A stretch of DNA of 64,000 nucleotides from Myxococcus stipitatus (GTDB lineage: Bacteria; Myxococcota; Myxococcia; Myxococcales; Myxococcaceae): NCBI RefSeq assembly GCF_038561935.1, contig NZ_CP102770.1:1798001-1862000 (forward strand), written 5' to 3'. The position numbers were made by a program, and so were the translations under genes. Positions 1-64,000 of the stretch are shown one piece after another. The notes below the pieces were generated by a model. That model ran no database searches. It saw nothing but the letters and a program-made list of their open reading frames with translations, and was not told the DNA's origin. How positions within the stretch are numbered: position 1 is the stretch's first letter; each line of letters begins with the position of its first letter.

Positions 1-1
1 G

Positions 2-2980
2 CGGGCGCAGTCGCGACTGGTGGAGCTGGAGTCGAAGCTCCAGCAGCTGGAGCTGGAGAAGGAAGAGGCCGAGACGCGAGCGGCCGCGGCATCGCAGGCG
101 CTGAAGGAGATCGAGCTCCGCTTCGAGTCCGAGGCGGCCGGGCGGGTCGATGCGGAGACCCGAGCCGAGGCGGAGGTGCAGGAGCGCCGAGGCCTGGAAG
201 CGCGAGTGAAGTCGGTTGAAGTGGCGCTGGTCGAAGCGGAGGCGAGGGCGGGAGCGGAGGCGCTGGCGCGAGCGGAAGTGGAGGCGCGAGCGGCGGCGGC
301 GGACGCGCTGCGAGTCGAGCTGGAGTCGCGCCTGAAGATGGAGGCGCGCGCGAGGGCGGAGGCGGAGGCGCAGCTCGAGCTGGAGTCCCGCGCGCGAGTC
401 GAGGCCGAAGCCCGAGCGGAGTCCGAGGGCCGAGCGCGAGAGGAGACGGAGTCGCGCGCCAAGGCCGAGGTTCACGCGCTCGCGGAGCTGGAGTCTCAAG
501 CCGCGTCGGAGTCACGCGAGCGATTGGAAGAGGCCGTCCAGGCTCGAACCGAGGCCGAGGCCCGAGCGGAGTCCGAGGCCAGGCTGCGCGCGGACGCGGA
601 GAGACTCGCGGAGCTGGAGTCGCAGGCCCGAACCGAGGCCGAGGCGCGAGCGGAGTCCGAGGCCAGGCTGCGCGCGGACGCGGAGATGCTCGCGGAGCTG
701 GAGTCCCAGGCGCGAACCGAGGCCGAGGAGACCGCGAAGTCCGAAGCAAGGCTCCGAGCCGAAGCGGAAGCGAAGGCGGAGCTCGAGGCACAAGCGAGGC
801 TCGAAGCCGAAGAAAAGGCAGAGGCCGAGTCCAGGCGCCGAGCAGAGGCGGAAGCGAAAGCAGCGCTTGAAGTGCAGGCAAGGGCCGAGGCCGAGGAGAA
901 GGCAGAGGCCGCGGAGAAGCTGCGGGCCGAAGCCGAGGAGAGAGCCGCGTCCGAGGCCAGGCAGCGCACCGCATCGGAGACGCGAGCGGAGCTCACCGCC
1001 AGCGAGAGCGAAGAGTCCGAAGCCAGGGCCGAGTCCGAAGCAAAGCGACGAGCCGAAGCCGAGGCCCGAGCCGAAGCCGAATCAAAGCGAAAGGCCGAAG
1101 CCGAGGCCAGGGCCGAAGCCGAGGCCCAGCAGCGAGCCGAAGCCGAAGCCAGGGCTGAAGCCGAGGCCCAGCAGCGAGCCGAAGCCGAAGCCAGAGCTGA
1201 ATCCGAGTCGAAGCTGAAGGCCGAAGCCGAAGCGAGAGCCGAAGCCGAGTCGAAGCTGCGAGCCGAAGCCGAAGCGAAGGCCGAACTGGAGTCCCAGGCG
1301 AGGGCCGAGGCCGACGAGCAGACGCAGTCCGAGTCCCAGCGCCGAGCCGAAGCCGAAGCGAGAGCCGAAGCCGAGTCGAAGCTGCGAGCGGAAGCCGAAG
1401 CCAAGGCGGCATCGAACGAGCAGCAGCGAATCGCGGCGGAAGCCCGAGCGGAGGCGGAGTCGAAGCGCTCCGAGACGGCGGAGGCCCGAGCCCAGGCCGA
1501 GGCCGCGGTCCGCGCGGAAGCAGAGGCCCGAGCCCTGAAGGCCCAGCAGGCGCAGTCCGAGGCGGAAGCCAAGGCCAGGACGGAAGGCCGTCACCGCACG
1601 GCCCTCGAGGTCCGCCTGGACGTGGAAGCCCGTCAGCGAGCCGAAGCCGAGGCCCGCATCGCCGAGCAGACCCAGGCGCGAAGCGACGCGGAGTCTCGCC
1701 TCCAGCAGCTTCAATCCCAGCTTCAGCAGACCGAGGAGTCGCTCGCCCGACTGCGCGCGGAGCACGACGAGGCGCGCAAGTCGCTGGAGTCGCTGCACGC
1801 GGAGAAGTCGAAGCTGGAGGCGGACTCCGCGGAGGAGCGAGTCCGCGCGGAGCGGGAGCGCCAGGAACTTGAGGAGCGCGGGCGTCGCGAAGCGGAAGAG
1901 GCCGCCGCGCAGGCAAGGGCCGCGCTGCTCCCACTCGAGGCCCCTCCGGGCCGTCCCGAGCTGGCCGTCTCGCGCAGCGGCAGCGTGACGCAGGAGGGAC
2001 TGTCCCGTCTGGTGCTCCGGCTCTGCGAGGCGCGGATGGAGGTGCGCCTCGAGCTGAAGGTGATGAACGCGCTGCGCGTGCTGTGGTTGCGAGATGGCTC
2101 GCTGGTGGGAGCCGTGTCGTCCGCCTCGGGTGAGTCGCTGGTCGACCGCGCCCGCGCGGATGGCCTCATCGACGCGAGGCAGGAGGGCGAGCTCCGGCTG
2201 GTGCGCAGCGCCACCACGGGCGCCTTGCTCGACGCGCTCCGAGGCCGAGGCTACCTGCGCGAGTCCGAGTCCGTGCCCCTGGTGCAGCGCTACACGGAGC
2301 AGGTCTTCCTCGACGCCTTGTCGGAGCCCTCGACCCTGTACCGGCTGGTGCAGGAGCCGGCGCCGCACGAGGTGGCGCTCGCCGCGGCCACGCGTCCGCC
2401 GCTGTATCTGCTGGCAGAGGCCCTGCGCAACACGCTGACGGGAGAGTCCCTGCTGGAGGCCGCGGGAAGCCTCCGGGCGCGCGTCACGCGAGGTGAGCTG
2501 CATCTGTCACCCGATGACTTCGGCTTGCCGTCGAGAGACCTCCAGCTGCTGTCCCAGGTGGATGGTGAGCACACGCTGGAGGCGCTGTTGCTGGGGGCGG
2601 GGGTTCCGCAGGACGCGGCCCTGAAGGCGCTCTCGGTGGCCAGGACACTGGGCCTCATCACCCTCCAGCCCTCCAACGTCGAGGACCCGGACGCCTTCCC
2701 GCCCGAGCTGGACGTGCGTCGGCTCGAGTCGAAGTTCGAGGAGATCCAGGACGCGGACTACTTCACCGTGCTGGGGCTTGCGCGCACGGCGGGCAGTGAG
2801 GAGGTCAAGCGGGCCTACGAGCTGCTCGCCGCCGAGTTCCACCCGCTGCGCTTCGCGGGGCATCCGGACCCGGCCCTCCAGCATCGCGCCCAGCAGATTC
2901 GCAGCGTGTTGTCGGAGGCGGCGCAGGCGCTCGGGGACGACAGGCTGCGAGCCGAGTACGCGCGCAGCCTTCTCGACTGA
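2..2980 (+). CDS. Partial giant coiled-coil protein with C-terminal DUF4388-like region and degenerate J-like domain
   Basis: The reading frame is open from the left edge, so the N terminus lies outside the window; a GTG at 20 is probably only an internal codon. About 600 residues are almost pure Ala/Glu/Arg/Ser/Lys in heptads, predicting a very long charged coiled coil. The last ~340 residues are globular. They contain a stretch resembling DUF4388/PATAN-type regions of myxobacterial response regulators (about 1960-2680), then a J-domain-like end (about 2755-2970) that begins [10 protein letters not shown] and has HPL where DnaJ has HPD. Loss of the Asp predicts no stimulation of DnaK. In myxobacteria such C termini often follow a receiver domain and coiled coil in motility or polarity proteins, which is inference here. 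Function is unknown. A scaffold or regulator is more likely than an enzyme. Confidence 0.75.
547..740 (+). repeat. 84-nt tandem repeat encoding a 28-residue (four-heptad) unit
   Basis: Near-identical 84-nt units begin at 547, 631 and 715; the first two are nearly perfect copies and the third diverges. Because 84 nt is 28 codons, or four heptads, copy-number change keeps both the frame and the coiled-coil register. Confidence 0.7.
1118..1201 (+). repeat. 42-nt tandem repeat encoding a 14-residue (two-heptad) unit
   Basis: A 42-nt unit starting at 1118 recurs at 1160 with almost no changes. It encodes two heptads of Ala/Glu/Gln/Arg. It is a second, independent expansion in the same coiled coil. 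Confidence 0.65.
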
Positions 2981-3039
2981 AAAGGGGGGCGGCCCGGCGA
3001 GGGTTGCCCCTCCGCGCGCGGGGAGTTAAGAGGGCACCC

Positions 3040-3567
3040 ATGGTCCGCGACATCCTTATCTGGCCCGACCCCATCCTGAAGCAGAAGGCCAAGCCGGTGA
3101 CGAAGGTGGATGACTCCATCCGCGCGCTGGTGAAGGACATGTTCGAGACGATGTACGCCGCCGACGGCGTGGGGCTCGCGGCGCCGCAGGTGGGCGTGCT
3201 CCAGCGCGTCATCGTCCTGGACACCACGCCCCGCCAGCCCGACTCCAAGCCCCTGGCGATGATCAACCCGGAGCTCATCGCGCTCGAGGGGGAGACGACC
3301 TACACCGAGGGCTGCCTCTCCATCCCCGGTGAGTCGGAGGACGTGGACCGCGCGGCCGTCGTCACGGTGAAGTACCTGGACGTGGACGGCAACGAGCAGA
3401 CGCTGCGCTGCGACGAGCTGCTCGCCATCGCCGTGCAGCACGAGACGGACCACCTGGATGGCACCGTCTTCGTGGACCATGTCTCGACGTTGAAGCGCGA
3501 GTTCATCCGCAAGCGGATGAAGCGCCTCAAGGCTTCGCGCGAGCAGCCGCCTTCGGCTTCGCGCTAG
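3040..3567 (+). CDS. def: Peptide deformylase
   Basis: Removes the N-formyl group from nascent proteins at the ribosome exit. All three metal-site motifs are present: GVGLAAPQVG, EGCLSIP (cysteine ligand) and QHETDHLDG (two histidine ligands and the catalytic Glu). The 175-residue length is normal. I chose ATG 3040 because an AAGAGGG Shine-Dalgarno precedes it; an in-frame TTG at 3004 would only add an arginine-rich leader. The C-terminal tail after the core is basic and Ser/Pro-rich. The 3' end overlaps the convergent nth gene by 41 nt. Confidence 0.97.
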   Translation: MVRDILIWPDPILKQKAKPVTKVDDSIRALVKDMFETMYAADGVGLAAPQVGVLQRVIVLDTTPRQPDSKPLAMINPELIALEGETTYTEGCLSIPGESEDVDRAAVVTVKYLDVDGNEQTLRCDELLAIAVQHETDHLDGTVFVDHVSTLKREFIRKRMKRLKASREQPPSASR

Positions 3568-4240
3568 ACGCGGCCACGCCCTTCTTGGGGCACAGGTCCG
3601 CGACGACGCAGCGTGAGCACTCGGGAGAGCGGGCGAAGCACGTCCGCCGCCCGTGCCACACCAGGAGCTGGTGACCCATCATCCACCGCTCCGGAGGCAG
3701 GACGGCCTGCATGTCCTTCTCGACCTTGTCCGGGTCCTCCTGCGTCGTGAAGCCGAGTCGGTACGCCAGCCGCTTCACGTGGGTGTCGACGGGGAAGGCG
3801 TTGTCGCCGCCCAGGTGGATGCACACGACGCCCGCCGTCTTGCGGCCGACGCCAGGGAGCTCCGAGAGCAGCTCACGCTGGAGGGGCACTTCTCCCTGGT
3901 GCTGCTCCACCAGGATTTTCGCCGTCGCGACGATGTTCTTCGCCTTGGCGCGGTACAGTCCGCACGTGCGGATGAAGGGCTCCACGTCGGAGGCTTGGAC
4001 CGCCGCGTAGTCCCGCGCGGTGGGGAAGCGCTGGAACAAGGCGGGGGTGACCATGTTGACCCGCTTGTCCGTGCACTGGGCGGAGAGCATCACCGCGACC
4101 AGCAGCTGCAAGGGGGATTGGTAGTCCAGCTCGATGCGGGCATCGGGCATGGAGGCCTCCAGCCGCTCCATGACCTTCACCGCGCGTTCACGCTTGGCTG
4201 CTGCAGTCTCACGTCCAGGCACGCGGCCGTTGTATGTCAC
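3527..4240 (-). CDS. nth: Endonuclease III (DNA glycosylase/AP lyase)
   Basis: Base-excision repair glycosylase for oxidised pyrimidines. The helix-hairpin-helix motif [10 protein letters not shown] supplies the Schiff-base lysine (about K134). VDTHVKR supplies the catalytic Asp (about D152), with the same 18-residue separation as in E. coli Nth. The C terminus has the 4Fe-4S loop C-x6-C-x2-C-x5-C. Translation starts at GTG 4240. The protein is 237 residues with a short basic N-terminal extension and an Ala/Lys-rich tail. It is convergent and overlapping with def, and divergent from the aldolase gene with only 48 bp between the starts, so their promoters are packed together. Confidence 0.96.
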
Positions 4241-4288
4241 CCCTGCCGTGCCCCCAAGTCCTGGCTGTCACCACCTCGTGGGAGAACC

Positions 4289-5314
4289 ATGAAGCCGATC
4301 GACTTTCGCTCAGACACCGTGACGAAGCCCACTGCCGGAATGCGCCGCGCCATCGCGGACGCGGAGGTGGGGGACGACGTCTACGGCGAGGACCCCACGG
4401 TGCTGCGGCTGGAGGCGCGAGTGGCCGAGCGGCTCGGGCTCGAGGCCGCGCTCTTCGTGCCCTCCGGCACCCAGGCCAACCAGGTGGCCATCGGCGTGCA
4501 CTGCCGGCAGGGAGACGAGGTGCTCACCGAGGCGGGCAGCCACATCCTGCACTACGAAGGCGGCGCGGTGCCGGCGCTGTGGGGCGTGCAGCCTCAGCCC
4601 CTGCCCGGAGAGCGAGGCCTGCTGACGCCCGAGGCCGTCGCCGCGGCGGTGCGAGAGGACAACATCCACTATCCGCGCACGCGGCTGCTCTCCTTGGAGA
4701 ACACGCACAACCGAGGCTGCGGCGCGGTGTGGCCGGTGGAGCGCTTCCGCGCGGTGGTGGACGTGGCGCGCAAGGCGGGGCTCGCGGTGCACCTGGATGG
4801 CGCGCGGCTGTTCAACGCGGAGGTGGCCGCGGGAGTCCCGGCGTCGACGTGGGCGAAGCTGACGGACACGACGTCGGTGTGCTTCTCCAAGGGGCTGGGG
4901 GCGCCGGTGGGCTCGGTGCTGGCGGGCCGCGCGGAGCACATCCGTGAGGCGCGCCGGTTGCGCAAGCGCCTGGGGGGGGCCATGCGCCAGGCGGGCATCC
5001 TCGCCGCGGCGGCGCTGTATGCGCTGGAGCATCACGTGGAGCGGCTCGCGGAGGACCACGCGAATGCGCGCCGGCTCGCGGCGGGGCTGGCGGAAGTCCC
5101 CGGGGTGAAGGTGGACGCGGCGCGTGTGGAGACGAACATGGTGTTCGCGGAGTTCTCGCTCCCGGCCCTGGAGATGGTGGAGCTCTTGCGGAAGCACGGG
5201 GTGCTCACGAACCCCGCGGGCGGACCGCGCTCGCTGCGGTTGGTGACGCACCTGGACCTCTCCTCGGCGGATATCGACGAGGCGGTGTCTCGCATTCGAC
5301 GGGCGCTGGCGTAG
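4289..5314 (+). CDS. ltaE: Low-specificity L-threonine aldolase
   Basis: PLP enzyme cleaving L-threonine/allo-threonine to glycine and acetaldehyde. The N terminus [15 protein letters not shown] is the family signature. The PLP-binding lysine is K201 in [11 protein letters not shown], and [10 protein letters not shown] carries the Asp/Arg that contact PLP. The 341-residue length is typical. ATG 4289 follows GGGAGAACC and places the family signature at the N terminus; the frame stays open upstream but would run antisense through nth. The gene seems monocistronic. Confidence 0.95.
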
Positions 5315-5408
5315 CGCGTCGAGCAGGGCACGGACGGAGCGCGGGCTCTTGCCCCGCGGTGTGGGGGCGCCGAGGCCCCGTCCGGAGCGTGGTAGGCTGG
5401 GGAGCGCC

Positions 5409-6386
5409 GTGCGTCGACTCCCCCTTCTTGCCCTCGTCAGCGTCTGTGCCTGCTCCTCGACCCGCTCGGAGCAGAAGATGAGCTTCGACGAGGTCTACGT
5501 CACGTCCGAGCCCGCCACCTACGAAGCGCCTCCCCCGCCTGTGCGCGAGAGCGCGGAGCCGCCTCCTCGGCGGCGGGTGCGAGTGGCCGCGCCGGAGCCC
5601 TCGGACGAGCTGCGAGACGCGCTGGTGGCGTTCTCTCAGCGCGCGAAGGCGCATCGCCGGAAGGTGGCTCGGGGCGGGCCCATGCCGCTGGGCCAGGTGG
5701 AGGGCTGGGAGGCGATGAACGGCGTGCTGGACGCGTTCCTCGCGCGCGGGGTGGAGCGCACGGACCCCCGAGACGTGGAGCGGGCGCGGACGGTGCTGGA
5801 GGCCGAGCTGGAGAAGGACGGCCGGACGTACGGCGACATGCCCGGGGCACTGGCGGAAGCGGTGGTGTTGCGGGTGGGGCGGCTGGCGGTCCGCATGTCG
5901 GAACTGCGCCGCCTGGAGCATCCCGAGGACGTGAACGGCCTGCCTCGACTGGCCTGGCCGGTGGACCCGGTGACCATCACCAGCGTCTTCGGTCAGCGCT
6001 GGCACCCGATTCGAGGCGAGCAGCGGCGGCACCTGGGCGTGGACCTGGCGGCGCGGCAGGGGCAGGTCGTCTACACCGCCGCGAAGGGCGTGGTGCTGCG
6101 GGCGGGCTGGAACGGCGACCATGGCCTCCAGGTGGAGGTGCAGCACGATGGGCGCTGGCTGACGCGCTACAGCCACCTGTCCCGGGTGCTGGTGGAGCCG
6201 GGCGAAATCCTGGAGCGAGGCCACGCGGTGGGCCTGGCCGGAGAGACGGGGCTCGCGACGGGCGTCCACCTGCACTTCGAGCTGTGGCGGGATGGGCAGG
6301 TGGTGGACCCCTTGGACGCGCTGGGCGACGAAGGGGAGGCGGGGCCCTCGATGCCGCCCGTGGCCCGGGGTGGGACGGGGACGTGA
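5409..6386 (+). CDS. M23-family metallopeptidase lipoprotein
   Basis: Predicted secreted lipoprotein with a LytM/M23 endopeptidase domain acting on peptidoglycan cross-bridges. I chose GTG 5409 because GGGGAG lies just upstream and it gives a compact signal peptide ending in a lipobox-like VCAC (lipidated Cys about residue 15). Residues ~20-180 form a Pro/charged linker and a helical region. The peptidase domain follows, with metal ligands HLGVD (about H208/D212) and HLHFE (H287/H289). All catalytic ligands are present, so it is probably an active hydrolase rather than an EnvC-like activator. A hairpin follows the gene. Lipidation is inferred from a short, slightly atypical lipobox. Confidence 0.88.
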   Translation: MRRLPLLALVSVCACSSTRSEQKMSFDEVYVTSEPATYEAPPPPVRESAEPPPRRRVRVAAPEPSDELRDALVAFSQRAKAHRRKVARGGPMPLGQVEGWEAMNGVLDAFLARGVERTDPRDVERARTVLEAELEKDGRTYGDMPGALAEAVVLRVGRLAVRMSELRRLEHPEDVNGLPRLAWPVDPVTITSVFGQRWHPIRGEQRRHLGVDLAARQGQVVYTAAKGVVLRAGWNGDHGLQVEVQHDGRWLTRYSHLSRVLVEPGEILERGHAVGLAGETGLATGVHLHFELWRDGQVVDPLDALGDEGEAGPSMPPVARGGTGT

Positions 6387-6400
6387 GGCCCGCAACGCAT

Positions 6401-6432
6401 CAGGGGCGCCACCCGAGGAGGTAGCGCCCCTG
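6401..6432. terminator. Probable bidirectional terminator hairpin
   Basis: A perfect 9-bp inverted repeat (CAGGGGCGC / GCGCCCCTG) with a 14-nt loop sits between the convergent M23 and HU genes. There is no strong T-run on either side. Confidence 0.55.
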
Positions 6433-6495
6433 AAGGGCTCAAGGTCCACGGCGAGTCCCTGGGACGCCGCGGCGTGGACCGAGGGAGTCTGCTGA

Positions 6496-6765
6496 CTACA
6501 GCGAGTTCTTGAGTTCCTTGGCCGGGCGGAAGCCGATGGTCTTCGACGCCTTGAGCTTCATCATCTCGTTGGTCTGCGGGTTGCGAATCTTCCGGGCCTT
6601 GCGGGAGCGAACAGACCAGGTGCCAAAGCCGGGGTAGCTGAAGCGCGCATCCTTCTTCACGGCCTTGCCGATATTGGTGAAGACGATGTCGAGGATCTGC
6701 GCCGCCGACTTCTTGGTGAGACGTGTCTGCGCCGCCACCACCTCGACGAGCTCTGCCTTGGTCAT
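6496..6765 (-). CDS. hup: HU-family nucleoid DNA-binding protein
   Basis: Small histone-like protein that bends and compacts DNA as a dimer. The 89-residue length and the motif series fit the HU/IHF fold: MTKAELVEVV at the N terminus, the GFGTW turn, RKARKIRNPQT in the DNA-binding arm, and a C terminus GFRPAKELK. The ATG at 6765 has a strong upstream GGAGGGG on the minus strand. The frame is open further upstream but that stretch does not look coding. A TTGACA element lies about 75 nt upstream. Assignment to HU rather than IHF is by the canonical RNPQT arm; myxobacteria carry several paralogues. Confidence 0.95.
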   Translation of the reverse strand: MTKAELVEVVAAQTRLTKKSAAQILDIVFTNIGKAVKKDARFSYPGFGTWSVRSRKARKIRNPQTNEMMKLKASKTIGFRPAKELKNSL

Positions 6766-7091
6766 TACGCCCCTCCGTCCTGCGTTGTCTGGCCTTGATT
6801 GCGCGAAAGCGAACCGGTGGTAACAAATCGCTCTTTTCCCTGTCAATGCTGAGTGCGTTCCGAGGCCGGAAAATCGGCCTCCGGACGAAAAGTTGGCTCG
6901 GTGAAACACCGGGCGTAGACAGAGGGAGAAATCCGCGCTCGAGACACGGGGACGGCAAGCGGAAACATCGCGGCGAAAGCAATCTGGCTGATCGTCATTG
7001 AAAGAAAGTCTTTGTGATTTCGATCATTTGGCGTGTGTGGCTGATCGCACGCGGCGCGGCCTGGCGCGGATGGACTACGCTTCCCGCTCCC
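6766..7091. other. Intergenic region between divergent HU and lipoprotein genes
   Basis: This 326-bp region contains the putative HU promoter and a short AT-richer patch near 6995-7030. Nothing else could be supported. The lipoprotein frame is open from GTG 7014, but residues before 7092 do not resemble a signal sequence. Confidence 0.5.
6818..6846 (-). promoter_or_regulatory. Putative sigma-70-type promoter of the HU gene
   Basis: On the minus strand a perfect TTGACA (6841-6846) is followed after 17 nt by TTACCA (6818-6823). The -35 is perfect but the -10 is poor, so only the general location is supported. Confidence 0.35.
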
Positions 7092-8768
7092 GTGCGCTTC
7101 CGAACGTTTCCGACGCTGCTGATCCTTCTGCTGGGGGCCTGCCGGAGTGGTGGGGCTTCCGGGGAATCCGTTGTCGCGCCCCGGCCGGAGGAGGCCCACC
7201 GGACGGAGGTCTGGGTGGACGTGGCGGCGGCGCGGGAAGGGGAGGGGACGCGGGAGAGCCCCCTGCGCTCGTTGCGCGAGGCCCTGGCGCGACCGGGTCC
7301 ACTGACGGTGTACCTGGCTGTCGGAGAGTACCCGGGGCCCATCGAAGTCTCCGGCGACGTCCGGCTGGAGGGGCAGGGGGACGCGACGGTCCTGGGTGGG
7401 GTGGGGGTGGCGAAGGAGGGGGGCGTGGTGCTCCGGAACCTGATCGTGCGGGGAGGCGCCTGGGGCGTCGAGGTGTCGGGCGGTGGACAGGTTCGGGTGG
7501 AGCGGGTGGGCTTCACGGGGCAGCGCGAGGGGGCGGTGCGCGTGACCTCCGGAAGGTTCGAGGCGGCGCACGCGCGCTTCGAGGCCACCGGGCAGACCGT
7601 GGGAGTCCTGCTGGACGGCACGGTGACTGAAGGGGCGGAGCGAGCGGGGACTCGGGATGCCCCAGGGGCGCGGGATGCGCGACGGGCGTCCCCGACGAAC
7701 GCGGCGGCGGGTGGCGAAGCGTCTCTGGGGCCCGCGTTGCCGGCCGGGTCCTCAGGTGGCCAGACCGAAAGCCCGGCCCTGACGGACGAAGCGGGCATGA
7801 GCGGAGTGAAGCCCTCCCGGCCACCTCGCCAGGAGGCCTGGTTGTCGGGGGTGACCTTCAGGGGCCCCTTCCGGCGTGCGGTCCGAATCCGAGGGCCCGA
7901 GGCTCGTGCAACGCTGGAGGACATCCACTTCCTGGGGCCGGTGACCGCCGTGGGGATGGACGGCGGTCACGCCGAGCTTCGTCACGCGGTGGCGGAAGGG
8001 CGCCAAGGCACTGCGTTCTCGGTGGTGGAGGGGGTCATGTCCCTGGAGGACGTGCGGGCGAGAGGCCACGAGGTGAGCCTCTCCGCGATGCGTGTACCTC
8101 GGCTCGAGGTTCGCGGCTTCCTCTCCGTGGGAGCCACGCGTGCGGGGTTGAGCGTCGGTGCATCGAAAGGAGTCCTTCTCGAAGACGTGGTGGTGCGCGA
8201 CAGCGGCAGCCACGGGGCTCTCCACCTCACGGGCTCGGAAGTGCAGGCGCGGCGGCTGCGTGTGGAGGGCGCCACGGAGTACGGAGTTGTCGCGGTGGGC
8301 GGAAGCCTCGAGCTACGCGGCGTCACCGTGGCAGGTGTGCGCTCGAACGACGGAGTCACCGGAGAGGGACTGCACCTGCGTCAGGTTCGCGCGGAGGTGG
8401 AGAACGTGGTCGTGCGAGAGACCTCGGGGGCCTGTGTCTTCGCGGCGCAGAGTGCACGAGTGGTGTTGCGAGACGCCGAACTCAACCGCTGCGGTCAGTC
8501 CGCGCTCGCAGTGGATACTGGCGCGCGCCTGGAGGCGACAGGGGTTGAAGCACGAGCCCCCCAAGAGGCTGCACTCTCGGCGATGGAGGGAGGCGAGCTG
8601 CGCGTGGATGCGCTCGTCGCGCGCAAGCCCCGGATGGGACTCGTCTCTGCTGAGTGCACGGGCGACACGCGCGTGAAGCTGGGGCGCGTGCGCACGGACG
8701 ATGACCGAGGCGCGGATGCGCCGTGCGTGGAGCGACTCACGACCGAGGCTGTGCCTGGCCCTCGTTGA
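7092..8768 (+). CDS. Parallel beta-helix lipoprotein
   Basis: Predicted cell-envelope lipoprotein of 558 residues. GTG 7092 gives a classic signal peptide, MRFRTFPTLLILLLGAC, with the lipidated Cys at 17; an in-frame GTG at 7014 would add 26 unsupported residues. After a linker, a DUF1565-like segment (VWVDVAAAREGEGTRESPL) opens a right-handed beta-helix. Short G-x-V/L-rich rungs such as LEDVRARG, LRGVTVAG and LRDAELNRCG continue to the C terminus. A Pro/Gly/Ala-rich insertion at about residues 180-255 interrupts the helix. Beta-helices of this type bind or cleave polysaccharide, or serve as adhesins. No catalytic residues could be assigned and the substrate is unknown. Confidence 0.75.
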   Translation: MRFRTFPTLLILLLGACRSGGASGESVVAPRPEEAHRTEVWVDVAAAREGEGTRESPLRSLREALARPGPLTVYLAVGEYPGPIEVSGDVRLEGQGDATVLGGVGVAKEGGVVLRNLIVRGGAWGVEVSGGGQVRVERVGFTGQREGAVRVTSGRFEAAHARFEATGQTVGVLLDGTVTEGAERAGTRDAPGARDARRASPTNAAAGGEASLGPALPAGSSGGQTESPALTDEAGMSGVKPSRPPRQEAWLSGVTFRGPFRRAVRIRGPEARATLEDIHFLGPVTAVGMDGGHAELRHAVAEGRQGTAFSVVEGVMSLEDVRARGHEVSLSAMRVPRLEVRGFLSVGATRAGLSVGASKGVLLEDVVVRDSGSHGALHLTGSEVQARRLRVEGATEYGVVAVGGSLELRGVTVAGVRSNDGVTGEGLHLRQVRAEVENVVVRETSGACVFAAQSARVVLRDAELNRCGQSALAVDTGARLEATGVEARAPQEAALSAMEGGELRVDALVARKPRMGLVSAECTGDTRVKLGRVRTDDDRGADAPCVERLTTEAVPGPR

Positions 8769-8789
8769 CTCGCTCCCCGCGCTGAATGC

Positions 8790-9905
8790 TCAGGGGGACG
8801 CCTCGGAAGTCCACGGGGTCGCGTGTGCCAGCAACCACTCACGGATGACGGGATACACCTCCGTGGGGGCACCGCTGCCGAACATCAGGTCTCCGTGCCC
8901 GTAGTCCTGCGCGTCACCCCGGTCCTTGCCGAACACATGAAGGGCGCGGTCCTTGGCGGTGATGAGGTCGAACTGGCTCTTCAGGTTCTCGGAGGTCGCG
9001 AGCCGGTCCGCGCTGCCGCCCATGACGAGGATGGGAAGCTCGAGGCGAGCGATGCCTGCGCGCCAGTCCTGAGTGCGGTCGAACGAGCGGAACGCGTCGT
9101 GCTCAATCCAGTCCTGGAACTGGAGCAGGACCTTGCGGCTCATGGACGACATCATGTTCGCGTAGACCTGCCGCTGGATGCGCGGCGGGATGTGCTGGGG
9201 ATTCACAATCAGGTCCGACAGGGGAAGCGTCACGTAGCCCAGGAATGGCGCCAGGCTCGCGCTCATCCACTCCTGCCGGAAGCGCGCGGGCCACGCGGCG
9301 CGGACGCCCATGGAGATGAGCATGCGGAGGAAGGGCTCCGACTTGAAGTGCACCGGAGACCCGAGCGCCATCAACCCTGCGAGCTTCGCGCCCTCGGGGC
9401 CTTGCGCCATCGCATACCCCACAAGGCCCCCCAGCGAGTGGCCGAGCCAGAAGGCGCGCTTCGCACCCGTCTCCTTCAGCGCCAGCTCCAGCAGCGCGGG
9501 GGCATCCTGGAAGACGTGGTCATCGATGCTGAAGTCCGTGTACCGCCGTCCGCGAGGCGGAATGCGTGAGTGCCCCGTGCCTCGCCACTCGACGCTGAAG
9601 CAGTCGAAGCCCGCCTCGGCCAGGTAATGGGCCACCGAATACGGCGGCTCGAAGTCGAAGGTGTACCGGTTCGCCGCCAGCCCGTGGCACAGCAGCACCG
9701 GCTCCTCGAAGCGCCGCACCGGGGCGCGCCGGGCATGAACCGTCAGTTCCCACCCATCCGCGCACTTCGCCTTGAGGGCCTGGGGCAGGGGTGTTCGCAG
9801 CCGGTACCAGCGCCGAACCAGGACCACCCAGAGGACATTCCCCAGCACGGCCACGAGGCCAGCGACCAGCACCCACACGACCCAGCGCCAGGCCTCCATC
9901 CGCAT
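8790..9905 (-). CDS. Membrane-anchored alpha/beta hydrolase
   Basis: 371-residue hydrolase with one N-terminal transmembrane helix (about residues 5-30) followed by a serine-hydrolase fold. The nucleophile elbow is GHSLGG (Ser about 157), the acid probably lies in GGSADRLA and the His in YGHGD near the C terminus. LLCHGLAANRYTF provides the oxyanion region. The ATG at 9905 has a GAGGAGG Shine-Dalgarno; the frame continues upstream without coding character. It resembles lipase/PHA-depolymerase-type hydrolases, but the substrate cannot be predicted. It is divergent from pssA with 95 bp between the starts, so a lipid-related role is possible but only inferred. Confidence 0.85.
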   Translation of the reverse strand: MRMEAWRWVVWVLVAGLVAVLGNVLWVVLVRRWYRLRTPLPQALKAKCADGWELTVHARRAPVRRFEEPVLLCHGLAANRYTFDFEPPYSVAHYLAEAGFDCFSVEWRGTGHSRIPPRGRRYTDFSIDDHVFQDAPALLELALKETGAKRAFWLGHSLGGLVGYAMAQGPEGAKLAGLMALGSPVHFKSEPFLRMLISMGVRAAWPARFRQEWMSASLAPFLGYVTLPLSDLIVNPQHIPPRIQRQVYANMMSSMSRKVLLQFQDWIEHDAFRSFDRTQDWRAGIARLELPILVMGGSADRLATSENLKSQFDLITAKDRALHVFGKDRGDAQDYGHGDLMFGSGAPTEVYPVIREWLLAHATPWTSEASP

Positions 9906-10000
9906 GCTCCTCCTCGTCGTCGAATAAACCCTGCTAAGGTTCGTCCACCCGCCGTCCTGCTGCCAGGAACTCACGGGCATCAGAGGAAGTCGAGGGAGCA

Positions 10001-10858
10001 ATGAAGTTACGGAAATTGATGTTCGTGCTGCCGAACCTCTTCACCGTCACGTCCATCTTCTGTGGCTTCTACGCCCTCACGTTGTGCGCTGGGGAGGCAG
10101 GCCCCGTCCAGCTCTACCAGGCGGCACTGGCCATCTTCTTCGCGATGTTCTTCGACGGTTTCGATGGCCGCGTCGCGCGGCTGACGAAGACGCAGAGCGA
10201 CTTCGGCGTACAGCTCGACAGTCTGGCGGACGTGGTCTCCTTCGGGGCAGCTCCGGGGCTGCTGGTCTACAAGTGGGCGTTGGCGCCGTTGGGCTTCGTT
10301 GGGTTGTTCATCTCCTTCGCGTTCGCCGCGTGTGGTGCGCTGCGGTTGGCGCGCTTCAACGTGTTGGCGGCGCGCAACCCGCACGGAGGTGGGGGCCGCT
10401 TCTTCGTGGGCCTTCCGATTCCCCTCGCCGCGGGCATGCTGGTGTCGATCATCATCTCGCACCATGCGGCGTCCCAGGGTGAGCCGCTGCGCGAGTCGGC
10501 GTACATGCCTGTCGCCGTGGCGGTTGCGGGCTTGTCGCTGTTGATGGTGTCGACCGTGCGCTACCGCACGTTCAAGGACACGCGCCCCAGCCGGAAGAGC
10601 GCCGCGGTGTTCATGCTGATGGTGCTGGGCGGTGTGGGCATCGCGACGCAGTACCACCCGGCGTGGTTGCTGGTGGCGTTCTGCGGCGCATACCTCGCTC
10701 TGGGACTGGTCGAGTCGGCGGTGCAGGTGCGCAGCCACCTGGCGGCACGCAAGGTCGCCGCGGGCTCCGCGGTCGCCGCCGCCGTCATCGACGACGAGGA
10801 CGACGAGGAGTCCGAGGACGGCGAGGATCCTCGGAACGACGGTCCGGCTTTCAGCTGA
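10001..10858 (+). CDS. pssA: CDP-diacylglycerol-serine O-phosphatidyltransferase
   Basis: Integral membrane enzyme forming phosphatidylserine from CDP-diacylglycerol and L-serine, the precursor of phosphatidylethanolamine. The CDP-alcohol phosphotransferase signature D-x2-DG-x2-AR-x8-G-x3-D-x3-D is complete in the segment FDGFDGRVAR...GVQLDSLAD (about residues 46-70). Several hydrophobic helices follow. The N terminus MKLRKLMFVLPNLFTV is typical of type II PssA. ATG 10001 follows GAGGGAGC. The C terminus ends in a very acidic Asp/Glu tail. No psd gene is adjacent. Confidence 0.94.
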   Translation: MKLRKLMFVLPNLFTVTSIFCGFYALTLCAGEAGPVQLYQAALAIFFAMFFDGFDGRVARLTKTQSDFGVQLDSLADVVSFGAAPGLLVYKWALAPLGFVGLFISFAFAACGALRLARFNVLAARNPHGGGGRFFVGLPIPLAAGMLVSIIISHHAASQGEPLRESAYMPVAVAVAGLSLLMVSTVRYRTFKDTRPSRKSAAVFMLMVLGGVGIATQYHPAWLLVAFCGAYLALGLVESAVQVRSHLAARKVAAGSAVAAAVIDDEDDEESEDGEDPRNDGPAFS

Positions 10859-10877
10859 GCGGTCGCGCGTCGGCGCG

Positions 10878-10923
10878 GAGCCCCGCCCCGGCTCCACGAG
10901 AGAGGGCGGGCTCAAGGCGGGGC
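10878..10923 (+). terminator. GC-rich hairpins downstream of pssA
   Basis: Two competing stems overlap here: GCCCCGCC (10880-10887) with GGCGGGGC (10916-10923), and a longer imperfect one ending near 10913. No T-run follows. It is a candidate terminator only. Confidence 0.35.
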
Positions 10924-11019
10924 CCCCTGTCGGGTGCGGGTGCTGGCCGGCCGAGGAGGAAGCAGGGAGGTACTTCCGTCCGTGCCGAGGCCGTCGGCGG
11001 CCGCTAGGATGCGCGCCCC

Positions 11020-12282
11020 ATGCGCCTCGAGTTGCTCTGCACGGGTGACGAGCTGGTCACCGGCCTTATCACGGATACGAACAGCCCCTACCTGGAGGCC
11101 CGTCTCTTCGACCTGGGCGTGAAGGTGGAGCGAGTGGTGCTGGTGGGGGATGTCCGGTCCGACATCATCCAGGCCCTGCGAGAGGCCTCTTCCCGGGCGG
11201 ACGTCGTGGTGGTCTCTGGCGGGTTGGGGCCGACGACGGACGACTTCACCCTCGAGTGCGCCGCCGCGGTCGCGGGAGTCCCGCTGGAGGAGGATGCGCG
11301 GGTGCTCGGCTGGCTGCGCGAGCGTTACGCGGCTCGGGGGCTCCCCATCAATCCGAGTGCGCTTCGCATGGCCAGGATTCCACAGGGGGCCGAGCCCGCT
11401 CGAAACCCAGCAGGCTCCGCGCCGCTTGTCATGCTCACCCTGGGCGGATGCCGGCTGTTCTTCCTGCCCGGAGTGCCGCGCGAGTACCGCGCCCTCTTGG
11501 ATGGCGAGGTGTTGCCGCGCATCCAGAAGTCGCTCGAGTCGAAGTCCGCCCGGGTGTTCCGCGCCTTCCGCCTGCTGCGCACCGTGGGCATTCCAGAGTC
11601 GGAGCTGGACCTGGCCGTGGCACCGTTGGCCGCGAGTCATCCCCGTGTGGTGTTTGGTTTCCGCACGCATGCACCGGAGAACCACCTCAAGCTGATGGCG
11701 GAAGCCTCCTCGCAGGCAGAGGCCGATGCGGCACTGGCCGCGGTGGAGGCAGACAGTCGGCGAGTGCTGGGGGCGCGAGTCTTCGGCGCCGACGCCGAGG
11801 AGTATGCGCCCGTGGTGCTGCGCATGCTGTCGCGCGTGGGGGCCACGCTCTCGGTCGCGGAAAGCTGTACGGGGGGCCTCATCTCCCAGCAGCTCACGGC
11901 GGTCGCAGGCGCCAGCGCGACCTTCCTGGGGGGAGCGGTGGTGTACACGGAGAAGATGAAGACCGCCTGGGTGGGCGTGCCGCCCGAGGTGCTCGAGCGT
12001 CATTCGGCCGTGTCCTCCCAGACCGCGGTGGCCATGGCCGAGGGGGTGCGCGCGGCTTGCGGCACCACGTATGGCCTGGCGGTGACAGGGTATGCGGGGC
12101 CGGGAGGTGGAACTCCCGAGGACCCGGTCGGTACGGTGTACTGCGCGCTCGCGGGGCCGGACATGGCCACGCGCTGTGAGCGCATGTCCTTTTCTGGAGA
12201 CAGGGAGCGCGTGCGGCTCTTTGCTGCCTCCCACACGCTGGAGATGCTGCGGCAGCACCTGCTGACCGCGCCCCAATCATGA
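11020..12282 (+). CDS. cinA: CinA-family protein (NMN deamidase / competence-damage inducible type)
   Basis: 420 residues with the two CinA modules. The N-terminal MoCF-like domain (CTGDELVTG, SGGLGPTTDD, FFLPGVPREY) is associated with ADP-ribose pyrophosphatase activity. The C-terminal domain (about residues 265-415; SVAESCTGGLISQQLT, VTGYAGPGGGTPEDPVGTV) is the nicotinamide-mononucleotide deamidase. Both look complete, implying pyridine nucleotide salvage. ATG 11020 gives the usual N terminus MRLELLCTGDEL. The stop codon overlaps the next start (ATGA), indicating translational coupling. In some bacteria cinA is co-transcribed with recA; here recA is nearby but on the other strand. Confidence 0.95.
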   Translation: MRLELLCTGDELVTGLITDTNSPYLEARLFDLGVKVERVVLVGDVRSDIIQALREASSRADVVVVSGGLGPTTDDFTLECAAAVAGVPLEEDARVLGWLRERYAARGLPINPSALRMARIPQGAEPARNPAGSAPLVMLTLGGCRLFFLPGVPREYRALLDGEVLPRIQKSLESKSARVFRAFRLLRTVGIPESELDLAVAPLAASHPRVVFGFRTHAPENHLKLMAEASSQAEADAALAAVEADSRRVLGARVFGADAEEYAPVVLRMLSRVGATLSVAESCTGGLISQQLTAVAGASATFLGGAVVYTEKMKTAWVGVPPEVLERHSAVSSQTAVAMAEGVRAACGTTYGLAVTGYAGPGGGTPEDPVGTVYCALAGPDMATRCERMSFSGDRERVRLFAASHTLEMLRQHLLTAPQS

Positions 12283-13724
12283 GTCGCTCCAAGTCCAAGC
12301 GTCCCCCTGTGTCCGCCCCCGAGCCGAGCCTCACGGCACCGGCTCCCGAGGCGCCACTCGACGCGCCTGTCCCCCCCACGGCGGCGGCTCCTGTTGAGTC
12401 GCGCGGCGGAACGCCTGGCGCGATGTTGCGGGTGTGGTTCGCCGCCTACCGGGTGGAGGTGGTGTTGTTCGCGGTGGCGTTCGTGGTGCTCGCGAGCTTC
12501 AGCTCGCAGCGCTTCCTGCGCCAGAGCGCGGCGCCGCACTTCATCTACCAGGCCCAGTCGTGGCTGGAGGGGCGCCTGGATGTGGACCCCCAGGTCCTCC
12601 CCAATCTGGAGGACTGGGCCTGTGTGCGGCAGGTGAATGGCGAGAAGGTCCGTTGCGAGGGCCGGCCGCTCTCGGATGACCGCTGGTTCGTGAGCTTCCC
12701 GTCCTTTCCCGCCGTGGCGATGCTGCCCTTCGTCGCGCTGCACGGGTATCAGTTCAACGACACCTCGTTTGGCGTCATCGTGGGGGCGCTGGCGGTGGCG
12801 CTCTTCTACTCGTTGCTGCGCTTCCTCGCGCGGGAGGGAGAGACGGAGCGCACGCGGGACGAGAATGTGATTCTCGCGCTCACGCTCGCCTTCGGCACCC
12901 TGTTCTTCTACTGCGCCATTCGCGGTGAAGTGTGGTTCAGCGCCGAGGTCATGGGCGTGGCCCTGACCTGTCTCTACGTGCGCAATGCGGTGAGGGCCCG
13001 CCGTCCCGTCCTGGCGGGAGTGTTCTTCTCCATGGCGACGCTCACCCGTACGCCGCTGTTCTTCGCGGGTCTCTTCTTCGTGCTGGAGGCACTGTGCCCC
13101 GGGCCGGAGCCGCGCCTCGAGCAACTCAAGGCCCTGGGCAAGAACTGGAAGCCCGCGGCCCGCAAGCTGGGCCTGTTCGCCATGGGTGCCGCGCCCTTGG
13201 GACTGCTCGCCGCTGGCTACAACGTGTACCGGTTCGGCCGCTTGAGCGAGTTCGGCCATGCCTTCCTGTTCAACAACCGCGTCAACGTGGACATCGACCG
13301 GTGGGGCTTGTTCCACTGGGAATATCTGGGCCGGAACGTGGCCGCGGCCTTCCTCAAGTGGCCGACCCTGTCGTTCTCGCCGCTCAAGCTCGGCTATGAC
13401 CCTCACGGGCTCACGCTGCTGCTGACGCTGCCGCTGCTGGTCTTCCTGCTCATGCCCAGGCTGCGGCCGCGCTTGCACTGGCCCTTGTGGCTCACCGTGG
13501 CCATCTGCGCGCTGCCGGGGCTCTTCTACCAGAACACGGGGTACATGCAGTTCGGCTTCCGGTTCAGCCTCGACTACACGCCCTACCTCCTGTTGCTCTT
13601 CGCCATTGGAGGCTGGTCCGTGCGCCAGCGCGCGGTGATGGCTGCCCTGGTGCTGGGCGTGCTGGTGAACTTCTGGGGCGCCGTCGCCTTCCGCGGCTAC
13701 ACGGAGCTTGTCCGGAACTGGTAG
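12279..13724 (+). CDS. Polytopic membrane protein, GT-C glycosyltransferase-like
   Basis: 481 residues, translationally coupled to cinA by an ATGA overlap. A Pro/Ala-rich cytoplasmic tail (about residues 1-48) precedes about ten hydrophobic segments, a plan shared with GT-C glycosyltransferases and uncharacterised integral membrane proteins. The first loop contains an acidic patch (WLEGRLDVDPQVLPNLEDW) where GT-C enzymes place their catalytic Asp, but I cannot assign it. Other features are RGEVWFSAEV and a late QFGFRFSLDY motif common in dolichyl-phosphate-mannose-type proteins. Function and donor are unknown. Confidence 0.7.
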   Translation: MSRSKSKRPPVSAPEPSLTAPAPEAPLDAPVPPTAAAPVESRGGTPGAMLRVWFAAYRVEVVLFAVAFVVLASFSSQRFLRQSAAPHFIYQAQSWLEGRLDVDPQVLPNLEDWACVRQVNGEKVRCEGRPLSDDRWFVSFPSFPAVAMLPFVALHGYQFNDTSFGVIVGALAVALFYSLLRFLAREGETERTRDENVILALTLAFGTLFFYCAIRGEVWFSAEVMGVALTCLYVRNAVRARRPVLAGVFFSMATLTRTPLFFAGLFFVLEALCPGPEPRLEQLKALGKNWKPAARKLGLFAMGAAPLGLLAAGYNVYRFGRLSEFGHAFLFNNRVNVDIDRWGLFHWEYLGRNVAAAFLKWPTLSFSPLKLGYDPHGLTLLLTLPLLVFLLMPRLRPRLHWPLWLTVAICALPGLFYQNTGYMQFGFRFSLDYTPYLLLLFAIGGWSVRQRAVMAALVLGVLVNFWGAVAFRGYTELVRNW

Positions 13725-13782
13725 GGCGGTGGCGCACGAGGGCTTGAATCCCCGGGGCGCCACGCGCAGATAGAAAGTGACC

Positions 13783-14292
13783 ATGGAACCTCCCTCCGGA
13801 CAGCCTCCCTCCGGCAAGCGCTGGCATACCCGCGAGGACAGCGGCATCCGCCTCGATGCGAGCCTGCGCTGGTGGCACGACGACGAGCCCATCGAGCACC
13901 CGAAAATCATCGAGCTCTTCAACATCTCCCTCGTTCTGGACGACGCGGGGCGCTACCAGCTCCGCATTGGAAGTGACTGGTGCTACGTGCAGGTCGCGGA
14001 CGCCGCCTTCGAGGTGCGGACCGTGGACGTCACGCCAGATGAGCGCGTGTCCATCCGACTGAGTGACCGCACCGCCGAGGCGCTGGAGCTTCCCAGCCTG
14101 CGTGTGGAAGGGGACGGCGTCCTGACCTGTCGCGTGAAGCAGGGACGTGCCAAGGCCCGCTTCTCACGGGATGCCCAGTACCAGCTCGGCGAGCTGCTGG
14201 AGCCGGCACCCGATGGTGGACTCCAGCTGTGCGCGGGCTCGCAGCGGTATCCCGTGGCGCTGTCCCTGGATGCGCTGTCGGTCTCTGGCTAG
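13783..14292 (+). CDS. DUF1285 family protein
   Basis: 169-residue soluble protein matching the DUF1285 pattern: a GIRLDASLRWWHDDEPIEHP opening, then LFNISLVLDDAGRYQLRIG, then an EVRTVDV segment. Family members form two similar beta-rich lobes; no biochemical role is established. ATG 13783 is preferred; a GTG two codons upstream (13777) is equally possible. The stop codon at 14290-14292 directly abuts the stop of convergent recA with no intergenic base, so neither gene has its own terminator here. Confidence 0.8.
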   Translation: MEPPSGQPPSGKRWHTREDSGIRLDASLRWWHDDEPIEHPKIIELFNISLVLDDAGRYQLRIGSDWCYVQVADAAFEVRTVDVTPDERVSIRLSDRTAEALELPSLRVEGDGVLTCRVKQGRAKARFSRDAQYQLGELLEPAPDGGLQLCAGSQRYPVALSLDALSVSG

Positions 14293-15321
14293 CTAGGCCG
14301 CGGCTTCCATGGGCGCGGCGGGGCAGGGAAGGGGAGGCGCACCCGCCAGCTCCCGAGCCAGCGCCTCCATGGTATCGGGGTGCTCGCGCAGCCACTCGAT
14401 GGCGCGCTCACGTCCCTGTCCGATGCGTTCGCCGCGCAGGCTGAAGTGGCTCCCTGACTTGTCGATGAGCCCCGCGGCCACGCCCAGGTCGAGTACCTCG
14501 CCCGCGCGATGGACTCCGGAGCCGTACAGCAGGTCGAACTCGGCTTCCTGGAACGGAGGGGCGACCTTGTTCTTCACCACCTTCACGCGGGCTCGAGAGC
14601 CCACCACGCTGTCGCCCTCCTTGATGTTTCCCGTTCGACGAATCTCCAGGCGCACGGAGGAGTAGAACTTCAGTGCGTTGCCGCCGGTCGTCGTCTCCGG
14701 GTTGCCGAACATCACGCCAATCTTCATTCGAATCTGATTGATGAAGACGATGCAGGTGCCCGAGCGACTCACGGCGCCGGTGAGCTTGCGCAGGGCCTGG
14801 CTCATCAGTCGGGCCTGCACGCCCATGTGTGCGTCCCCCATCTCGCCCTCGATTTCCGCGCGAGGCACCAGCGCCGCCACCGAGTCCACGATGATGAGGT
14901 CCACGGCTCCGGAGCGAACGAGCTGCTCCGTGATTTCCAGGGCCTGTTCTCCCGTATCTGGCTGGGACACCAGGAGTTCCTCCACCCTCACGCCGAGCTT
15001 GCGCGCATAGGACAGGTCGAGCGCGTGCTCCGCGTCGATGAAGGCCGCCACCCCACCGGCGGCCTGCACCTGCGCAATCGCATGCAGCGTGAGGGTCGTC
15101 TTGCCTGACGACTCATTGCCGAACACCTCCACCACGCGACCGCGAGGGTAGCCACCCACGCCAAGCGCCCGGTCCAGTCCCACCGAGCCCGAGGGAATCA
15201 CCGCGACCTTCTGCTCGCGGGTGTCTCCTCCCAGCGTCATCACCGAGCCCTTCCCGAACTGCTTCTCGATGGATGCCACCGCCGCCGCGACTGCCTTCAG
15301 CTTCTCCGTCAACTTGCTCAT
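14293..15321 (-). CDS. recA: Recombinase RecA
   Basis: ATP-dependent strand-exchange protein and LexA coprotease. The 342-residue protein contains Walker [10 protein letters not shown] (about residues 66-73), [22 protein letters not shown] (Walker B and loop L1), [22 protein letters not shown] (loop L2) and a normal C-terminal lobe. The tail is short and ends Pro/Ala-rich, lacking the strongly acidic end of E. coli RecA. ATG 15321 gives MSKLTEKLK, the common start; the frame is open upstream but not coding-like. M. xanthus has two recA genes. Proximity to comM, the exb genes and oar suggests the recA1 orthologue, but I recall that arrangement from memory only. Confidence 0.97.
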
Positions 15322-15914
15322 CGACTCCCTCGCCGCCCTGTCCTTGAGACCGTGCTGCGCCTCGCCGCCTTCGTGACGGCGACGCACGCATCGATGTGAG
15401 GATGAGCAACGGACATGCCGAGGCAGTCTCCTCGCGAGACATGGCCATGGAGCGTCCGCGGAGTCGACAGGGTGTCCAGATGATGGAGGGCCACGTGAAC
15501 GTGTGGCGTTCTCCCATGAGGGCGGCGACAGTTCCTCGGGCTCCGAGAGGGTGGTGAAAGCGGGGCTCTCGTTACATCACTGCTGTCGCGATGCAGTTGC
15601 ATCAGCGCTTCATGGGGGGCACCCATGATGCGCCTTCCTCGGAACCATCGAGTGCCATCAGGACGATGCGCGCCCGGCACTGGCGATGGGGCTCCGCTCG
15701 AACACGCTTGAGAAGGAGGGCTCGAAGGAACCCTTGGACCTTCACGCGAAAGACGGGCAGGAACCTCCAAGTCTTTCATTTGGCGCAGTGCGTTGTCATG
15801 CCCTTTCGCTGCGGGCAAGGGGGCGGTCCATTGGCCGACTGGGCTCCGGCGCTTTGCGTTGAAGTTTGGAGGCGGCGGCATGACCTTTCGGGCGTGAAAA
15901 CCCAACGCGAAGAC
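15322..15914. other. Divergent intergenic region between recA and ndh
   Basis: This 593-bp stretch is the longest gap in the window. Both strands stay partly open but without coding character. It must contain the recA promoter and the ndh leader. I could not identify a convincing LexA box or sigma-70 promoter. Near its right end lies a five-codon micro-ORF (15880-15897) with a strong GGAGGCGG ribosome site. Confidence 0.5.
15880..15897 (+). promoter_or_regulatory. Possible leader micro-ORF upstream of ndh
   Basis: ATG-ACC-TTT-CGG-GCG-TGA is preceded by GGAGGCGGCGGC, the best Shine-Dalgarno in this region. Its stop overlaps an in-frame GTG of ndh at 15894 (GTGA). This could be translational coupling to an ndh start at 15894, or coincidence. 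Confidence 0.3.
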
Positions 15915-17273
15915 ATGCCCCATGTGGTCATCCTCGGCGGAGGGTTCGCCGGGCTCCGAGCGGCGCAGCAGCTCGCCAAGGCGCCAGTCCGTCTCACCCT
16001 GGTGGACCGGCACAACCACCACTTGTTCCAGCCGCTGCTGTACCAGGTGGCCACGGCGACGCTGAGCCCGAGTGAAATCGCCGCGCCGCTGCGGGCACTG
16101 CTAGGACCTCGGGGTGTCTCGGTGCTGCTGGCGGATGTGACGGGGGTGGACCCCGAGAACAAGCGGGTGCTGCTGGCGGATGGAGAGCTGAAGTACGACT
16201 ACCTCATCGTCGCGACGGGAGCGACGCACTCGTACTTCGGCAATGACCACTGGGCGCCGTTCGCTCCTGGGCTCAAGTCCATCGAGGACGCAGTGGAGAT
16301 TCGGCGCCGAGTCCTGGTCGCCTACGAACTGGCTGAGCGAGAGACGGACCCACGCATTCGCCGCGCGCTCCTCAACTTCGTCATCATTGGCGCGGGGCCC
16401 ACCGGGGTGGAGATGGCGGGCTCGCTGGCGGAGATCAGCCGCAGCTCCCTCCCTGGGGACTTCAAGAACATCGATACGCGCGATGCCCGCATCATCCTCA
16501 TCGAGGGCATGGACAAGGTGCTCCCCGTCTATCCCGATGACCTCACCGCCAAGGCCCGGCGCACGCTGGAGCGGCTGGGCGTCGAGGTCCGCACGGGGGC
16601 TCGGGTGACGAACATCGATGCGACGGGGGTCTACGTCGGTGACGAGCACATCGAGGCTCGCACCGTGATTTGGGCCGCGGGCGTCGCCGCGTCGCCGGTG
16701 GCTCGCTCGCTGGGCGTTCCGCTGGACCGCGCGGGCCGAGTCAACGTGACGCCCGAGCTGACCGTGCCGGGTCGTGAGGACATCTTCGTCGTGGGGGACC
16801 TGGCTTCGCTGAAGCAGGCGGATGGAACGCCCGTGCCTGGGCTTGCCCCCGCGGCGATGCAGGAAGGCAAACACGCGGCTCGAAACATCCTGCACCGGTT
16901 GCGGGGAGAGCCGATGGTGCCGTTCGAGTACTGGGACAGAGGCTCCTACGCGGTGATTGGTCGCGGACACGCAGTGGGAATCGCCTTCCGCCGATTCAAA
17001 CAGGCGGGGTTCTCCGCCTGGATGGCCTGGCTCTTCATCCACCTGATGTTCCTCATCGGCTTCCGCAGCAAGCTGGCGGTGATGCTCGACTGGGCCTACT
17101 CGTATCTGACGTTCGGCAAGTCGGCGCGCATCATCACGGGCCCCGCGCCCAGGTTGGATGAGCTGCCCCGCACGACTTCCGCGGCGGGAGGGCCGGTGCT
17201 TCAGAGTGGCACCCCGACGCCTCCGGCGCAGCTGGCCGCGTCGTCGCGCGAGCTGGCGCCCTCGTCGCGCTGA
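15915..17273 (+). CDS. ndh: Type II NADH:quinone oxidoreductase
   Basis: Membrane-associated, non-proton-pumping NADH dehydrogenase passing electrons to the quinone pool through FAD. The FAD site is VVILGGGFAGLRAAQQ at the N terminus, the NADH site is IGAGPTGVEMAGSLAE mid-protein, and VVGDLASLKQ is the second FAD contact. The end has a hydrophobic/amphipathic membrane anchor (FSAWMAWLFIHLMFLIGF). ATG 15915 gives the standard start MPHVVILGGG; GTG 15894, seven codons upstream, is an alternative that could be coupled to the micro-ORF. The last ~40 residues are Ser/Ala/Pro-rich and overlap the convergent comM gene by 73 nt. Confidence 0.92.
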   Translation: MPHVVILGGGFAGLRAAQQLAKAPVRLTLVDRHNHHLFQPLLYQVATATLSPSEIAAPLRALLGPRGVSVLLADVTGVDPENKRVLLADGELKYDYLIVATGATHSYFGNDHWAPFAPGLKSIEDAVEIRRRVLVAYELAERETDPRIRRALLNFVIIGAGPTGVEMAGSLAEISRSSLPGDFKNIDTRDARIILIEGMDKVLPVYPDDLTAKARRTLERLGVEVRTGARVTNIDATGVYVGDEHIEARTVIWAAGVAASPVARSLGVPLDRAGRVNVTPELTVPGREDIFVVGDLASLKQADGTPVPGLAPAAMQEGKHAARNILHRLRGEPMVPFEYWDRGSYAVIGRGHAVGIAFRRFKQAGFSAWMAWLFIHLMFLIGFRSKLAVMLDWAYSYLTFGKSARIITGPAPRLDELPRTTSAAGGPVLQSGTPTPPAQLAASSRELAPSSR

Positions 17274-18917
17274 GGTGTCTCCGCGGGCGCTCGCAGGGGC
17301 TGCCGTGGAGGGAAGGAGGCGACGCCTCGCGAGCCGCCGCCTGTTCGGGAGGGTGGGGCGCCACCATGGGTGTTGGAATGAAGCCAGCCACGCCGGTCCA
17401 ATGCCCGACAGTCGATGGCCAGCTGCATGTCTGTCTCCTCGATGCGGCCATGTCCTTCCAGGTCCGCGCGAGTCAGTGCCAGCTTGAGGAGCCGGTCATG
17501 CGCGCGTGCCGACAGTCCGTGATGCCGCACCGCCAGCTCCAGCATCCGCTCCGCGCGAGGGCTCAACACGCAGTGGCGCCGCAGCAGGTGTGAGGGGAGC
17601 TGGGCGTTGCAATGCACCTGGGCCTCTGCTGCGTAGCGTTCTCGCTGGCGTTGCCTGGCTGCCTCCACGCGTTCCCGGTGGTGGCGACTGGTGGACTCCT
17701 GGGGCTGTTCGCGGGCCAGGTGGTGGTACTCCACGGGGCGCGTTTGCAGCGTGATGTCGACACGGTCCAGCAAGGGCCCGCTGACGCGCGCGTGGTAGTC
17801 GAACACGCGATGCTCCGGACACGTGCAGGTGTGTCCCGGCACGTTGAAGTAGCCACAGGGGCACGGGTTCATCGCCGCCACCAGCATCACCCGGCACGGA
17901 TAGCTCAGATTCTGATTGGCCCTCGCGAGGTGGATGACGCCTTCCTCCAGAGGCTGCCGCAGGACCTCGAGCACGTTGCGGCGGAACTCCGGCAGCTCAT
18001 CGAGGAACAACACGCCATGGTGCGCCAGGGAAAGCTCCCCAGGGCGCGCCGTGGGACCTCCTCCAACGAGTCCCGCGTCGGAGAGCGTGTGGTGGGGTGC
18101 TCGAAAGGGGCGCTCTTGCACCAAGGCATGGCTTTCGTTGAGCAGGCCCAGCACTGAGTAGACCTTCGTCACCTCGAGCGATTCGGAGAAGGTCATCGCC
18201 GGGAGGATGCTGGGGAGTCGGCGCGCCAGCATCGTCTTGCCCGAGCCCGGAGGGCCGCACATGAGCAGGTTGTGCCCTCCGGCGGCCGCCAGCTCCAATG
18301 CCAGCTTGAGCTCTGGCTGACCTCGGACGTCCGCCATGTCCGCTCCGGCCCCCTGCCCAGACGTCGCCGCAGAGGGGCTGCCGCGCCGGAAAGGGGGAAT
18401 GAGCCGCTCACCCTTCAGGTGGTCCACCGCGTCGCGCAGGCTCGCGACGGGGAACACCGTCAACCCCTCGACGAGCGCCGCCTCGGCGGCATTGGCCACG
18501 GGCACCATGACTCCGTCGAAGCCCTTGTCCCGTGCCGCCACCGCGAGCGGCAGGACCCCCTTGATGGGCTTGAGTGAGCCATCCAAGGACAGCTCCCCTC
18601 CGAAGAGATAGCGGCCCATGGCGCTGTCCTCGAGCAGCCTGGCGGCCGCGAGGACACCCAAGGCGATGGGCAGCTCGAAGGCCACACCATCCTTTCGTAG
18701 GTCCGCGGGAGCCAGGTTCACGGTGACGCGCTTCTGTGGAAGCTCGAAGCCCGTGTTCTTGAGCGCGGAGACGACCCGCACCTTCGACTCCCGCACCGCG
18801 CCTTCCGGCAGCCCCACCACGTTGAAGTAGGGGAGGCCGAGCGCCATGTCGACCTCGCACTCCACCACCACCGCGTCGATTCCCATCAACGCCCCCGACC
18901 GCACTCGCGCCAGCATC
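17201..18917 (-). CDS. comM: YifB/ComM-family Mg-chelatase-like AAA+ ATPase
   Basis: ComM is a hexameric branch-migration helicase aiding integration of transformed DNA. The order is an N-terminal Lon-like ChlI domain (residues 1-170), the AAA+ core with Walker A GPPGSGKT and Walker B LFLDELPEF, a Cys-rich insert NPCPCGYFNVPGHTCTC, and a C-terminal Mg_chelatase_C domain ending near LDRRGW. ATG 18917 has a strong GGAGGGTGGG site on the minus strand. About 60 Gly/Ser/Pro-rich residues follow the usual family end and overlap the ndh tail by 73 nt. recA lies nearby, consistent with a recombination role. Confidence 0.92.
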
Positions 18918-19139
18918 CCACCCTCCCTCCACCGTCCCGCGCCGCATTCAGCAACTGGCGTACCGCCGCCCTCCACCGCGCGAGCCTGCTTCATCCAATC
19001 CCCTGGAGCGGATGCCCATCCAGGGTGGAGTGCTCAGGGGTTTCAGGCCCACTGGATTAGTGAAGGGGCCTCTAGCCAGGGCGGGTGGCTCTTGGGTACC
19101 TTGGCGGGTATCTGGGGACGAATCGGGGGAGATGAATCA

Positions 19140-19781
19140 ATGGGGTTGCAGGGGAGCCGTCGACGTCCGGTCCGCATTCGCAGGGCCGACATGAAGCGAA
19201 GCCAGCGGATGAAGGTCGCCTTCGGAGTGTTCCGCTTCTGCCTCTACGGCATGGTGGGCATCAGCTCGGAGATCTTCTTCTACAACCTGGTGCGTCTCTC
19301 CCGGGACGTGCCTTTCCTGGGAGCGCTGTTCCAGTTCCAATGGCAGGTCGATGACCGGCTGGGGCTCAACGGCATCTGGCATACGCCGGCCGTCACCGCC
19401 TACGGACAGTGCTCGCTGTGGATGTTCCTCATCTACGGCGTCGCATGTTTCTTCTTCGTGGAGCCTGTCTTCAGGCGGATGCTCTACCTGCACGCCGGTC
19501 TTCGGGCGACTGTGTATGGGATTGGCATCCTGCTCTTCGAGGCCTTCAGCGGCCTCGTGCTCGAGCGGCTGACCGGCTACCGCATCTGGTACTACGCGGA
19601 CGCGGGCGCCATCTTCGGGCAGATGACGTCGCTCTACATCCTGCCCATCTGGATGCTGACCGGCCTCATCGCCGAGTTCATCTACAGGGAGCTGATGGAC
19701 CCGGACCTGATGGCGGCCTTGGAGTCTCCGCTCCCCGCCACGCCCGAGGAGACCGAGGCCTCCTTCCAGCTGATGCGGTAG
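19140..19781 (+). CDS. Small polytopic membrane protein
   Basis: 213 residues with a basic N terminus (GSRRRPVRIRR) and four or five hydrophobic helices: FRFCLYGMVGISSEIFF, SLWMFLIYGVACFFFVE, YGIGILLFEAFSGLVL and LYILPIWMLTGLIAEFIY. The pattern of a helix ending VLERLTGYRIWYY followed by a Pro-containing helix recalls PF06541-type putative ABC transporter permeases, but similarity is weak and I do not assign a function. ATG 19140 follows GGGGAGA at good spacing; ATG 19191 is an alternative. The 3' end overlaps the convergent DUF2378 gene by 100 nt. Confidence 0.75.
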   Translation: MGLQGSRRRPVRIRRADMKRSQRMKVAFGVFRFCLYGMVGISSEIFFYNLVRLSRDVPFLGALFQFQWQVDDRLGLNGIWHTPAVTAYGQCSLWMFLIYGVACFFFVEPVFRRMLYLHAGLRATVYGIGILLFEAFSGLVLERLTGYRIWYYADAGAIFGQMTSLYILPIWMLTGLIAEFIYRELMDPDLMAALESPLPATPEETEASFQLMR

Positions 19782-20305
19782 GTGCAGGCGTGGCCGTCGT
19801 AGTTGGATGGCTCCACGCGTACTTCCTGGGCTCCGGCGACACGGAGCCCCGCATGGATGATGCCGGCGGTGAAGTCAGGGTAGGCCCCCACTTCGTTCAT
19901 CCACAGCTCGAACTGGGTGGGGGAGAGCTCCGAGAGCTTCGACTCGGTGTAGTTGTTGCCCGCCCGGAAGTTCTGCGTGGCCCGCATGAGCGTCCTGCGG
20001 GGCCCCAGCACGCGCAGCAGCGACAGCACCGCGCGGCCAAGCATCGTCTCCCGGAAGCCCTCGATGTAGGCTTCGCCCAGCTTCCATGTGCCCTGGGCCA
20101 CGGAGTCCCGAGGGAACAGCTCCTCCGCGGCGATGCGCAGGAAGACCATCCAGGACTCGAAGGAGTAGGCGGGACGGAGTTTCTGGTCCACATCGAGCCC
20201 CGCCTGCCTCAGGCGCTCCTTGCAGGCGGGCGTCAGCCGCCCCTGCAGCGCGCGGAGGAAGAGGGCTTCGATGGTCTGCTCAAAGACGAGAAGCTCGTCA
20301 GCCAT
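19682..20305 (-). CDS. DUF2378 (TIGR02265) family protein
   Basis: 207-residue soluble protein of a paralogous family largely confined to myxobacteria. Typical segments are TIEALFLRALQGRLTP at the N terminus, the middle block LGEAYIEGFRETMLGRAVLSLLRVLGPRRTL, and the end FTAGIIHAGLRVAGA followed by YDGHACTYRISW. No catalytic motif is evident and the role is unknown. The final ~20 residues after the conserved core are Ser/Gly-rich and lie antisense to the membrane protein gene (100-nt overlap), so they may have been added by stop-codon drift. Confidence 0.8.
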   Translation of the reverse strand: MADELLVFEQTIEALFLRALQGRLTPACKERLRQAGLDVDQKLRPAYSFESWMVFLRIAAEELFPRDSVAQGTWKLGEAYIEGFRETMLGRAVLSLLRVLGPRRTLMRATQNFRAGNNYTESKLSELSPTQFELWMNEVGAYPDFTAGIIHAGLRVAGAQEVRVEPSNYDGHACTYRISWKEASVSSGVAGSGDSKAAIRSGSISSL

Positions 20306-20355
20306 GAGGAGTGAACTCTAGCCGACGAGCTTCTCATTGTGAACCGCGACTCCAA

Positions 20356-20376
20356 CCCGGAGCGTAGGACTCCGGG
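20356..20376 (-). terminator. Probable terminator of the tonB-exb operon
   Basis: A 7-bp perfect stem (CCCGGAG / CTCCGGG) with a 7-nt loop lies 10 nt beyond the last exbD stop on the minus strand. No strong T-run follows. Confidence 0.5.
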
Positions 20377-20385
20377 AGGAGGTAC

Positions 20386-20886
20386 TCAGGGGGCCGGGGT
20401 AGGCGCCGGCGTACCGGTGTCGACCTGGGTTCCCTGGATGATGGCGTTCGACGGCAGCTCGGTGGCCATGCCGAGGACCTTGGCACCCGCCGCCTTCGCG
20501 CCGTCCAGGGCCGCGATGAGCCGACCGTAGTTGGTCGCGTCGTCCGCCATGAAGAAGACGACCTTCTCGTCCGGCTTCTTCGCCGCCAGCATCCGGGTCA
20601 ACCGGGTGACGTAGTCGGCCGCGGAGATCTTCTCCGTGTTGATGGAGTAGCCGCCGTCCTTGTCCAGCAGGACCACGAGCTGCTGATCATTCGGATCCGG
20701 CGGAGGCTGGTTCTCCTCCACCTCGGTGTCCGGCACGCGCACCAGGATGTCCTTCTCCAGGAGGGGCGTGACGACCATGAAGATGATGAGGAGCACCAGC
20801 ACCACGTCCACCAGCGGCGTGACGTTGATCTCCGAGTTGGGCGGCGTCTGCGGCTTCACCCACTGTCGCTGCTTGTGGCCGGCCAT
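20386..20886 (-). CDS. exbD: ExbD/TolR-family proton channel subunit (second copy)
   Basis: 166-residue inner-membrane protein with one N-terminal TM helix. The segment SEINVTPLVDVVLVLLIIFM carries the essential proton-conducting Asp (LVD). The periplasmic domain follows. It ends in a Thr/Pro/Ala tail. With ExbB it uses proton motive force to drive TonB. The start codon overlaps the upstream exbD stop (TAATG), so the two are translationally coupled. The periplasmic domain is clearly different from the other ExbD, while the TM segment is identical. Confidence 0.93.
   Translation of the reverse strand: MAGHKQRQWVKPQTPPNSEINVTPLVDVVLVLLIIFMVVTPLLEKDILVRVPDTEVEENQPPPDPNDQQLVVLLDKDGGYSINTEKISAADYVTRLTRMLAAKKPDEKVVFFMADDATNYGRLIAALDGAKAAGAKVLGMATELPSNAIIQGTQVDTGTPAPTPAP
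20768..20832 (-). repeat. 65-nt sequence shared perfectly with the neighbouring exbD (copy 1)
   Basis: Identical base for base to 21196-21260. It encodes the TM helix and flanks of ExbD, while the rest of the two genes is strongly diverged. Gene conversion or recent homogenisation is likely. Confidence 0.8.
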
Positions 20887-21299
20887 TACTTCTTCTCCTC
20901 GACGCCGAGCGCGATCTGCTTGGCCTTGGCCTTGCGGGCCACGTCCAGCACCTTGCGCACGTCGCCCACGTTCACGGTGTTGTCACCCTTGAGCAGGATC
21001 TTCTTGCCCGGATCCTTCACCAGCTCCTGCGCGATGCGGTCCTGCAGGGCCTGCTCGTCCACCTGGTCGTTCTCCACGAACACCTTCTTGTCCGGGGTGA
21101 TGGAGACGTAGAGAGGATCCGAGTCCTTCCCCTTCTCCTTCTCGATTTCGGTGGCCTTCGGTAGCTCCACGGACTTGCCGCGCTGGAGCATGGGGGTGAC
21201 GACCATGAAGATGATGAGGAGCACCAGCACCACGTCCACCAGCGGCGTGACGTTGATCTCGCTCTTGATGCCCCCCTTGGGGCCAGCTGACATTCCCAT
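20886..21299 (-). CDS. exbD: ExbD/TolR-family proton channel subunit (first copy)
   Basis: 137-residue ExbD with the same Asp-bearing TM segment (SEINVTPLVDVVLVLLIIFM) and a Lys/Glu-rich periplasmic domain (VFVENDQVDEQALQDRIAQ...NVGDVRKVLDVARK). Translation starts at ATG 21299 or 21293 (MGMSAG); an AGGA lies upstream. It is third in the tonB-exbB-exbD-exbD operon. Two non-identical ExbDs in one operon suggest a heteromeric or alternative ExbD complex. Confidence 0.94.
   Translation of the reverse strand: MGMSAGPKGGIKSEINVTPLVDVVLVLLIIFMVVTPMLQRGKSVELPKATEIEKEKGKDSDPLYVSITPDKKVFVENDQVDEQALQDRIAQELVKDPGKKILLKGDNTVNVGDVRKVLDVARKAKAKQIALGVEEKK
21196..21260 (-). repeat. 65-nt sequence shared perfectly with the neighbouring exbD (copy 2)
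   Basis: Partner of 20768-20832 in the same orientation. It could support recombination that fuses the two exbD genes. Confidence 0.8.
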
Positions 21300-21427
21300 G
21301 CGTTTATCCTGCTTCCTGGTGGTGGAAGCCCGCCGCCCGGAGTGGCTCCGCCGACCCCTGGACTTCAGGGGCCGCGTTCAAGCCGGGAGGCGGGCCTCGG
21401 GTCGTCCCCGGGCTCGCCGGTGACTGC

Positions 21428-22111
21428 TCAGGCCGCGTGCGAGGAGCTCGCGCCGCCGCCCATGTGGCGGGCCACCACGTCGAGGAACTCGTTGGAGGAC
21501 TCGCTGATGTCCACCGAGCGAGCATCCACCCAGCCCTGCAGGAAGTTGTACGCCATCACGGCGGGGATGGCCACGAGCAGACCGAAGGCGGTGGTGATGA
21601 GCGCCTCGGCGATACCCGCGGAGATGGTGCCCAGACCGCCGGAGCCGGCCGCCGCCATGAGCTGGAACGCGTTGACGATACCCATCGTCGTGCCGAGCAG
21701 ACCGACGAACGGCGCCGTCGAGCCGACCGTGGCCAGCAGGCCCAGGCCGCGCTTCATGCTCTGCACTTCGCGCTGCGCCTGACGCTCCAGGGCGCGAGCC
21801 ACCGACTCCACCGCGACGTCCTTGTTGTTGGGGCTGATGCGGTACGCGGTGAGGCCGGAGTTGATCACACGGCCCAGGTGACCCACGTCCTTGCCCAGGT
21901 TCGTGTTGGCCGCGGTGGTCAGGTCGCCCTTCGCCAGGATGGCGCCCATCTTGGCCGCGAAGTTGCGGCTGTCGGACCGGGTCTTCCGGAAGACGATCAT
22001 CCGCTCCGCCATCACGACCAGGGACGCCACCGACATGATGGCCAGGGTGAAGATGATCATACGGGCGAACGTGCCCGTGTGGTGCCAGATATCGATGAGA
22101 GTGAATTGCAT
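21428..22111 (-). CDS. exbB: ExbB/TolQ/MotA-family proton channel protein
   Basis: 227-residue inner-membrane protein with three hydrophobic segments: one near the N terminus (RMIIFTLAIMSVASLVVM), then the conserved block LGLLATVGSTAPFVGLLGTTMGIVNAF and GIAEALITTAFGLLVAIPAVMAYNF. The block order is diagnostic of MotA/TolQ/ExbB. It forms the pentameric channel around ExbD and drives TonB. ATG 22111 has AGGAGG about 13 nt upstream. It lies 68 nt after tonB and about 130 nt before the first exbD on the minus strand. Confidence 0.95.
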   Translation of the reverse strand: MQFTLIDIWHHTGTFARMIIFTLAIMSVASLVVMAERMIVFRKTRSDSRNFAAKMGAILAKGDLTTAANTNLGKDVGHLGRVINSGLTAYRISPNNKDVAVESVARALERQAQREVQSMKRGLGLLATVGSTAPFVGLLGTTMGIVNAFQLMAAAGSGGLGTISAGIAEALITTAFGLLVAIPAVMAYNFLQGWVDARSVDISESSNEFLDVVARHMGGGASSSHAA

Positions 22112-22179
22112 GGCTTGGTTTAGCGCTCCTCCTCACGAGCGCGATGTGGTCGGCGGTGCTTCTCTACAACGCGCCCGGA

Positions 22180-22935
22180 TCAGCGCGGCAGCTTCAGGTT
22201 CAGGGTGAAGGTGTAATCCACCTGGACTGGACGTCCCTGGAACGTCACGGGCTTGTAGCGTGACGAAGTCAGTGCGTCCATGACGGCCTGCTCCATGTGG
22301 GGAAGGGGCTTGATGACTCGGCAGCGCTCCACTCGACCTTCCACGGTGATGACGCACTTGACGATCATCGTTCCCTGCACGCGCGACTCGAGCGCCTCAC
22401 GCGTGTACTCGGGCGAAGGGCCCGAGACCTTCTCGGGACGGGTCATGCCCGCGCCGAACGGCAGCACTTCGGTTCCGGTGCCGCCCAACTGGCCGCCGAC
22501 CACGCCGCCAATCACGCCACCGACGACGCCACCCACGACACCACCGGCGACGCCACCTTCAACACCACCCTCGACGGCCTCTTCGGTCGGCTCCTCGGCC
22601 GCCTCTTCAGGCTGCTCGGTCGGCTCGACCTCCTTGGGGACCTCCTTAGGGATCTCCTTGGGCTGGACGATGGCGTCCGGCTTCTTGGGCTTCTTCGGCG
22701 TCGTCTTCGGCTTGGAGGTCGCCGCGGGGGGAGGGGGCGGCGGAGGGGGAGGAGGCGGAGGGGCCATGGTGGCCTTCAGCGTCACCTCGATCTCCTTCTC
22801 CTCCTCGACCGGTGGCCTCGTGGACAGGACGTAGGCCACGACGAACAGTGCGACGTGCAGGATCACCGAGATGGTGGTTCCCACTCCGAAACGCGCTTTC
22901 GGCGTCTGACCGCGGTCAAGGACTGAATCAAACAT
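22180..22935 (-). CDS. tonB: TonB-family energy transducer with poly-Pro and Gly-Gly-Val spacers
   Basis: 251 residues. The N-terminal anchor is GVGTTISVILHVALFVVAYVL (residues ~17-38), followed by an acidic segment and a run of twelve prolines. A Lys/Pro/Glu region resembles classical TonB. A Gly-Gly-Val repeat region follows (about residues 120-150), and the C-terminal TonB_C domain (about 170-251) has YTREALESRVQGTMIVKCVITVEG-type character and ends VDYTFTLNLKLPR. It spans the periplasm to contact the TonB box of an outer-membrane receptor, presumably Oar, whose gene is divergent. It is the first gene of the operon. Confidence 0.93.
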   Translation of the reverse strand: MFDSVLDRGQTPKARFGVGTTISVILHVALFVVAYVLSTRPPVEEEKEIEVTLKATMAPPPPPPPPPPPPAATSKPKTTPKKPKKPDAIVQPKEIPKEVPKEVEPTEQPEEAAEEPTEEAVEGGVEGGVAGGVVGGVVGGVIGGVVGGQLGGTGTEVLPFGAGMTRPEKVSGPSPEYTREALESRVQGTMIVKCVITVEGRVERCRVIKPLPHMEQAVMDALTSSRYKPVTFQGRPVQVDYTFTLNLKLPR

Positions 22936-22997
22936 GTACTGTACTCCTCTTCACCAGTGGACACCCACCACGCCCCGCCCCGATGAAAGGGCGCGCT

Positions 22998-23025
22998 ACC
23001 ATACAGAAACGGGTTCCGGGTTCAA
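22998..23025 (-). promoter_or_regulatory. Putative promoter of the tonB-exb operon
   Basis: Reading the minus strand, TTGAAC (23020-23025) and TATGGT (22998-23003) are separated by 16 nt and lie about 65 nt upstream of the tonB start. The match is moderate. Confidence 0.4.
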
Positions 23026-23095
23026 GCGAGCGCGGTCAAGGAGAACTGACCTGATCGCGCAGTTGCCCCACTGGTAACCAAAAAGCAACGGTCTA

Positions 23096-23123
23096 TTGAC
23101 AACTGCTTGACCTCGGATATTTT
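23096..23123 (+). promoter_or_regulatory. Putative sigma-70 promoter of oar
   Basis: A perfect TTGACA (23096-23101), 16-nt spacer and TATTTT (23118-23123) in a locally AT-richer patch predict a start near 23130 and a ~37-nt leader before the oar ATG. Confidence 0.6.
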
Positions 23124-23166
23124 CCCCAGTCATTTTCGGTTGCAGCCCACCTTGGAGGGGTCTGGT

Positions 23167-26100
23167 ATGCACTTGAACCGAGTGCTCCGGGAAACCGGAG
23201 TTGTCCTGGCCGCAGGTCTGCTTTATGGATCGGCGGCTTTCGCGCAGTCGAGCACGATGATCGGAACGGTCATCGACTCACAGAGCCGGCAGCCTGTCGC
23301 TGACGTGGTAGTGACCGCAACCTCGCCCAACCTTCAGGGTGAGCAGATGGTGGTTACTGACGCTCAGGGCAACTACCGTATTCCCCAGCTTCCGCCGGGA
23401 ACGTACACCCTGCGGTTCGAGAAGGAGCAGTACAAGCCGTACGCGCGTTCTGACGTCCAGCTGCGCCTGAACCGCACCATCCGCGTCAACGTCGAACTGC
23501 TCCCCGAGTCCCTCGGTGAGGTGGTTGAGATCGTCGGCGCCCCGCCGACCATCGACGTGGGCTCCACGACCACGGGCGTCAACGTGGATCAGGAGTTCAT
23601 CAAGCGCATCGCGGTCGCCCGTCCGGGCGGCAAGGGCGGCGCGGCTCGCTCGTTCGAGTCCCTGGCCGAGCTGGCGCCTGGCGCCCAGAACGACCAGTAC
23701 GGTGTCTCCATCAACGGTGCGACCTCGCCTGAGAACGGCTACGTGGTGGACGGCCTGTCCACGAACGACCCGGCCTACGGCGTGAACGCCAGCCCGATGA
23801 GCATCGAGTTCGTGCAGGACGTGAACATCATCACCGGCGGTTACATGCCGGAGTTCGGTCGCTCCACGGGCGGTGTCATCAACGCGGTGACCCGGTCCGG
23901 CTCCAACGAGTTCCACGGAACGGTCTTCGCGAACTGGACCCCGGGATCGCTGGAAGGCAACCGCAAGATCGTCCGGTCGGAAGGCACGGTCATCAGCGGC
24001 CTGAACGAGCTGAAGAACCTGGGTGACTTCGGTGCCACCCTCGGCGGTCCGATCATCAAGGACAAGCTGTGGTTCTTCGCCGGCTTCACGCCGTCGTTCA
24101 CGCGCTACCAGCACACCCGTACGCTCAACGCGCTCCGTCTGGACCCGACCACGGGTGAGACGCAGACCGACTCGAGCGGCTTCTCCATCGTCGACCCGAT
24201 CCGCGGCTCGGACCGTCAGTACTACGCCGACAACCGGACGATTCAGTACATGGGCAAGCTGACGTACCTCATCAACCAGGACCACAACGTCTCGCTCGCC
24301 CTCAACGGCACGCCGACGACGACCGGTGGCCTGGGCAAGCTGTCCATCAACCCGCAGTCGGGTGCCCTGCCGGGTGCGATCACGACCCGTCCGGGTGACT
24401 TCGGCCAGCTCGAGACCAACGCTAACGCCACCGCGCTCGCCCTGAAGTACGCCGGCGCGTTCATGGAGAAGAAGGTCCTGGTCGACGCGACGTTCGGCTG
24501 GTTCCACCAGACGGCGTCCACGCTGCCCGCCGACGGCAGCAAGCTGGGCAGCAGCCAGGGTCTCGCGGGCTACTCGCGCATGCAGTACACCACGCCTCGC
24601 CGACTGACCGTCTTCGAGGGCCTGCCCGCCGGGCAGGAGGGTGCTTGCGACCCGGTCGTCGTGAACGCCGGTACGCCGGATGAGGAGATCCACGAGCGTT
24701 GCCCTGTGACGGGCTACTTCGTCGGTGGTCCGGGCTACATGAGCGACTCCACGCTGGATCGCTACCAGATCAACGCGAAGGCCACCTACCTGCTGAACGC
24801 CCTCGGCACCCACGTGCTGAAGGCTGGCGCGGACGCGGAGTTCCTGTCCTACGACCAGCTCAAGGCCTACGGCGGCGGCGTGTACTTCGCCGAAGGTGCG
24901 AACTACGGCGCGGCGAACGGCTTCGGTCCGACGTACAACAACGGCCAGCCGTACAGCGGCAACACGGTTCGCGACTTCCGTCGCTACGGCTACCAGGCGT
25001 CTCCTGACAGCCCGATCACCCAGCTGACCCAGCAGTCCAAGACCACCAGCACCACGGTGGGTGGCTTCCTGCAGGACTCCTGGTCGATCGCCAACCGCGT
25101 CACCCTGAACCTGGGTGTTCGCTACGACGTGCAGGCGATGTACGGCGGTGACGGCGAGCTGGCGCTCATCATGGGCAACCAGTGGTCGCCGCGCCTCGGC
25201 GCCATCGTCGACCCGTTCGCCAACGGCCGCACCAAGTTCTTCGTGAACTACGCTCGGTACTACGAGCAGGTTCCGCTGAACATGATGGACCGCGCGTTCC
25301 CGGGCGAGCGCCGCTACGAGGCGCGTCGCGCCTTCGCGGAGCCGGGTGAGTCTGGTGGCTGCGATCCGTCCCGCCGCGAGAGCCAGGAGACGGACTGCCG
25401 CAACCCGAACTACGTCGTCAACCTCCCCGAGGGCAACCGCAACCCGAACCGCCTCTACACGGGTGGCAAGGTCGAGAACGAGCCCATCGACCCGGACATC
25501 AAGCCGCAGTCGTCCGAGGAAGTGGTGGTCGGTGCTGAGTACGAGCTCATCGCGAACACCCGCGTGGGCGCCAGCTACACCCACCGCAACATGAACATGG
25601 TCATCGAGGACATGAGCCGCGATGACGGCAACTCGTACTTCCTCGGCAACCCGGGCAGCGGCTTCGCCAAGGAGTTCCCGAAGCCGGAGCGTAACTACGA
25701 CAACGTCACGGTCTACCTGAACCGTACGTTCTCGGACGGCTGGCTGGCCCAGGCGAACTACACCTGGTCCCGTCTGTACGGTAACTACCCCGGTCTGTTC
25801 CGCCCGGAGACGGCTCAGCTCGACCCGAACATCCTCTCGGACTTCGACCTGGTCTCCCTGCTGACCAACCGCACGGGTCTGCTGCCCTTCGACCGTACGC
25901 ACCAGATCAAGGTGTTCGGCGCGAAGGAGTTCAACTTCACCAACGCGCTGTCCGCCAGCGTCGGTGTCTCCTACCGCGGCAACTCGGGTACGCCGATCAA
26001 CTACTTCGGTGCGCACTCCCTCTACGGTGAGGACGAGTCCTTCGTCCTTCCCCGTGGCGCGGGTGGCCGGACCCCCTGGGTCAACACGATCGACTCCAAC

Positions 26101-26397
26101 ATTGGCGTCAACTACCGTGTCAGCAAGGACAGCATGCTGTCCGTGACCCTGGACGTCTTCAACCTCTTCAACTTCCAGGGCGTGACCAACGTGGACCAGA
26201 CGTACACCCGTCTGCCCGTGGCCCCGATTGCGAACGGCACGCCGAGCGACCTGCCCGGCAACGTGACCTGGCAGCCGGGTGAGGAGCGTGACGAGGCGTT
26301 TGGCTCGGTCGATGGCGACATCAACCCGAACTTCAAGAACCCGACCTCCTACCAGGCGCCGCGTCAGATGCGTATCGGCGTCCGGTACACGTTCTAG
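23167..26397 (+). CDS. oar: Oar-type TonB-dependent outer-membrane receptor/transporter
   Basis: 1076 residues. The signal peptide ends ...GSAAFAQ (residues 1-27). A carboxypeptidase-regulatory-like beta domain follows (about 30-110, GTVIDSQSRQPVADVVVTA). The plug has a TonB-box-like EVVEIVG and GGYMPEFGRSTGGVINAVTRSG. The rest is a beta-barrel ending in RIGVRYTF with a terminal aromatic. This is the Oar architecture. In M. xanthus Oar is required for development and, as reported, for TonB-dependent secretion of the protease PopC. ATG 23167 follows GGAGGGG; a more upstream in-frame start would misplace the signal peptide. The codons are strongly C-ending, and the linked tonB/exbB/exbD operon is probably its energiser. 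Confidence 0.9.
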   Translation: MHLNRVLRETGVVLAAGLLYGSAAFAQSSTMIGTVIDSQSRQPVADVVVTATSPNLQGEQMVVTDAQGNYRIPQLPPGTYTLRFEKEQYKPYARSDVQLRLNRTIRVNVELLPESLGEVVEIVGAPPTIDVGSTTTGVNVDQEFIKRIAVARPGGKGGAARSFESLAELAPGAQNDQYGVSINGATSPENGYVVDGLSTNDPAYGVNASPMSIEFVQDVNIITGGYMPEFGRSTGGVINAVTRSGSNEFHGTVFANWTPGSLEGNRKIVRSEGTVISGLNELKNLGDFGATLGGPIIKDKLWFFAGFTPSFTRYQHTRTLNALRLDPTTGETQTDSSGFSIVDPIRGSDRQYYADNRTIQYMGKLTYLINQDHNVSLALNGTPTTTGGLGKLSINPQSGALPGAITTRPGDFGQLETNANATALALKYAGAFMEKKVLVDATFGWFHQTASTLPADGSKLGSSQGLAGYSRMQYTTPRRLTVFEGLPAGQEGACDPVVVNAGTPDEEIHERCPVTGYFVGGPGYMSDSTLDRYQINAKATYLLNALGTHVLKAGADAEFLSYDQLKAYGGGVYFAEGANYGAANGFGPTYNNGQPYSGNTVRDFRRYGYQASPDSPITQLTQQSKTTSTTVGGFLQDSWSIANRVTLNLGVRYDVQAMYGGDGELALIMGNQWSPRLGAIVDPFANGRTKFFVNYARYYEQVPLNMMDRAFPGERRYEARRAFAEPGESGGCDPSRRESQETDCRNPNYVVNLPEGNRNPNRLYTGGKVENEPIDPDIKPQSSEEVVVGAEYELIANTRVGASYTHRNMNMVIEDMSRDDGNSYFLGNPGSGFAKEFPKPERNYDNVTVYLNRTFSDGWLAQANYTWSRLYGNYPGLFRPETAQLDPNILSDFDLVSLLTNRTGLLPFDRTHQIKVFGAKEFNFTNALSASVGVSYRGNSGTPINYFGAHSLYGEDESFVLPRGAGGRTPWVNTIDSNIGVNYRVSKDSMLSVTLDVFNLFNFQGVTNVDQTYTRLPVAPIANGTPSDLPGNVTWQPGEERDEAFGSVDGDINPNFKNPTSYQAPRQMRIGVRYTF

Positions 26398-26432
26398 TCA
26401 CTGGCCCTTTTGGAACGGGAAATACAAGTCAC

Positions 26433-27143
26433 ATGACCAAGAACATTCTGAAGGCCACGATGGTTCTCGTCGGCGCGACGACCGCGCTGGCGGGCTGCAA
26501 CTTCGACCAGCCCGAGGCCCCCTGCTTCGTGCAGGACCACATCAGCTGGGTCGCGCGGTACGACCCGGTTGACACGCCCAAGCAGGCGGATGGCTCCGCC
26601 TGCACCAACGTCGAGGGACAGAAGGCACCGGCCGCTGAGGCTGTCGGCGTCTTCAAGTTCACCGACCCGGACGACCTGACCAAGTCGCTGCTCACCATCC
26701 GCCCTGCCGGGTTGGCGAGCCGTGGTGCGCTGGACCCGAACAGCCCCCCGACGCAGCAGACGGCGCTGGGGGCCTTCGCCTCCGAGCCGACGAACGACTT
26801 CTGCGCGGCGCCGTCCCTGTCGCTCGCCTCGGTCAACGCCCAGGCGACGAGTTCGGCTGCGGCGACGTCGATCTCCTACCAGTACAAGAACATGGAGGTC
26901 TACGCGGCCGCGGCGGTTCCCGGGACGCAGATGCGTGGCGAGCTGGTCTACACCCGCGACGGTTGCATCTCGACCTACGCGGTTCGCGCCCTGTGGCCGG
27001 CCGTGCCCTGCGACCCCAGCGACGCGACGGCTTGCGGTCCTGGTACGGCGAACCTGAACCCGGACTTCGCGGCTGAGTGCGTCCGGACGAGCCCGACGGC
27101 GGGCATCTGCGCCCCGTCGAAGCCCATCCCGTCGCTCCGCTAG
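26433..27143 (+). CDS. Small lipoprotein downstream of oar
   Basis: 236 residues with a lipoprotein signal (MTKNILKATM...TALAGC, lipidated Cys about 22). The mature protein has several Cys residues and Pro/Ala/Thr-rich segments, and ends with a Cys-rich stretch (VPCDPSDATACGPG...ECVRTS...GICAPS). I do not recognise a family. It begins 35 nt after the oar stop and is followed by two strong hairpins, so it is very likely co-transcribed with oar and could be an outer-membrane partner of the receptor. That link is inference from gene order only. Confidence 0.8.
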   Translation: MTKNILKATMVLVGATTALAGCNFDQPEAPCFVQDHISWVARYDPVDTPKQADGSACTNVEGQKAPAAEAVGVFKFTDPDDLTKSLLTIRPAGLASRGALDPNSPPTQQTALGAFASEPTNDFCAAPSLSLASVNAQATSSAAATSISYQYKNMEVYAAAAVPGTQMRGELVYTRDGCISTYAVRALWPAVPCDPSDATACGPGTANLNPDFAAECVRTSPTAGICAPSKPIPSLR

Positions 27144-27160
27144 TCGTCCTTCGCTGAACA

Positions 27161-27183
27161 GCGCCACCCCCCTCGGGTGGCGC
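27161..27183 (+). terminator. Strong hairpin closing the oar transcription unit
   Basis: Perfect 9-bp GC-rich stem (GCGCCACCC / GGGTGGCGC) with a 5-nt loop, 17 nt after the lipoprotein stop. Confidence 0.65.
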
Positions 27184-27186
27184 CTC

Positions 27187-27238
27187 GCGGCCCCGGCAGC
27201 CCTCCTCAGGGAGTGGACTGACGGGGCCGCGGTGTTTT
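27187..27238 (+). terminator. Second terminator hairpin with T-run
   Basis: A 9-bp perfect stem (GCGGCCCCG at 27187 / CGGGGCCGC at 27222) is followed by GGTGTTTT. It makes a tandem termination site with the preceding hairpin. Confidence 0.6.
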
Positions 27239-27263
27239 AAGGGCTGTACCTGTCTGGAGGCAC

Positions 27264-28808
27264 ATGGAGGGCCGTTACTCACTCATCCACCACGTCCGCT
27301 CGCTGCTGGAGGACGAACAGGGCACTCTCTACAAAGAGGCGCCCTACCGCGTGGCCCTGTGCTACCCGAGCCCCTACCATGTGGGGATGAGCTCGCTGGG
27401 CTTCCAGGCCATCTACCGCGAGATTCATGAGCACCCTGGTGCGACAGCGGAGCGCGTCTTCCTCCCGGACGACGTGGAGGCGTTCAAGCGCACGCGGGCG
27501 CCCCTGTTCTCCTGGGAGTCGCAGGCGCCCGTCTCCAGCTTCGCCATGCTGGCGTTCTCCGTGGCGTACGAGCTGGAGCTGACGGGCTTCTTCTCGATGC
27601 TGGAGCTGGCGGGAATCCCCCTGCTGGCGGAGGAGCGCAAGGACGGACGGCATCCCTTGGTGGTGGCGGGCGGTCCGCTGACGTTCTCCAATCCGGATCC
27701 GCTGGAGCCCTTCGTGGATGTGCTCGTCCAGGGGGAGTCCGAGGACCTGATCCACGTCCTGGTGGAGGCCGCGGCCTCCATGGACCGTGAGGCGCTGCTG
27801 GATCATCTGGCGCGCACCCCTGGCTTCCGTGTCCCAGGGCGGGGCGGACAGCGCTACCACGTCGCGCGGGCGATGGACTCGCGGCTGCCCGCCCGCTCTC
27901 AAATCGTCACCTCGCACACCGAGCTCCGGTCGATGTTCCTCATCGAGCCGGAGCGGGGCTGCTCCCGAGGCTGCCACTACTGCGTCATGCGGCGCACCAC
28001 CAACGGCGGGATGCGCACGGTGCCTCCGGAGCGGGTGCTGTCACTCATTCCAGAGCACGCCCGGAGGGTGGGCCTGGTGGGTGCGGCGGTGACGGATCAT
28101 CCCCGCATCGTCGAGCTCCTGCGCACCATCGTGGACTCGGGGCGCGAGGTGGGAGTGTCGTCGCTTCGCGCGGACAGGCTCACCCAGGAGCTGGTGAACC
28201 AGCTGCGCCGCGGCGGCGCGACGAACCTGACGGTGGCGGCGGATGGGGCCTCGCAGCGGATGCGGGACATGGTCGACCGCAAGCACTCGGAGGAGCAGAT
28301 TGTCCGCGCCGCGGAGTTCGCGCGCACGGCGGGCATGAAGCAGCTCAAGGTGTACAACGTGGTGGGGCTGCCCTTCGAAGGGGAAGCGGACATCGACGAG
28401 CTGATCCGCTTCACCACCGAGCTGTCGCGCATCCTGCCCGTGGCGTTGGGGGTGGCTCCCTTCGTGGCCAAGCGGAACACGCCCCTGGACGGGGCTCCCT
28501 TCGCGGGCATTCGCGAGGTGGAGGCGCGGCTGGAGCGGCTCCGCAAGGGCCTGCGCGGTCGCGCCGAGGTCCGCCCCACGTCCGCCCGGTGGGCCTGGGT
28601 GGAGTACATGCTGGCCCAGTGCGGTCCCGAAGGGGGGCTGGCCGCGATGGACGCCTGGCGCGCTGGGGGCAGCTTCTCCGCGTGGAAGAAGGCCTTCGAG
28701 GGGCGGGGCTGTGAGCCCTACATGGCCCGGCGGGTGGAGGATGGTCGCCGCAACCCCACGTTGTGGCCCACTGTCCCGAAGGTGGCTCCGTCCGCGTCCG
28801 CCGCGTGA
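27264..28808 (+). CDS. Radical SAM protein with B12-binding-like N-terminal domain
   Basis: 514 residues. An N-terminal Rossmann-like region (about 25-150; CYPSPYHVGMSSLGFQAIYREI) resembles cobalamin-binding domains of class B radical SAM enzymes. The radical SAM barrel has the 4Fe-4S motif GCSRGCHYC (about 233-240) followed by VGLVGAAVTDHP and GATNLTVAADG segments. The N-terminal portion resembles the uncharacterised TIGR03960-type fused radical SAM proteins, but no partner domain follows. ATG 27264 has GGAGGCAC upstream. Substrate unknown. It stands alone after the oar terminators and its GC is ordinary. Confidence 0.85.
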   Translation: MEGRYSLIHHVRSLLEDEQGTLYKEAPYRVALCYPSPYHVGMSSLGFQAIYREIHEHPGATAERVFLPDDVEAFKRTRAPLFSWESQAPVSSFAMLAFSVAYELELTGFFSMLELAGIPLLAEERKDGRHPLVVAGGPLTFSNPDPLEPFVDVLVQGESEDLIHVLVEAAASMDREALLDHLARTPGFRVPGRGGQRYHVARAMDSRLPARSQIVTSHTELRSMFLIEPERGCSRGCHYCVMRRTTNGGMRTVPPERVLSLIPEHARRVGLVGAAVTDHPRIVELLRTIVDSGREVGVSSLRADRLTQELVNQLRRGGATNLTVAADGASQRMRDMVDRKHSEEQIVRAAEFARTAGMKQLKVYNVVGLPFEGEADIDELIRFTTELSRILPVALGVAPFVAKRNTPLDGAPFAGIREVEARLERLRKGLRGRAEVRPTSARWAWVEYMLAQCGPEGGLAAMDAWRAGGSFSAWKKAFEGRGCEPYMARRVEDGRRNPTLWPTVPKVAPSASAA

Positions 28809-28901
28809 CGGGAGGTGCAAGTGCCGGTGCACGAAGGGCCCTGCTTCCGCTAGAAGTCCGGTGGCGCCGATAGCCGGCGCCCAGAGGCAGCGGAGAATCA
28901 G

Positions 28902-29828
28902 GTGAGCACGCAGCGCGTGGACAAGGCGTGGCAGCAGAAGGGCCTCAAGGAGTACTCGACGGAGGCCCTGCTCGGTACGCTCGGCCACTACGGCATTCCC
29001 GTGGCCGAGGAGGACTTCCGGAAGCTCGCGGAGACGACCTTCCCCCTGGGCATCGCCCAGAGCTGGAAGGCGAAGTGGAAGGGCACGGGCCCGTTCAAGG
29101 ACTTCATCGTCGCGGCGGCGGTGGAGCTGTGGCGGCGCTGGCTGCCGGACCGTGTTGCCCCGCATGAGGTGACGGAGGCGCTGGCCTCGCTCATGAGGGC
29201 CCTGCTGCAGTTGCTCAACGGTGCCGCCGACGCGCCCGTGGGCCCTGCTTTCGAGCGGATGACCACCCTGCGCTCGAAGATGCCCCTGGATGACAAGGGC
29301 GCTCCCCAGGAGCGCTTCATGCAGGAGTCGCTCGCGCCCTTCACGGAGAAGGACGCGGAGTTCTTCGACCGCCTCGCGGAGACGCTGGCCCGCTCGGGAC
29401 ACCCGGCGCACGGCGAGTCCTTCGCGGAGCTGGAGGAGTTCTTCCTGCCGGACCGCAAGGGCATCTCGAAGGCCATCGTGCGCGCGGCGCGCGGTGAGCA
29501 GGACGCGGCCGTGGCGGACCTGGTGAAGCTGACCGAGGACACGGCTCGCACGCCCATCGCCCGGATTCTGGCCGTGGACGGACTCATCCACCTCCAGGCG
29601 AACGGTCAGGCGGCCTCGGCGGGGCGCATGCTGCTGGAGTGGGCCGAGTCGACGAAGGACCTGCATCTCGCGCTGGACCTCGTGCCGCGTCTGGAGCACG
29701 TCTTCAAGGCGCAGAACGACCGCGTCTCCCTGTTGGAGCTGATGCAGACGGCCGAGCGTCTCGAGGCCGAGCACGACCGCGTCCACCCCGGTCACCGCCG
29801 CCACCGTCACAATCACAACCACGGATGA
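28902..29828 (+). CDS. Uncharacterised helical protein with His-rich C terminus
   Basis: 308 residues starting at GTG 28902 after a GCGGAG site. No signal peptide or TM helix is seen. The body is predicted alpha-helical with repeated Leu/Ala patterns resembling HEAT/TPR-like solenoids (for example YSTEALLGTLGHYGIPV and LEELMQTAERLEA-type helices). The last ~15 residues are rich in His/Asn/Arg (HRRHRHNHNHG), a plausible metal- or nucleic-acid-binding tail. I do not recognise the family. A strong hairpin follows nine nt after the stop. Confidence 0.75.
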   Translation: MSTQRVDKAWQQKGLKEYSTEALLGTLGHYGIPVAEEDFRKLAETTFPLGIAQSWKAKWKGTGPFKDFIVAAAVELWRRWLPDRVAPHEVTEALASLMRALLQLLNGAADAPVGPAFERMTTLRSKMPLDDKGAPQERFMQESLAPFTEKDAEFFDRLAETLARSGHPAHGESFAELEEFFLPDRKGISKAIVRAARGEQDAAVADLVKLTEDTARTPIARILAVDGLIHLQANGQAASAGRMLLEWAESTKDLHLALDLVPRLEHVFKAQNDRVSLLELMQTAERLEAEHDRVHPGHRRHRHNHNHG

Positions 29829-29836
29829 GGTCTCCC

Positions 29837-29865
29837 GCGCGGTGCACGATGTTCGTGCGCCGCGC
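29837..29865. terminator. Long hairpin terminator between convergent genes
   Basis: A 13-bp stem with a single G-U type mismatch and a 3-nt loop (GCGCGGTGCACGA / TCGTGCGCCGCGC) begins 9 nt after the stop of the upstream gene. No T-run. Confidence 0.6.
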
Positions 29866-29995
29866 GGAACCGTCCTCCTGGAGCGCTGAAGGGGCACCGC
29901 GCCTGACGCGTGGTGACCTCAGCGCCCATCGAGGCATGGGGGCGTGGCTCTCCCCGTACCGCGAAGGTCTCGGGCCGAGCGCCGAACCCCTGGCC

Positions 29996-30700
29996 TCACT
30001 CCGCGGTGCTGGTGCCTTCCGCTCCGCCCTTGGCCTGAGTGCGTCGAGGCTTCCTCTTGCGGACGGGCTTCGTGTCCGAGGCCTCGGGTGCACCGGTCTC
30101 CGCGGGGGCCGCCGTCGCGACATTCTCCTCGGGAGAAGGGGGCTCGCGGCTCTCGACGGGAGGGGCCTCCTCCTCCTTCGCGGGCAGCGGCGTCGCGCGC
30201 TTCAGGGGAATCTTGAGGACGTTGGGAACACCTTCCGACACGTCGCGCGTGGACACGACAGCGCCCACGGTTGTGTAGCGGATGGCTCCTGTCTGCGTGA
30301 AGGCGTGCTTGAGCGGATACGACCTGGCCCTGGGGAGGAACCAGTCGCGCGCGGCCTTGAGCGGCAGCACGTGCATCTCTCCCTGCGAGAGGAACACGTA
30401 CACCAGCAGGTCCGCCCCGCTGTAGAGGAAGCAGCCAGGGGTGTCTTTCTCGAGGTTGGACACCAGCTCGAAGAAGTAGCGCCGGCGTGTCGCGTTCCGG
30501 TCGCCCTTCACCTCGATGCCGCGCACCTCCCCGGAAGGCAACTCCCAGAGGAGGTCCACCCCTCGGTGCTGGAAGCGCGGGTCCGACTGCACGTCGTGAA
30601 CGCGCGAGCCCGGCTCGGTTTCCAGCAACCACGCCCTCGCGTGCTGCACGGCGCGGTCCGCCGCGCCCTGCACGCCCTTCATGCTGAAGCTTCGTGCCAT
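29996..30700 (-). CDS. PD-(D/E)XK nuclease-like protein with basic disordered tail
   Basis: 234 residues. The first ~150 contain the arrangement GVDLLWELPSGEVRGIEVKGD: an Asp, then E-x-K on the next strand, the core of the PD-(D/E)XK nuclease superfamily (as in Mrr-like and Holliday-resolvase-like proteins). The rest, from about residue 165, is Pro/Glu/Ala- then Lys/Arg-rich (KPVRKRKPRRTQAK) and probably disordered. The start ATG 30700 is three nt after the stop of the upstream DUF4920 gene, so they form one operon. Nuclease activity is inference; substrate unknown. Some members of the fold are non-catalytic. Confidence 0.7.
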   Translation of the reverse strand: MARSFSMKGVQGAADRAVQHARAWLLETEPGSRVHDVQSDPRFQHRGVDLLWELPSGEVRGIEVKGDRNATRRRYFFELVSNLEKDTPGCFLYSGADLLVYVFLSQGEMHVLPLKAARDWFLPRARSYPLKHAFTQTGAIRYTTVGAVVSTRDVSEGVPNVLKIPLKRATPLPAKEEEAPPVESREPPSPEENVATAAPAETGAPEASDTKPVRKRKPRRTQAKGGAEGTSTAE

Positions 30701-30703
30701 GTC

Positions 30704-31282
30704 CTACCGGCGCAGCTCGACGCCCGTCGCCACCAGCTGCACTTCGCGGGGCTTGCCATCCGCGCCGCGCGGGACGATGGCGCCTTCGCTCTCGTAGTGG
30801 GACGCGTGGCTCTCGCTCAGCTCCGCCACCTTCACGACACCCTCCACGCGCGCCTGCGCGCCCGCGGAGTCCAGCGGGACGAAGAAGCCGTAGTCCTTGA
30901 ACGTCACGCGCACGCCGGGGCCCTTCGCCGAGTCGGTGGCGAGCTCCATCCAGCAGCCCTTGCGCTCACACGCCTTGCGCACGCGTCCCTCGAGCGTCAC
31001 CGTCTTGCCCTCGTGCGGCTGGGGCTTGGTCAGCAGGTCCGCGAGCTTCACGGGGTTGGCGCCCTTGAGGGCCTCGCCACGGGTGAGCTTCCAGCCGTCC
31101 TGGGAGGAGGCGGCGGGGGCCTCGCTCTTGGGCGCGGCCTTGGCGGCGTCGGCGGGGTGGTGGCAGTCGCTGGCGGCCGCCTTGTCCTCGCCTCCGGCCT
31201 TGGCGGGCGTCTTCTTGTCGCCAGCGAAAGCCAGCAGGGGAACAGCGACCAGCAGCATCAGGGACGTGCGGAGCGAGTTCAT
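30704..31282 (-). CDS. DUF4920 exported protein
   Basis: 192 residues with a signal peptide (MNSLRTSLMLLVAVPLLAFAG). A Lys/Ala-rich linker containing a Cys-His-His cluster (ASDCHHPAD) follows, then the DUF4920 domain (about residues 90-192) with a C-x4-C pair in RKACERKGCWMEL and the end VPRGADGKPREVQL. Function of DUF4920 is unknown; the beta-sandwich and Cys pair suggest metal or redox chemistry in the periplasm. ATG 31282 gives the proper signal peptide. It is in an operon with the downstream nuclease-like gene (3-nt gap), an unexpected pairing since one product is exported and the other is not. Confidence 0.8.
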   Translation of the reverse strand: MNSLRTSLMLLVAVPLLAFAGDKKTPAKAGGEDKAAASDCHHPADAAKAAPKSEAPAASSQDGWKLTRGEALKGANPVKLADLLTKPQPHEGKTVTLEGRVRKACERKGCWMELATDSAKGPGVRVTFKDYGFFVPLDSAGAQARVEGVVKVAELSESHASHYESEGAIVPRGADGKPREVQLVATGVELRR

Positions 31283-31371
31283 GACTCGCTCGCTTAGCCA
31301 AAACTCATTGCCCCGGCAAGACGAGCCCCGTACTACAGTGTCACTCCCAGACACCTCTCGGCGGGTCGCGC

Positions 31372-31803
31372 ATGAAGGTCTTCATCCCTCCTCGCAATCG
31401 CCGGCCTGGCACGGTGGACTACATGGGGCTCATGGGCCTCGTGGGGTTGCTGGTGGCCCGATACATCCCGGTGGCCCGAATCATCCCGTTCTGGGGCTGT
31501 GTGCTGCGCGAGCAGACAGGGTGGCCCTGCCTCGGCTGTGGGCTGACCCGGGTGGCGGAGAGGGTGTCCCACTTCAACTTCGAGGGGGCCTGGGAGGCCA
31601 ATCCCCTGGGGACGGTGGCCGCCCTCCTGTTCGCCCTGGCGGCGGTGGCCATGGTGGTGCACCTCGTCTTCGCCGTCCCGATTCCTGAAATCCAGCTCTC
31701 GGCGAAGGAGTGGAGGGCGTTCCAGGTGGTGATGCCTGTCATCGTCCTGGTGAATTACGCCTACGTGGTGGTGAAGACGCGCTTCCCCCACCTGCTGCTA
31801 TAG
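31372..31803 (+). CDS. DUF2752 membrane protein
   Basis: 143 residues with three hydrophobic helices: GLMGLVGLLVARYIPVARIIPF, a long central one (ALLFALAAVAMVVHLVF) and VVMPVIVLVNYAYVVV. The DUF2752 signature is present as the Cys-rich loop LREQTGWPCLGCGLTRV followed by PLGT. Function unknown. ATG 31372. It lies 11 bp upstream of plsY on the same strand and is probably co-transcribed with it. Confidence 0.82.
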   Translation: MKVFIPPRNRRPGTVDYMGLMGLVGLLVARYIPVARIIPFWGCVLREQTGWPCLGCGLTRVAERVSHFNFEGAWEANPLGTVAALLFALAAVAMVVHLVFAVPIPEIQLSAKEWRAFQVVMPVIVLVNYAYVVVKTRFPHLLL

Positions 31804-31814
31804 AGCGAGGTGTC

Positions 31815-32393
31815 GTGACTCTCGCGCTCGTGCTGTTGGGTTATCTCGCCGGCTCCATCCCTTTCGGTGTCCTGCTGACGCGATGGCTGCGTGGCGTGGA
31901 CGTGCGCCAGGGGGGCAGTGGGAACATCGGCGCCACCAACGTCACCCGGGTCGCGGGCAAGAAGCTGGGCGCGCTGGTGCTGGTGCTGGATGCGCTGAAG
32001 GGCGCGTTGCCGGTGGCGCTCGCGGTGCGGCTGGTGCCGGGCCAGCCCCTGGTGCACGTGATGGTGGGAGTGGCCGCGGTGCTGGGCCATGTCTACCCGG
32101 TGTGGCTGAAGCTCCACGGGGGCAAGGGCGTGGCCACGGCGCTCGGGGTGCTGCTGGTGCTGGCTCCGTGGGCCGCGCTGGCGGCGGGCACGGCGTTCAT
32201 CGCCATCTTCCTGGTGTCGCGCGTCAGCTCCCTGGGCTCGCTCTTCGCGGGAGCCACGGCGGTGGGCACGACGGCCTGCACCGCCCCGGAGCCCGAGTAC
32301 ACCGGCCTCTCAGCCTTCCTCTTCGTCGTCATGCTGTGGACGCATCGGAGCAACATTGGCCGGCTGCTGCGTCGCACCGAGCGGCGCTTCTGA
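31815..32393 (+). CDS. plsY: Acyl-phosphate:glycerol-3-phosphate acyltransferase
   Basis: Membrane enzyme transferring an acyl group from acyl phosphate to glycerol 3-phosphate, the first step of phospholipid synthesis in PlsX/PlsY bacteria. Conserved motifs are present: GSIPFG near the N terminus, GSGNIGATN (motif 1), and GGKGVAT (motif 2) in loops between about five TM helices. Translation begins at GTG 31815, after GAGG; an upstream in-frame region overlaps DUF2752 and is not used. The 3' end overlaps the convergent THUMP methyltransferase gene by 84 nt. Confidence 0.93.
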   Translation: MTLALVLLGYLAGSIPFGVLLTRWLRGVDVRQGGSGNIGATNVTRVAGKKLGALVLVLDALKGALPVALAVRLVPGQPLVHVMVGVAAVLGHVYPVWLKLHGGKGVATALGVLLVLAPWAALAAGTAFIAIFLVSRVSSLGSLFAGATAVGTTACTAPEPEYTGLSAFLFVVMLWTHRSNIGRLLRRTERRF

Positions 32394-33548
32394 GCCTTCG
32401 TCGCCGCCCCCCGCGGCGCGGTAGCCGAGCAGGTTGCATTCGATGGGGCCGTTCCACAGCTCCCGGCGAGACGAGGGGCGCGCGTGGAAGGCGCTCTCGA
32501 AGGCGGGGTTGCCGCAGAGCACCCAGACGCGCCAGCCGGGCACGCGCAGGGCCTCGCCCAGCTTGTAATAGAAGCTCTTCATGCCCTTCTGTCCGCCGGT
32601 GCCGATGCGGTCTCCGTAGGGCGGATTGGTGAGCAGCAGGCCGTGGGTGGCGGGGAGGTGCGGCATCCGGGTGGCGTCGCCCTCGGTGAGGGAGATCTCC
32701 TCCGACAGCCTGGCGGCGCTCACGTTGCGTTGCGCGGCCTCCAGGGCCTCCGGGTCCTTGTCGAGGCCCCAGATGGGGACCTCCACCTTGCGCTCGTTGC
32801 GACGGGCATCCGCGCGCAGGTCCGCGAGCAGCTCGCGAGCCCGGGCCCCCAGCTCAGGCCAGCGCTCCACCGCGAAGTCCCGGTTGAGTCCCGGGGCCCG
32901 CTTCCGGGCAATCATCCCGCCTTCAATCAGCAGCGTGCCGGAGCCGCACATCGGGTCGACGAGGGCCTCGTCTCCCGTGTAGCGCGCGGCGCGCAGGATG
33001 GCGGCGGCGAGCGTCTCCTTGAGCGGAGCGACGGTGGGGCGCACGCGATAGCCTCGGCGGTTCAGCGAATCGCCACAGAGGTCCAGCGAGAGCGAGAGGG
33101 TGTCGCGAGACAGGTGCGCGACCACGCTCACGTCGGGGTTCTTCGTGTTGACGTCGGGCCGCGTGCCCACGACGTCGCGCATCCGGTCGACGATGGCGTC
33201 CTTCACCTTGAGGGCGACGAAGCCGGAGTGGCTGTGCTCGCTGTCCTTCAGCGTGGCGTCCACCGCGAACGTGGTGGTGGGCGTCAGGTGCTCTTCCCAG
33301 GAGACGCTCCGGACGGCCTCGTAGAGCCCGTCGGCGCCACGGGCCTCGAAGGCGCCCAGGGGGTAGAGGACTCGCATCGCGATGCGAGACCAGAGGCAGA
33401 CCATGAGCGCCTCGTCGAGCGAGGCCATGAAACGCACGCCTCCTCGGTCCTGGCGGATGCGGCGCGCGCCGAGCTCCTTGAGCTCATCCGCGAGCAGGTC
33501 CTCGGTGCCGCGAGCCGTGGTGGCGAAAAGGGCAATACGTTCAGCCAT
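32310..33548 (-). CDS. THUMP-domain rRNA/tRNA methyltransferase (RlmL-like)
   Basis: 412 residues. The N terminus resembles the RlmL/Trm-type THUMP domain, containing GTEDLLADELKELGA and FAVDATLKDSEHSHSGF. The catalytic domain has DPMCGSGTLLIEGG (motif I) and the N6/N2-methylase motif NPPYGDRIG. This is the class of the E. coli 23S rRNA G2445 N2-methyltransferase half of RlmKL, but without the RlmK half. The target base cannot be stated. ATG 33548 gives MAERIALFATTARGTE. The last ~35 residues after the core are acidic and overlap plsY by 84 nt. Confidence 0.88.
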   Translation of the reverse strand: MAERIALFATTARGTEDLLADELKELGARRIRQDRGGVRFMASLDEALMVCLWSRIAMRVLYPLGAFEARGADGLYEAVRSVSWEEHLTPTTTFAVDATLKDSEHSHSGFVALKVKDAIVDRMRDVVGTRPDVNTKNPDVSVVAHLSRDTLSLSLDLCGDSLNRRGYRVRPTVAPLKETLAAAILRAARYTGDEALVDPMCGSGTLLIEGGMIARKRAPGLNRDFAVERWPELGARARELLADLRADARRNERKVEVPIWGLDKDPEALEAAQRNVSAARLSEEISLTEGDATRMPHLPATHGLLLTNPPYGDRIGTGGQKGMKSFYYKLGEALRVPGWRVWVLCGNPAFESAFHARPSSRRELWNGPIECNLLGYRAAGGGDEGSEAPLGATQQPANVAPMRPQHDDEEEG

Positions 33549-33700
33549 GAGACCCCCGCCCATAAACGACCTGGGACCGCTTGGGAACCCACAAGACGCT
33601 GGAAGTGCGTCCCCGTCCGATGTGGGCGAGTCCAGAGAGGGGGGGCCAGCGGGCATTCGAGAGCCTGTCTCGCCCGCAGGTGCCCGCGCTGGAAACGAAA

Positions 33701-33730
33701 AGGGGCGCCCGGACGTCGCCGGGCACCCCT
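33701..33730 (-). terminator. Intrinsic terminator of ftsK with U-tract
   Basis: AGGGGCGCCCGG / CCGGGCACCCCT forms a long stem with one mismatch and a 6-nt loop; reading the minus strand it is followed by TTTTCG. It lies about 20 nt after the ftsK stop. Confidence 0.7.
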
Positions 33731-33753
33731 GGGAACTTCGTTCGCCTCGAGCG

Positions 33754-36861
<3,108 letters not shown>

Positions 36862-37064
36862 GACCTTCTTCCCTCTGCGCGTCTCAGCCGCGTAGCGGGC
36901 TGTAGCAATGCCCGCGACGAGTGTAGGGAGGGAGGGGGGCTGGTCAATTTTCCGGCAGTCCCGCCGGATGGCCCTGAAGGGGCCCGAGAGAGGGCCTACA
37001 TTTCGGCTGCGCCTCCCGGAAGAGGGGGTATGGTGCCGCCACGAATTCTTGGAGGAGTGTCGCC

Positions 37065-37394
37065 ATGTCGGACAACGAGAAGCCGTCCTCGACCGAAGAG
37101 GAATACTTCGCTCGCGAGGAAATCGAGAAGAAGCGCAAGCTGGCGCTCCAGCAGGCCGCGCAGACCGCGGAGAAGCAGCGCGAGGACCTCAAGAAGCTGC
37201 ACTGGATGAAGTGCCCCAAGTGCGGCATGGACCTGCAGACACTCAAGCAGGGCAACGTGGAGCTGGAGACGTGCTTCAACTGTGGCGGCGTCTTCCTGGA
37301 CTCCGGCGAGCTGGAGCAGCTCATGGCCCAGCACGGCCACGAGGGGAGCGGCAAGGTGATGGGCGCCATCCTCAACCTCTTCAAGCGCAAGTAG
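37065..37394 (+). CDS. zf-TFIIB zinc-ribbon protein
   Basis: 109 residues. The first ~50 are a charged helix, and the second half is a zf-TFIIB type zinc ribbon with MKCPKCGMDL and CFNCGGVFLDSGELEQL, four Cys ligands, then a short basic end. The ATG at 37065 follows GGAGGAG. Family function is poorly known; nucleic-acid or protein binding is likely. It lies 24 nt before gatC on the same strand and is likely the first gene of the gat operon. It is divergent from ftsK. Confidence 0.85.
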   Translation: MSDNEKPSSTEEEYFAREEIEKKRKLALQQAAQTAEKQREDLKKLHWMKCPKCGMDLQTLKQGNVELETCFNCGGVFLDSGELEQLMAQHGHEGSGKVMGAILNLFKRK

Positions 37395-37418
37395 TCCGTT
37401 TCAGAGGAGGCTCCAGTC

Positions 37419-37706
37419 ATGGCCCTCACGCTCGAGCAGGTGCGACACGTGGCCACGCTGGCGCGGCTGGCGCTGACTCCCGAAGAGGAGCAGCGCATGG
37501 CCACCCAGCTGTCGGCCGTGTTGGACGCGGTGGAGCAGCTGCAATCCCTGGACGTGGGGGCCGTGGAGCCCACCTCACACGCGACGCTCGCGGACTCGCT
37601 GTTGCGCGAGGACGTGACGCGGCCGTCGTTGTCGCCGGAGCAGGTGTTGGCCAACGCGCCGGCGAAGGTGGGCACGTCGTTCGCGGTGCCCAAAATCATC
37701 GAGTAG
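37419..37706 (+). CDS. gatC: Asp/Glu-tRNA amidotransferase subunit C
   Basis: 95-residue GatC with the usual opening TLEQVRHVATLARLALTPEE and the end ANAPAKVGTSFAVPKIIE. It stabilises GatA and forms the GatCAB complex that amidates Glu-tRNA(Gln) and Asp-tRNA(Asn). ATG 37419 follows GAGGAGG. The stop is 18 nt before the gatA start, so gatC-gatA-gatB form an operon. Confidence 0.96.
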   Translation: MALTLEQVRHVATLARLALTPEEEQRMATQLSAVLDAVEQLQSLDVGAVEPTSHATLADSLLREDVTRPSLSPEQVLANAPAKVGTSFAVPKIIE

Positions 37707-37724
37707 CCCGGAGGGGCTCACGCC

Positions 37725-39185
37725 ATGCAGCTCACGGACCTGTCGATGCTGGAGCTCGCGGAGAAGCTGGCCGCGGGTCAGGTGTCCTCCGTGGAAGCCA
37801 CCCGCGCGTGCCTGGAGCGCATCCAGCGGGTGGATTCGACGATTCGCGCCTTCCTGCGCGTGGATGAGAAGGGCGCCCTCGCCGCGGCGGAGGCCAGCGA
37901 CGCTCGTCGCCGCGCGGGCACTCCGGCCAGCGCCCTGGACGGCGTGCCGGTGGGGCTCAAGGACCTCTTCCTCACCGAGGGGGTGGAGACCACCGCGGGC
38001 TCGCGCGTGCTGGAGGGCTTCGTTCCGCCGATGGACGCCACGGTGGTGCGCCTCCTGCGCGAGGCGGGACTGCCCCTGCTGGGCAAGCTCAACCTGGACG
38101 AGTTCGCGATGGGCTCGTCCAACGAGTCCAGCGCCTACTTCCCGACGCACAATCCCTGGGATGTGACGCGCACGCCGGGAGGCTCCTCGGGAGGCTCGGC
38201 GGCGGCGGTGGCGGCGCGCGAGGTGTACGGCGCGCTGGGCACGGACACGGGGGGCTCCATCCGTCAGCCCGCGGCCTTCACCAACACGGTGGGGCTCAAG
38301 CCGACCTACGGGCGCGTGTCGCGCTACGGCGTCATCGCGTATGCGTCGTCGCTGGACCAGCCCGGGCCCATGACGCGCACGGTGGCGGACGCGGCGGCGC
38401 TGCTCCAGGTGCTGGCGCGGCATGACCCGCTGGACTCCACCTCCGCGCCGGTGAAGACGCCGGACTACTCGGCCGAGCTGGAGGGTGGGGTGCGCGGGCT
38501 GAAGCTGGGGGTGCCTCGCGAGTACTTCGCCGAGGGCATGGACCCCGAGGTGGAGGCCGCCGTGCGCGGCGCCCTGCGTGAGTACGAGCGGCTGGGTGCG
38601 ACGCTGGTGGACGTGTCGCTGCCGCATACCCGGTACGCGCTGGCGACCTACTACCTCATCGCCCCCGCCGAGGCCTCCAGCAACCTGGCCCGCTACGACG
38701 GCGTGCGCTACGGCCTGCGCGCGAAGGATGCGAAGGGCCTCAAGGAGCTGTACGCGCTGACGCGTGAGCGGGGCTTCGGGGCAGAGGCGAAGCGCCGCAT
38801 CATGCTGGGCACCTACGCGCTGTCGGCGGGTTACTACGACGCCTACTACCTGCGCGCGCAGAAGGTCCGCACGCTCATCCGCGAGGACTTCACGCGGGCC
38901 TTCCAGCAGGTGGACGCGCTCGTGGCGCCCATCTCTCCGGTGGCGCCGTTCAAGCTGGGCGAGAAGGTCAACGACCCGCTGTCCATGTACCTGACGGATG
39001 TCTACACCCTGCCGTGCAACCTGGCCGGTGTGCCAGGCCTGTCGGTGCCCTGTGGTTTCACGAAGGCGGGGCTGCCGGTGGGGCTCCAGGTCCTGGGGCG
39101 GGCGTTCGACGAGGCCCTGCTGCTGCGCATCGCTCGCGCCTTCGAGCGCGAACACGACTTCTTCCGCCGCCTCGCGCCCGTCTAG
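37725..39185 (+). CDS. gatA: Asp/Glu-tRNA amidotransferase subunit A
   Basis: 486-residue amidase that releases ammonia from glutamine for the transamidation in GatB. The Ser-cisSer-Lys triad is visible: Lys in [10 protein letters not shown], and the two serines in [18 protein letters not shown] plus [14 protein letters not shown]. The amidase signature is complete and the length is normal. ATG 37725. It sits between gatC (18 nt) and gatB (30 nt) in the order CAB. Confidence 0.97.
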
Positions 39186-39215
39186 GGCTCGAGGTCCGCA
39201 TTCGGTGACACCGCC

Positions 39216-40655
<1,440 letters not shown>

Positions 40656-40656
40656 C

Positions 40657-41688
40657 TCAGCGAGGACACGCGGGCACGGTGACGTGGAGCAGGTCCTCGT
40701 CACCCGGATGCTCCGAGCGCGCGAGGACCCGCGCGCTTCCCTCCGCCGTCCGCTCCAGGATGAGCGACGGTGCCTCGAAGGTGTGCTCGAACAGCGTCCC
40801 CGCGGGCTGCGCCGTCACGGTGTAGCGGATGTTCCGGAACGAGGAGAGCTCGGCGGTGAGGACGTCGTCGCGTCTTGGCGTCCGGCCGGCGTCTCGAGAC
40901 ATGGGCCACAGCGCGGAGGACGGGTGGGCGAGGATGTCCGCGCGAAGGGCGTCGCAATATCGCGCGCAGGGCACGAAGTAGGGCTCGTGCGAGGTGAGGG
41001 GCCCAGGGAAGGCGTCGTAGCCCAGGACGGTCGCGAGTCGGCCGAAGGGCGTGGCGATGACGGACAGGTCCTCGGGGCGACCCGGGCTCAACCGCAGCGT
41101 GTCCTCGCGCGTGGGCACGAGGTTGACCTTGCGAGTCGTCGCGACGTGGAAGCCGCCCGGAGCGAAGGTGTAGCTGGTGTTGAAGGTGCGTGCTCCGTGG
41201 GGCGTGAAGTCGGGAGTGTCGAGCCCACGCCGATTGCTGGGGAGCCAGGCGCTTCCCGCGACCACCCAGAGGCCGAAGTCCCTGGCGATGGCGGAGAAGG
41301 TCTCGTGCATCACCTGGTGCACGCGTGCCGCGCGCAGGGCGTGCAGGCCCTCTTCTCGCGTCGGCGGATGGAGGTCCTTCCACGTGTTCCACAAGGACCA
41401 CCACTCGAACAGGGCCACGCTCCGCATCGCGCGACGGGCCGTCGGGTGATGTCGGAGCCGAGGCAGCTGACCCATCATCCCGAGCGGCGCGCCCACCCAC
41501 TCCGGCCACACCACGAGGGCGGGGTGGAGTGGGGTGCCCGCGGAGTCCCGCGCACGCGAGTCGCTGACCCGCTGAGCGAGTGCCCGGTGCTTCCGGGCGA
41601 ACGCGGCGGGGGAGTCGTAGTCCTCCAGCGAGAGGCGCGGCTGGAGGGCGAACAGCTCGACATGCGTGGCGGGAACGGCGTCTTCCAC
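40657..41688 (-). CDS. Nitrilase-superfamily-like protein lacking the catalytic cysteine
   Basis: 343 residues with the carbon-nitrogen hydrolase fold: catalytic-type Glu in VVWPEW (about E63), Lys in RKVNLVP (about K187) and, at the Cys elbow position, VLGYDAFPG, with Gly (about G223, codon 41020-41022) where active enzymes have Cys (ICYD). The other motifs are well preserved, so this looks like a pseudoenzyme or a domain with a new role. GTG 41688 is the best start, 29 nt after the stop of the oxygenase gene upstream, with which it is probably co-transcribed. The frame remains open upstream inside the oxygenase gene, but without coding character. Confidence 0.75.
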   Translation of the reverse strand: MEDAVPATHVELFALQPRLSLEDYDSPAAFARKHRALAQRVSDSRARDSAGTPLHPALVVWPEWVGAPLGMMGQLPRLRHHPTARRAMRSVALFEWWSLWNTWKDLHPPTREEGLHALRAARVHQVMHETFSAIARDFGLWVVAGSAWLPSNRRGLDTPDFTPHGARTFNTSYTFAPGGFHVATTRKVNLVPTREDTLRLSPGRPEDLSVIATPFGRLATVLGYDAFPGPLTSHEPYFVPCARYCDALRADILAHPSSALWPMSRDAGRTPRRDDVLTAELSSFRNIRYTVTAQPAGTLFEHTFEAPSLILERTAEGSARVLARSEHPGDEDLLHVTVPACPR

Positions 41689-41717
41689 GGGAGGGATTCC
41701 GGCTGGGGGCGAGGGCG

Positions 41718-42680
41718 CTACTTGAGAAGCCCGTTCTCGCGCAGTCGCTGGTGGAGGAAGTCGCCCGCGGTGATGGGCGCGTGGCGCGCGGGGTTGTCCG
41801 GGGTCTCCGTGCAGGGCAGGGGCTTGAGCACGCAGTCCGAGTAGGGATGGCAGAAGAAGGGCAGCGAGTAGCGGACCGTGTCCTCCTCGGAGCTTCGCGG
41901 ATTCACCACGCGGTGGGTGGTGGCGGGGATGATTTCGTTCGTCACGCGACTGAGCATGTCGCCCGAGTCCACGACAATCTGCCCGCGCAGCGTGTCCACT
42001 GGCAGCCACTCGCCATCGCGCGTGAGCAACTCCAGGCCGGACGCGGTGCCCTCGCACAGGAGGGTGATGAGGTTGATGTCCTCGTGCTCGGCGGCGCGGA
42101 CTCCGCCGGGGATGAAGCGCTCGCGCAGGGGCGGGTAGTGGATGAGGCGCAGCACGGAGTTCCCCTCCGTGGCCATGTCGCTGAACGTGGGGCGCGGCAC
42201 ATCGAAGAACTCGGCCAGGGCCTGCAGCATCATCTTCGCGGCGCCATCCAGCTCGCGGAACAGGGCCATCGTGTGCTCGCGGAAGGTGGGGACCTCGGAG
42301 GGCCACACATTGGCGCCGTAGTGCTTCAGGTACGGATGGCCCGCGGGGAGCTCGCGGCCCACGTGCCAGAACTCCTTCAGGTCGCCGACCTTGCGGTCCT
42401 TCGCGTGCTCCTGGCCGAAGCCGGTGTAGCCGCGCTGCCCGGCGAGCTCCGGCACCGCGTAGCGCGTCTTCACGTCGTCAGGGAGCTGGAAGAGCTTCTC
42501 CACGTCCGCATAGGTGCGGCGGATGAGGCCGTCGTCGATGCCGTGGCCCACCATGGACACGAAGCCGAACTCGCGGAGCCCCTCGCCGAAGGTGTGGACG
42601 AAGCGGGCGCGCTCGGTGGGGGTACCGGAGCGATAGTGGGACAGGTCGATGAGGGGGATGCGGCGTGCGGTACTGGACAT
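41718..42680 (-). CDS. 2-oxoglutarate/Fe(II) oxygenase, isopenicillin-N-synthase-like family
   Basis: 320 residues. The N terminus IPLIDLSHY and DGLIRRTYADVEKLFQLP are typical DIOX_N. The iron site is H-x-D in AAEHEDINLITLL with the distal His in THRVVNP. The RYSLPFF motif supplies the Arg and Ser that bind 2-oxoglutarate. The product could hydroxylate, desaturate or cyclise a small molecule. Substrate unknown. ATG 42680. It precedes the nitrilase-like gene (29-nt gap) and is divergent from the kinase. Confidence 0.9.
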   Translation of the reverse strand: MSSTARRIPLIDLSHYRSGTPTERARFVHTFGEGLREFGFVSMVGHGIDDGLIRRTYADVEKLFQLPDDVKTRYAVPELAGQRGYTGFGQEHAKDRKVGDLKEFWHVGRELPAGHPYLKHYGANVWPSEVPTFREHTMALFRELDGAAKMMLQALAEFFDVPRPTFSDMATEGNSVLRLIHYPPLRERFIPGGVRAAEHEDINLITLLCEGTASGLELLTRDGEWLPVDTLRGQIVVDSGDMLSRVTNEIIPATTHRVVNPRSSEEDTVRYSLPFFCHPYSDCVLKPLPCTETPDNPARHAPITAGDFLHQRLRENGLLK

Positions 42681-42859
42681 GGGGCGCGCACTTTAGACGA
42701 GCGTGATGGATTGTCGGCACCGTCAGCGTCGTGCGGCCGACCGTCCCCCTGCCCCGGCGCACCGGCTTGCGTGTCACCAGGCGACATCCCCCTGGCGGCG
42801 CCAGTGGCCAGTGCCGCACCCGGATGCCCAGACTCTCCTGGCAGCCCCGGGAGAGTGGC

Positions 42860-45013
42860 ATGGCCGAGGTGAGCAGCGGTGAATCGTGCGAGGCATGCGG
42901 CCAACGACATGGGCCCTCGCGGTCTTGCCCGACGCTGGTGCGTGAGGAGAAGAGCGATGGCGCCGCGCGTCCCCGGTGTACTCCGGCGAGCGGGGAGACG
43001 GATCCACTGGTAGGGGCCCGGCTGGGCAGCTTCCGGCTCGTGCGCCGGCTGGGACGCGGCGGCATGGGCACCGTGTATCTGGGCGAGCACGTGTCCATCG
43101 GCAGCCGGGTGGCGGTGAAGGTCCTCCACGAGCACCTGGCGATGTACCCGGAGCTCGTGCAGCGCTTCCACGCGGAGGCGCGGGCCGTCAACGTCATCGG
43201 CCACGAGAACATCGTCAGCATCTTCGACCTGAACGCCGGGCCGCCCAGGCCGTACCTCATCATGGAGTACCTGGACGGTGCGCCGCTGTCCGCCTGGGTG
43301 GGGACGCCGCTGCCCGCGCCGGCGGTGGTGTCGGTGCTCTCACAGGTGTGCGACGCGCTCCAGGCCGCGCACCTGAGCGGCATCATTCATCGCGACCTGA
43401 AGCCGGACAACGTCTTCCTCGTGCGGCGAGGACGCAGCACGCCCTTCGTGAAGGTGCTCGACTTCGGCATCGCGAAGCTGGTGGACGCGCGCATGCCGGT
43501 GACCCACGCGGGCATCATCGTGGGCACGCCCGAGTACATGGCGCCGGAGCAGTCGCAGAGCCGGAAGGTGGATGGCCGCGCCGACCTGTACGCCCTGGGC
43601 GTCATCGCCTTCCAGCTCCTCACCGGCCGGCTGCCTTTCGAGGACGAGGGCCTGGCCGCGCAGCTCGTGGCCCACCAGATGCGGGCGCCGCCGTCCTTGC
43701 GCTCGCTGCACGCGGCCGTGCCCGAGGCGCTGGATCGCGTCATCCTCCGCGCGCTCGCGAAGACGCCGGAGGAGCGGTTCACGACCGCCGCCGTCATGCG
43801 CGCGGCCTTGGAAGGCGCGCTGGCGGCGAGTGTCAGGCCCCCGAGTCCTCGCCCCGCGCGGCCTCCCGCACCGGTCAGGACCGCTTCGCCCGTCGCCGTG
43901 TCCGCAAGCGGGGAGCCCGAAGAGCTCGTCGCGCCGTGGTCTCCGGTGCCGCAAGGGGCGTCGCCCGGGTGGGCCTCGGCGCCTCGGGGAGGGCCCGGGG
44001 TGGCCTCGCCTGGCTCCGCGCCATCGCCAGACTCCTCGGAGCGTCGAGGGCCTCCGGTGGGCGCGGTGCCCGTGAGTCCAGGGGTTCCCCCCGGGCGGGC
44101 GCGGACGGTGGAGCTGTCGGTCCGCGTGGTGCTGCGCCCGGGGGAGACGCCCATCTGGCTGACGGCATCGGACCTGTCGCGTGGCGGCCTGTTCCTGCGC
44201 AGCGAGGGGGTGCTTCCACCGCTCTTCTCGCGGCTGCCCATGGTGCTGGAGCTGGACACCGGGCCGCACAACGTCGTCTGCGAGGTGGTGCACCACGTGC
44301 CGGCCGAGCAGGCCCGGCGCTGGGGCATGGCCACGGGCTTCGGCGTCCAGTTCGTCGAGGCCTCCGTCGCGCTCAAGACCTCCGTGGACGCGCTGCTGCG
44401 CGCGGGGCCGGGGCATCGGCCATCTCCGCCGGTCCCCATGGTCGACGACGCCATGGCGTCGCGGGTGCTGGAGGCGTACCGGTTGCGGCTGACGGGGGAC
44501 CACTACGCGGTGCTGGCGGTGACGCCGGACCTGGACATGGGCGCGCTGCGTGCCCGCGCCCGCGAGGCCCGGAGCACCCTGGAGTCGCTCCGCCAGCGCC
44601 CGCTGTCACCGTCGCAGTGCATCCTGCTCGAATCGGTGCTGGGCCGGCTCCTCGAGGCGGGGGACGTGCTGGGCACCGTCACGCAGCGGGCCCTGTATGA
44701 CGCCTGGCGAGGCAACCACCGGGGCGTCGCGCGTTGCCTGGAGGCGGGGCTCACCCCCGAGCAGCTCGACTCCCTGCGGCGCCAGTTCCTCGCGCGGCGG
44801 CCACAGTCCTCGGGCATGGCGCGGGTGCACTACCTCTCCGGCTCGGCGCTGGAGCGCGAGGGACAGCTCGCCCGGGCGCTGGAGACCTATGAGCGGGGCC
44901 TGGCGTTGGATCCGCTGGAGTCGAGCCTCCACCACCGCTACCGCAGCGTCCGGCGGGCACTGGATGCGCGGGGCGCCGCGGAGCCCTCGAACGACAGGGC
45001 CCGGTCTCCCTGA
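42860..45013 (+). CDS. Ser/Thr protein kinase with PilZ-like, J-like and TPR modules
   Basis: 717 residues, no TM helix seen. Residues 1-45 hold a Cys motif (CEACGQRHGPSRSC). The Hanks-type kinase is at ~53-320 with GRGGMGTVY, VAVKVL, HRDLKPDN (Asp about 179), DFGIAKL and GTPEYMAPEQ, all intact. A Pro-rich linker follows. Residues ~410-515 resemble myxobacterial PilZ domains (LTASDLSRGGLFLRSEG), though the usual RxxxR is not clear. Residues ~543-618 look like a degenerate J domain (DHYAVLAVTPDLDMGALRARARE; no HPD), and ~650-707 is TPR-like. ATG 42860 has GGGAGAG upstream; the frame is open upstream. It may couple c-di-GMP sensing to phosphorylation, which is an inference. Confidence 0.85.
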   Translation: MAEVSSGESCEACGQRHGPSRSCPTLVREEKSDGAARPRCTPASGETDPLVGARLGSFRLVRRLGRGGMGTVYLGEHVSIGSRVAVKVLHEHLAMYPELVQRFHAEARAVNVIGHENIVSIFDLNAGPPRPYLIMEYLDGAPLSAWVGTPLPAPAVVSVLSQVCDALQAAHLSGIIHRDLKPDNVFLVRRGRSTPFVKVLDFGIAKLVDARMPVTHAGIIVGTPEYMAPEQSQSRKVDGRADLYALGVIAFQLLTGRLPFEDEGLAAQLVAHQMRAPPSLRSLHAAVPEALDRVILRALAKTPEERFTTAAVMRAALEGALAASVRPPSPRPARPPAPVRTASPVAVSASGEPEELVAPWSPVPQGASPGWASAPRGGPGVASPGSAPSPDSSERRGPPVGAVPVSPGVPPGRARTVELSVRVVLRPGETPIWLTASDLSRGGLFLRSEGVLPPLFSRLPMVLELDTGPHNVVCEVVHHVPAEQARRWGMATGFGVQFVEASVALKTSVDALLRAGPGHRPSPPVPMVDDAMASRVLEAYRLRLTGDHYAVLAVTPDLDMGALRARAREARSTLESLRQRPLSPSQCILLESVLGRLLEAGDVLGTVTQRALYDAWRGNHRGVARCLEAGLTPEQLDSLRRQFLARRPQSSGMARVHYLSGSALEREGQLARALETYERGLALDPLESSLHHRYRSVRRALDARGAAEPSNDRARSP

Positions 45014-45054
45014 GCGGAGCACCGGGCCCGGAGGACGCGCGCAGGAAAGCGGGG

Positions 45055-45414
45055 TTACTTGGCCGCTTCGGCGCAGTCGGGGTTCAGCTCCGCCGCCTTG
45101 TCGAAGCAGGCGCTGAACTGGTCGATCCAATCCACCTCGCCCCCCAGCTCGCAGTTGGGCAGGTCCTTGAGACAGTCGGCCAGCTCGTTGAGCCGGTCCT
45201 TCTCCTGGTCCGAGCAGTGGTCCAGCGCGTTCTCACAGACAACCTTGTCGAAGCTGCTCCCCCCGCCCCCCTCGTCCGAGGTGTTGCCGCAGGACTCCAC
45301 CTTCTTGCCCAGCCCCTGGTAGGCCTCGTCCAGGGCGTCGCAGGCATTCCCCCCACAGCCGGCGCCGAACATGAGAGAACCGGCGGCCATCAGGCCGAAC
45401 ATGAGTTTCGTCAT
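45055..45414 (-). CDS. Small Cys-rich lipoprotein
   Basis: 119 residues. The signal MTKLMFGLMAAGSLMFGAGC has a lipobox with Cys at 20. The mature part contains about eight further Cys residues (CDALDEA, SCGNTSDE, VCENALDHC, DCLKDLPNC, ACFDKA, DCAEAAK), probably paired as disulfides, and is otherwise acidic with no TM segments. I do not recognise a family; it resembles other short Cys-rich myxobacterial lipoproteins. ATG 45414 follows GGGGGAAATT on the minus strand. Confidence 0.75.
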   Translation of the reverse strand: MTKLMFGLMAAGSLMFGAGCGGNACDALDEAYQGLGKKVESCGNTSDEGGGGSSFDKVVCENALDHCSDQEKDRLNELADCLKDLPNCELGGEVDWIDQFSACFDKAAELNPDCAEAAK

Positions 45415-45544
45415 TGTGGAATTTCCCCCGCGAACGGTTGGTAGGACGGTGTGCGGCCGGACTCTCGTCGGCCCCGCCATCAGGTAGGTTCGCCCTGGAG
45501 TGGGGGCAATCTGGCCCGCCGGACGAGATGATCCAGCATCCGTC

Positions 45545-45573
45545 TTGACTCGCCAGACCATCTCCCGTAAATC
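45545..45573 (+). promoter_or_regulatory. Putative promoter of rplU-rpmA-obg
   Basis: TTGACT (45545-45550) and TAAATC (45568-45573) are separated by 17 nt. A small CCTTTG-CGC-CAAAGG hairpin follows at 45581-45595 in the leader. Match is moderate. Confidence 0.4.
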
Positions 45574-45667
45574 CGGCCGTCCTTTGCGCCAAAGGGCGGC
45601 CCGTCCGTCCGAAATGCGCGGCCGATTCCACGGGTTGACCCAACCCGAAGCTGACAGGGGTTAGACG

Positions 45668-45976
45668 ATGTACGCAGTGATTCGCACGGGCGGAAAGCAG
45701 TATCGCGTCGCCGAGGGCGATGTGCTCCGGATCGAGAAGATTGCCGGCGACATCGGTACCGAGGTGTCCTTCACCGACATCCTGCTGCTGGGCGGCACGG
45801 ACAGCCCCAAGGTGGGTCGTCCGACGGTTGCCGGCGCGCGCGTCGTGGGCAAGGTGCTGGCGCAGGACAAGCACCGCCGCGTCCTCAATTTCCGCAAGGA
45901 GAAGGAGGGCTGGACCCGCCGCCGTGGTCACCGTCAGTCGTATACCGAGGTGAAGGTCACCTCCATCTCCGGCTAA
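45668..45976 (+). CDS. rplU: 50S ribosomal protein L21
   Basis: 102 residues with the canonical start [14 protein letters not shown] and the middle [23 protein letters not shown], followed by the [14 protein letters not shown] end. Structural component of the large subunit binding 23S rRNA. ATG 45668. First gene of rplU-rpmA-obg, a conserved gene order in bacteria. Confidence 0.98.
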
Positions 45977-46015
45977 GCCCGGAGGGTTTCACCTCAATTT
46001 CAGGAGCAAGGTGTC

Positions 46016-46288
46016 ATGGCCCATAAAAAGGGACAGGGTTCTTCGCGCAACGGTCGCGATTCCAATCCGCAGTACCGCGGCGTGAAGGTTTACGGTGGCC
46101 AGGAAGTCTCGGCTGGCAGCATCCTGGTTCGCCAGGTTGGCACCGTGATTCACGCGGGCGCCAACGTGAAGCTTGGCCGCGACTTCACCCTCTACTCGGT
46201 GGTGGACGGCGTGGTGAAGTACGAGCGCCTGGGCCGCGACCGCAAGAAGGTCTCGGTCTACCCGGCTGCCGAGCAGCCCAGCGCCTGA
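46016..46288 (+). CDS. rpmA: 50S ribosomal protein L27
   Basis: 90 residues beginning [22 protein letters not shown], the invariant L27 N terminus that reaches the peptidyl-transferase center, followed by [15 protein letters not shown]. The N terminus begins directly at the mature Ala, without the extension found in Firmicutes. ATG 46016 follows AGGAGC. Confidence 0.98.
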
Positions 46289-46295
46289 CGGTATC

Positions 46296-46313
46296 CCGGC
46301 CTTCACTGGCCGG
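46296..46313 (+). terminator. Short hairpin between rpmA and obg
   Basis: Perfect 6-bp CCGGCC / GGCCGG with a 6-nt loop just after rpmA. It could attenuate readthrough into obg, but lacks a T-run. Confidence 0.4.
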
Positions 46314-46379
46314 TCTCCGTAGGGCATTCACGAGCGGGTCGCTTCTCCAGTCCCGCGCCTTTCGGCGCTCAGGACGTGA

Positions 46380-47852
<1,473 letters not shown>

Positions 47853-47856
47853 GTCG

Positions 47857-48537
47857 ATGTCCGGCGGCGGCCCCCGTTACGAGCGCTTCGAGAAGGTGAA
47901 GGTCGAGCCGGAGCAGTTCCTGCTCGACGTGCGCAAGGAGAAGATCGACCGCGTCGTCAGTCAGCGCACGCGCAACTTCACGGTGGTCCTCGACCGGCTG
48001 GAGGACAGCTTCAACATGGCCGCGGTGCTGCGCACCTGCGAGTCCATGGGCGTGCAGGAAGTGCACGTCGTCATCAACCCGGAAGCGCCCTTCCTCCCCA
48101 ACTCGCGGGTGGCGCAGGGCTGCGACAAGTGGCTGGACGTGAAGCTGTACAAGTCCTTCGCGGAGTGCCGGGAGCACCTCAAGTCTCGAGGGTTCCAGCT
48201 GTACGCCTCGGCCATTCGCGAAGGCGCCACCAGCCTCTACACGCTGCGCTTCGACACGAAGGTGGCCATCATCCTCGGCAACGAGCGCTTCGGCGTGAGC
48301 GACGACGTGCTCAACGCCGTGGATGGCACCTTCTGGATTCCGATGCGGGGCTTCAGTCAGAGCCTGAACATCTCGGCGGCGGCCTCGGCGTGCATCAGCC
48401 GGGCGATTGCCTGGCGGGATGAGCACCTAGAGGGGGGCTCCGGGGACCTGCCGCCGGAAGAGGCGCAGGCCCTGCGGGAGCGCTTCTACGTGCTGGCCAT
48501 CAAACAGAGGAAGCGCCTCTTCAAGAAGCAGCCATGA
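47857..48537 (+). CDS. TrmH/SpoU-family RNA 2'-O-methyltransferase
   Basis: 226 residues, SPOUT class. The motifs NFTVVLDRLEDSFNMAAVLRT, ILGNERFGVSD and IPMRGFSQSLNISAAAS are in order and match TrmH, which methylates tRNA G18. Other SpoU members modify 23S rRNA, so the exact target is not certain. A C-terminal basic extension (AIKQRKRLFKKQP) fits tRNA binding. ATG 47857, 4 nt after obg, so likely one transcript with it. Confidence 0.9.
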   Translation: MSGGGPRYERFEKVKVEPEQFLLDVRKEKIDRVVSQRTRNFTVVLDRLEDSFNMAAVLRTCESMGVQEVHVVINPEAPFLPNSRVAQGCDKWLDVKLYKSFAECREHLKSRGFQLYASAIREGATSLYTLRFDTKVAIILGNERFGVSDDVLNAVDGTFWIPMRGFSQSLNISAAASACISRAIAWRDEHLEGGSGDLPPEEAQALRERFYVLAIKQRKRLFKKQP

Positions 48538-48614
48538 ATGCCGGCCCCCCGGGGCGCGTCGGTATGGGGTAGATGGACGCCGTGGGCCTACCTGGCCCCC
48601 TGGAGACGCACGCC

Positions 48615-49421
48615 ATGTTCCTGGAAACCCTGCTCGCCACGCTCCTGTCCGCGCAACCCGTGACGCCGTCTCCCGCTCCCGCCACATCGGCTCCAGCGGC
48701 GCAGGCTGCGCCCGCGGCAACGGGGAAGCCCTCCACTCCAGCATCCAGCACCCCGAAGGCCGACACGAAGCCGGCGGCTCCCGCCGAGGCGGCCAAGCCA
48801 GCCACGAAGCCCGCGCCGCCGATGGCGCCCGAGGTGAAGTCGCTCGTGGACCGGATGCAGGCCTTCTACGAGAAGACGGGCGACTTCCGGGCCGGCTTCC
48901 GGCAGGACTACAAGTACAAGACGTTCCGCCGCACGCAGACGTCCGAGGGCGCGGTCACCTACAAGAAGCCCGGGCTGATGCGGTGGGAGTACCTGAAGCC
49001 TTCCGTGCGCACGTTCGTGCTCGCGGGGAACAAGATCTACGCGTACGACCCGGCGGCCCAGTCGCTCACGGTGGCGGGGCTGGACACCAGCCAGCTGTCC
49101 GCCTCGGTGACGTTCCTCTTCGGCCAGGGGAAGCTCGAGAACGAGTTCGCCATCACCAAGGGCACCTGCAAGGACTGCAAGGGCACGCTGCTGGTGCTGG
49201 ACCCCTTGAAGCAGGAGCCGCGCTTCAAGCAGGTGCGCCTGGAGGTGGACCCCGCGTCCGCGCAGGTGCTGAAGAGCACCGTGGTGGACCCGGACGGCAG
49301 CGAGAACACCATCTCCTTCCTGGACCTGAAGACGAACGTGGGGCTCTCCGCGGACAGCTTCAAGCTGGATGTGCCGGACGACACGCGCGTGGACGACTTC
49401 ACCAAGCAGAAGAAGCAGTAA
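48615..49421 (+). CDS. lolA: LolA-type outer-membrane lipoprotein carrier
   Basis: 268 residues. ATG 48615 gives a hydrophobic signal-like N terminus (MFLETLLATLLSAQ). Residues ~18-80 are a Pro/Ala/Ser/Lys-rich linker longer than usual. The LolA domain follows with FYEKTGDFRAGFRQDYKYKTFRRTQTSEGAVTYKKPGLMRWEY, typical in beginning Q-x-x-G-x-F-type. It escorts lipoproteins from LolCDE to the outer membrane. A C-x2-C pair occurs in TKGTCKDCKG. The gene downstream starts 10 nt after the stop. Confidence 0.88.
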   Translation: MFLETLLATLLSAQPVTPSPAPATSAPAAQAAPAATGKPSTPASSTPKADTKPAAPAEAAKPATKPAPPMAPEVKSLVDRMQAFYEKTGDFRAGFRQDYKYKTFRRTQTSEGAVTYKKPGLMRWEYLKPSVRTFVLAGNKIYAYDPAAQSLTVAGLDTSQLSASVTFLFGQGKLENEFAITKGTCKDCKGTLLVLDPLKQEPRFKQVRLEVDPASAQVLKSTVVDPDGSENTISFLDLKTNVGLSADSFKLDVPDDTRVDDFTKQKKQ

Positions 49422-49431
49422 CCTGCGCGCC

Positions 49432-50919
49432 GTGCGCGGCGCGTTCCTGTTCTGGGCTTGTCTGGGGTTGATGGGTGCCGGGTGTCACCGGGAGGTGGCC
49501 CCGAGCGCCTCGCGGCCCGAGGGGTTGGCGGGGCAGACCCTGCCGTTGCTGGCCTCTCCGGCGCTGCGTCTCACCGTCGCGGGGACGCTGGGGGGACGCT
49601 CGGTCCCCGTCGTGCTGGATGTGGCTCGGCCGCTGTCGATGGTCTCCCAGGCGTGCTTCGACGGCGGAGCCCCCACGCCCGAGGGGACCGTCCGCGCGCC
49701 CGAAATCGCCGGAGGCTTCCGCGCGTGGCCCGTGATTCCACTGCCCGCGCTGACCGTGGGGGCGTCGCGCGTGCCCCTGAACTCGGCGGGGCTGTCCGGA
49801 GAGAAACCCTGCTCGGTGACGCTGGGCTCGGACGTCCTGGAGCCCTACGCGCTCACGGTGGACCCGCTGCGTCGCGAGGTGACCTTCACCGCGTCCCGCT
49901 CGCGAGAGGCCTACCTCGCGGAGACCACCCGGACGGATGCCGCGCGCGAGGTCCATCGCGTCGAGCTCAGCCGGGAGCCCGTCGGGGACTGGCCGCTCCT
50001 GGCGGCGCAGGTCGCGCAAGGAGACGCGGAGCTCACGGGGCCCTTCGTGTTGTCCTCGCGAGAGCCCTTCTCGCGCATCGCGGTGGCGCCCGCGGAGGCG
50101 CAAGGACTCCAGCCCTTGGAGACGGCCGCGAACCTGCCTCCGAGGACGTTCGCCTTGGACGCGGTGGACCTGGCGGCGGGCGTGGGCGTCCGCCCCCTGG
50201 TGGTGGAGGCCGCGGGACGCTGGGATTCCCCCAGCAGCCTGGGGCGCTTGGGGCCTGATGTCTGGGGACGCTTCACCGCCACGCTCGATGCGAAGGGCGG
50301 GGTGCTGGTGCTGCGCAGGCCCCGCGTGAGCGCTCCTGAGGCCACTGCCCCAGCGCCATCGACGCCCCCCTCCACCACGCCGGGCGAGGCCACCGCGCCG
50401 CCGTTGATGCCGCGACAGCGCTGCTCCGATGCCCAAGGCGTCTTCAGCGAGGAGGCGTGCTACGGACTCCACGTGAGGCGGGAGCCGGACGGGGGCGTCT
50501 CCCTCATCGGCGCGGTGTTCCGAGACCTCCCGGAGGGGGGCAGGCTCTACCTCGAGCCCGTGAGCGCGGAAGGTCAGCGAGTCGAGTCCGGCTGCGCCGT
50601 GGGCCTGAGCTTCCCCTCGACGAGCCGGGGGCTCACGACGCAGCACCGGCTGCCCTGGCCCTCGATGGCGCAGACGTCGCCCGCCTGCCACGCGTCACTC
50701 GCGCAGGCGAAGGGCTTCAAGCTGTCGCTCTTCGAGGAAGGCAGTCAGCCCGAGTGCCCCACCGCGTGTGCCTTCGTCACCGAGGCCGCCACGCGCCGCA
50801 CCGTGTGCGAGTGCCAGCCGACGCCGCTGGGAGAAGGGGTGGCTGCGCCCTCGCGGAAGAAGACCTCGCGAGAGCCACCGCCAGAGGAGCGCGAGCTGGA
50901 GCCAGAGGACCCGAAGTAA
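49432..50919 (+). CDS. Lipoprotein with degenerate retropepsin-like region
   Basis: 495 residues. The signal MRGAFLFWACLGLMGAGC has a lipobox with Cys at 18. The first half contains pairs of beta segments such as LTVAGTLGGRSVPVVLDVARPLSMV, like an aspartyl-protease (retropepsin-type) fold, but where VLDTGA would be expected it reads VLDVARP, so catalytic Asp-Thr/Ser-Gly is lost. The C-terminal ~170 residues are Cys-rich (RCSDAQGVFSEEACYG, ESGCAVG, ACHASL, ECPTACAF, TVCECQ). Function unknown. GTG 49432 is 10 nt after lolA and probably in the same transcript. Confidence 0.72.
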   Translation: MRGAFLFWACLGLMGAGCHREVAPSASRPEGLAGQTLPLLASPALRLTVAGTLGGRSVPVVLDVARPLSMVSQACFDGGAPTPEGTVRAPEIAGGFRAWPVIPLPALTVGASRVPLNSAGLSGEKPCSVTLGSDVLEPYALTVDPLRREVTFTASRSREAYLAETTRTDAAREVHRVELSREPVGDWPLLAAQVAQGDAELTGPFVLSSREPFSRIAVAPAEAQGLQPLETAANLPPRTFALDAVDLAAGVGVRPLVVEAAGRWDSPSSLGRLGPDVWGRFTATLDAKGGVLVLRRPRVSAPEATAPAPSTPPSTTPGEATAPPLMPRQRCSDAQGVFSEEACYGLHVRREPDGGVSLIGAVFRDLPEGGRLYLEPVSAEGQRVESGCAVGLSFPSTSRGLTTQHRLPWPSMAQTSPACHASLAQAKGFKLSLFEEGSQPECPTACAFVTEAATRRTVCECQPTPLGEGVAAPSRKKTSREPPPEERELEPEDPK

Positions 50920-50952
50920 CCGGGCGCCCAGCTCGCGCGAGACCGCGGACGA

Positions 50953-52377
50953 CTACTCCATCCGCGTCGAGGGCCGAGGCATCGGCACCACCGGCACGGG
51001 CGCCGGGTGCGCGTCGCGAGCCACGTGCTGACGCTGCTTCGGGTCCGGGCGCTCCACCACGCGCGCCACCAGGTCGTAGTCGTGCGCCTCGGTCACCTCC
51101 ACGGTGACGAGCTCGCCCGGGTACGCCAGGCCGTCGTTGATGTAGACCAGACCGTCGATTTCGGGCGCCTGGCCCTGGTGACGGCCCACCAGGAGGTGCT
51201 CCGTCTCGGGAGCGGGGCCTTCCACCAGCACCTCCAGCCGCTTGCCCACGAGCTTCTTGTTCTGCTCGCGGTTGATGCGCTTCTGGATGGCCATCACCTC
51301 ACGCCACCGGCGCTCGATGGTCTTCTGCGGCACCTTGTCCGGCAGGTTGAACGCCGCCGTGCCCTCTTCGTCGGAGTACTGGAAGACGCCCAGGCGCTCG
51401 AAGCGCTGCGTCTTCACGAACTCCTTCAACATCTCGAAGTCCTCTTCCGTCTCACCCGGCAGGCCGACGATGAGCGACGTGCGCATCACCAGCCCGGGCA
51501 CGCGCTCCCGCAGCTTCGTCAGCAGGCCCTTGAGGAACTCCGAGTTGCGGCCCCGCTTCATCGACAGCAGCAGCTTGTCGCTGACGTGCTGCACCGGCAT
51601 GTCCAGGTAGCGGGCAATCTTCGGCTCCGACGCCATGACGTCGATGAGCTCGTCCGGGAACACGCGCGGGTAGGCGTAGTGCAGGCGGATCCACCGCACG
51701 TCCACCTGCGCCAGGGCCTTGAGCAAATCGTGCAGCTTGGGCTTGCCGGGCAGGTCATGACCGTACGCCGTCAGGTCCTGCGCGACGAGGTTGAGCTCCT
51801 GCACGCCGCTGTCCGCCAGCCGCCTGGCCTCGATGACGATGTCTTCGATGGTCCGCGAGCGCTGGCCGCCGCGCAGCGTGGGGATGATGCAGAACGCGCA
51901 GGCGTTGTCACAGCCCTCGGACACCTTGAGGTAGGCCGTGTACTTCGGCATCGAGTTGACGCGCGGCGTGTTGGCGTCGTGGATGTAGTCGGGGTCCGGA
52001 ATCACCTGACGCGGTGACGCCTCGGCGGCCAGCAGGTCGCCAATCTGGGCGTACGCGCTGGTGCCCAGGAAGTGGTCCACCTCCGGCATCTCCTTCGCCA
52101 GCTCCTCGCCGTAGCGCTGCGACAGACACCCCGTCACCACCAGGGTGCTGCAGCTGCCCGTCTTCTTCAGCTCGGCCATCTCCAGGATGGAGTCCACCGA
52201 CTCCTGCTTGGCCGGGCCGATGAAGGCGCACGTGTTGACGACGATGACCTGCGCCTCGGAAGGCTCCTGCACCAGCGTGTAGCCACGGTGCTTCAACGTG
52301 CCGAGCATCACCTCGGAGTCCACCCGGTTCTTCGGGCAGCCGAGGGTCATCATGTAAAGGCTCTTGGTTGTTTCCAC
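50953..52377 (-). CDS. rimO: Ribosomal protein S12 methylthiotransferase RimO
   Basis: 474 residues. MiaB/RimO architecture: an N-terminal UPF0004 domain with three Cys ([19 protein letters not shown]), the radical SAM cluster C-DNA-CAF-C (about 154-161), and a C-terminal TRAM domain. The motif [23 protein letters not shown] and the downstream PRVFPDELI are RimO-like rather than MiaB-like. It adds a methylthio group to Asp89 of S12. A Pro/Arg-rich tail (about 30 residues) follows TRAM. GTG 52377 lies 5 nt after the stop of the upstream gene, the strongest evidence for this start. Confidence 0.95.
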
Positions 52378-52382
52378 CGCGT

Positions 52383-53495
52383 CTACCTGTTTCCGAGTTC
52401 GGTTCGCGAGAAGTGGTCCCCACTCCAAGCGAAGTTGATGGTCGCGCCGTTCGAGTAACGGATGGTCAGCGTGCCCTCTTCATCCACTTCCATCGAGGTC
52501 GCACGCCCCAGGGCGCAGGTGGAGACCGGCCACTCGAGCGCCCGCGTCGCCGTCTTCCCTGTCACCAGATACAGCCCCATCCGGAGCTCTTGTTCGGAGT
52601 CACACCGACCCTCAACGGCATAGGGATTCTTCCCGGTGAGCACGGTAACGACCGGCCGTCCGTCCGGCAGGCTCACCGTATCGGGCACCTTCACGTTGGC
52701 CGACTCCGCCTCCACCGACTTCGCCACCACCAGCGCGCGCAGCGTGTCGGGCGTCAGGTCCTCGTCACCCTGGGCCCAGGCCGGGTAGCTGAGCAGGTCC
52801 CAGCCCAGCCAGCCGGTGGCCGCGGACTCCAGCGCCGTCACGTTCTCGGAGGGCTTGAGCTTGAGCGCCTTGCGCACCTCGTCCGGGAGGCGGAGGGCCT
52901 CGCCCGGCATGGTGCCGCTCTGGCAGTTGGAGACCGCCACGGGCTTGCCGCCCGCGCTGTCCACGTCCTCGTAGGTGATGCACACGTCCATCACCATCGG
53001 GTCCTTCGCCGGGAAGCGGGGCAGGGCGCGCACGGGCACCGCGGCCACGAGCGACAGCGTGTTGCCCTGACGCTCCACCGCGCCATTCACCTTCTGCTGG
53101 GCGAACTCCGGCGTGCCGCTCTCCGCTCCGGAGGCGCGCTTGCCGTCGAAGCCGAAGCGCCACGTGTAGCCCGTCGTCAGCGGCCCGGTGTCGGGGAAGT
53201 AGATGGACACCGACAGCACGTCGCCCGCGAGGAGCTGGTCGTCCTTCGCGTCCACGCCCACGTAGAGCGTGTCCTTGCGGAAGCCCACCTTCGCGTTGAA
53301 CGAGGCGCTGCCACCCGGCGCGTCCAGGGACTTGAGCGCCAGCGGCGAGGTGAAGCCCTTGAGGCCTCCCTGGAACCGCGGCGGCTTCGACATGGACGGC
53401 ACCGGCCGGGAGGGACGGGGCGCTTCTTCCTCCTGCGCGGAGGCGATGGCTGGAACGCAGAGCATCCAGCAGAGGGACAGGGCTGCGGCTCGCAT
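52383..53495 (-). CDS. Exported CBM9-like protein
   Basis: 370 residues with a signal peptide ([21 protein letters not shown]). The central ~120 residues match CBM9-like domains ([40 protein letters not shown]), which are found in carbohydrate-binding and some heme-associated periplasmic proteins. The C-terminal part is beta-rich with a Cys pair. No catalytic motif. ATG 53495 has a GAAGAAG ribosome site; an in-frame TTG at 53507 is less likely. It lies between yajQ and rimO in a tight operon (8 and 5 nt gaps), an odd place for an exported protein. Confidence 0.78.
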
Positions 53496-53503
53496 GGGCT
53501 TCT

Positions 53504-54001
53504 TCAATCGCGGAAGTTGGTGAACTGCATGTCGAGCTTCAGCCGGTCCTGCTCCTTGCGGAACAGGGCCATGGCGGCCTGAAGGTCATCCCGGCTCTTG
53601 CCCGTGACACGCAGCTGGTCGGCCTGGATGGAGCCCTGCACCTTCATCTTGGATTCCTTGAGCAGCTTCACCAGCTCCTTGGACTTCTCCACCGGGATGC
53701 CCTGCTGGAGCTTGATGATCTGCTTCACGTTGTGCAGGCCCGTCTTCTCGATGTCGCCGTACTCGAGCGCGTGCAAGCTGATGTTGCGCTTGGCCAGCTT
53801 CGCGAGGAGGACTTCCTTGGCCGCCTGGACGCGGTCCTCGCTGTTGGCCTTCACGGTGATGGCCGTGTGGTCCGGGGCGACGACGACGTCCGCCTGGGCG
53901 CCCTGGAAGTCATAACGGGTGCTGAGCTCCTTCTTGGTCTGGTTGACCGCGTTGTCGAGCTCGGCGAGGTCGATTTTGGAGACGACATCGAACGAGGGCA
54001 T
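53504..54001 (-). CDS. yajQ: YajQ-family nucleotide/c-di-GMP-binding protein
   Basis: 165 residues with the two ferredoxin-like repeats of the YajQ/DUF520 family: MPSFDVVSKIDLAELDNAVNQ at the start and the second half beginning VKLLKESKMKVQGSIQADQLRVTGKSRDDLQ. Members bind RNA, nucleotides or cyclic di-GMP and regulate gene expression. Full length. ATG 54001. 24 nt after the rnj stop, 8 nt before the next gene. Confidence 0.95.
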   Translation of the reverse strand: MPSFDVVSKIDLAELDNAVNQTKKELSTRYDFQGAQADVVVAPDHTAITVKANSEDRVQAAKEVLLAKLAKRNISLHALEYGDIEKTGLHNVKQIIKLQQGIPVEKSKELVKLLKESKMKVQGSIQADQLRVTGKSRDDLQAAMALFRKEQDRLKLDMQFTNFRD

Positions 54002-54025
54002 GGGCAGCAGCGGCCCTTAACACAC

Positions 54026-55672
54026 CTACACCCTGACGACCATGGGCACCACCAGGGGGCGCTTGGAGGTGTACAGCCGGAACGCACGGCGGACCACCCG
54101 GGTGAGCTCCTCTCGCACCAGGGCGTCGTCGCCCCGGAGCTGGACGGACAGCTCCTCGAAGAGGGTCCGGGCCTCCTGGGCGACCCGGGGCAGCGCCACC
54201 TGTTCATCCAGCGACAGCCCCTGCCCGGAGAGCTGCGGCCCGCCCACCAGCTTCAGGGTGTCCCGCTGGATGACGACCACCGCGGCCACGAGTCCAGTCT
54301 CCGACAGGCGCACCCGCTCCTGGAGTGTGTCCGACGTCACCATCCCCCCGCCGAAGCGGTCCTTGAAGATGCGGCCAGAGGTCACGCTGCCGGTGAACCG
54401 GCCCCGGCCCTCCTCGAAGCCGACGATGTCGCCGTCCTGGGCCAGCAGGCACTGCGCGGGCTCCAGGCCCGCCTCGCGGGCGGTGGCCAGGTGGCGGTGC
54501 AGGTGGCGGCCCTCGCCATGGACGGGGATGAAGTGGCGGGGGCGCACCAGCTCCAGCACGCGCTTCTGCTGCGGGCGGCTGGCGTGGCCGGACACGTGGA
54601 CGCCGGGCTCCACCTGCGCGTAGGCCACCCGGGCGCCGCGCCAGTGGAGCTGGTCGATGAGGGCGCCCACGCCGCGCTCGTTGCCGGGGATGGGGCGGGA
54701 GCTGAGCACGACGAGGTCGCCCGGGCCCACCTTGAAGGGGCCGTCATTGGAGGCGAGCTGGGACAGGCCCGCGCGAGGCTCCCCCTGCGCGCCCGTGGTG
54801 AGCACCAGGACCCGCTGCGCGGGCAGGATGGGCACGGTGTCCAGGTGGACGAACAGCGAGTCGGGCACGTCCAGGTAGCCCAGCTGGCGCGCCATCTCCA
54901 CGTTGCGCAGCATGCTGCGGCCCTGGAGCGCGACCTTGCGGCCCAGTCGCTCGGCGAGAGCCAGAAGGTGCCGCACGCGGTGCAGGTTGGAGGAGAAGAG
55001 GGCCACGACGATGCGTCCGGTGGCGTCGCGGAAGAGCCGCTCGAAGGTCTGCTCCACCACGCGCTCGCTGCCCGTCTCCTCGGTCAGCTCGGAGTTGGTG
55101 GAGTCCGACAGCAGGCACACGACGCCTTCGTCGCCCGCCTCGCCCCAGCGCTCCAGGTCCGTGCGCAGCCCGTCGATGGGGTCCGGGTCCAGCTTGAAGT
55201 CACCCGTGTGGATGAGGGTGCCCTCGGGCGTGCGGACGATGAAGCCCACCGCGTCGGGCACGGTGTGCGTCACGCGGCTGGCCTCGACCTTGAACATGCT
55301 GCCGACGGGGAAGGGCTCGCGCGGCTCGATTTCGCGCAGGTCCGCTTCCACGCCCAGCTCGTCCAGCCGGTGGCGGGCCATGGCGAGCGTGAAGCGCGTG
55401 CCGTAGACGGGGATGGGGACGGCCAGCTCGCTCAGCAGGTAGGGGAGCGCGCCCAGGTGGTCTTCATGCCCGTGGGTGAGCAACACGCCCTTGAGCTGGG
55501 CGGCGTTCTGCTTCAGGTGGGTGAAGTCCGGGATGATGATGTCGACGCCGGGCATCCCCTCCGAGGGGAACATCAAGCCCGCGTCGATGAGCAGCATCTC
55601 CCCGTTGCAGGCGATGACCAGGGAGTTGAGGCCGATTTCTCCCAGGCCGCCGAGGGGAATGACTTGAAGCAT
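54026..55672 (-). CDS. rnj: Ribonuclease J
   Basis: 548 residues, beta-CASP metallo-beta-lactamase. The Zn motif is LTHGHEDHLGALPYLL (about 64-80). The typical start is MLQVIPLGGLGEIGLN, and DAGLMFPSEGMPGVDIIIPD follows. The CASP module and a C-terminal region complete the protein. It is an endo- and 5'-3' exoribonuclease for rRNA maturation and mRNA turnover. ATG 55672 is used because it gives the family start, though no clear Shine-Dalgarno is visible and the frame is open upstream. It is the first gene of the rnj-yajQ-CBM9-like-rimO cluster on the minus strand. Confidence 0.95.
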   Translation of the reverse strand: MLQVIPLGGLGEIGLNSLVIACNGEMLLIDAGLMFPSEGMPGVDIIIPDFTHLKQNAAQLKGVLLTHGHEDHLGALPYLLSELAVPIPVYGTRFTLAMARHRLDELGVEADLREIEPREPFPVGSMFKVEASRVTHTVPDAVGFIVRTPEGTLIHTGDFKLDPDPIDGLRTDLERWGEAGDEGVVCLLSDSTNSELTEETGSERVVEQTFERLFRDATGRIVVALFSSNLHRVRHLLALAERLGRKVALQGRSMLRNVEMARQLGYLDVPDSLFVHLDTVPILPAQRVLVLTTGAQGEPRAGLSQLASNDGPFKVGPGDLVVLSSRPIPGNERGVGALIDQLHWRGARVAYAQVEPGVHVSGHASRPQQKRVLELVRPRHFIPVHGEGRHLHRHLATAREAGLEPAQCLLAQDGDIVGFEEGRGRFTGSVTSGRIFKDRFGGGMVTSDTLQERVRLSETGLVAAVVVIQRDTLKLVGGPQLSGQGLSLDEQVALPRVAQEARTLFEELSVQLRGDDALVREELTRVVRRAFRLYTSKRPLVVPMVVRV

Positions 55673-55864
55673 GTGGAGGGAGTCTAAGGACTCGCCCCGG
55701 CTTGCGCGGTGGAAAGTTGCAGATGGGTCGAGCCCGAGGGGGCTGGCGCGGAAAAGACTCGGGGCGTCGGTGTAGGTGTGCTGGCTGCCCGTGCGACAGG
55801 CCTCCGAGTCACCGGAAGCCTGGCTCACACGCGAGACAGGAGGGCGTCGTGCCGCCCGTGAGCC

Positions 55865-57079
55865 TCATCGGGGGATGAGGGTGATGTCATCCAGATACAG
55901 GTCCGCCTGCGCCGTCCCCGAGTCGTCCTGGAAGTAGAGGTCGCGCAGGGTGCCGGAGGTCGCGCCCATGGCAGCGAGGGAGAGCGTCACCTTCCGCCAC
56001 TCGCCGGCGACCAGCGGTCCGCCCAGCGCCTCCTCCAGCGAGACAGTCCCGAGCACGTCCGTGCCGTCGTGGAGAACGGCGCGCACGAGCTGCCCGCCGG
56101 TGGTTCCACCGTGAACCCACAGCTCGATGGACTGATAGGAAGACAGGTCCACGCCCGGGTGATGCAGGAGCAGGCCCGACCAGGTGTCTGGCGTGAAGCG
56201 GATGGACGCGGAGCCCTGGTGGACGGTGCCCGTCTCCTCGAGCGAGTGCTCCGCCCAGCTCCAGTCCGCGAAGCCGCTCTCCAGCGCGTCCGTGTAGATG
56301 GCGAGCTCGGAGGCGGGCTCCGGCTCGGTGCGTCCATCCGTCAGCGCGAGCCCTTGCGACAGCGTCACCGTGCGCACGCCGCGAAGCTGGATGTGATTCA
56401 GGATGGCCGCGAAGTCCTGCGTGCGGTACTGCGTGTCGCGCGTGGGCGTGCCGTCCAAGAACTCGTGGAAGACGAGGATGAGCCAGCTCTTCTCCTCCAC
56501 GGCCCGGTCAATCCAACCCCTCACGGTGCTGACGGGGACCGTGCGAGCCACGTCATTGCCTCGCAGCTCGTAGACGATGGTGTCGCGGAAGTTGCGCCCG
56601 GGATTCACGGTGCGGCTGCTGCCGTAGTGCTGCCGGATGTTCGAGAGCACCTGGGCGTCGTAGCGCCCGTAGGGGATGACGAAGTCGGGCACCGCGGGCA
56701 GGTTCAGCTGGGTCTGCAGCCACGCCCGCGAGTCGCTCAGCTCGGCGACGAGCTGGGGGCCGGAGAGCGTGGTCAGGTCGGGATGGGTGAGTGAGTGGCT
56801 GGCGATGCCGTTGCCCTCCGCGACCAATGTCTGGACTTGGGACGTGCTCATGTAGCCGCCCCAGCCCTGGGCCAGGGCCTGGGTGATGAGCGCATAGGTC
56901 GCGCGAATCCCTCTCGAGTTGAGCTGGGGACGCGCCTTCGTGAACTGGGTGGCCCAGCCGTCATCCAGGGTGATGGTGACCATGCCCTGTTCGAACGGCT
57001 GCGCCGCGGACGCGGACAGGGACAACAGCATCAGCGATAACGCGGCAATTCCTCTCAGCTGCTTTGACGACTCCATCAT
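55865..57079 (-). CDS. Secreted polysaccharide deacetylase with C-terminal carbohydrate-binding domain
   Basis: 404 residues. Signal peptide MMESSKQLRGIAALSLMLLSLSASAAQ. The NodB domain follows, with motif 1 TLDDGW (metal/catalytic Asp), motif 2 SHSLTHPDL (H-x3-H zinc ligands) and motif 3 VIPYGRYD. From about residue 270 a beta-sandwich resembling carbohydrate-binding modules appears, ending YLDDITLIPR. It likely deacetylates a GlcNAc polymer in matrix, spore coat or peptidoglycan. The ATG at 57079 has GGAGGGGG upstream; the frame is open further upstream but not coding. Divergent from the next gene. Confidence 0.9.
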   Translation of the reverse strand: MMESSKQLRGIAALSLMLLSLSASAAQPFEQGMVTITLDDGWATQFTKARPQLNSRGIRATYALITQALAQGWGGYMSTSQVQTLVAEGNGIASHSLTHPDLTTLSGPQLVAELSDSRAWLQTQLNLPAVPDFVIPYGRYDAQVLSNIRQHYGSSRTVNPGRNFRDTIVYELRGNDVARTVPVSTVRGWIDRAVEEKSWLILVFHEFLDGTPTRDTQYRTQDFAAILNHIQLRGVRTVTLSQGLALTDGRTEPEPASELAIYTDALESGFADWSWAEHSLEETGTVHQGSASIRFTPDTWSGLLLHHPGVDLSSYQSIELWVHGGTTGGQLVRAVLHDGTDVLGTVSLEEALGGPLVAGEWRKVTLSLAAMGATSGTLRDLYFQDDSGTAQADLYLDDITLIPR

Positions 57080-57298
57080 GGACAGCCCCCTCCGAGGCGC
57101 CGCCTCATGCGGCGTCCAGGGGGCGATAGCAGACGAGTCTGATGGCAGGCAACCGTGCAGGCACGCGGACGTGGGTGGGCTGGCGAGCAGCGGGGCCACG
57201 GGGCCCCTGCGGGGATTGTGTGGGGATTCGAGGTGGGGGTGGTGGTGTTCGTAGAAACCGTCGCACCCATGACTTTGTCTTTGGAAAGGACACGCTAC

Positions 57299-57871
57299 AT
57301 GAAGAAGCTTGCCGCGCTTGTGGGTCTGCTGGGCGTGCTGGGATTTGCTCCCGCATATGCCGCGGAGCTGAAGGACGTGTTCGGCAGAGAGGTCCCCATC
57401 GGGAAGGGGCGGCCAGCCGTGGTCTTGTATGCCAACAAGGGCACCCGGGATGAGCTGCGGGAGCATGCCTACCAGTTCGTCTACGACGTGAGGGCGGGCA
57501 AGCCCATCGTCGTGGTGCGGGTGGATCTGCGAGACGTCCCCGGCCTCTTCAAGGGCATGGCGAAGGGGGAGATTCGCAAGAGCCACGCCGAGTCGCTCGA
57601 CCTGATGCGCAATCTCTTTCAGGAGCACGGTGAGTCGCCTCCGCCCGAGCTCGATACCTCCCTCTTCATGGTCGCCGACAGCAAGGGCGAGCCCCACGCA
57701 TCGGTGGGGCTGAAGAAGGGCTTCAAGAATGTCTATGCGCAGGTGCTGGACCCCTCGGGGCAGGAGCTGGCCCGGGGCCCCTTCCCCGAGAGCGCGGACT
57801 CGCTTGGCAAGGCCGTGGCCGAAGTGCCCGCCGCGCCTTCGCATGCTCGCGTCGCGGGCGTGGTTCGCTGA
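57299..57871 (+). CDS. Exported thioredoxin-fold-like protein without a CxxC
   Basis: 190 residues with a signal peptide (MKKLAALVGLLGVLGFAPAYAAELKD). The mature part has AVVLYANKGTRDELREHAYQF and later PPPELDTSLFMVADSKGEPHASVGLKKG, an arrangement like a thioredoxin or peroxiredoxin-like fold, but no cysteine pair is present. Function unknown; similar to uncharacterised myxobacterial periplasmic proteins. ATG 57299 follows GGAAAGGA at good spacing. A hairpin terminator lies about 30 nt after the stop. Confidence 0.7.
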   Translation: MKKLAALVGLLGVLGFAPAYAAELKDVFGREVPIGKGRPAVVLYANKGTRDELREHAYQFVYDVRAGKPIVVVRVDLRDVPGLFKGMAKGEIRKSHAESLDLMRNLFQEHGESPPPELDTSLFMVADSKGEPHASVGLKKGFKNVYAQVLDPSGQELARGPFPESADSLGKAVAEVPAAPSHARVAGVVR

Positions 57872-57902
57872 AACATCTCCGTGAATCGCCGATGAGACCT
57901 GT

Positions 57903-57925
57903 GTCACGGAGCCATCCTCCGTGAC
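57903..57925 (+). terminator. Terminator hairpin
   Basis: A perfect 9-bp stem (GTCACGGAG / CTCCGTGAC) with a 5-nt loop lies 32 nt after the stop. No T-run. Confidence 0.55.
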
Positions 57926-58088
57926 CAGGTGAGCGCGCTCGTCGCGCTGATACGACCAGCCGGGTAGTTGGATTGGTCTGGCTATTCGTGATTTGTTGTC
58001 TCCCCGCCGCGAACAACGTGAGTGCGTGTCTGGAGCCGTGCCTGGCCGATGAGGCGCGGCGCCACACGCGAAGGCAACGGGAGACATC

Positions 58089-61000
58089 ATGAAGAGGCGA
58101 GAGTGGAGCGCACCCGCCACGGGCTGGTGGGTCTTGGGATTGTTGGCTGCCGGGAGCGTGGGCTGTTCGAGCGGAGCGCCTCCCTCGGGCGAGCCTGACC
58201 CGGGGTCGTCGGCGAGCCGGCTGAGTCCGGGGCCTGACCTGGTCATCACCGAGATGGACGTCCCGCCGACGCTTCGCATGGGACCCTACTCGACACCTGC
58301 GATGGCTTCGGTGCGGGTGTGCAACCAAGGCACGGACCCCAGCCCCTCGACGCGTGCCCATCTGTACGTGTCGATGGACGTGACGTTGACGCCGATGTCT
58401 CCGGGGCCGGTGACGGACCAGTCTCCACTGGGGAGCGTCGACATCCCCTACCTGTCTCCAGGGCAGTGCGCGACGAGGTCCGCGACGGTGTACGCCGCGC
58501 TTCCTCCGGATGCGCACGGGATGGTCGGCGGGTACTACGTGGGCGCCATCGTGGACGAGCAGGCGTCGGTCGCCGAGCAGCGCGAGGACAACAACACCTT
58601 CGTGAAGGGCATCGTCGGGATTGGTGACGGCGCGGACCTGGTCGTCACGGGCATCGGGATGCCGGCGAGCGTGCGCACGAACGGGTCCCCGGTGCCCGCG
58701 ACGGTGACGGTGTGCAACCAGGGCTCGCAGTCGATCTCCTCCACCTTCGTCAATCTCTATGCGTCGATGGACGACGTGCTGACGCCGTCCATGCCGGGCC
58801 CGGGCCCGGGCTACCCGGCGGCGACGGACCAGGCCTTCCTGGGCTCGGTTCCGCTCCAGTGGCTGGACCCGGGGCAGTGCAGGACGCTCTCCACGAACGT
58901 CTGGCCCGTACTGCCGCCGGACGCGATGGGGATGAGTGGCGCGTACTACGTGGGCGCCATCATCGATGAGCAGGGCGCCGTGCCGGAGCTGCGCGAGGAC
59001 AACAACATCTTCGTGAAGGGCCTGGTGGGGATGGGCCAGAAGCCGGACCTGGTCGTCACGGAGGTGAAGACCCCGGAGAGCCTGAGGGTCAACGGCCAGG
59101 GCTCCTCGCCCGTGAGCGTGAAGGTGTGCAACCAAGGGACGGAGTTCAGCCCTCCGACGCGCGCGCGCCTGTATGTGTCGATGGACCGGGAGCTGACGCC
59201 GATGCCCTCGGGGCCCGTGCCGCAGGCGATGGACCAGGTGCCCGTGGCGGACGTCCCCGTGTATGGCCTTGCTCCCACACAGTGCGCGGTGTTCACGGAG
59301 CTTGTCTGGGCCTCGCTGCCGCCGGCTGCGCAGGGAATGAGCGGCGCGTACTACGTGGGCGCTATCGTGGATGAGCAGGCCTCGGTGCAGGAGCTGCGCG
59401 AGGACAACAACACCTTCGTGGCGGGACCGGTGGGGATGGGGCAGGGGCCGGACCTGGTCATCACGAGCCTCCTCATGGCGGAGTACTTCCGCATCGACTC
59501 GGGCGGGACGCAGCTGCCGGCGACGGTGACGGCGTGCAACCGGGGCACGGAGCCGAGCCCCATGTCGCGAGTGCAGTTGTATGTCTCCCTGGACGCGGAG
59601 CTGACGCCCGTGATTCCAGGGCCTGGCTATCCGCCGATGGACCAGGCGCCACTGGGCATGGTGGACATGCCCAACCTGTATCCCGGGCAGTGCGCGAGCA
59701 GGTCCACGAACCTCTGGCCCGTGCTGCCGCCGGACGCGATGGGGATGGCGGGTGCGTACTACGTGGGCGCCATCATCGACGAGCATCAGTGGGTGAACGA
59801 GCTGCGCGAGGACAACAACATCTTCGTGAAGGGCCTGGTGGGAATCGGTCCGGGGCCGGACCTGGTCGTCACGGCGATGGAGACGCCCGCGAGCCTTCGC
59901 CACAATGGCCCGGGAGCCTCCTCGGTGCCCGCGACGGTGACGGTGTGCAACCGGGGCCTGGAGCCGAGCTCCTCGGCCAACGTGAGCCTGTATGTGTCGA
60001 TGGATGCGGTGCTGACGCCGATGATTCCGGGCCCGGGCTTCCCCGTGACGGACCAGAGCTTCCTGCAGTCGATTCCGGTTCCGGGGCTTCACCCGAAGCA
60101 GTGCAAGACGCTCTCCACGAGCATCTGGGCCGTGCTCCCGCCGGACGCGCAGGGCGCGGACGGGGCGTACTACCTGGCGGCCATCGTCGATGAGCAGAAG
60201 GCGGTGCCGGAGGTGCGCGAAGACAACAACATCTTCGTGAAGGGGCTCGTGGGGATGGGCCAGAAGCCGGACCTGGTCATCGCCGAGGTGAAGATTCCGG
60301 AGAGCGTGCGGTCGAGTGGCCCGGCGGGCTCCTCGACGGTGACCGTGAAGGTGTGCAACCAGGGCGTGGGGCAAAGCCAGACGAGCCGGGTGGGGCTGTA
60401 TGTGTCGATGGACCCGGAGCTGACGCCGATGGTGCCGAACCCCGGCTACATGCCCATGGACCAGATCTTCATCCGGGAAATCATCGTGCCCGACCTGGTC
60501 CCTGGACACTGCAGGTCGTTCACGGAGCCCTTCTGGGGCGTGCTGCCGCCGGATGCACAGGGGCGGAGTGGTGCGTACTACGTGGGGGCGGTGGTGGATG
60601 AGCAGCAGCTGGTGTCGGAGCTGCGCGAGGACAACAACGTCTTCGTGGCGGGGCTGATGGGCGTGGGCCAGGGCGCGGACCTGGTCATCACGAACGTCAC
60701 CATGCCGGAGAGCTACTCCCAGAATGGTCCCATTCCGCAGCCGGCGACGGCGACGGTGTGCAACCGGGGGACGGAGCTCGCGCCTCCGACGTCCGTGCAG
60801 TTCTATGTGTCGATGGACGCTGATTTGACGCCCATGCAGCCGATGTCTCCCTTTCCGCAGATGGACCAGGCGGCGATGGGATGGCTCGACGTGCCCGCCC
60901 TGTATCCCGGGCAGTGCTCCACGCGGTCCAAGAACCTCTGGTCCGTGCTCCCGCAGGACGCACAGGGCTCGAAGGGCGGGTACTACGTGGGCGCCATCGT

Positions 61001-62270
61001 GGATGAGCCGGCGTCGGTGCCGGAGCTGCGCGAGGACAACAACATCTTCGTGATGGGGAAGGTGGGCGTGGGGGATGGCCCGGACCTGGTCGTCAATGGA
61101 ATGAGCCTCCCCGCGAGTGTCACGCCGGGGCAGCCGATGGCGCTCAGCCTGAGGGCCTGCAACGTGGGCACGATGCCGAGTCCTCCGACGCAGGCTCAGC
61201 TCTACCTCTCCCTCGATGCGGATGTGACGCCGATGATGTCCGGCCCTGGGGGACCCGTGCCGCAGGACCAGTCACCCATCGGGCAGGTCGCGGTGCCAGC
61301 GCTGAGCGTGGGGCAATGCTTGACGCTCTCCGCCGCGCCCTCCGCCCTGCTGCCCCCGGATGGGCAGAACGTCCACGTGTACTACGTCGGTGTCATCATC
61401 GATGAGCAGGGGGCCGTGTCCGAGCTGCGGGAGGACAACAACCTCTACGCGCAGAAGACGATAGGGATTGGGAGCAAGCCGGACCTGGTCATCAAGGAAC
61501 TGCTCGCGCCCGCGAACGCGATGCCGAACCAGTCCATCCCGCTGAGTGTTCGGGTGTGCAACCAGGGCATGCAGCCCAGCCCTGGCACTGAGACTCGAAT
61601 CTACCTGTCGGTGGATGATGCGCTGTCGTTCGTGGCGCCCACCGGGTATCAGATGCCCGACCAGGCCTTCATGGCGGTCATGTCCGTTCCGTCGCTCATG
61701 CCGGGGGCGTGCCTCCTGCTCTCGACGTCGGCGCCCGTGATTCTTCCCCCGGACGCACAGGGGGAGGGGCGCTACTTCCTGGGGGCCATCGTCGACGAGC
61801 TGCGCTCGGTGGCCGAGCTGCGGGAGGACAACAACACCTTCGCGAAGACGCTCCTGGGCGTGGGGGCGAAGTCGGACCTGGTGGTCTCCGAGATGACGGC
61901 TCCCGCCACGATTCGTGCGGGCGGCACCCTCGGCATCACCGTCAAGGTGTGCAACCAGGGCACGCAGCCCAGCAGCGACAGCGCCGTGAGTGTCTACGTC
62001 TCCATGGACCTCGACCTCGCGCCGGAGGGGGCGTCCCCGGGCACGCCTCCCGGTCTGGACCAGGCCTTGGTGGGCACGGTGCCCGTGAGCCCCCTGGGGC
62101 CGGGGATGTGCACCAGCCGGCCGCTGAGCGCCCAGGTCCGTACGCCGCCAGACGCGCTGAGCTCGACGGGTGACTACTACCTGGGCGCCTACGTGGACTC
62201 CTACCTGCAAGTCGGGGAGCTGCGAGAGGAGAACAACACCCGCCTCGTCGTGCTCCGCATCCTGCCGTAG
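58089..62270 (+). CDS. Giant lipoprotein of ten tandem CARDB repeats
   Basis: 1393 residues. The lipoprotein signal ends LLAAGSVGC (lipidated Cys about 25), then a short Ser/Gly/Pro linker. Ten repeats of about 135 residues run to the C terminus. Each opens P/ADLVV or PDLVI, has a Cys in VTVCNQG or similar, carries a YVSMD segment, a second Cys in PGQC, a Y-x-G-A-I-x-D segment (YYVGAIVDE) and closes with LREDNN. This is the CARDB (cell adhesion-like, Ig-like) domain, related to bacterial adhesins. The paired Cys in each unit probably form a disulfide. No catalytic domain. Presumably surface-exposed, for adhesion or matrix binding, by inference. Confidence 0.85.
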   Translation: MKRREWSAPATGWWVLGLLAAGSVGCSSGAPPSGEPDPGSSASRLSPGPDLVITEMDVPPTLRMGPYSTPAMASVRVCNQGTDPSPSTRAHLYVSMDVTLTPMSPGPVTDQSPLGSVDIPYLSPGQCATRSATVYAALPPDAHGMVGGYYVGAIVDEQASVAEQREDNNTFVKGIVGIGDGADLVVTGIGMPASVRTNGSPVPATVTVCNQGSQSISSTFVNLYASMDDVLTPSMPGPGPGYPAATDQAFLGSVPLQWLDPGQCRTLSTNVWPVLPPDAMGMSGAYYVGAIIDEQGAVPELREDNNIFVKGLVGMGQKPDLVVTEVKTPESLRVNGQGSSPVSVKVCNQGTEFSPPTRARLYVSMDRELTPMPSGPVPQAMDQVPVADVPVYGLAPTQCAVFTELVWASLPPAAQGMSGAYYVGAIVDEQASVQELREDNNTFVAGPVGMGQGPDLVITSLLMAEYFRIDSGGTQLPATVTACNRGTEPSPMSRVQLYVSLDAELTPVIPGPGYPPMDQAPLGMVDMPNLYPGQCASRSTNLWPVLPPDAMGMAGAYYVGAIIDEHQWVNELREDNNIFVKGLVGIGPGPDLVVTAMETPASLRHNGPGASSVPATVTVCNRGLEPSSSANVSLYVSMDAVLTPMIPGPGFPVTDQSFLQSIPVPGLHPKQCKTLSTSIWAVLPPDAQGADGAYYLAAIVDEQKAVPEVREDNNIFVKGLVGMGQKPDLVIAEVKIPESVRSSGPAGSSTVTVKVCNQGVGQSQTSRVGLYVSMDPELTPMVPNPGYMPMDQIFIREIIVPDLVPGHCRSFTEPFWGVLPPDAQGRSGAYYVGAVVDEQQLVSELREDNNVFVAGLMGVGQGADLVITNVTMPESYSQNGPIPQPATATVCNRGTELAPPTSVQFYVSMDADLTPMQPMSPFPQMDQAAMGWLDVPALYPGQCSTRSKNLWSVLPQDAQGSKGGYYVGAIVDEPASVPELREDNNIFVMGKVGVGDGPDLVVNGMSLPASVTPGQPMALSLRACNVGTMPSPPTQAQLYLSLDADVTPMMSGPGGPVPQDQSPIGQVAVPALSVGQCLTLSAAPSALLPPDGQNVHVYYVGVIIDEQGAVSELREDNNLYAQKTIGIGSKPDLVIKELLAPANAMPNQSIPLSVRVCNQGMQPSPGTETRIYLSVDDALSFVAPTGYQMPDQAFMAVMSVPSLMPGACLLLSTSAPVILPPDAQGEGRYFLGAIVDELRSVAELREDNNTFAKTLLGVGAKSDLVVSEMTAPATIRAGGTLGITVKVCNQGTQPSSDSAVSVYVSMDLDLAPEGASPGTPPGLDQALVGTVPVSPLGPGMCTSRPLSAQVRTPPDALSSTGDYYLGAYVDSYLQVGELREENNTRLVVLRILP
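58232..62267 (+). repeat. Ten tandem ~400-bp CARDB repeats
   Basis: Units begin near 58232, 58632, 59043, 59448, 59856, 60267, 60675, 61079, 61481 and 61874. The length is nearly constant and neighbouring units share long runs of nearly identical DNA, so unequal crossing-over could change copy number. Confidence 0.8.
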
Positions 62271-62294
62271 CGCCTCGGATGCTGGATGGGCTCC

Positions 62295-62321
62295 GCTCCC
62301 CAGGGAGTTCCACTGGGGAGC
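62295..62321. terminator. Probable bidirectional terminator
   Basis: A perfect 9-bp stem (GCTCCCCAG / CTGGGGAGC) with a 9-nt loop lies between the convergent CARDB and Clp-RF2 genes. Confidence 0.5.
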
Positions 62322-62337
62322 GTGAGCACCTCGGGCC

Positions 62338-64000
62338 TCAGCTCCCCAGCGGAGGTTCCGCGGGGGGGCGTGAAATCCACGCGGCGATGAACACATCCAG
62401 CTCGCCGCGCAGCACGTCCTTGACGCGAGGAGTCCCGGCGCCGGTGCGAGGGTCCTCCACGCGAGGGCTGCGGCCCAGGTAGTACCGCCGCGCTTCGTCC
62501 GTGGTCCCTCCCTGGCCGGCGACCACGCGCGCGGCGATGTCCTTCAGCTCGTCCAGCTCTCCCGCGCCGGTGAGGGTGAGCACGCGCCCGGTGGACTCGT
62601 CCTTCACCGTCACCTCCGTGCGCACGCGCTGGAGGTAGGCGCCCTCGTGGCTCTTCACGGGACGGCCGAGCACCTCCAGGAGCTCCAGCTCGTCCTCGGA
62701 GAGCGTGCCGCCCCGGTGCACGCGCACGTAGGCCCGCTGGCGTTTCTCGTCCTCCAGCCGCCGGTGCAGCCCCGCCTCGCCCGCGAGGAAGCCATACGCA
62801 CCCGGCCCGGCGATGCGCACCACCACGCGCGAGGGCTCATCCGCCTCGGCCACCGCCACCGCCTCGTAGCCGCGCCGCTGCGCCCAGCCCAGGTACATGG
62901 AGGCCAGCTCCTGCACCCACGCCTCCTGCGTCTCCGCCGAGTCGCTCGCGCAGATGTCCACCAGCGCCTCGTTGTCCTGCTGCGTGGCTCCGGACGCCTG
63001 CAGTGCCTCGGCCATCTGCACCTCGCGAGCGACGTCCTCCACCTGCCGCGCCGCGGAGGCGAGCTGCACCTCGTTCTTCGCCTCGCGCACCAGCCGGCGC
63101 GCGAAGAGGCACGCGGCCTCCAGGCGCTCCAGCTCGTTGATGTGCGCCTCCACCGTCCGGAAGGCCCGGATGACGTCGGCCGCGTGCGTGGGGTCGTCCC
63201 AGAGGTTGGGCGCCTGGGTCTCCGTCAGCAGGGACGCACGCCGCTCCTCCAGCTCCGGCCGGCCCGACGAGGCCGCCAGCGCGCGCGCCTTGCCCACCAG
63301 CCGGTCCATCTCCACCAGCAGCGACTTGCGGTCCAGCCGCCGCTTCACCGGAGCGGCACGCGCGGACGGCAGGAGCAGCTGCGCGGTGGGCGCGGGCGGG
63401 GGCGAGGCGGGCTCGGCCACGGCCATGACCCGGCCTCCCGGGCGCGCTTCCACGCGCACGGGCGTCCCAGGCGCCAGCGGCTTGCGGGCAATCTCCACGG
63501 CCAGCGCGGCGGTGAGGGTCTTCTCGATTTCGCGCTGGAGGTAGCGCGCGCCGAACTGGGGGGAGTAGCCGCGCTCCACGAGGATGTCGACGACCTCGGG
63601 AGTGACCTCCACGTCCAGCGAGCGCGCGCGGATACCCTCGCGCTCCAGCACCCGGCCGACCTCGCGCTGCGCGATTTTTCGGATGTCCACCTTGGACAGG
63701 GGCTGGAAGTGACAGATGGCGTCGAAGCGGTTGAGGAACTCCGGACGGAAGGACTCTCCGATGCGGCGGTCCACCTCCGACACCATCTCGTCCGCGCGCT
63801 TGGTGCCCGCGAAGCCCATGGCCGGCTCGCGGTACACCTCGGCGCCCACGTTGGACGTGGCGACGATGAGCGTGTTGTTGCACGACACCACCTCGCCCGC
63901 GCCGTTGACGAAGGTGCCCTCGTCGAAGAGCTGGAGGAAGCGGTCATGCACGCTGCGCGCGGCCTTCTCGAACTCGTCGAGCAGCAGCACGGAGAACACC
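62338..64000 (-). CDS. Partial Clp/Hsp100 AAA+ ATPase fused to a release-factor-2-like domain
   Basis: At least 554 residues; it continues past the right edge. The visible start has Walker B VLLLDEFEKA and a sensor-type TSNVGAE, then SFRPEFLNRFDAI and the Clp D2-small end (GYSPQFGARYLQREIEKTL), as in ClpB/ClpC D2. A Pro/Ala linker (about 63360-63450) leads to a region matching RF2: NLWDDP of the PCRF N part, EALVDICASDSAETQEAWVQ and MYLGWAQRRGYEAV, AYGFLAGEAGLHRRL and the C-terminal DPRTG-x8-VL-x-GELDVFIAAW. The SPF stop-codon anticodon is absent and GGQ is replaced (VKSHEGAYLQR). So it looks like a ribosome-binding, non-catalytic RF2 module on a Clp unfoldase. No stop or frameshift divides the parts. 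Confidence 0.85.
   Translation of the reverse strand, partial: VFSVLLLDEFEKAARSVHDRFLQLFDEGTFVNGAGEVVSCNNTLIVATSNVGAEVYREPAMGFAGTKRADEMVSEVDRRIGESFRPEFLNRFDAICHFQPLSKVDIRKIAQREVGRVLEREGIRARSLDVEVTPEVVDILVERGYSPQFGARYLQREIEKTLTAALAVEIARKPLAPGTPVRVEARPGGRVMAVAEPASPPPAPTAQLLLPSARAAPVKRRLDRKSLLVEMDRLVGKARALAASSGRPELEERRASLLTETQAPNLWDDPTHAADVIRAFRTVEAHINELERLEAACLFARRLVREAKNEVQLASAARQVEDVAREVQMAEALQASGATQQDNEALVDICASDSAETQEAWVQELASMYLGWAQRRGYEAVAVAEADEPSRVVVRIAGPGAYGFLAGEAGLHRRLEDEKRQRAYVRVHRGGTLSEDELELLEVLGRPVKSHEGAYLQRVRTEVTVKDESTGRVLTLTGAGELDELKDIAARVVAGQGGTTDEARRYYLGRSPRVEDPRTGAGTPRVKDVLRGELDVFIAAWISRPPAEPPLGS

Follow-up and report, generated by a model that had tools for sequence, protein, structure and literature searches.

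A ClpC/ClpA-like Hsp100 protein of myxobacteria joined to a release factor 2 fold that lacks the stop-reading and hydrolysis motifs

The window, by which we mean the whole 64,000-nucleotide stretch analysed here (G000:C1:1798001-1862000, in the 10.17 Mb genome of Myxococcus stipitatus), ends on its right-hand side within a long minus-strand gene. The frame (62338-64000) runs without a stop from the window edge down to its own stop codon at 62338-62340, and the gene reaches 1,157 bases beyond the window's right edge, with its start at G000:C1:1863157, the whole being an ORF of 939 codons (L005:7339-10158, minus strand). From the part inside the window, the preliminary description had proposed a Clp-type unfoldase fused to a domain derived from release factor 2 (RF2), and the fusion is real: both parts lie in one 939-residue frame, and the join is conserved across relatives. 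The protein begins directly at a D1-like AAA+ module, residue 14 aligning with position 172 of the ClpA model, and it lacks an N-domain. Pfam places AAA in D1 (residues 51-126), followed by AAA_2 (313-481, 6.6e-34), ClpB_D2-small (487-569, 1.7e-14) and PCRF (637-799, 2.5e-15), while the NCBIfam prfB model matches at 1.6e-23 with 83 bits, far below its whole-protein cut-off of 370. The features that fall within the window are as follows.

62338..64000, minus strand: Hsp100-pseudoRF2 gene, codons 387-939 plus stop (ORF calls; conserved in relatives)
63961..63990, minus strand: D2 Walker B, VLLLDEFEKA, intact (24 of 24 full-length homologues)
63715..63999, minus strand: in-window part of the D2 AAA+ core, residues 387-481 of the AAA_2 match 313-481 (Pfam, NCBIfam; best PDB sequence ClpC)
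63811..63819, minus strand: ClpP-loop tripeptide MGF, residues 447-449 ([ILMV]GF in 24 of 24)
63451..63699, minus strand: ClpB_D2-small domain, residues 487-569 (Pfam)
63283..63432, minus strand: linker from the Clp part to the RF part, residues 576-625 (alignment; dN/dS 0.10-0.60)
62992..63330, minus strand: RF domain 1-like helical bundle, residues 610-722 (PCRF, AlphaFold2 model, fold matches)
62710..62985, minus strand: first half of an RF domain 2-like region, residues 725-816 (RF2 profile match, AlphaFold2 model, fold match)
62740..62766, minus strand: HRRLEDEKR, the site where the SPF recognition loop of RF2 is absent (SPF in 0 of 33 homologues; alignments)
62509..62679, minus strand: RF domain 3-like region, shortened, residues 827-883 (alignments, AlphaFold2 model)
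62638..62646, minus strand: GGQ-equivalent tripeptide, here E-G-A (x-G-x in 33 of 33, never GGQ)
62371..62502, minus strand: RF domain 2/4 C-terminal block, RVEDPRTG...GELDVFIAAW (mean column identity 0.836, the most conserved part of the tail)

Judged by its motifs and predicted fold, the product is, to near certainty, a ClpC/ClpA-type Hsp100 that is nearly confined to a single family of myxobacteria and is joined to a complete RF2 fold without the motifs for reading stop codons and hydrolysing peptidyl-tRNA. Convergent with the gene, on the plus strand at 58089-62270, lies a 1393-residue protein with ten CARDB stretches; in some close relatives it has matches beside the fusion, mostly only 43-47% identical.

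In class I Hsp100s, an [LIV]-G-[FL] loop on the last AAA+ ring makes the contact with ClpP, and substrates are threaded by pore loops bearing aromatic residues. The fusion has the two AAA+ modules and the D2-small domain of this class, and in an alignment of 24 full-length proteins the D2 motifs GPTGVGKT, VLLLDEFEKA, TSN, FLNRFD and GAR are present throughout, the D2 Walker A and Walker B being intact by motif. At the ClpP-loop position the same 24 proteins carry IGF (12), LGF (seven), MGF (three) or VGF (two). Among the other Hsp100s of the genome, this position reads IGF in L189 and MGF in L188 and L190, three proteins taken here as ClpA/ClpC-like (our own labels, not drawn from a family search), and in the Hsp100 alignment the tripeptide is absent from the genome's ClpB and from L191. 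The N terminus, which lay outside the window and in which the preliminary description had hoped to see an N-domain, D1 and a ClpP loop, turns out to lack the N-domain and to lead into a degenerate D1, with a ClpP-type tripeptide further along in all full-length members. In D1, the Walker B aspartate is replaced by arginine (hhhhRD for hhhhDE) in all 24. The D2 pore loop is also remodelled, with GYVG replaced in every protein by FGxxWA......RGEL, which keeps the length and has an invariant tryptophan; five ordinary Hsp100s of the genome carry GYVG at this position. Because both replacements are universal in the alignment, threading by this protein is uncertain.

Structural comparison likewise places the AAA+ part close to ClpC. 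The best PDB sequence for the fusion is Staphylococcus aureus ClpC (2.3e-73), with ClpB proteins close behind, and the top-ranked folds for a full-length model of a Myxococcus xanthus orthologue (pLDDT 79.3) are mostly ClpC, many of them in ClpC-ClpP complexes, the first being a ClpC-ClpP model. The pTM of that model is 0.48, so that it does not fix how the domains are arranged in the full-length protein.

In RF2, the SPF tripeptide serves to read stop codons and GGQ to hydrolyse peptidyl-tRNA. The tail of the fusion, which follows a variable linker, carries the PCRF domain and the RF2 fold over its full length, and the RF2 hallmark blocks named in the preliminary description are there. A profile built from 33 homologous tails aligns nearly end to end with Escherichia coli RF2 (profile 46-336 on RF2 31-360, E 4.4e-24), the RF1/RF2 comparison that the preliminary description had proposed, whereas its best match to RF1 is weaker (1.7e-13); hhalign of the tail family against the M. 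stipitatus genome's own prfB gives a probability of 98.2 (E 3.3e-14). The AlphaFold2 model of the tail (pLDDT 83.6) superimposes on free RF2 (1gqe) with Z 24.5 and an rmsd of 3.9 over 314 residues, and Foldseek returns the same structure at E 1.0e-18 (TM 0.69/0.66). Ribosome-bound RF2 (8p16) is matched at E 7.0e-19 with a TM of only 0.40, and among tail-spanning matches 1gqe fits far better than ribosome-bound RF2 (rmsd near 12), so that the model adopts a compact form.

The loss of both functional tripeptides is borne out by the alignment of 33 tails (in which L091 and the decayed copy L090 are partial rows). SPF occurs in none, its loop being missing in alignments with RF2, and the GGQ-equivalent site reads x-G-x in all 33, with an invariant glycine and never a glutamine in the third place. 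This alignment also disposes of the worry that a mis-registered alignment had hidden SPF or GGQ. Five of the 33 rows do contain a GGQ string away from the equivalent site: L073, L074, L078 and L080 at position 8, in the linker, L073 a second time near 288, and the partial row L091 at position 174. The genome's own prfB carries both SPF and GGQ, and its prfA carries GGQ. The statement that exactly these two tripeptides are missing proved too narrow, however. By eye, the alignments indicate that a third element is gone, the GGT-type loop preceding the helix of domain 2 (GGTEA in E. coli RF2 and GGTDS in the genome's own prfB), and that about 25 to 30 residues fewer than in RF2 separate the GGQ site from the C-terminal block. 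Conservation is uneven along the tail, mean column identity falling from the C-terminal domain 2/4 block (0.836) through domain 1 (0.745) and the first half of domain 2 (0.686) to domain 3 (0.615).

To follow the fusion through its relatives, we searched sets of genomes of increasing breadth, as the preliminary description had suggested for the myxobacteria. Among the best matches listed from 61 near genomes, identity is 91-100% within the genus, 88-95% in two genomes where the gene is in two pieces, 82% in G033 and 58-64% in G027, G028, G030, G031, G035 and G037 (one more piece in G027 is 50% identical); between distant genera it is about 60%. At the level of the class, a tail match below 1e-50 is found in 86 of 96 genomes of the fusion's own family and in one of 51 others (G037), a count of genome rows in which copies truncated at contig ends, and the decayed G128 copy, are included. 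The fusion is colinear in most of these 86. No tail match better than 1e-17 was found in the other ten own-family genomes, six of which are at least 90% complete, and the fusion is therefore dispensable at the species level. Among 146 genomes sampled across the phylum, matches spanning both parts at E 1e-70 or better are confined to the fusion's own family and G037; the remaining matches, two long frames of G163 apart, cover the AAA part only. A scan of named genomes with two family-specific peptide patterns, which more distant fusions would escape, returned 118 pattern matches, which resolve to 48 loci; apart from L053, the records all bear titles of Myxococcaceae, Archangiaceae, Myxococcales or their genera. 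M. xanthus strain AM003 is among the carriers (L055). The L053 record is titled Comamonas sp. KCTC 72670, and its copy is a typical Myxococcus-type one, 92% identical and with the HNH neighbour described below; the title is probably wrong and the genome mislabelled.

Nei-Gojobori comparisons with six relatives gave dN/dS values below 1 for all six pairs in each of five regions: 0.063-0.167 in D1, 0.072-0.126 in D2, 0.10-0.60 in the linker, and 0.167-0.618 and 0.131-0.265 in the two RF segments. The highest value, 0.618, belongs to RF domain 1 in the comparison with Archangium (L070), and evolution is faster in the RF part of the protein than in the AAA part.

Two copies depart from the common arrangement. 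In G009, a two-contig genome, the Clp and RF halves are in different frames (L042:5339-8144) and the GC repeat of the linker is two bases shorter; this is probably an assembly error and possibly a real split. In the metagenome-assembled genome G128, the copy (L090:7719-8912, in C77) consists of an apparent N-terminus and linker remnants followed by an RF-like tail, in different frames; it lies between xerC and hslV-hslU, looks decayed and is without the AAA part, for which the rest of that genome gave no close match either. As for homologues with the two parts separate and unrelated, which the preliminary description would have counted against itself, the join is conserved in relatives, these two copies excepted. 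Long spurious frames do occur in high-GC genomes, and together with the frame-split halves of G009 and the decayed look of L090 this might suggest that the fusion is an assembly join, a pseudogene or a chance open frame. Such a reading is scarcely credible, since the fusion is colinear in most of the 86 matching own-family genomes and in the named loci with enough flank, with dN/dS below 1; the conservation already refutes it, and we reject both assembly artefact, including an erroneous joining of two genes, and pseudogene.

No conserved operon partner was found when five neighbour genes were followed in 58 loci, a good number of which have short flanks. In 30 of the 58 loci, all of them from close relatives and none deep-branching, an HNH endonuclease-family gene (L005:11304-11846, minus strand) stands upstream of the fusion in the same orientation; given this restriction and its varying distance from the fusion, no operon is inferred. 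A link to HslVU was considered and rejected, because hslV-hslU adjoins in only one of 56 loci, L090, where the copy is in several frames and has no AAA part. Elsewhere in the M. stipitatus genome we found an ordinary prfB, whose presence beside the fusion the preliminary description had wanted confirmed, and also prfA, two strong clpP genes with one weak further match, one tmRNA above the family cut-off and 13 ClpB_D2-small proteins including the fusion. With prfB, prfA, clpP and tmRNA all present, the fusion adds to normal termination and rescue and does not replace them.

Far from the window, at G000:C1:6681934-6691052, lies a clearly related locus of three tandem and divergent Hsp100-like genes, A (1136 residues), B (1130) and C (769) (L006:5935-15053, plus strand), none of which has the usual DE pair in the D1 Walker B. 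PCRF is found in the A tails of seven of eight orthologues, the A tail profile matches RF2 structures at 1.3e-6, and hhalign relates the A tail to the fusion tail with a probability of 94.7 (E 6.1e-8). In the alignment, read by eye, DLRTG follows the domain-2 HR block of the A tail with hardly anything between, domain 3 with GGQ being missing. On this sequence evidence, A is a second Hsp100-RF gene, further derived, with an RF-derived tail that appears to have lost the catalytic domain. A-type tails are present in 34 of 91 family genomes and five of 26 genera. At the lax limit of E 1, two of the eight A tails match the L7/L12 C-terminal domain; the best match (L196:2853-3950, from G092) lies inside the RF-like tail and, at 1.3e-5, exactly at Pfam's cut-off, and the A tail of L197 has no L7/L12 match at 0.001. 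The B tail had also looked RF-like by eye, a suspicion that is unsupported (0.6% probability in hhalign against the A tail, and no significant RF match). In the AAA tree, the fusion, the A/B/C group and the ordinary Clps form three groups, although long branches may meet. A single ancestral fusion behind both Hsp100-RF genes is not supported by these three groups, and one or two fusions are both compatible with them.

The best explanation of these observations, to which we give a probability of roughly 0.4, is that the fusion is a ClpP-docking Hsp100 that uses its pseudo-RF2 as a recognition or targeting module, plausibly for ribosomes. Sequence and predicted fold show the architecture, the loss of the catalytic motifs, the conservation, the ClpP tripeptide and the D2 motifs. 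Beyond these, the protein would form a hexamer with unfolding activity, its D2 ring docking on ClpP via the conserved [ILMV]GF loop and its tail serving as a non-catalytic targeting module. The tail most likely would still dock near the factor or A site of the ribosome, or on another partner of release factors, and, while not itself terminating translation, may in this way deliver the unfoldase with ClpP to ribosomes that have stalled, to their nascent chains or to factors bound there. That the tail still finds the ribosome is suggested by its RF2 origin, its intact fold and the weakly L7/L12-like segment in the paralogue. In its fullest form, the tail would sit on the factor site of stalled or idle ribosomes while the ClpP-coupled ring pulls out or degrades either the nascent chain or a bound factor, a duplicated RF2 having become the docking arm of a rescue route apart from tmRNA, ArfA/ArfB and RqcH, with a second version, from the A-B-C locus, in many of the same cells; this extended form we advance tentatively, as somewhat improbable. 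The preliminary description had arrived at a similar interpretation, a release factor turned A-site adapter for a Clp unfoldase. Its basis stands, in that a Clp-type unfoldase is fused to an RF2-derived domain without catalytic and stop-reading motifs, prfB coexists and the ClpP tripeptide is present in all 24 full-length proteins, but the disappearance of GGQ, SPF and the GGT-type loop, of GYVG and of the D1 Walker B aspartate argues against the simple reading, as would the placement of six tails near the ClpP docking face. Its further suggestion, a route different from tmRNA, ArfA/B or RQC, we treat as a hypothesis.

Two other roles are serious rivals to a ClpP-coupled targeting module. A ribosome-targeted, threading machine calls for caution, because RF2 elements have been lost, the pore loops are remodelled and the six 40-kDa tails would hang at the D2 side, near the ClpP docking face; the low conservation of domain 3, the lowest in the tail, and the absence of the codon-reading and hydrolysis motifs also count against our best explanation, as do the faster evolution of the RF part, the ten own-family genomes with no tail match better than 1e-17 and the lack of a conserved operon partner among the five neighbour genes. 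The loss of the RF2 motifs, with the structural core kept and conservation greatest in the C-terminal domain 2/4 block and least in domain 3, are what one might expect had the RF2 fold been domesticated as a client-binding or assembly scaffold for the Hsp100, off the ribosome and for some other client protein, and the paralogues point the same way, the catalytic domain being missing (by eye) from the A tail and the B tail having no significant RF match. A tRNA-shaped ribosome factor would be an odd source for a generic scaffold, however, and the L7/L12-like segment in one or two A-type tails is a weak pointer back to translation; we consider this role doubtful. A pseudo-RF could alternatively fill the factor site, or bind an RF2 partner, and hold ribosomes idle as a hibernation or stress brake, with the AAA+ part removing or regulating it at the expense of ATP and without degradation. 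An intact fold with a lost active-site motif would suit such a role, as would the non-canonical pore loops, which are better fitted to remodelling than to processive threading, and Dom34, a catalytically inactive release-factor relative, provides a precedent in ribosome rescue (PMC6514570). It would nevertheless leave the conserved ClpP tripeptide without a purpose, and we regard it as unlikely.

To our knowledge, no protein joining a bacterial release factor to a Clp unfoldase has been recognized, each of the two being a textbook family. Searches of the open-licence literature, a scope that leaves most subscription papers and all preprints outside, yielded no description of a Clp-release-factor fusion, and the main text of PMC6514570 contains neither 'clp' nor 'myxo' (0 occurrences of each). 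If the pseudo-RF2 still finds the ribosome, the fusion would couple the termination machinery physically to AAA+ proteolysis, loosely as eukaryotes do with Vms1 and CDC48. Even without ribosome binding, the fusion shows an entire release factor taken over as a module without catalysis, and the relatives of this module occupy two loci in a single genome. Its presence in M. xanthus places it in a genetically tractable species.

With ClpC and ClpA, the fusion shares the two AAA+ modules, the D2 Walker A and B, TSN, FLNRFD and GAR motifs, the small domain and the [ILMV]GF loop, and it differs from them in having no N-domain, arginine for aspartate in the D1 Walker B, a replaced GYVG and a C-terminal tail of 350 residues derived from RF2. 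Compared with RF2 itself (prfB), the fold is retained across nearly the whole length of the tail, whereas GGQ, SPF and the GGT-type loop have been lost, domain 3 is shortened, the fold is joined to an ATPase and a normal prfB coexists. PrfH is a GGQ-bearing release-factor homologue without domain 1 that acts on damaged ribosomes, and we know of no AAA+ part in it. The tail matches the PrfH fold with Z 9 to 10 over 100 to 120 residues, far more distantly than RF2 (Z 24.5), and unlike PrfH it lacks GGQ and has domain 1. Dom34/Pelota and Vms1 are release-factor relatives, the latter working with the AAA+ ATPase CDC48 (PMC6514570). The likeness to these proteins, a release-factor fold without hydrolysis or with disputed hydrolysis and, for Vms1, an AAA+ link (PMC6514570), is by analogy only, as they have the unrelated archaeo-eukaryotic release-factor fold and are separate proteins, not fused to an ATPase. 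With tmRNA-SmpB, ArfA, ArfB and RqcH, finally, the fusion may have a target in common, namely stalled ribosomes, and, tmRNA being encoded in the same genome, it would be an addition to that pathway.
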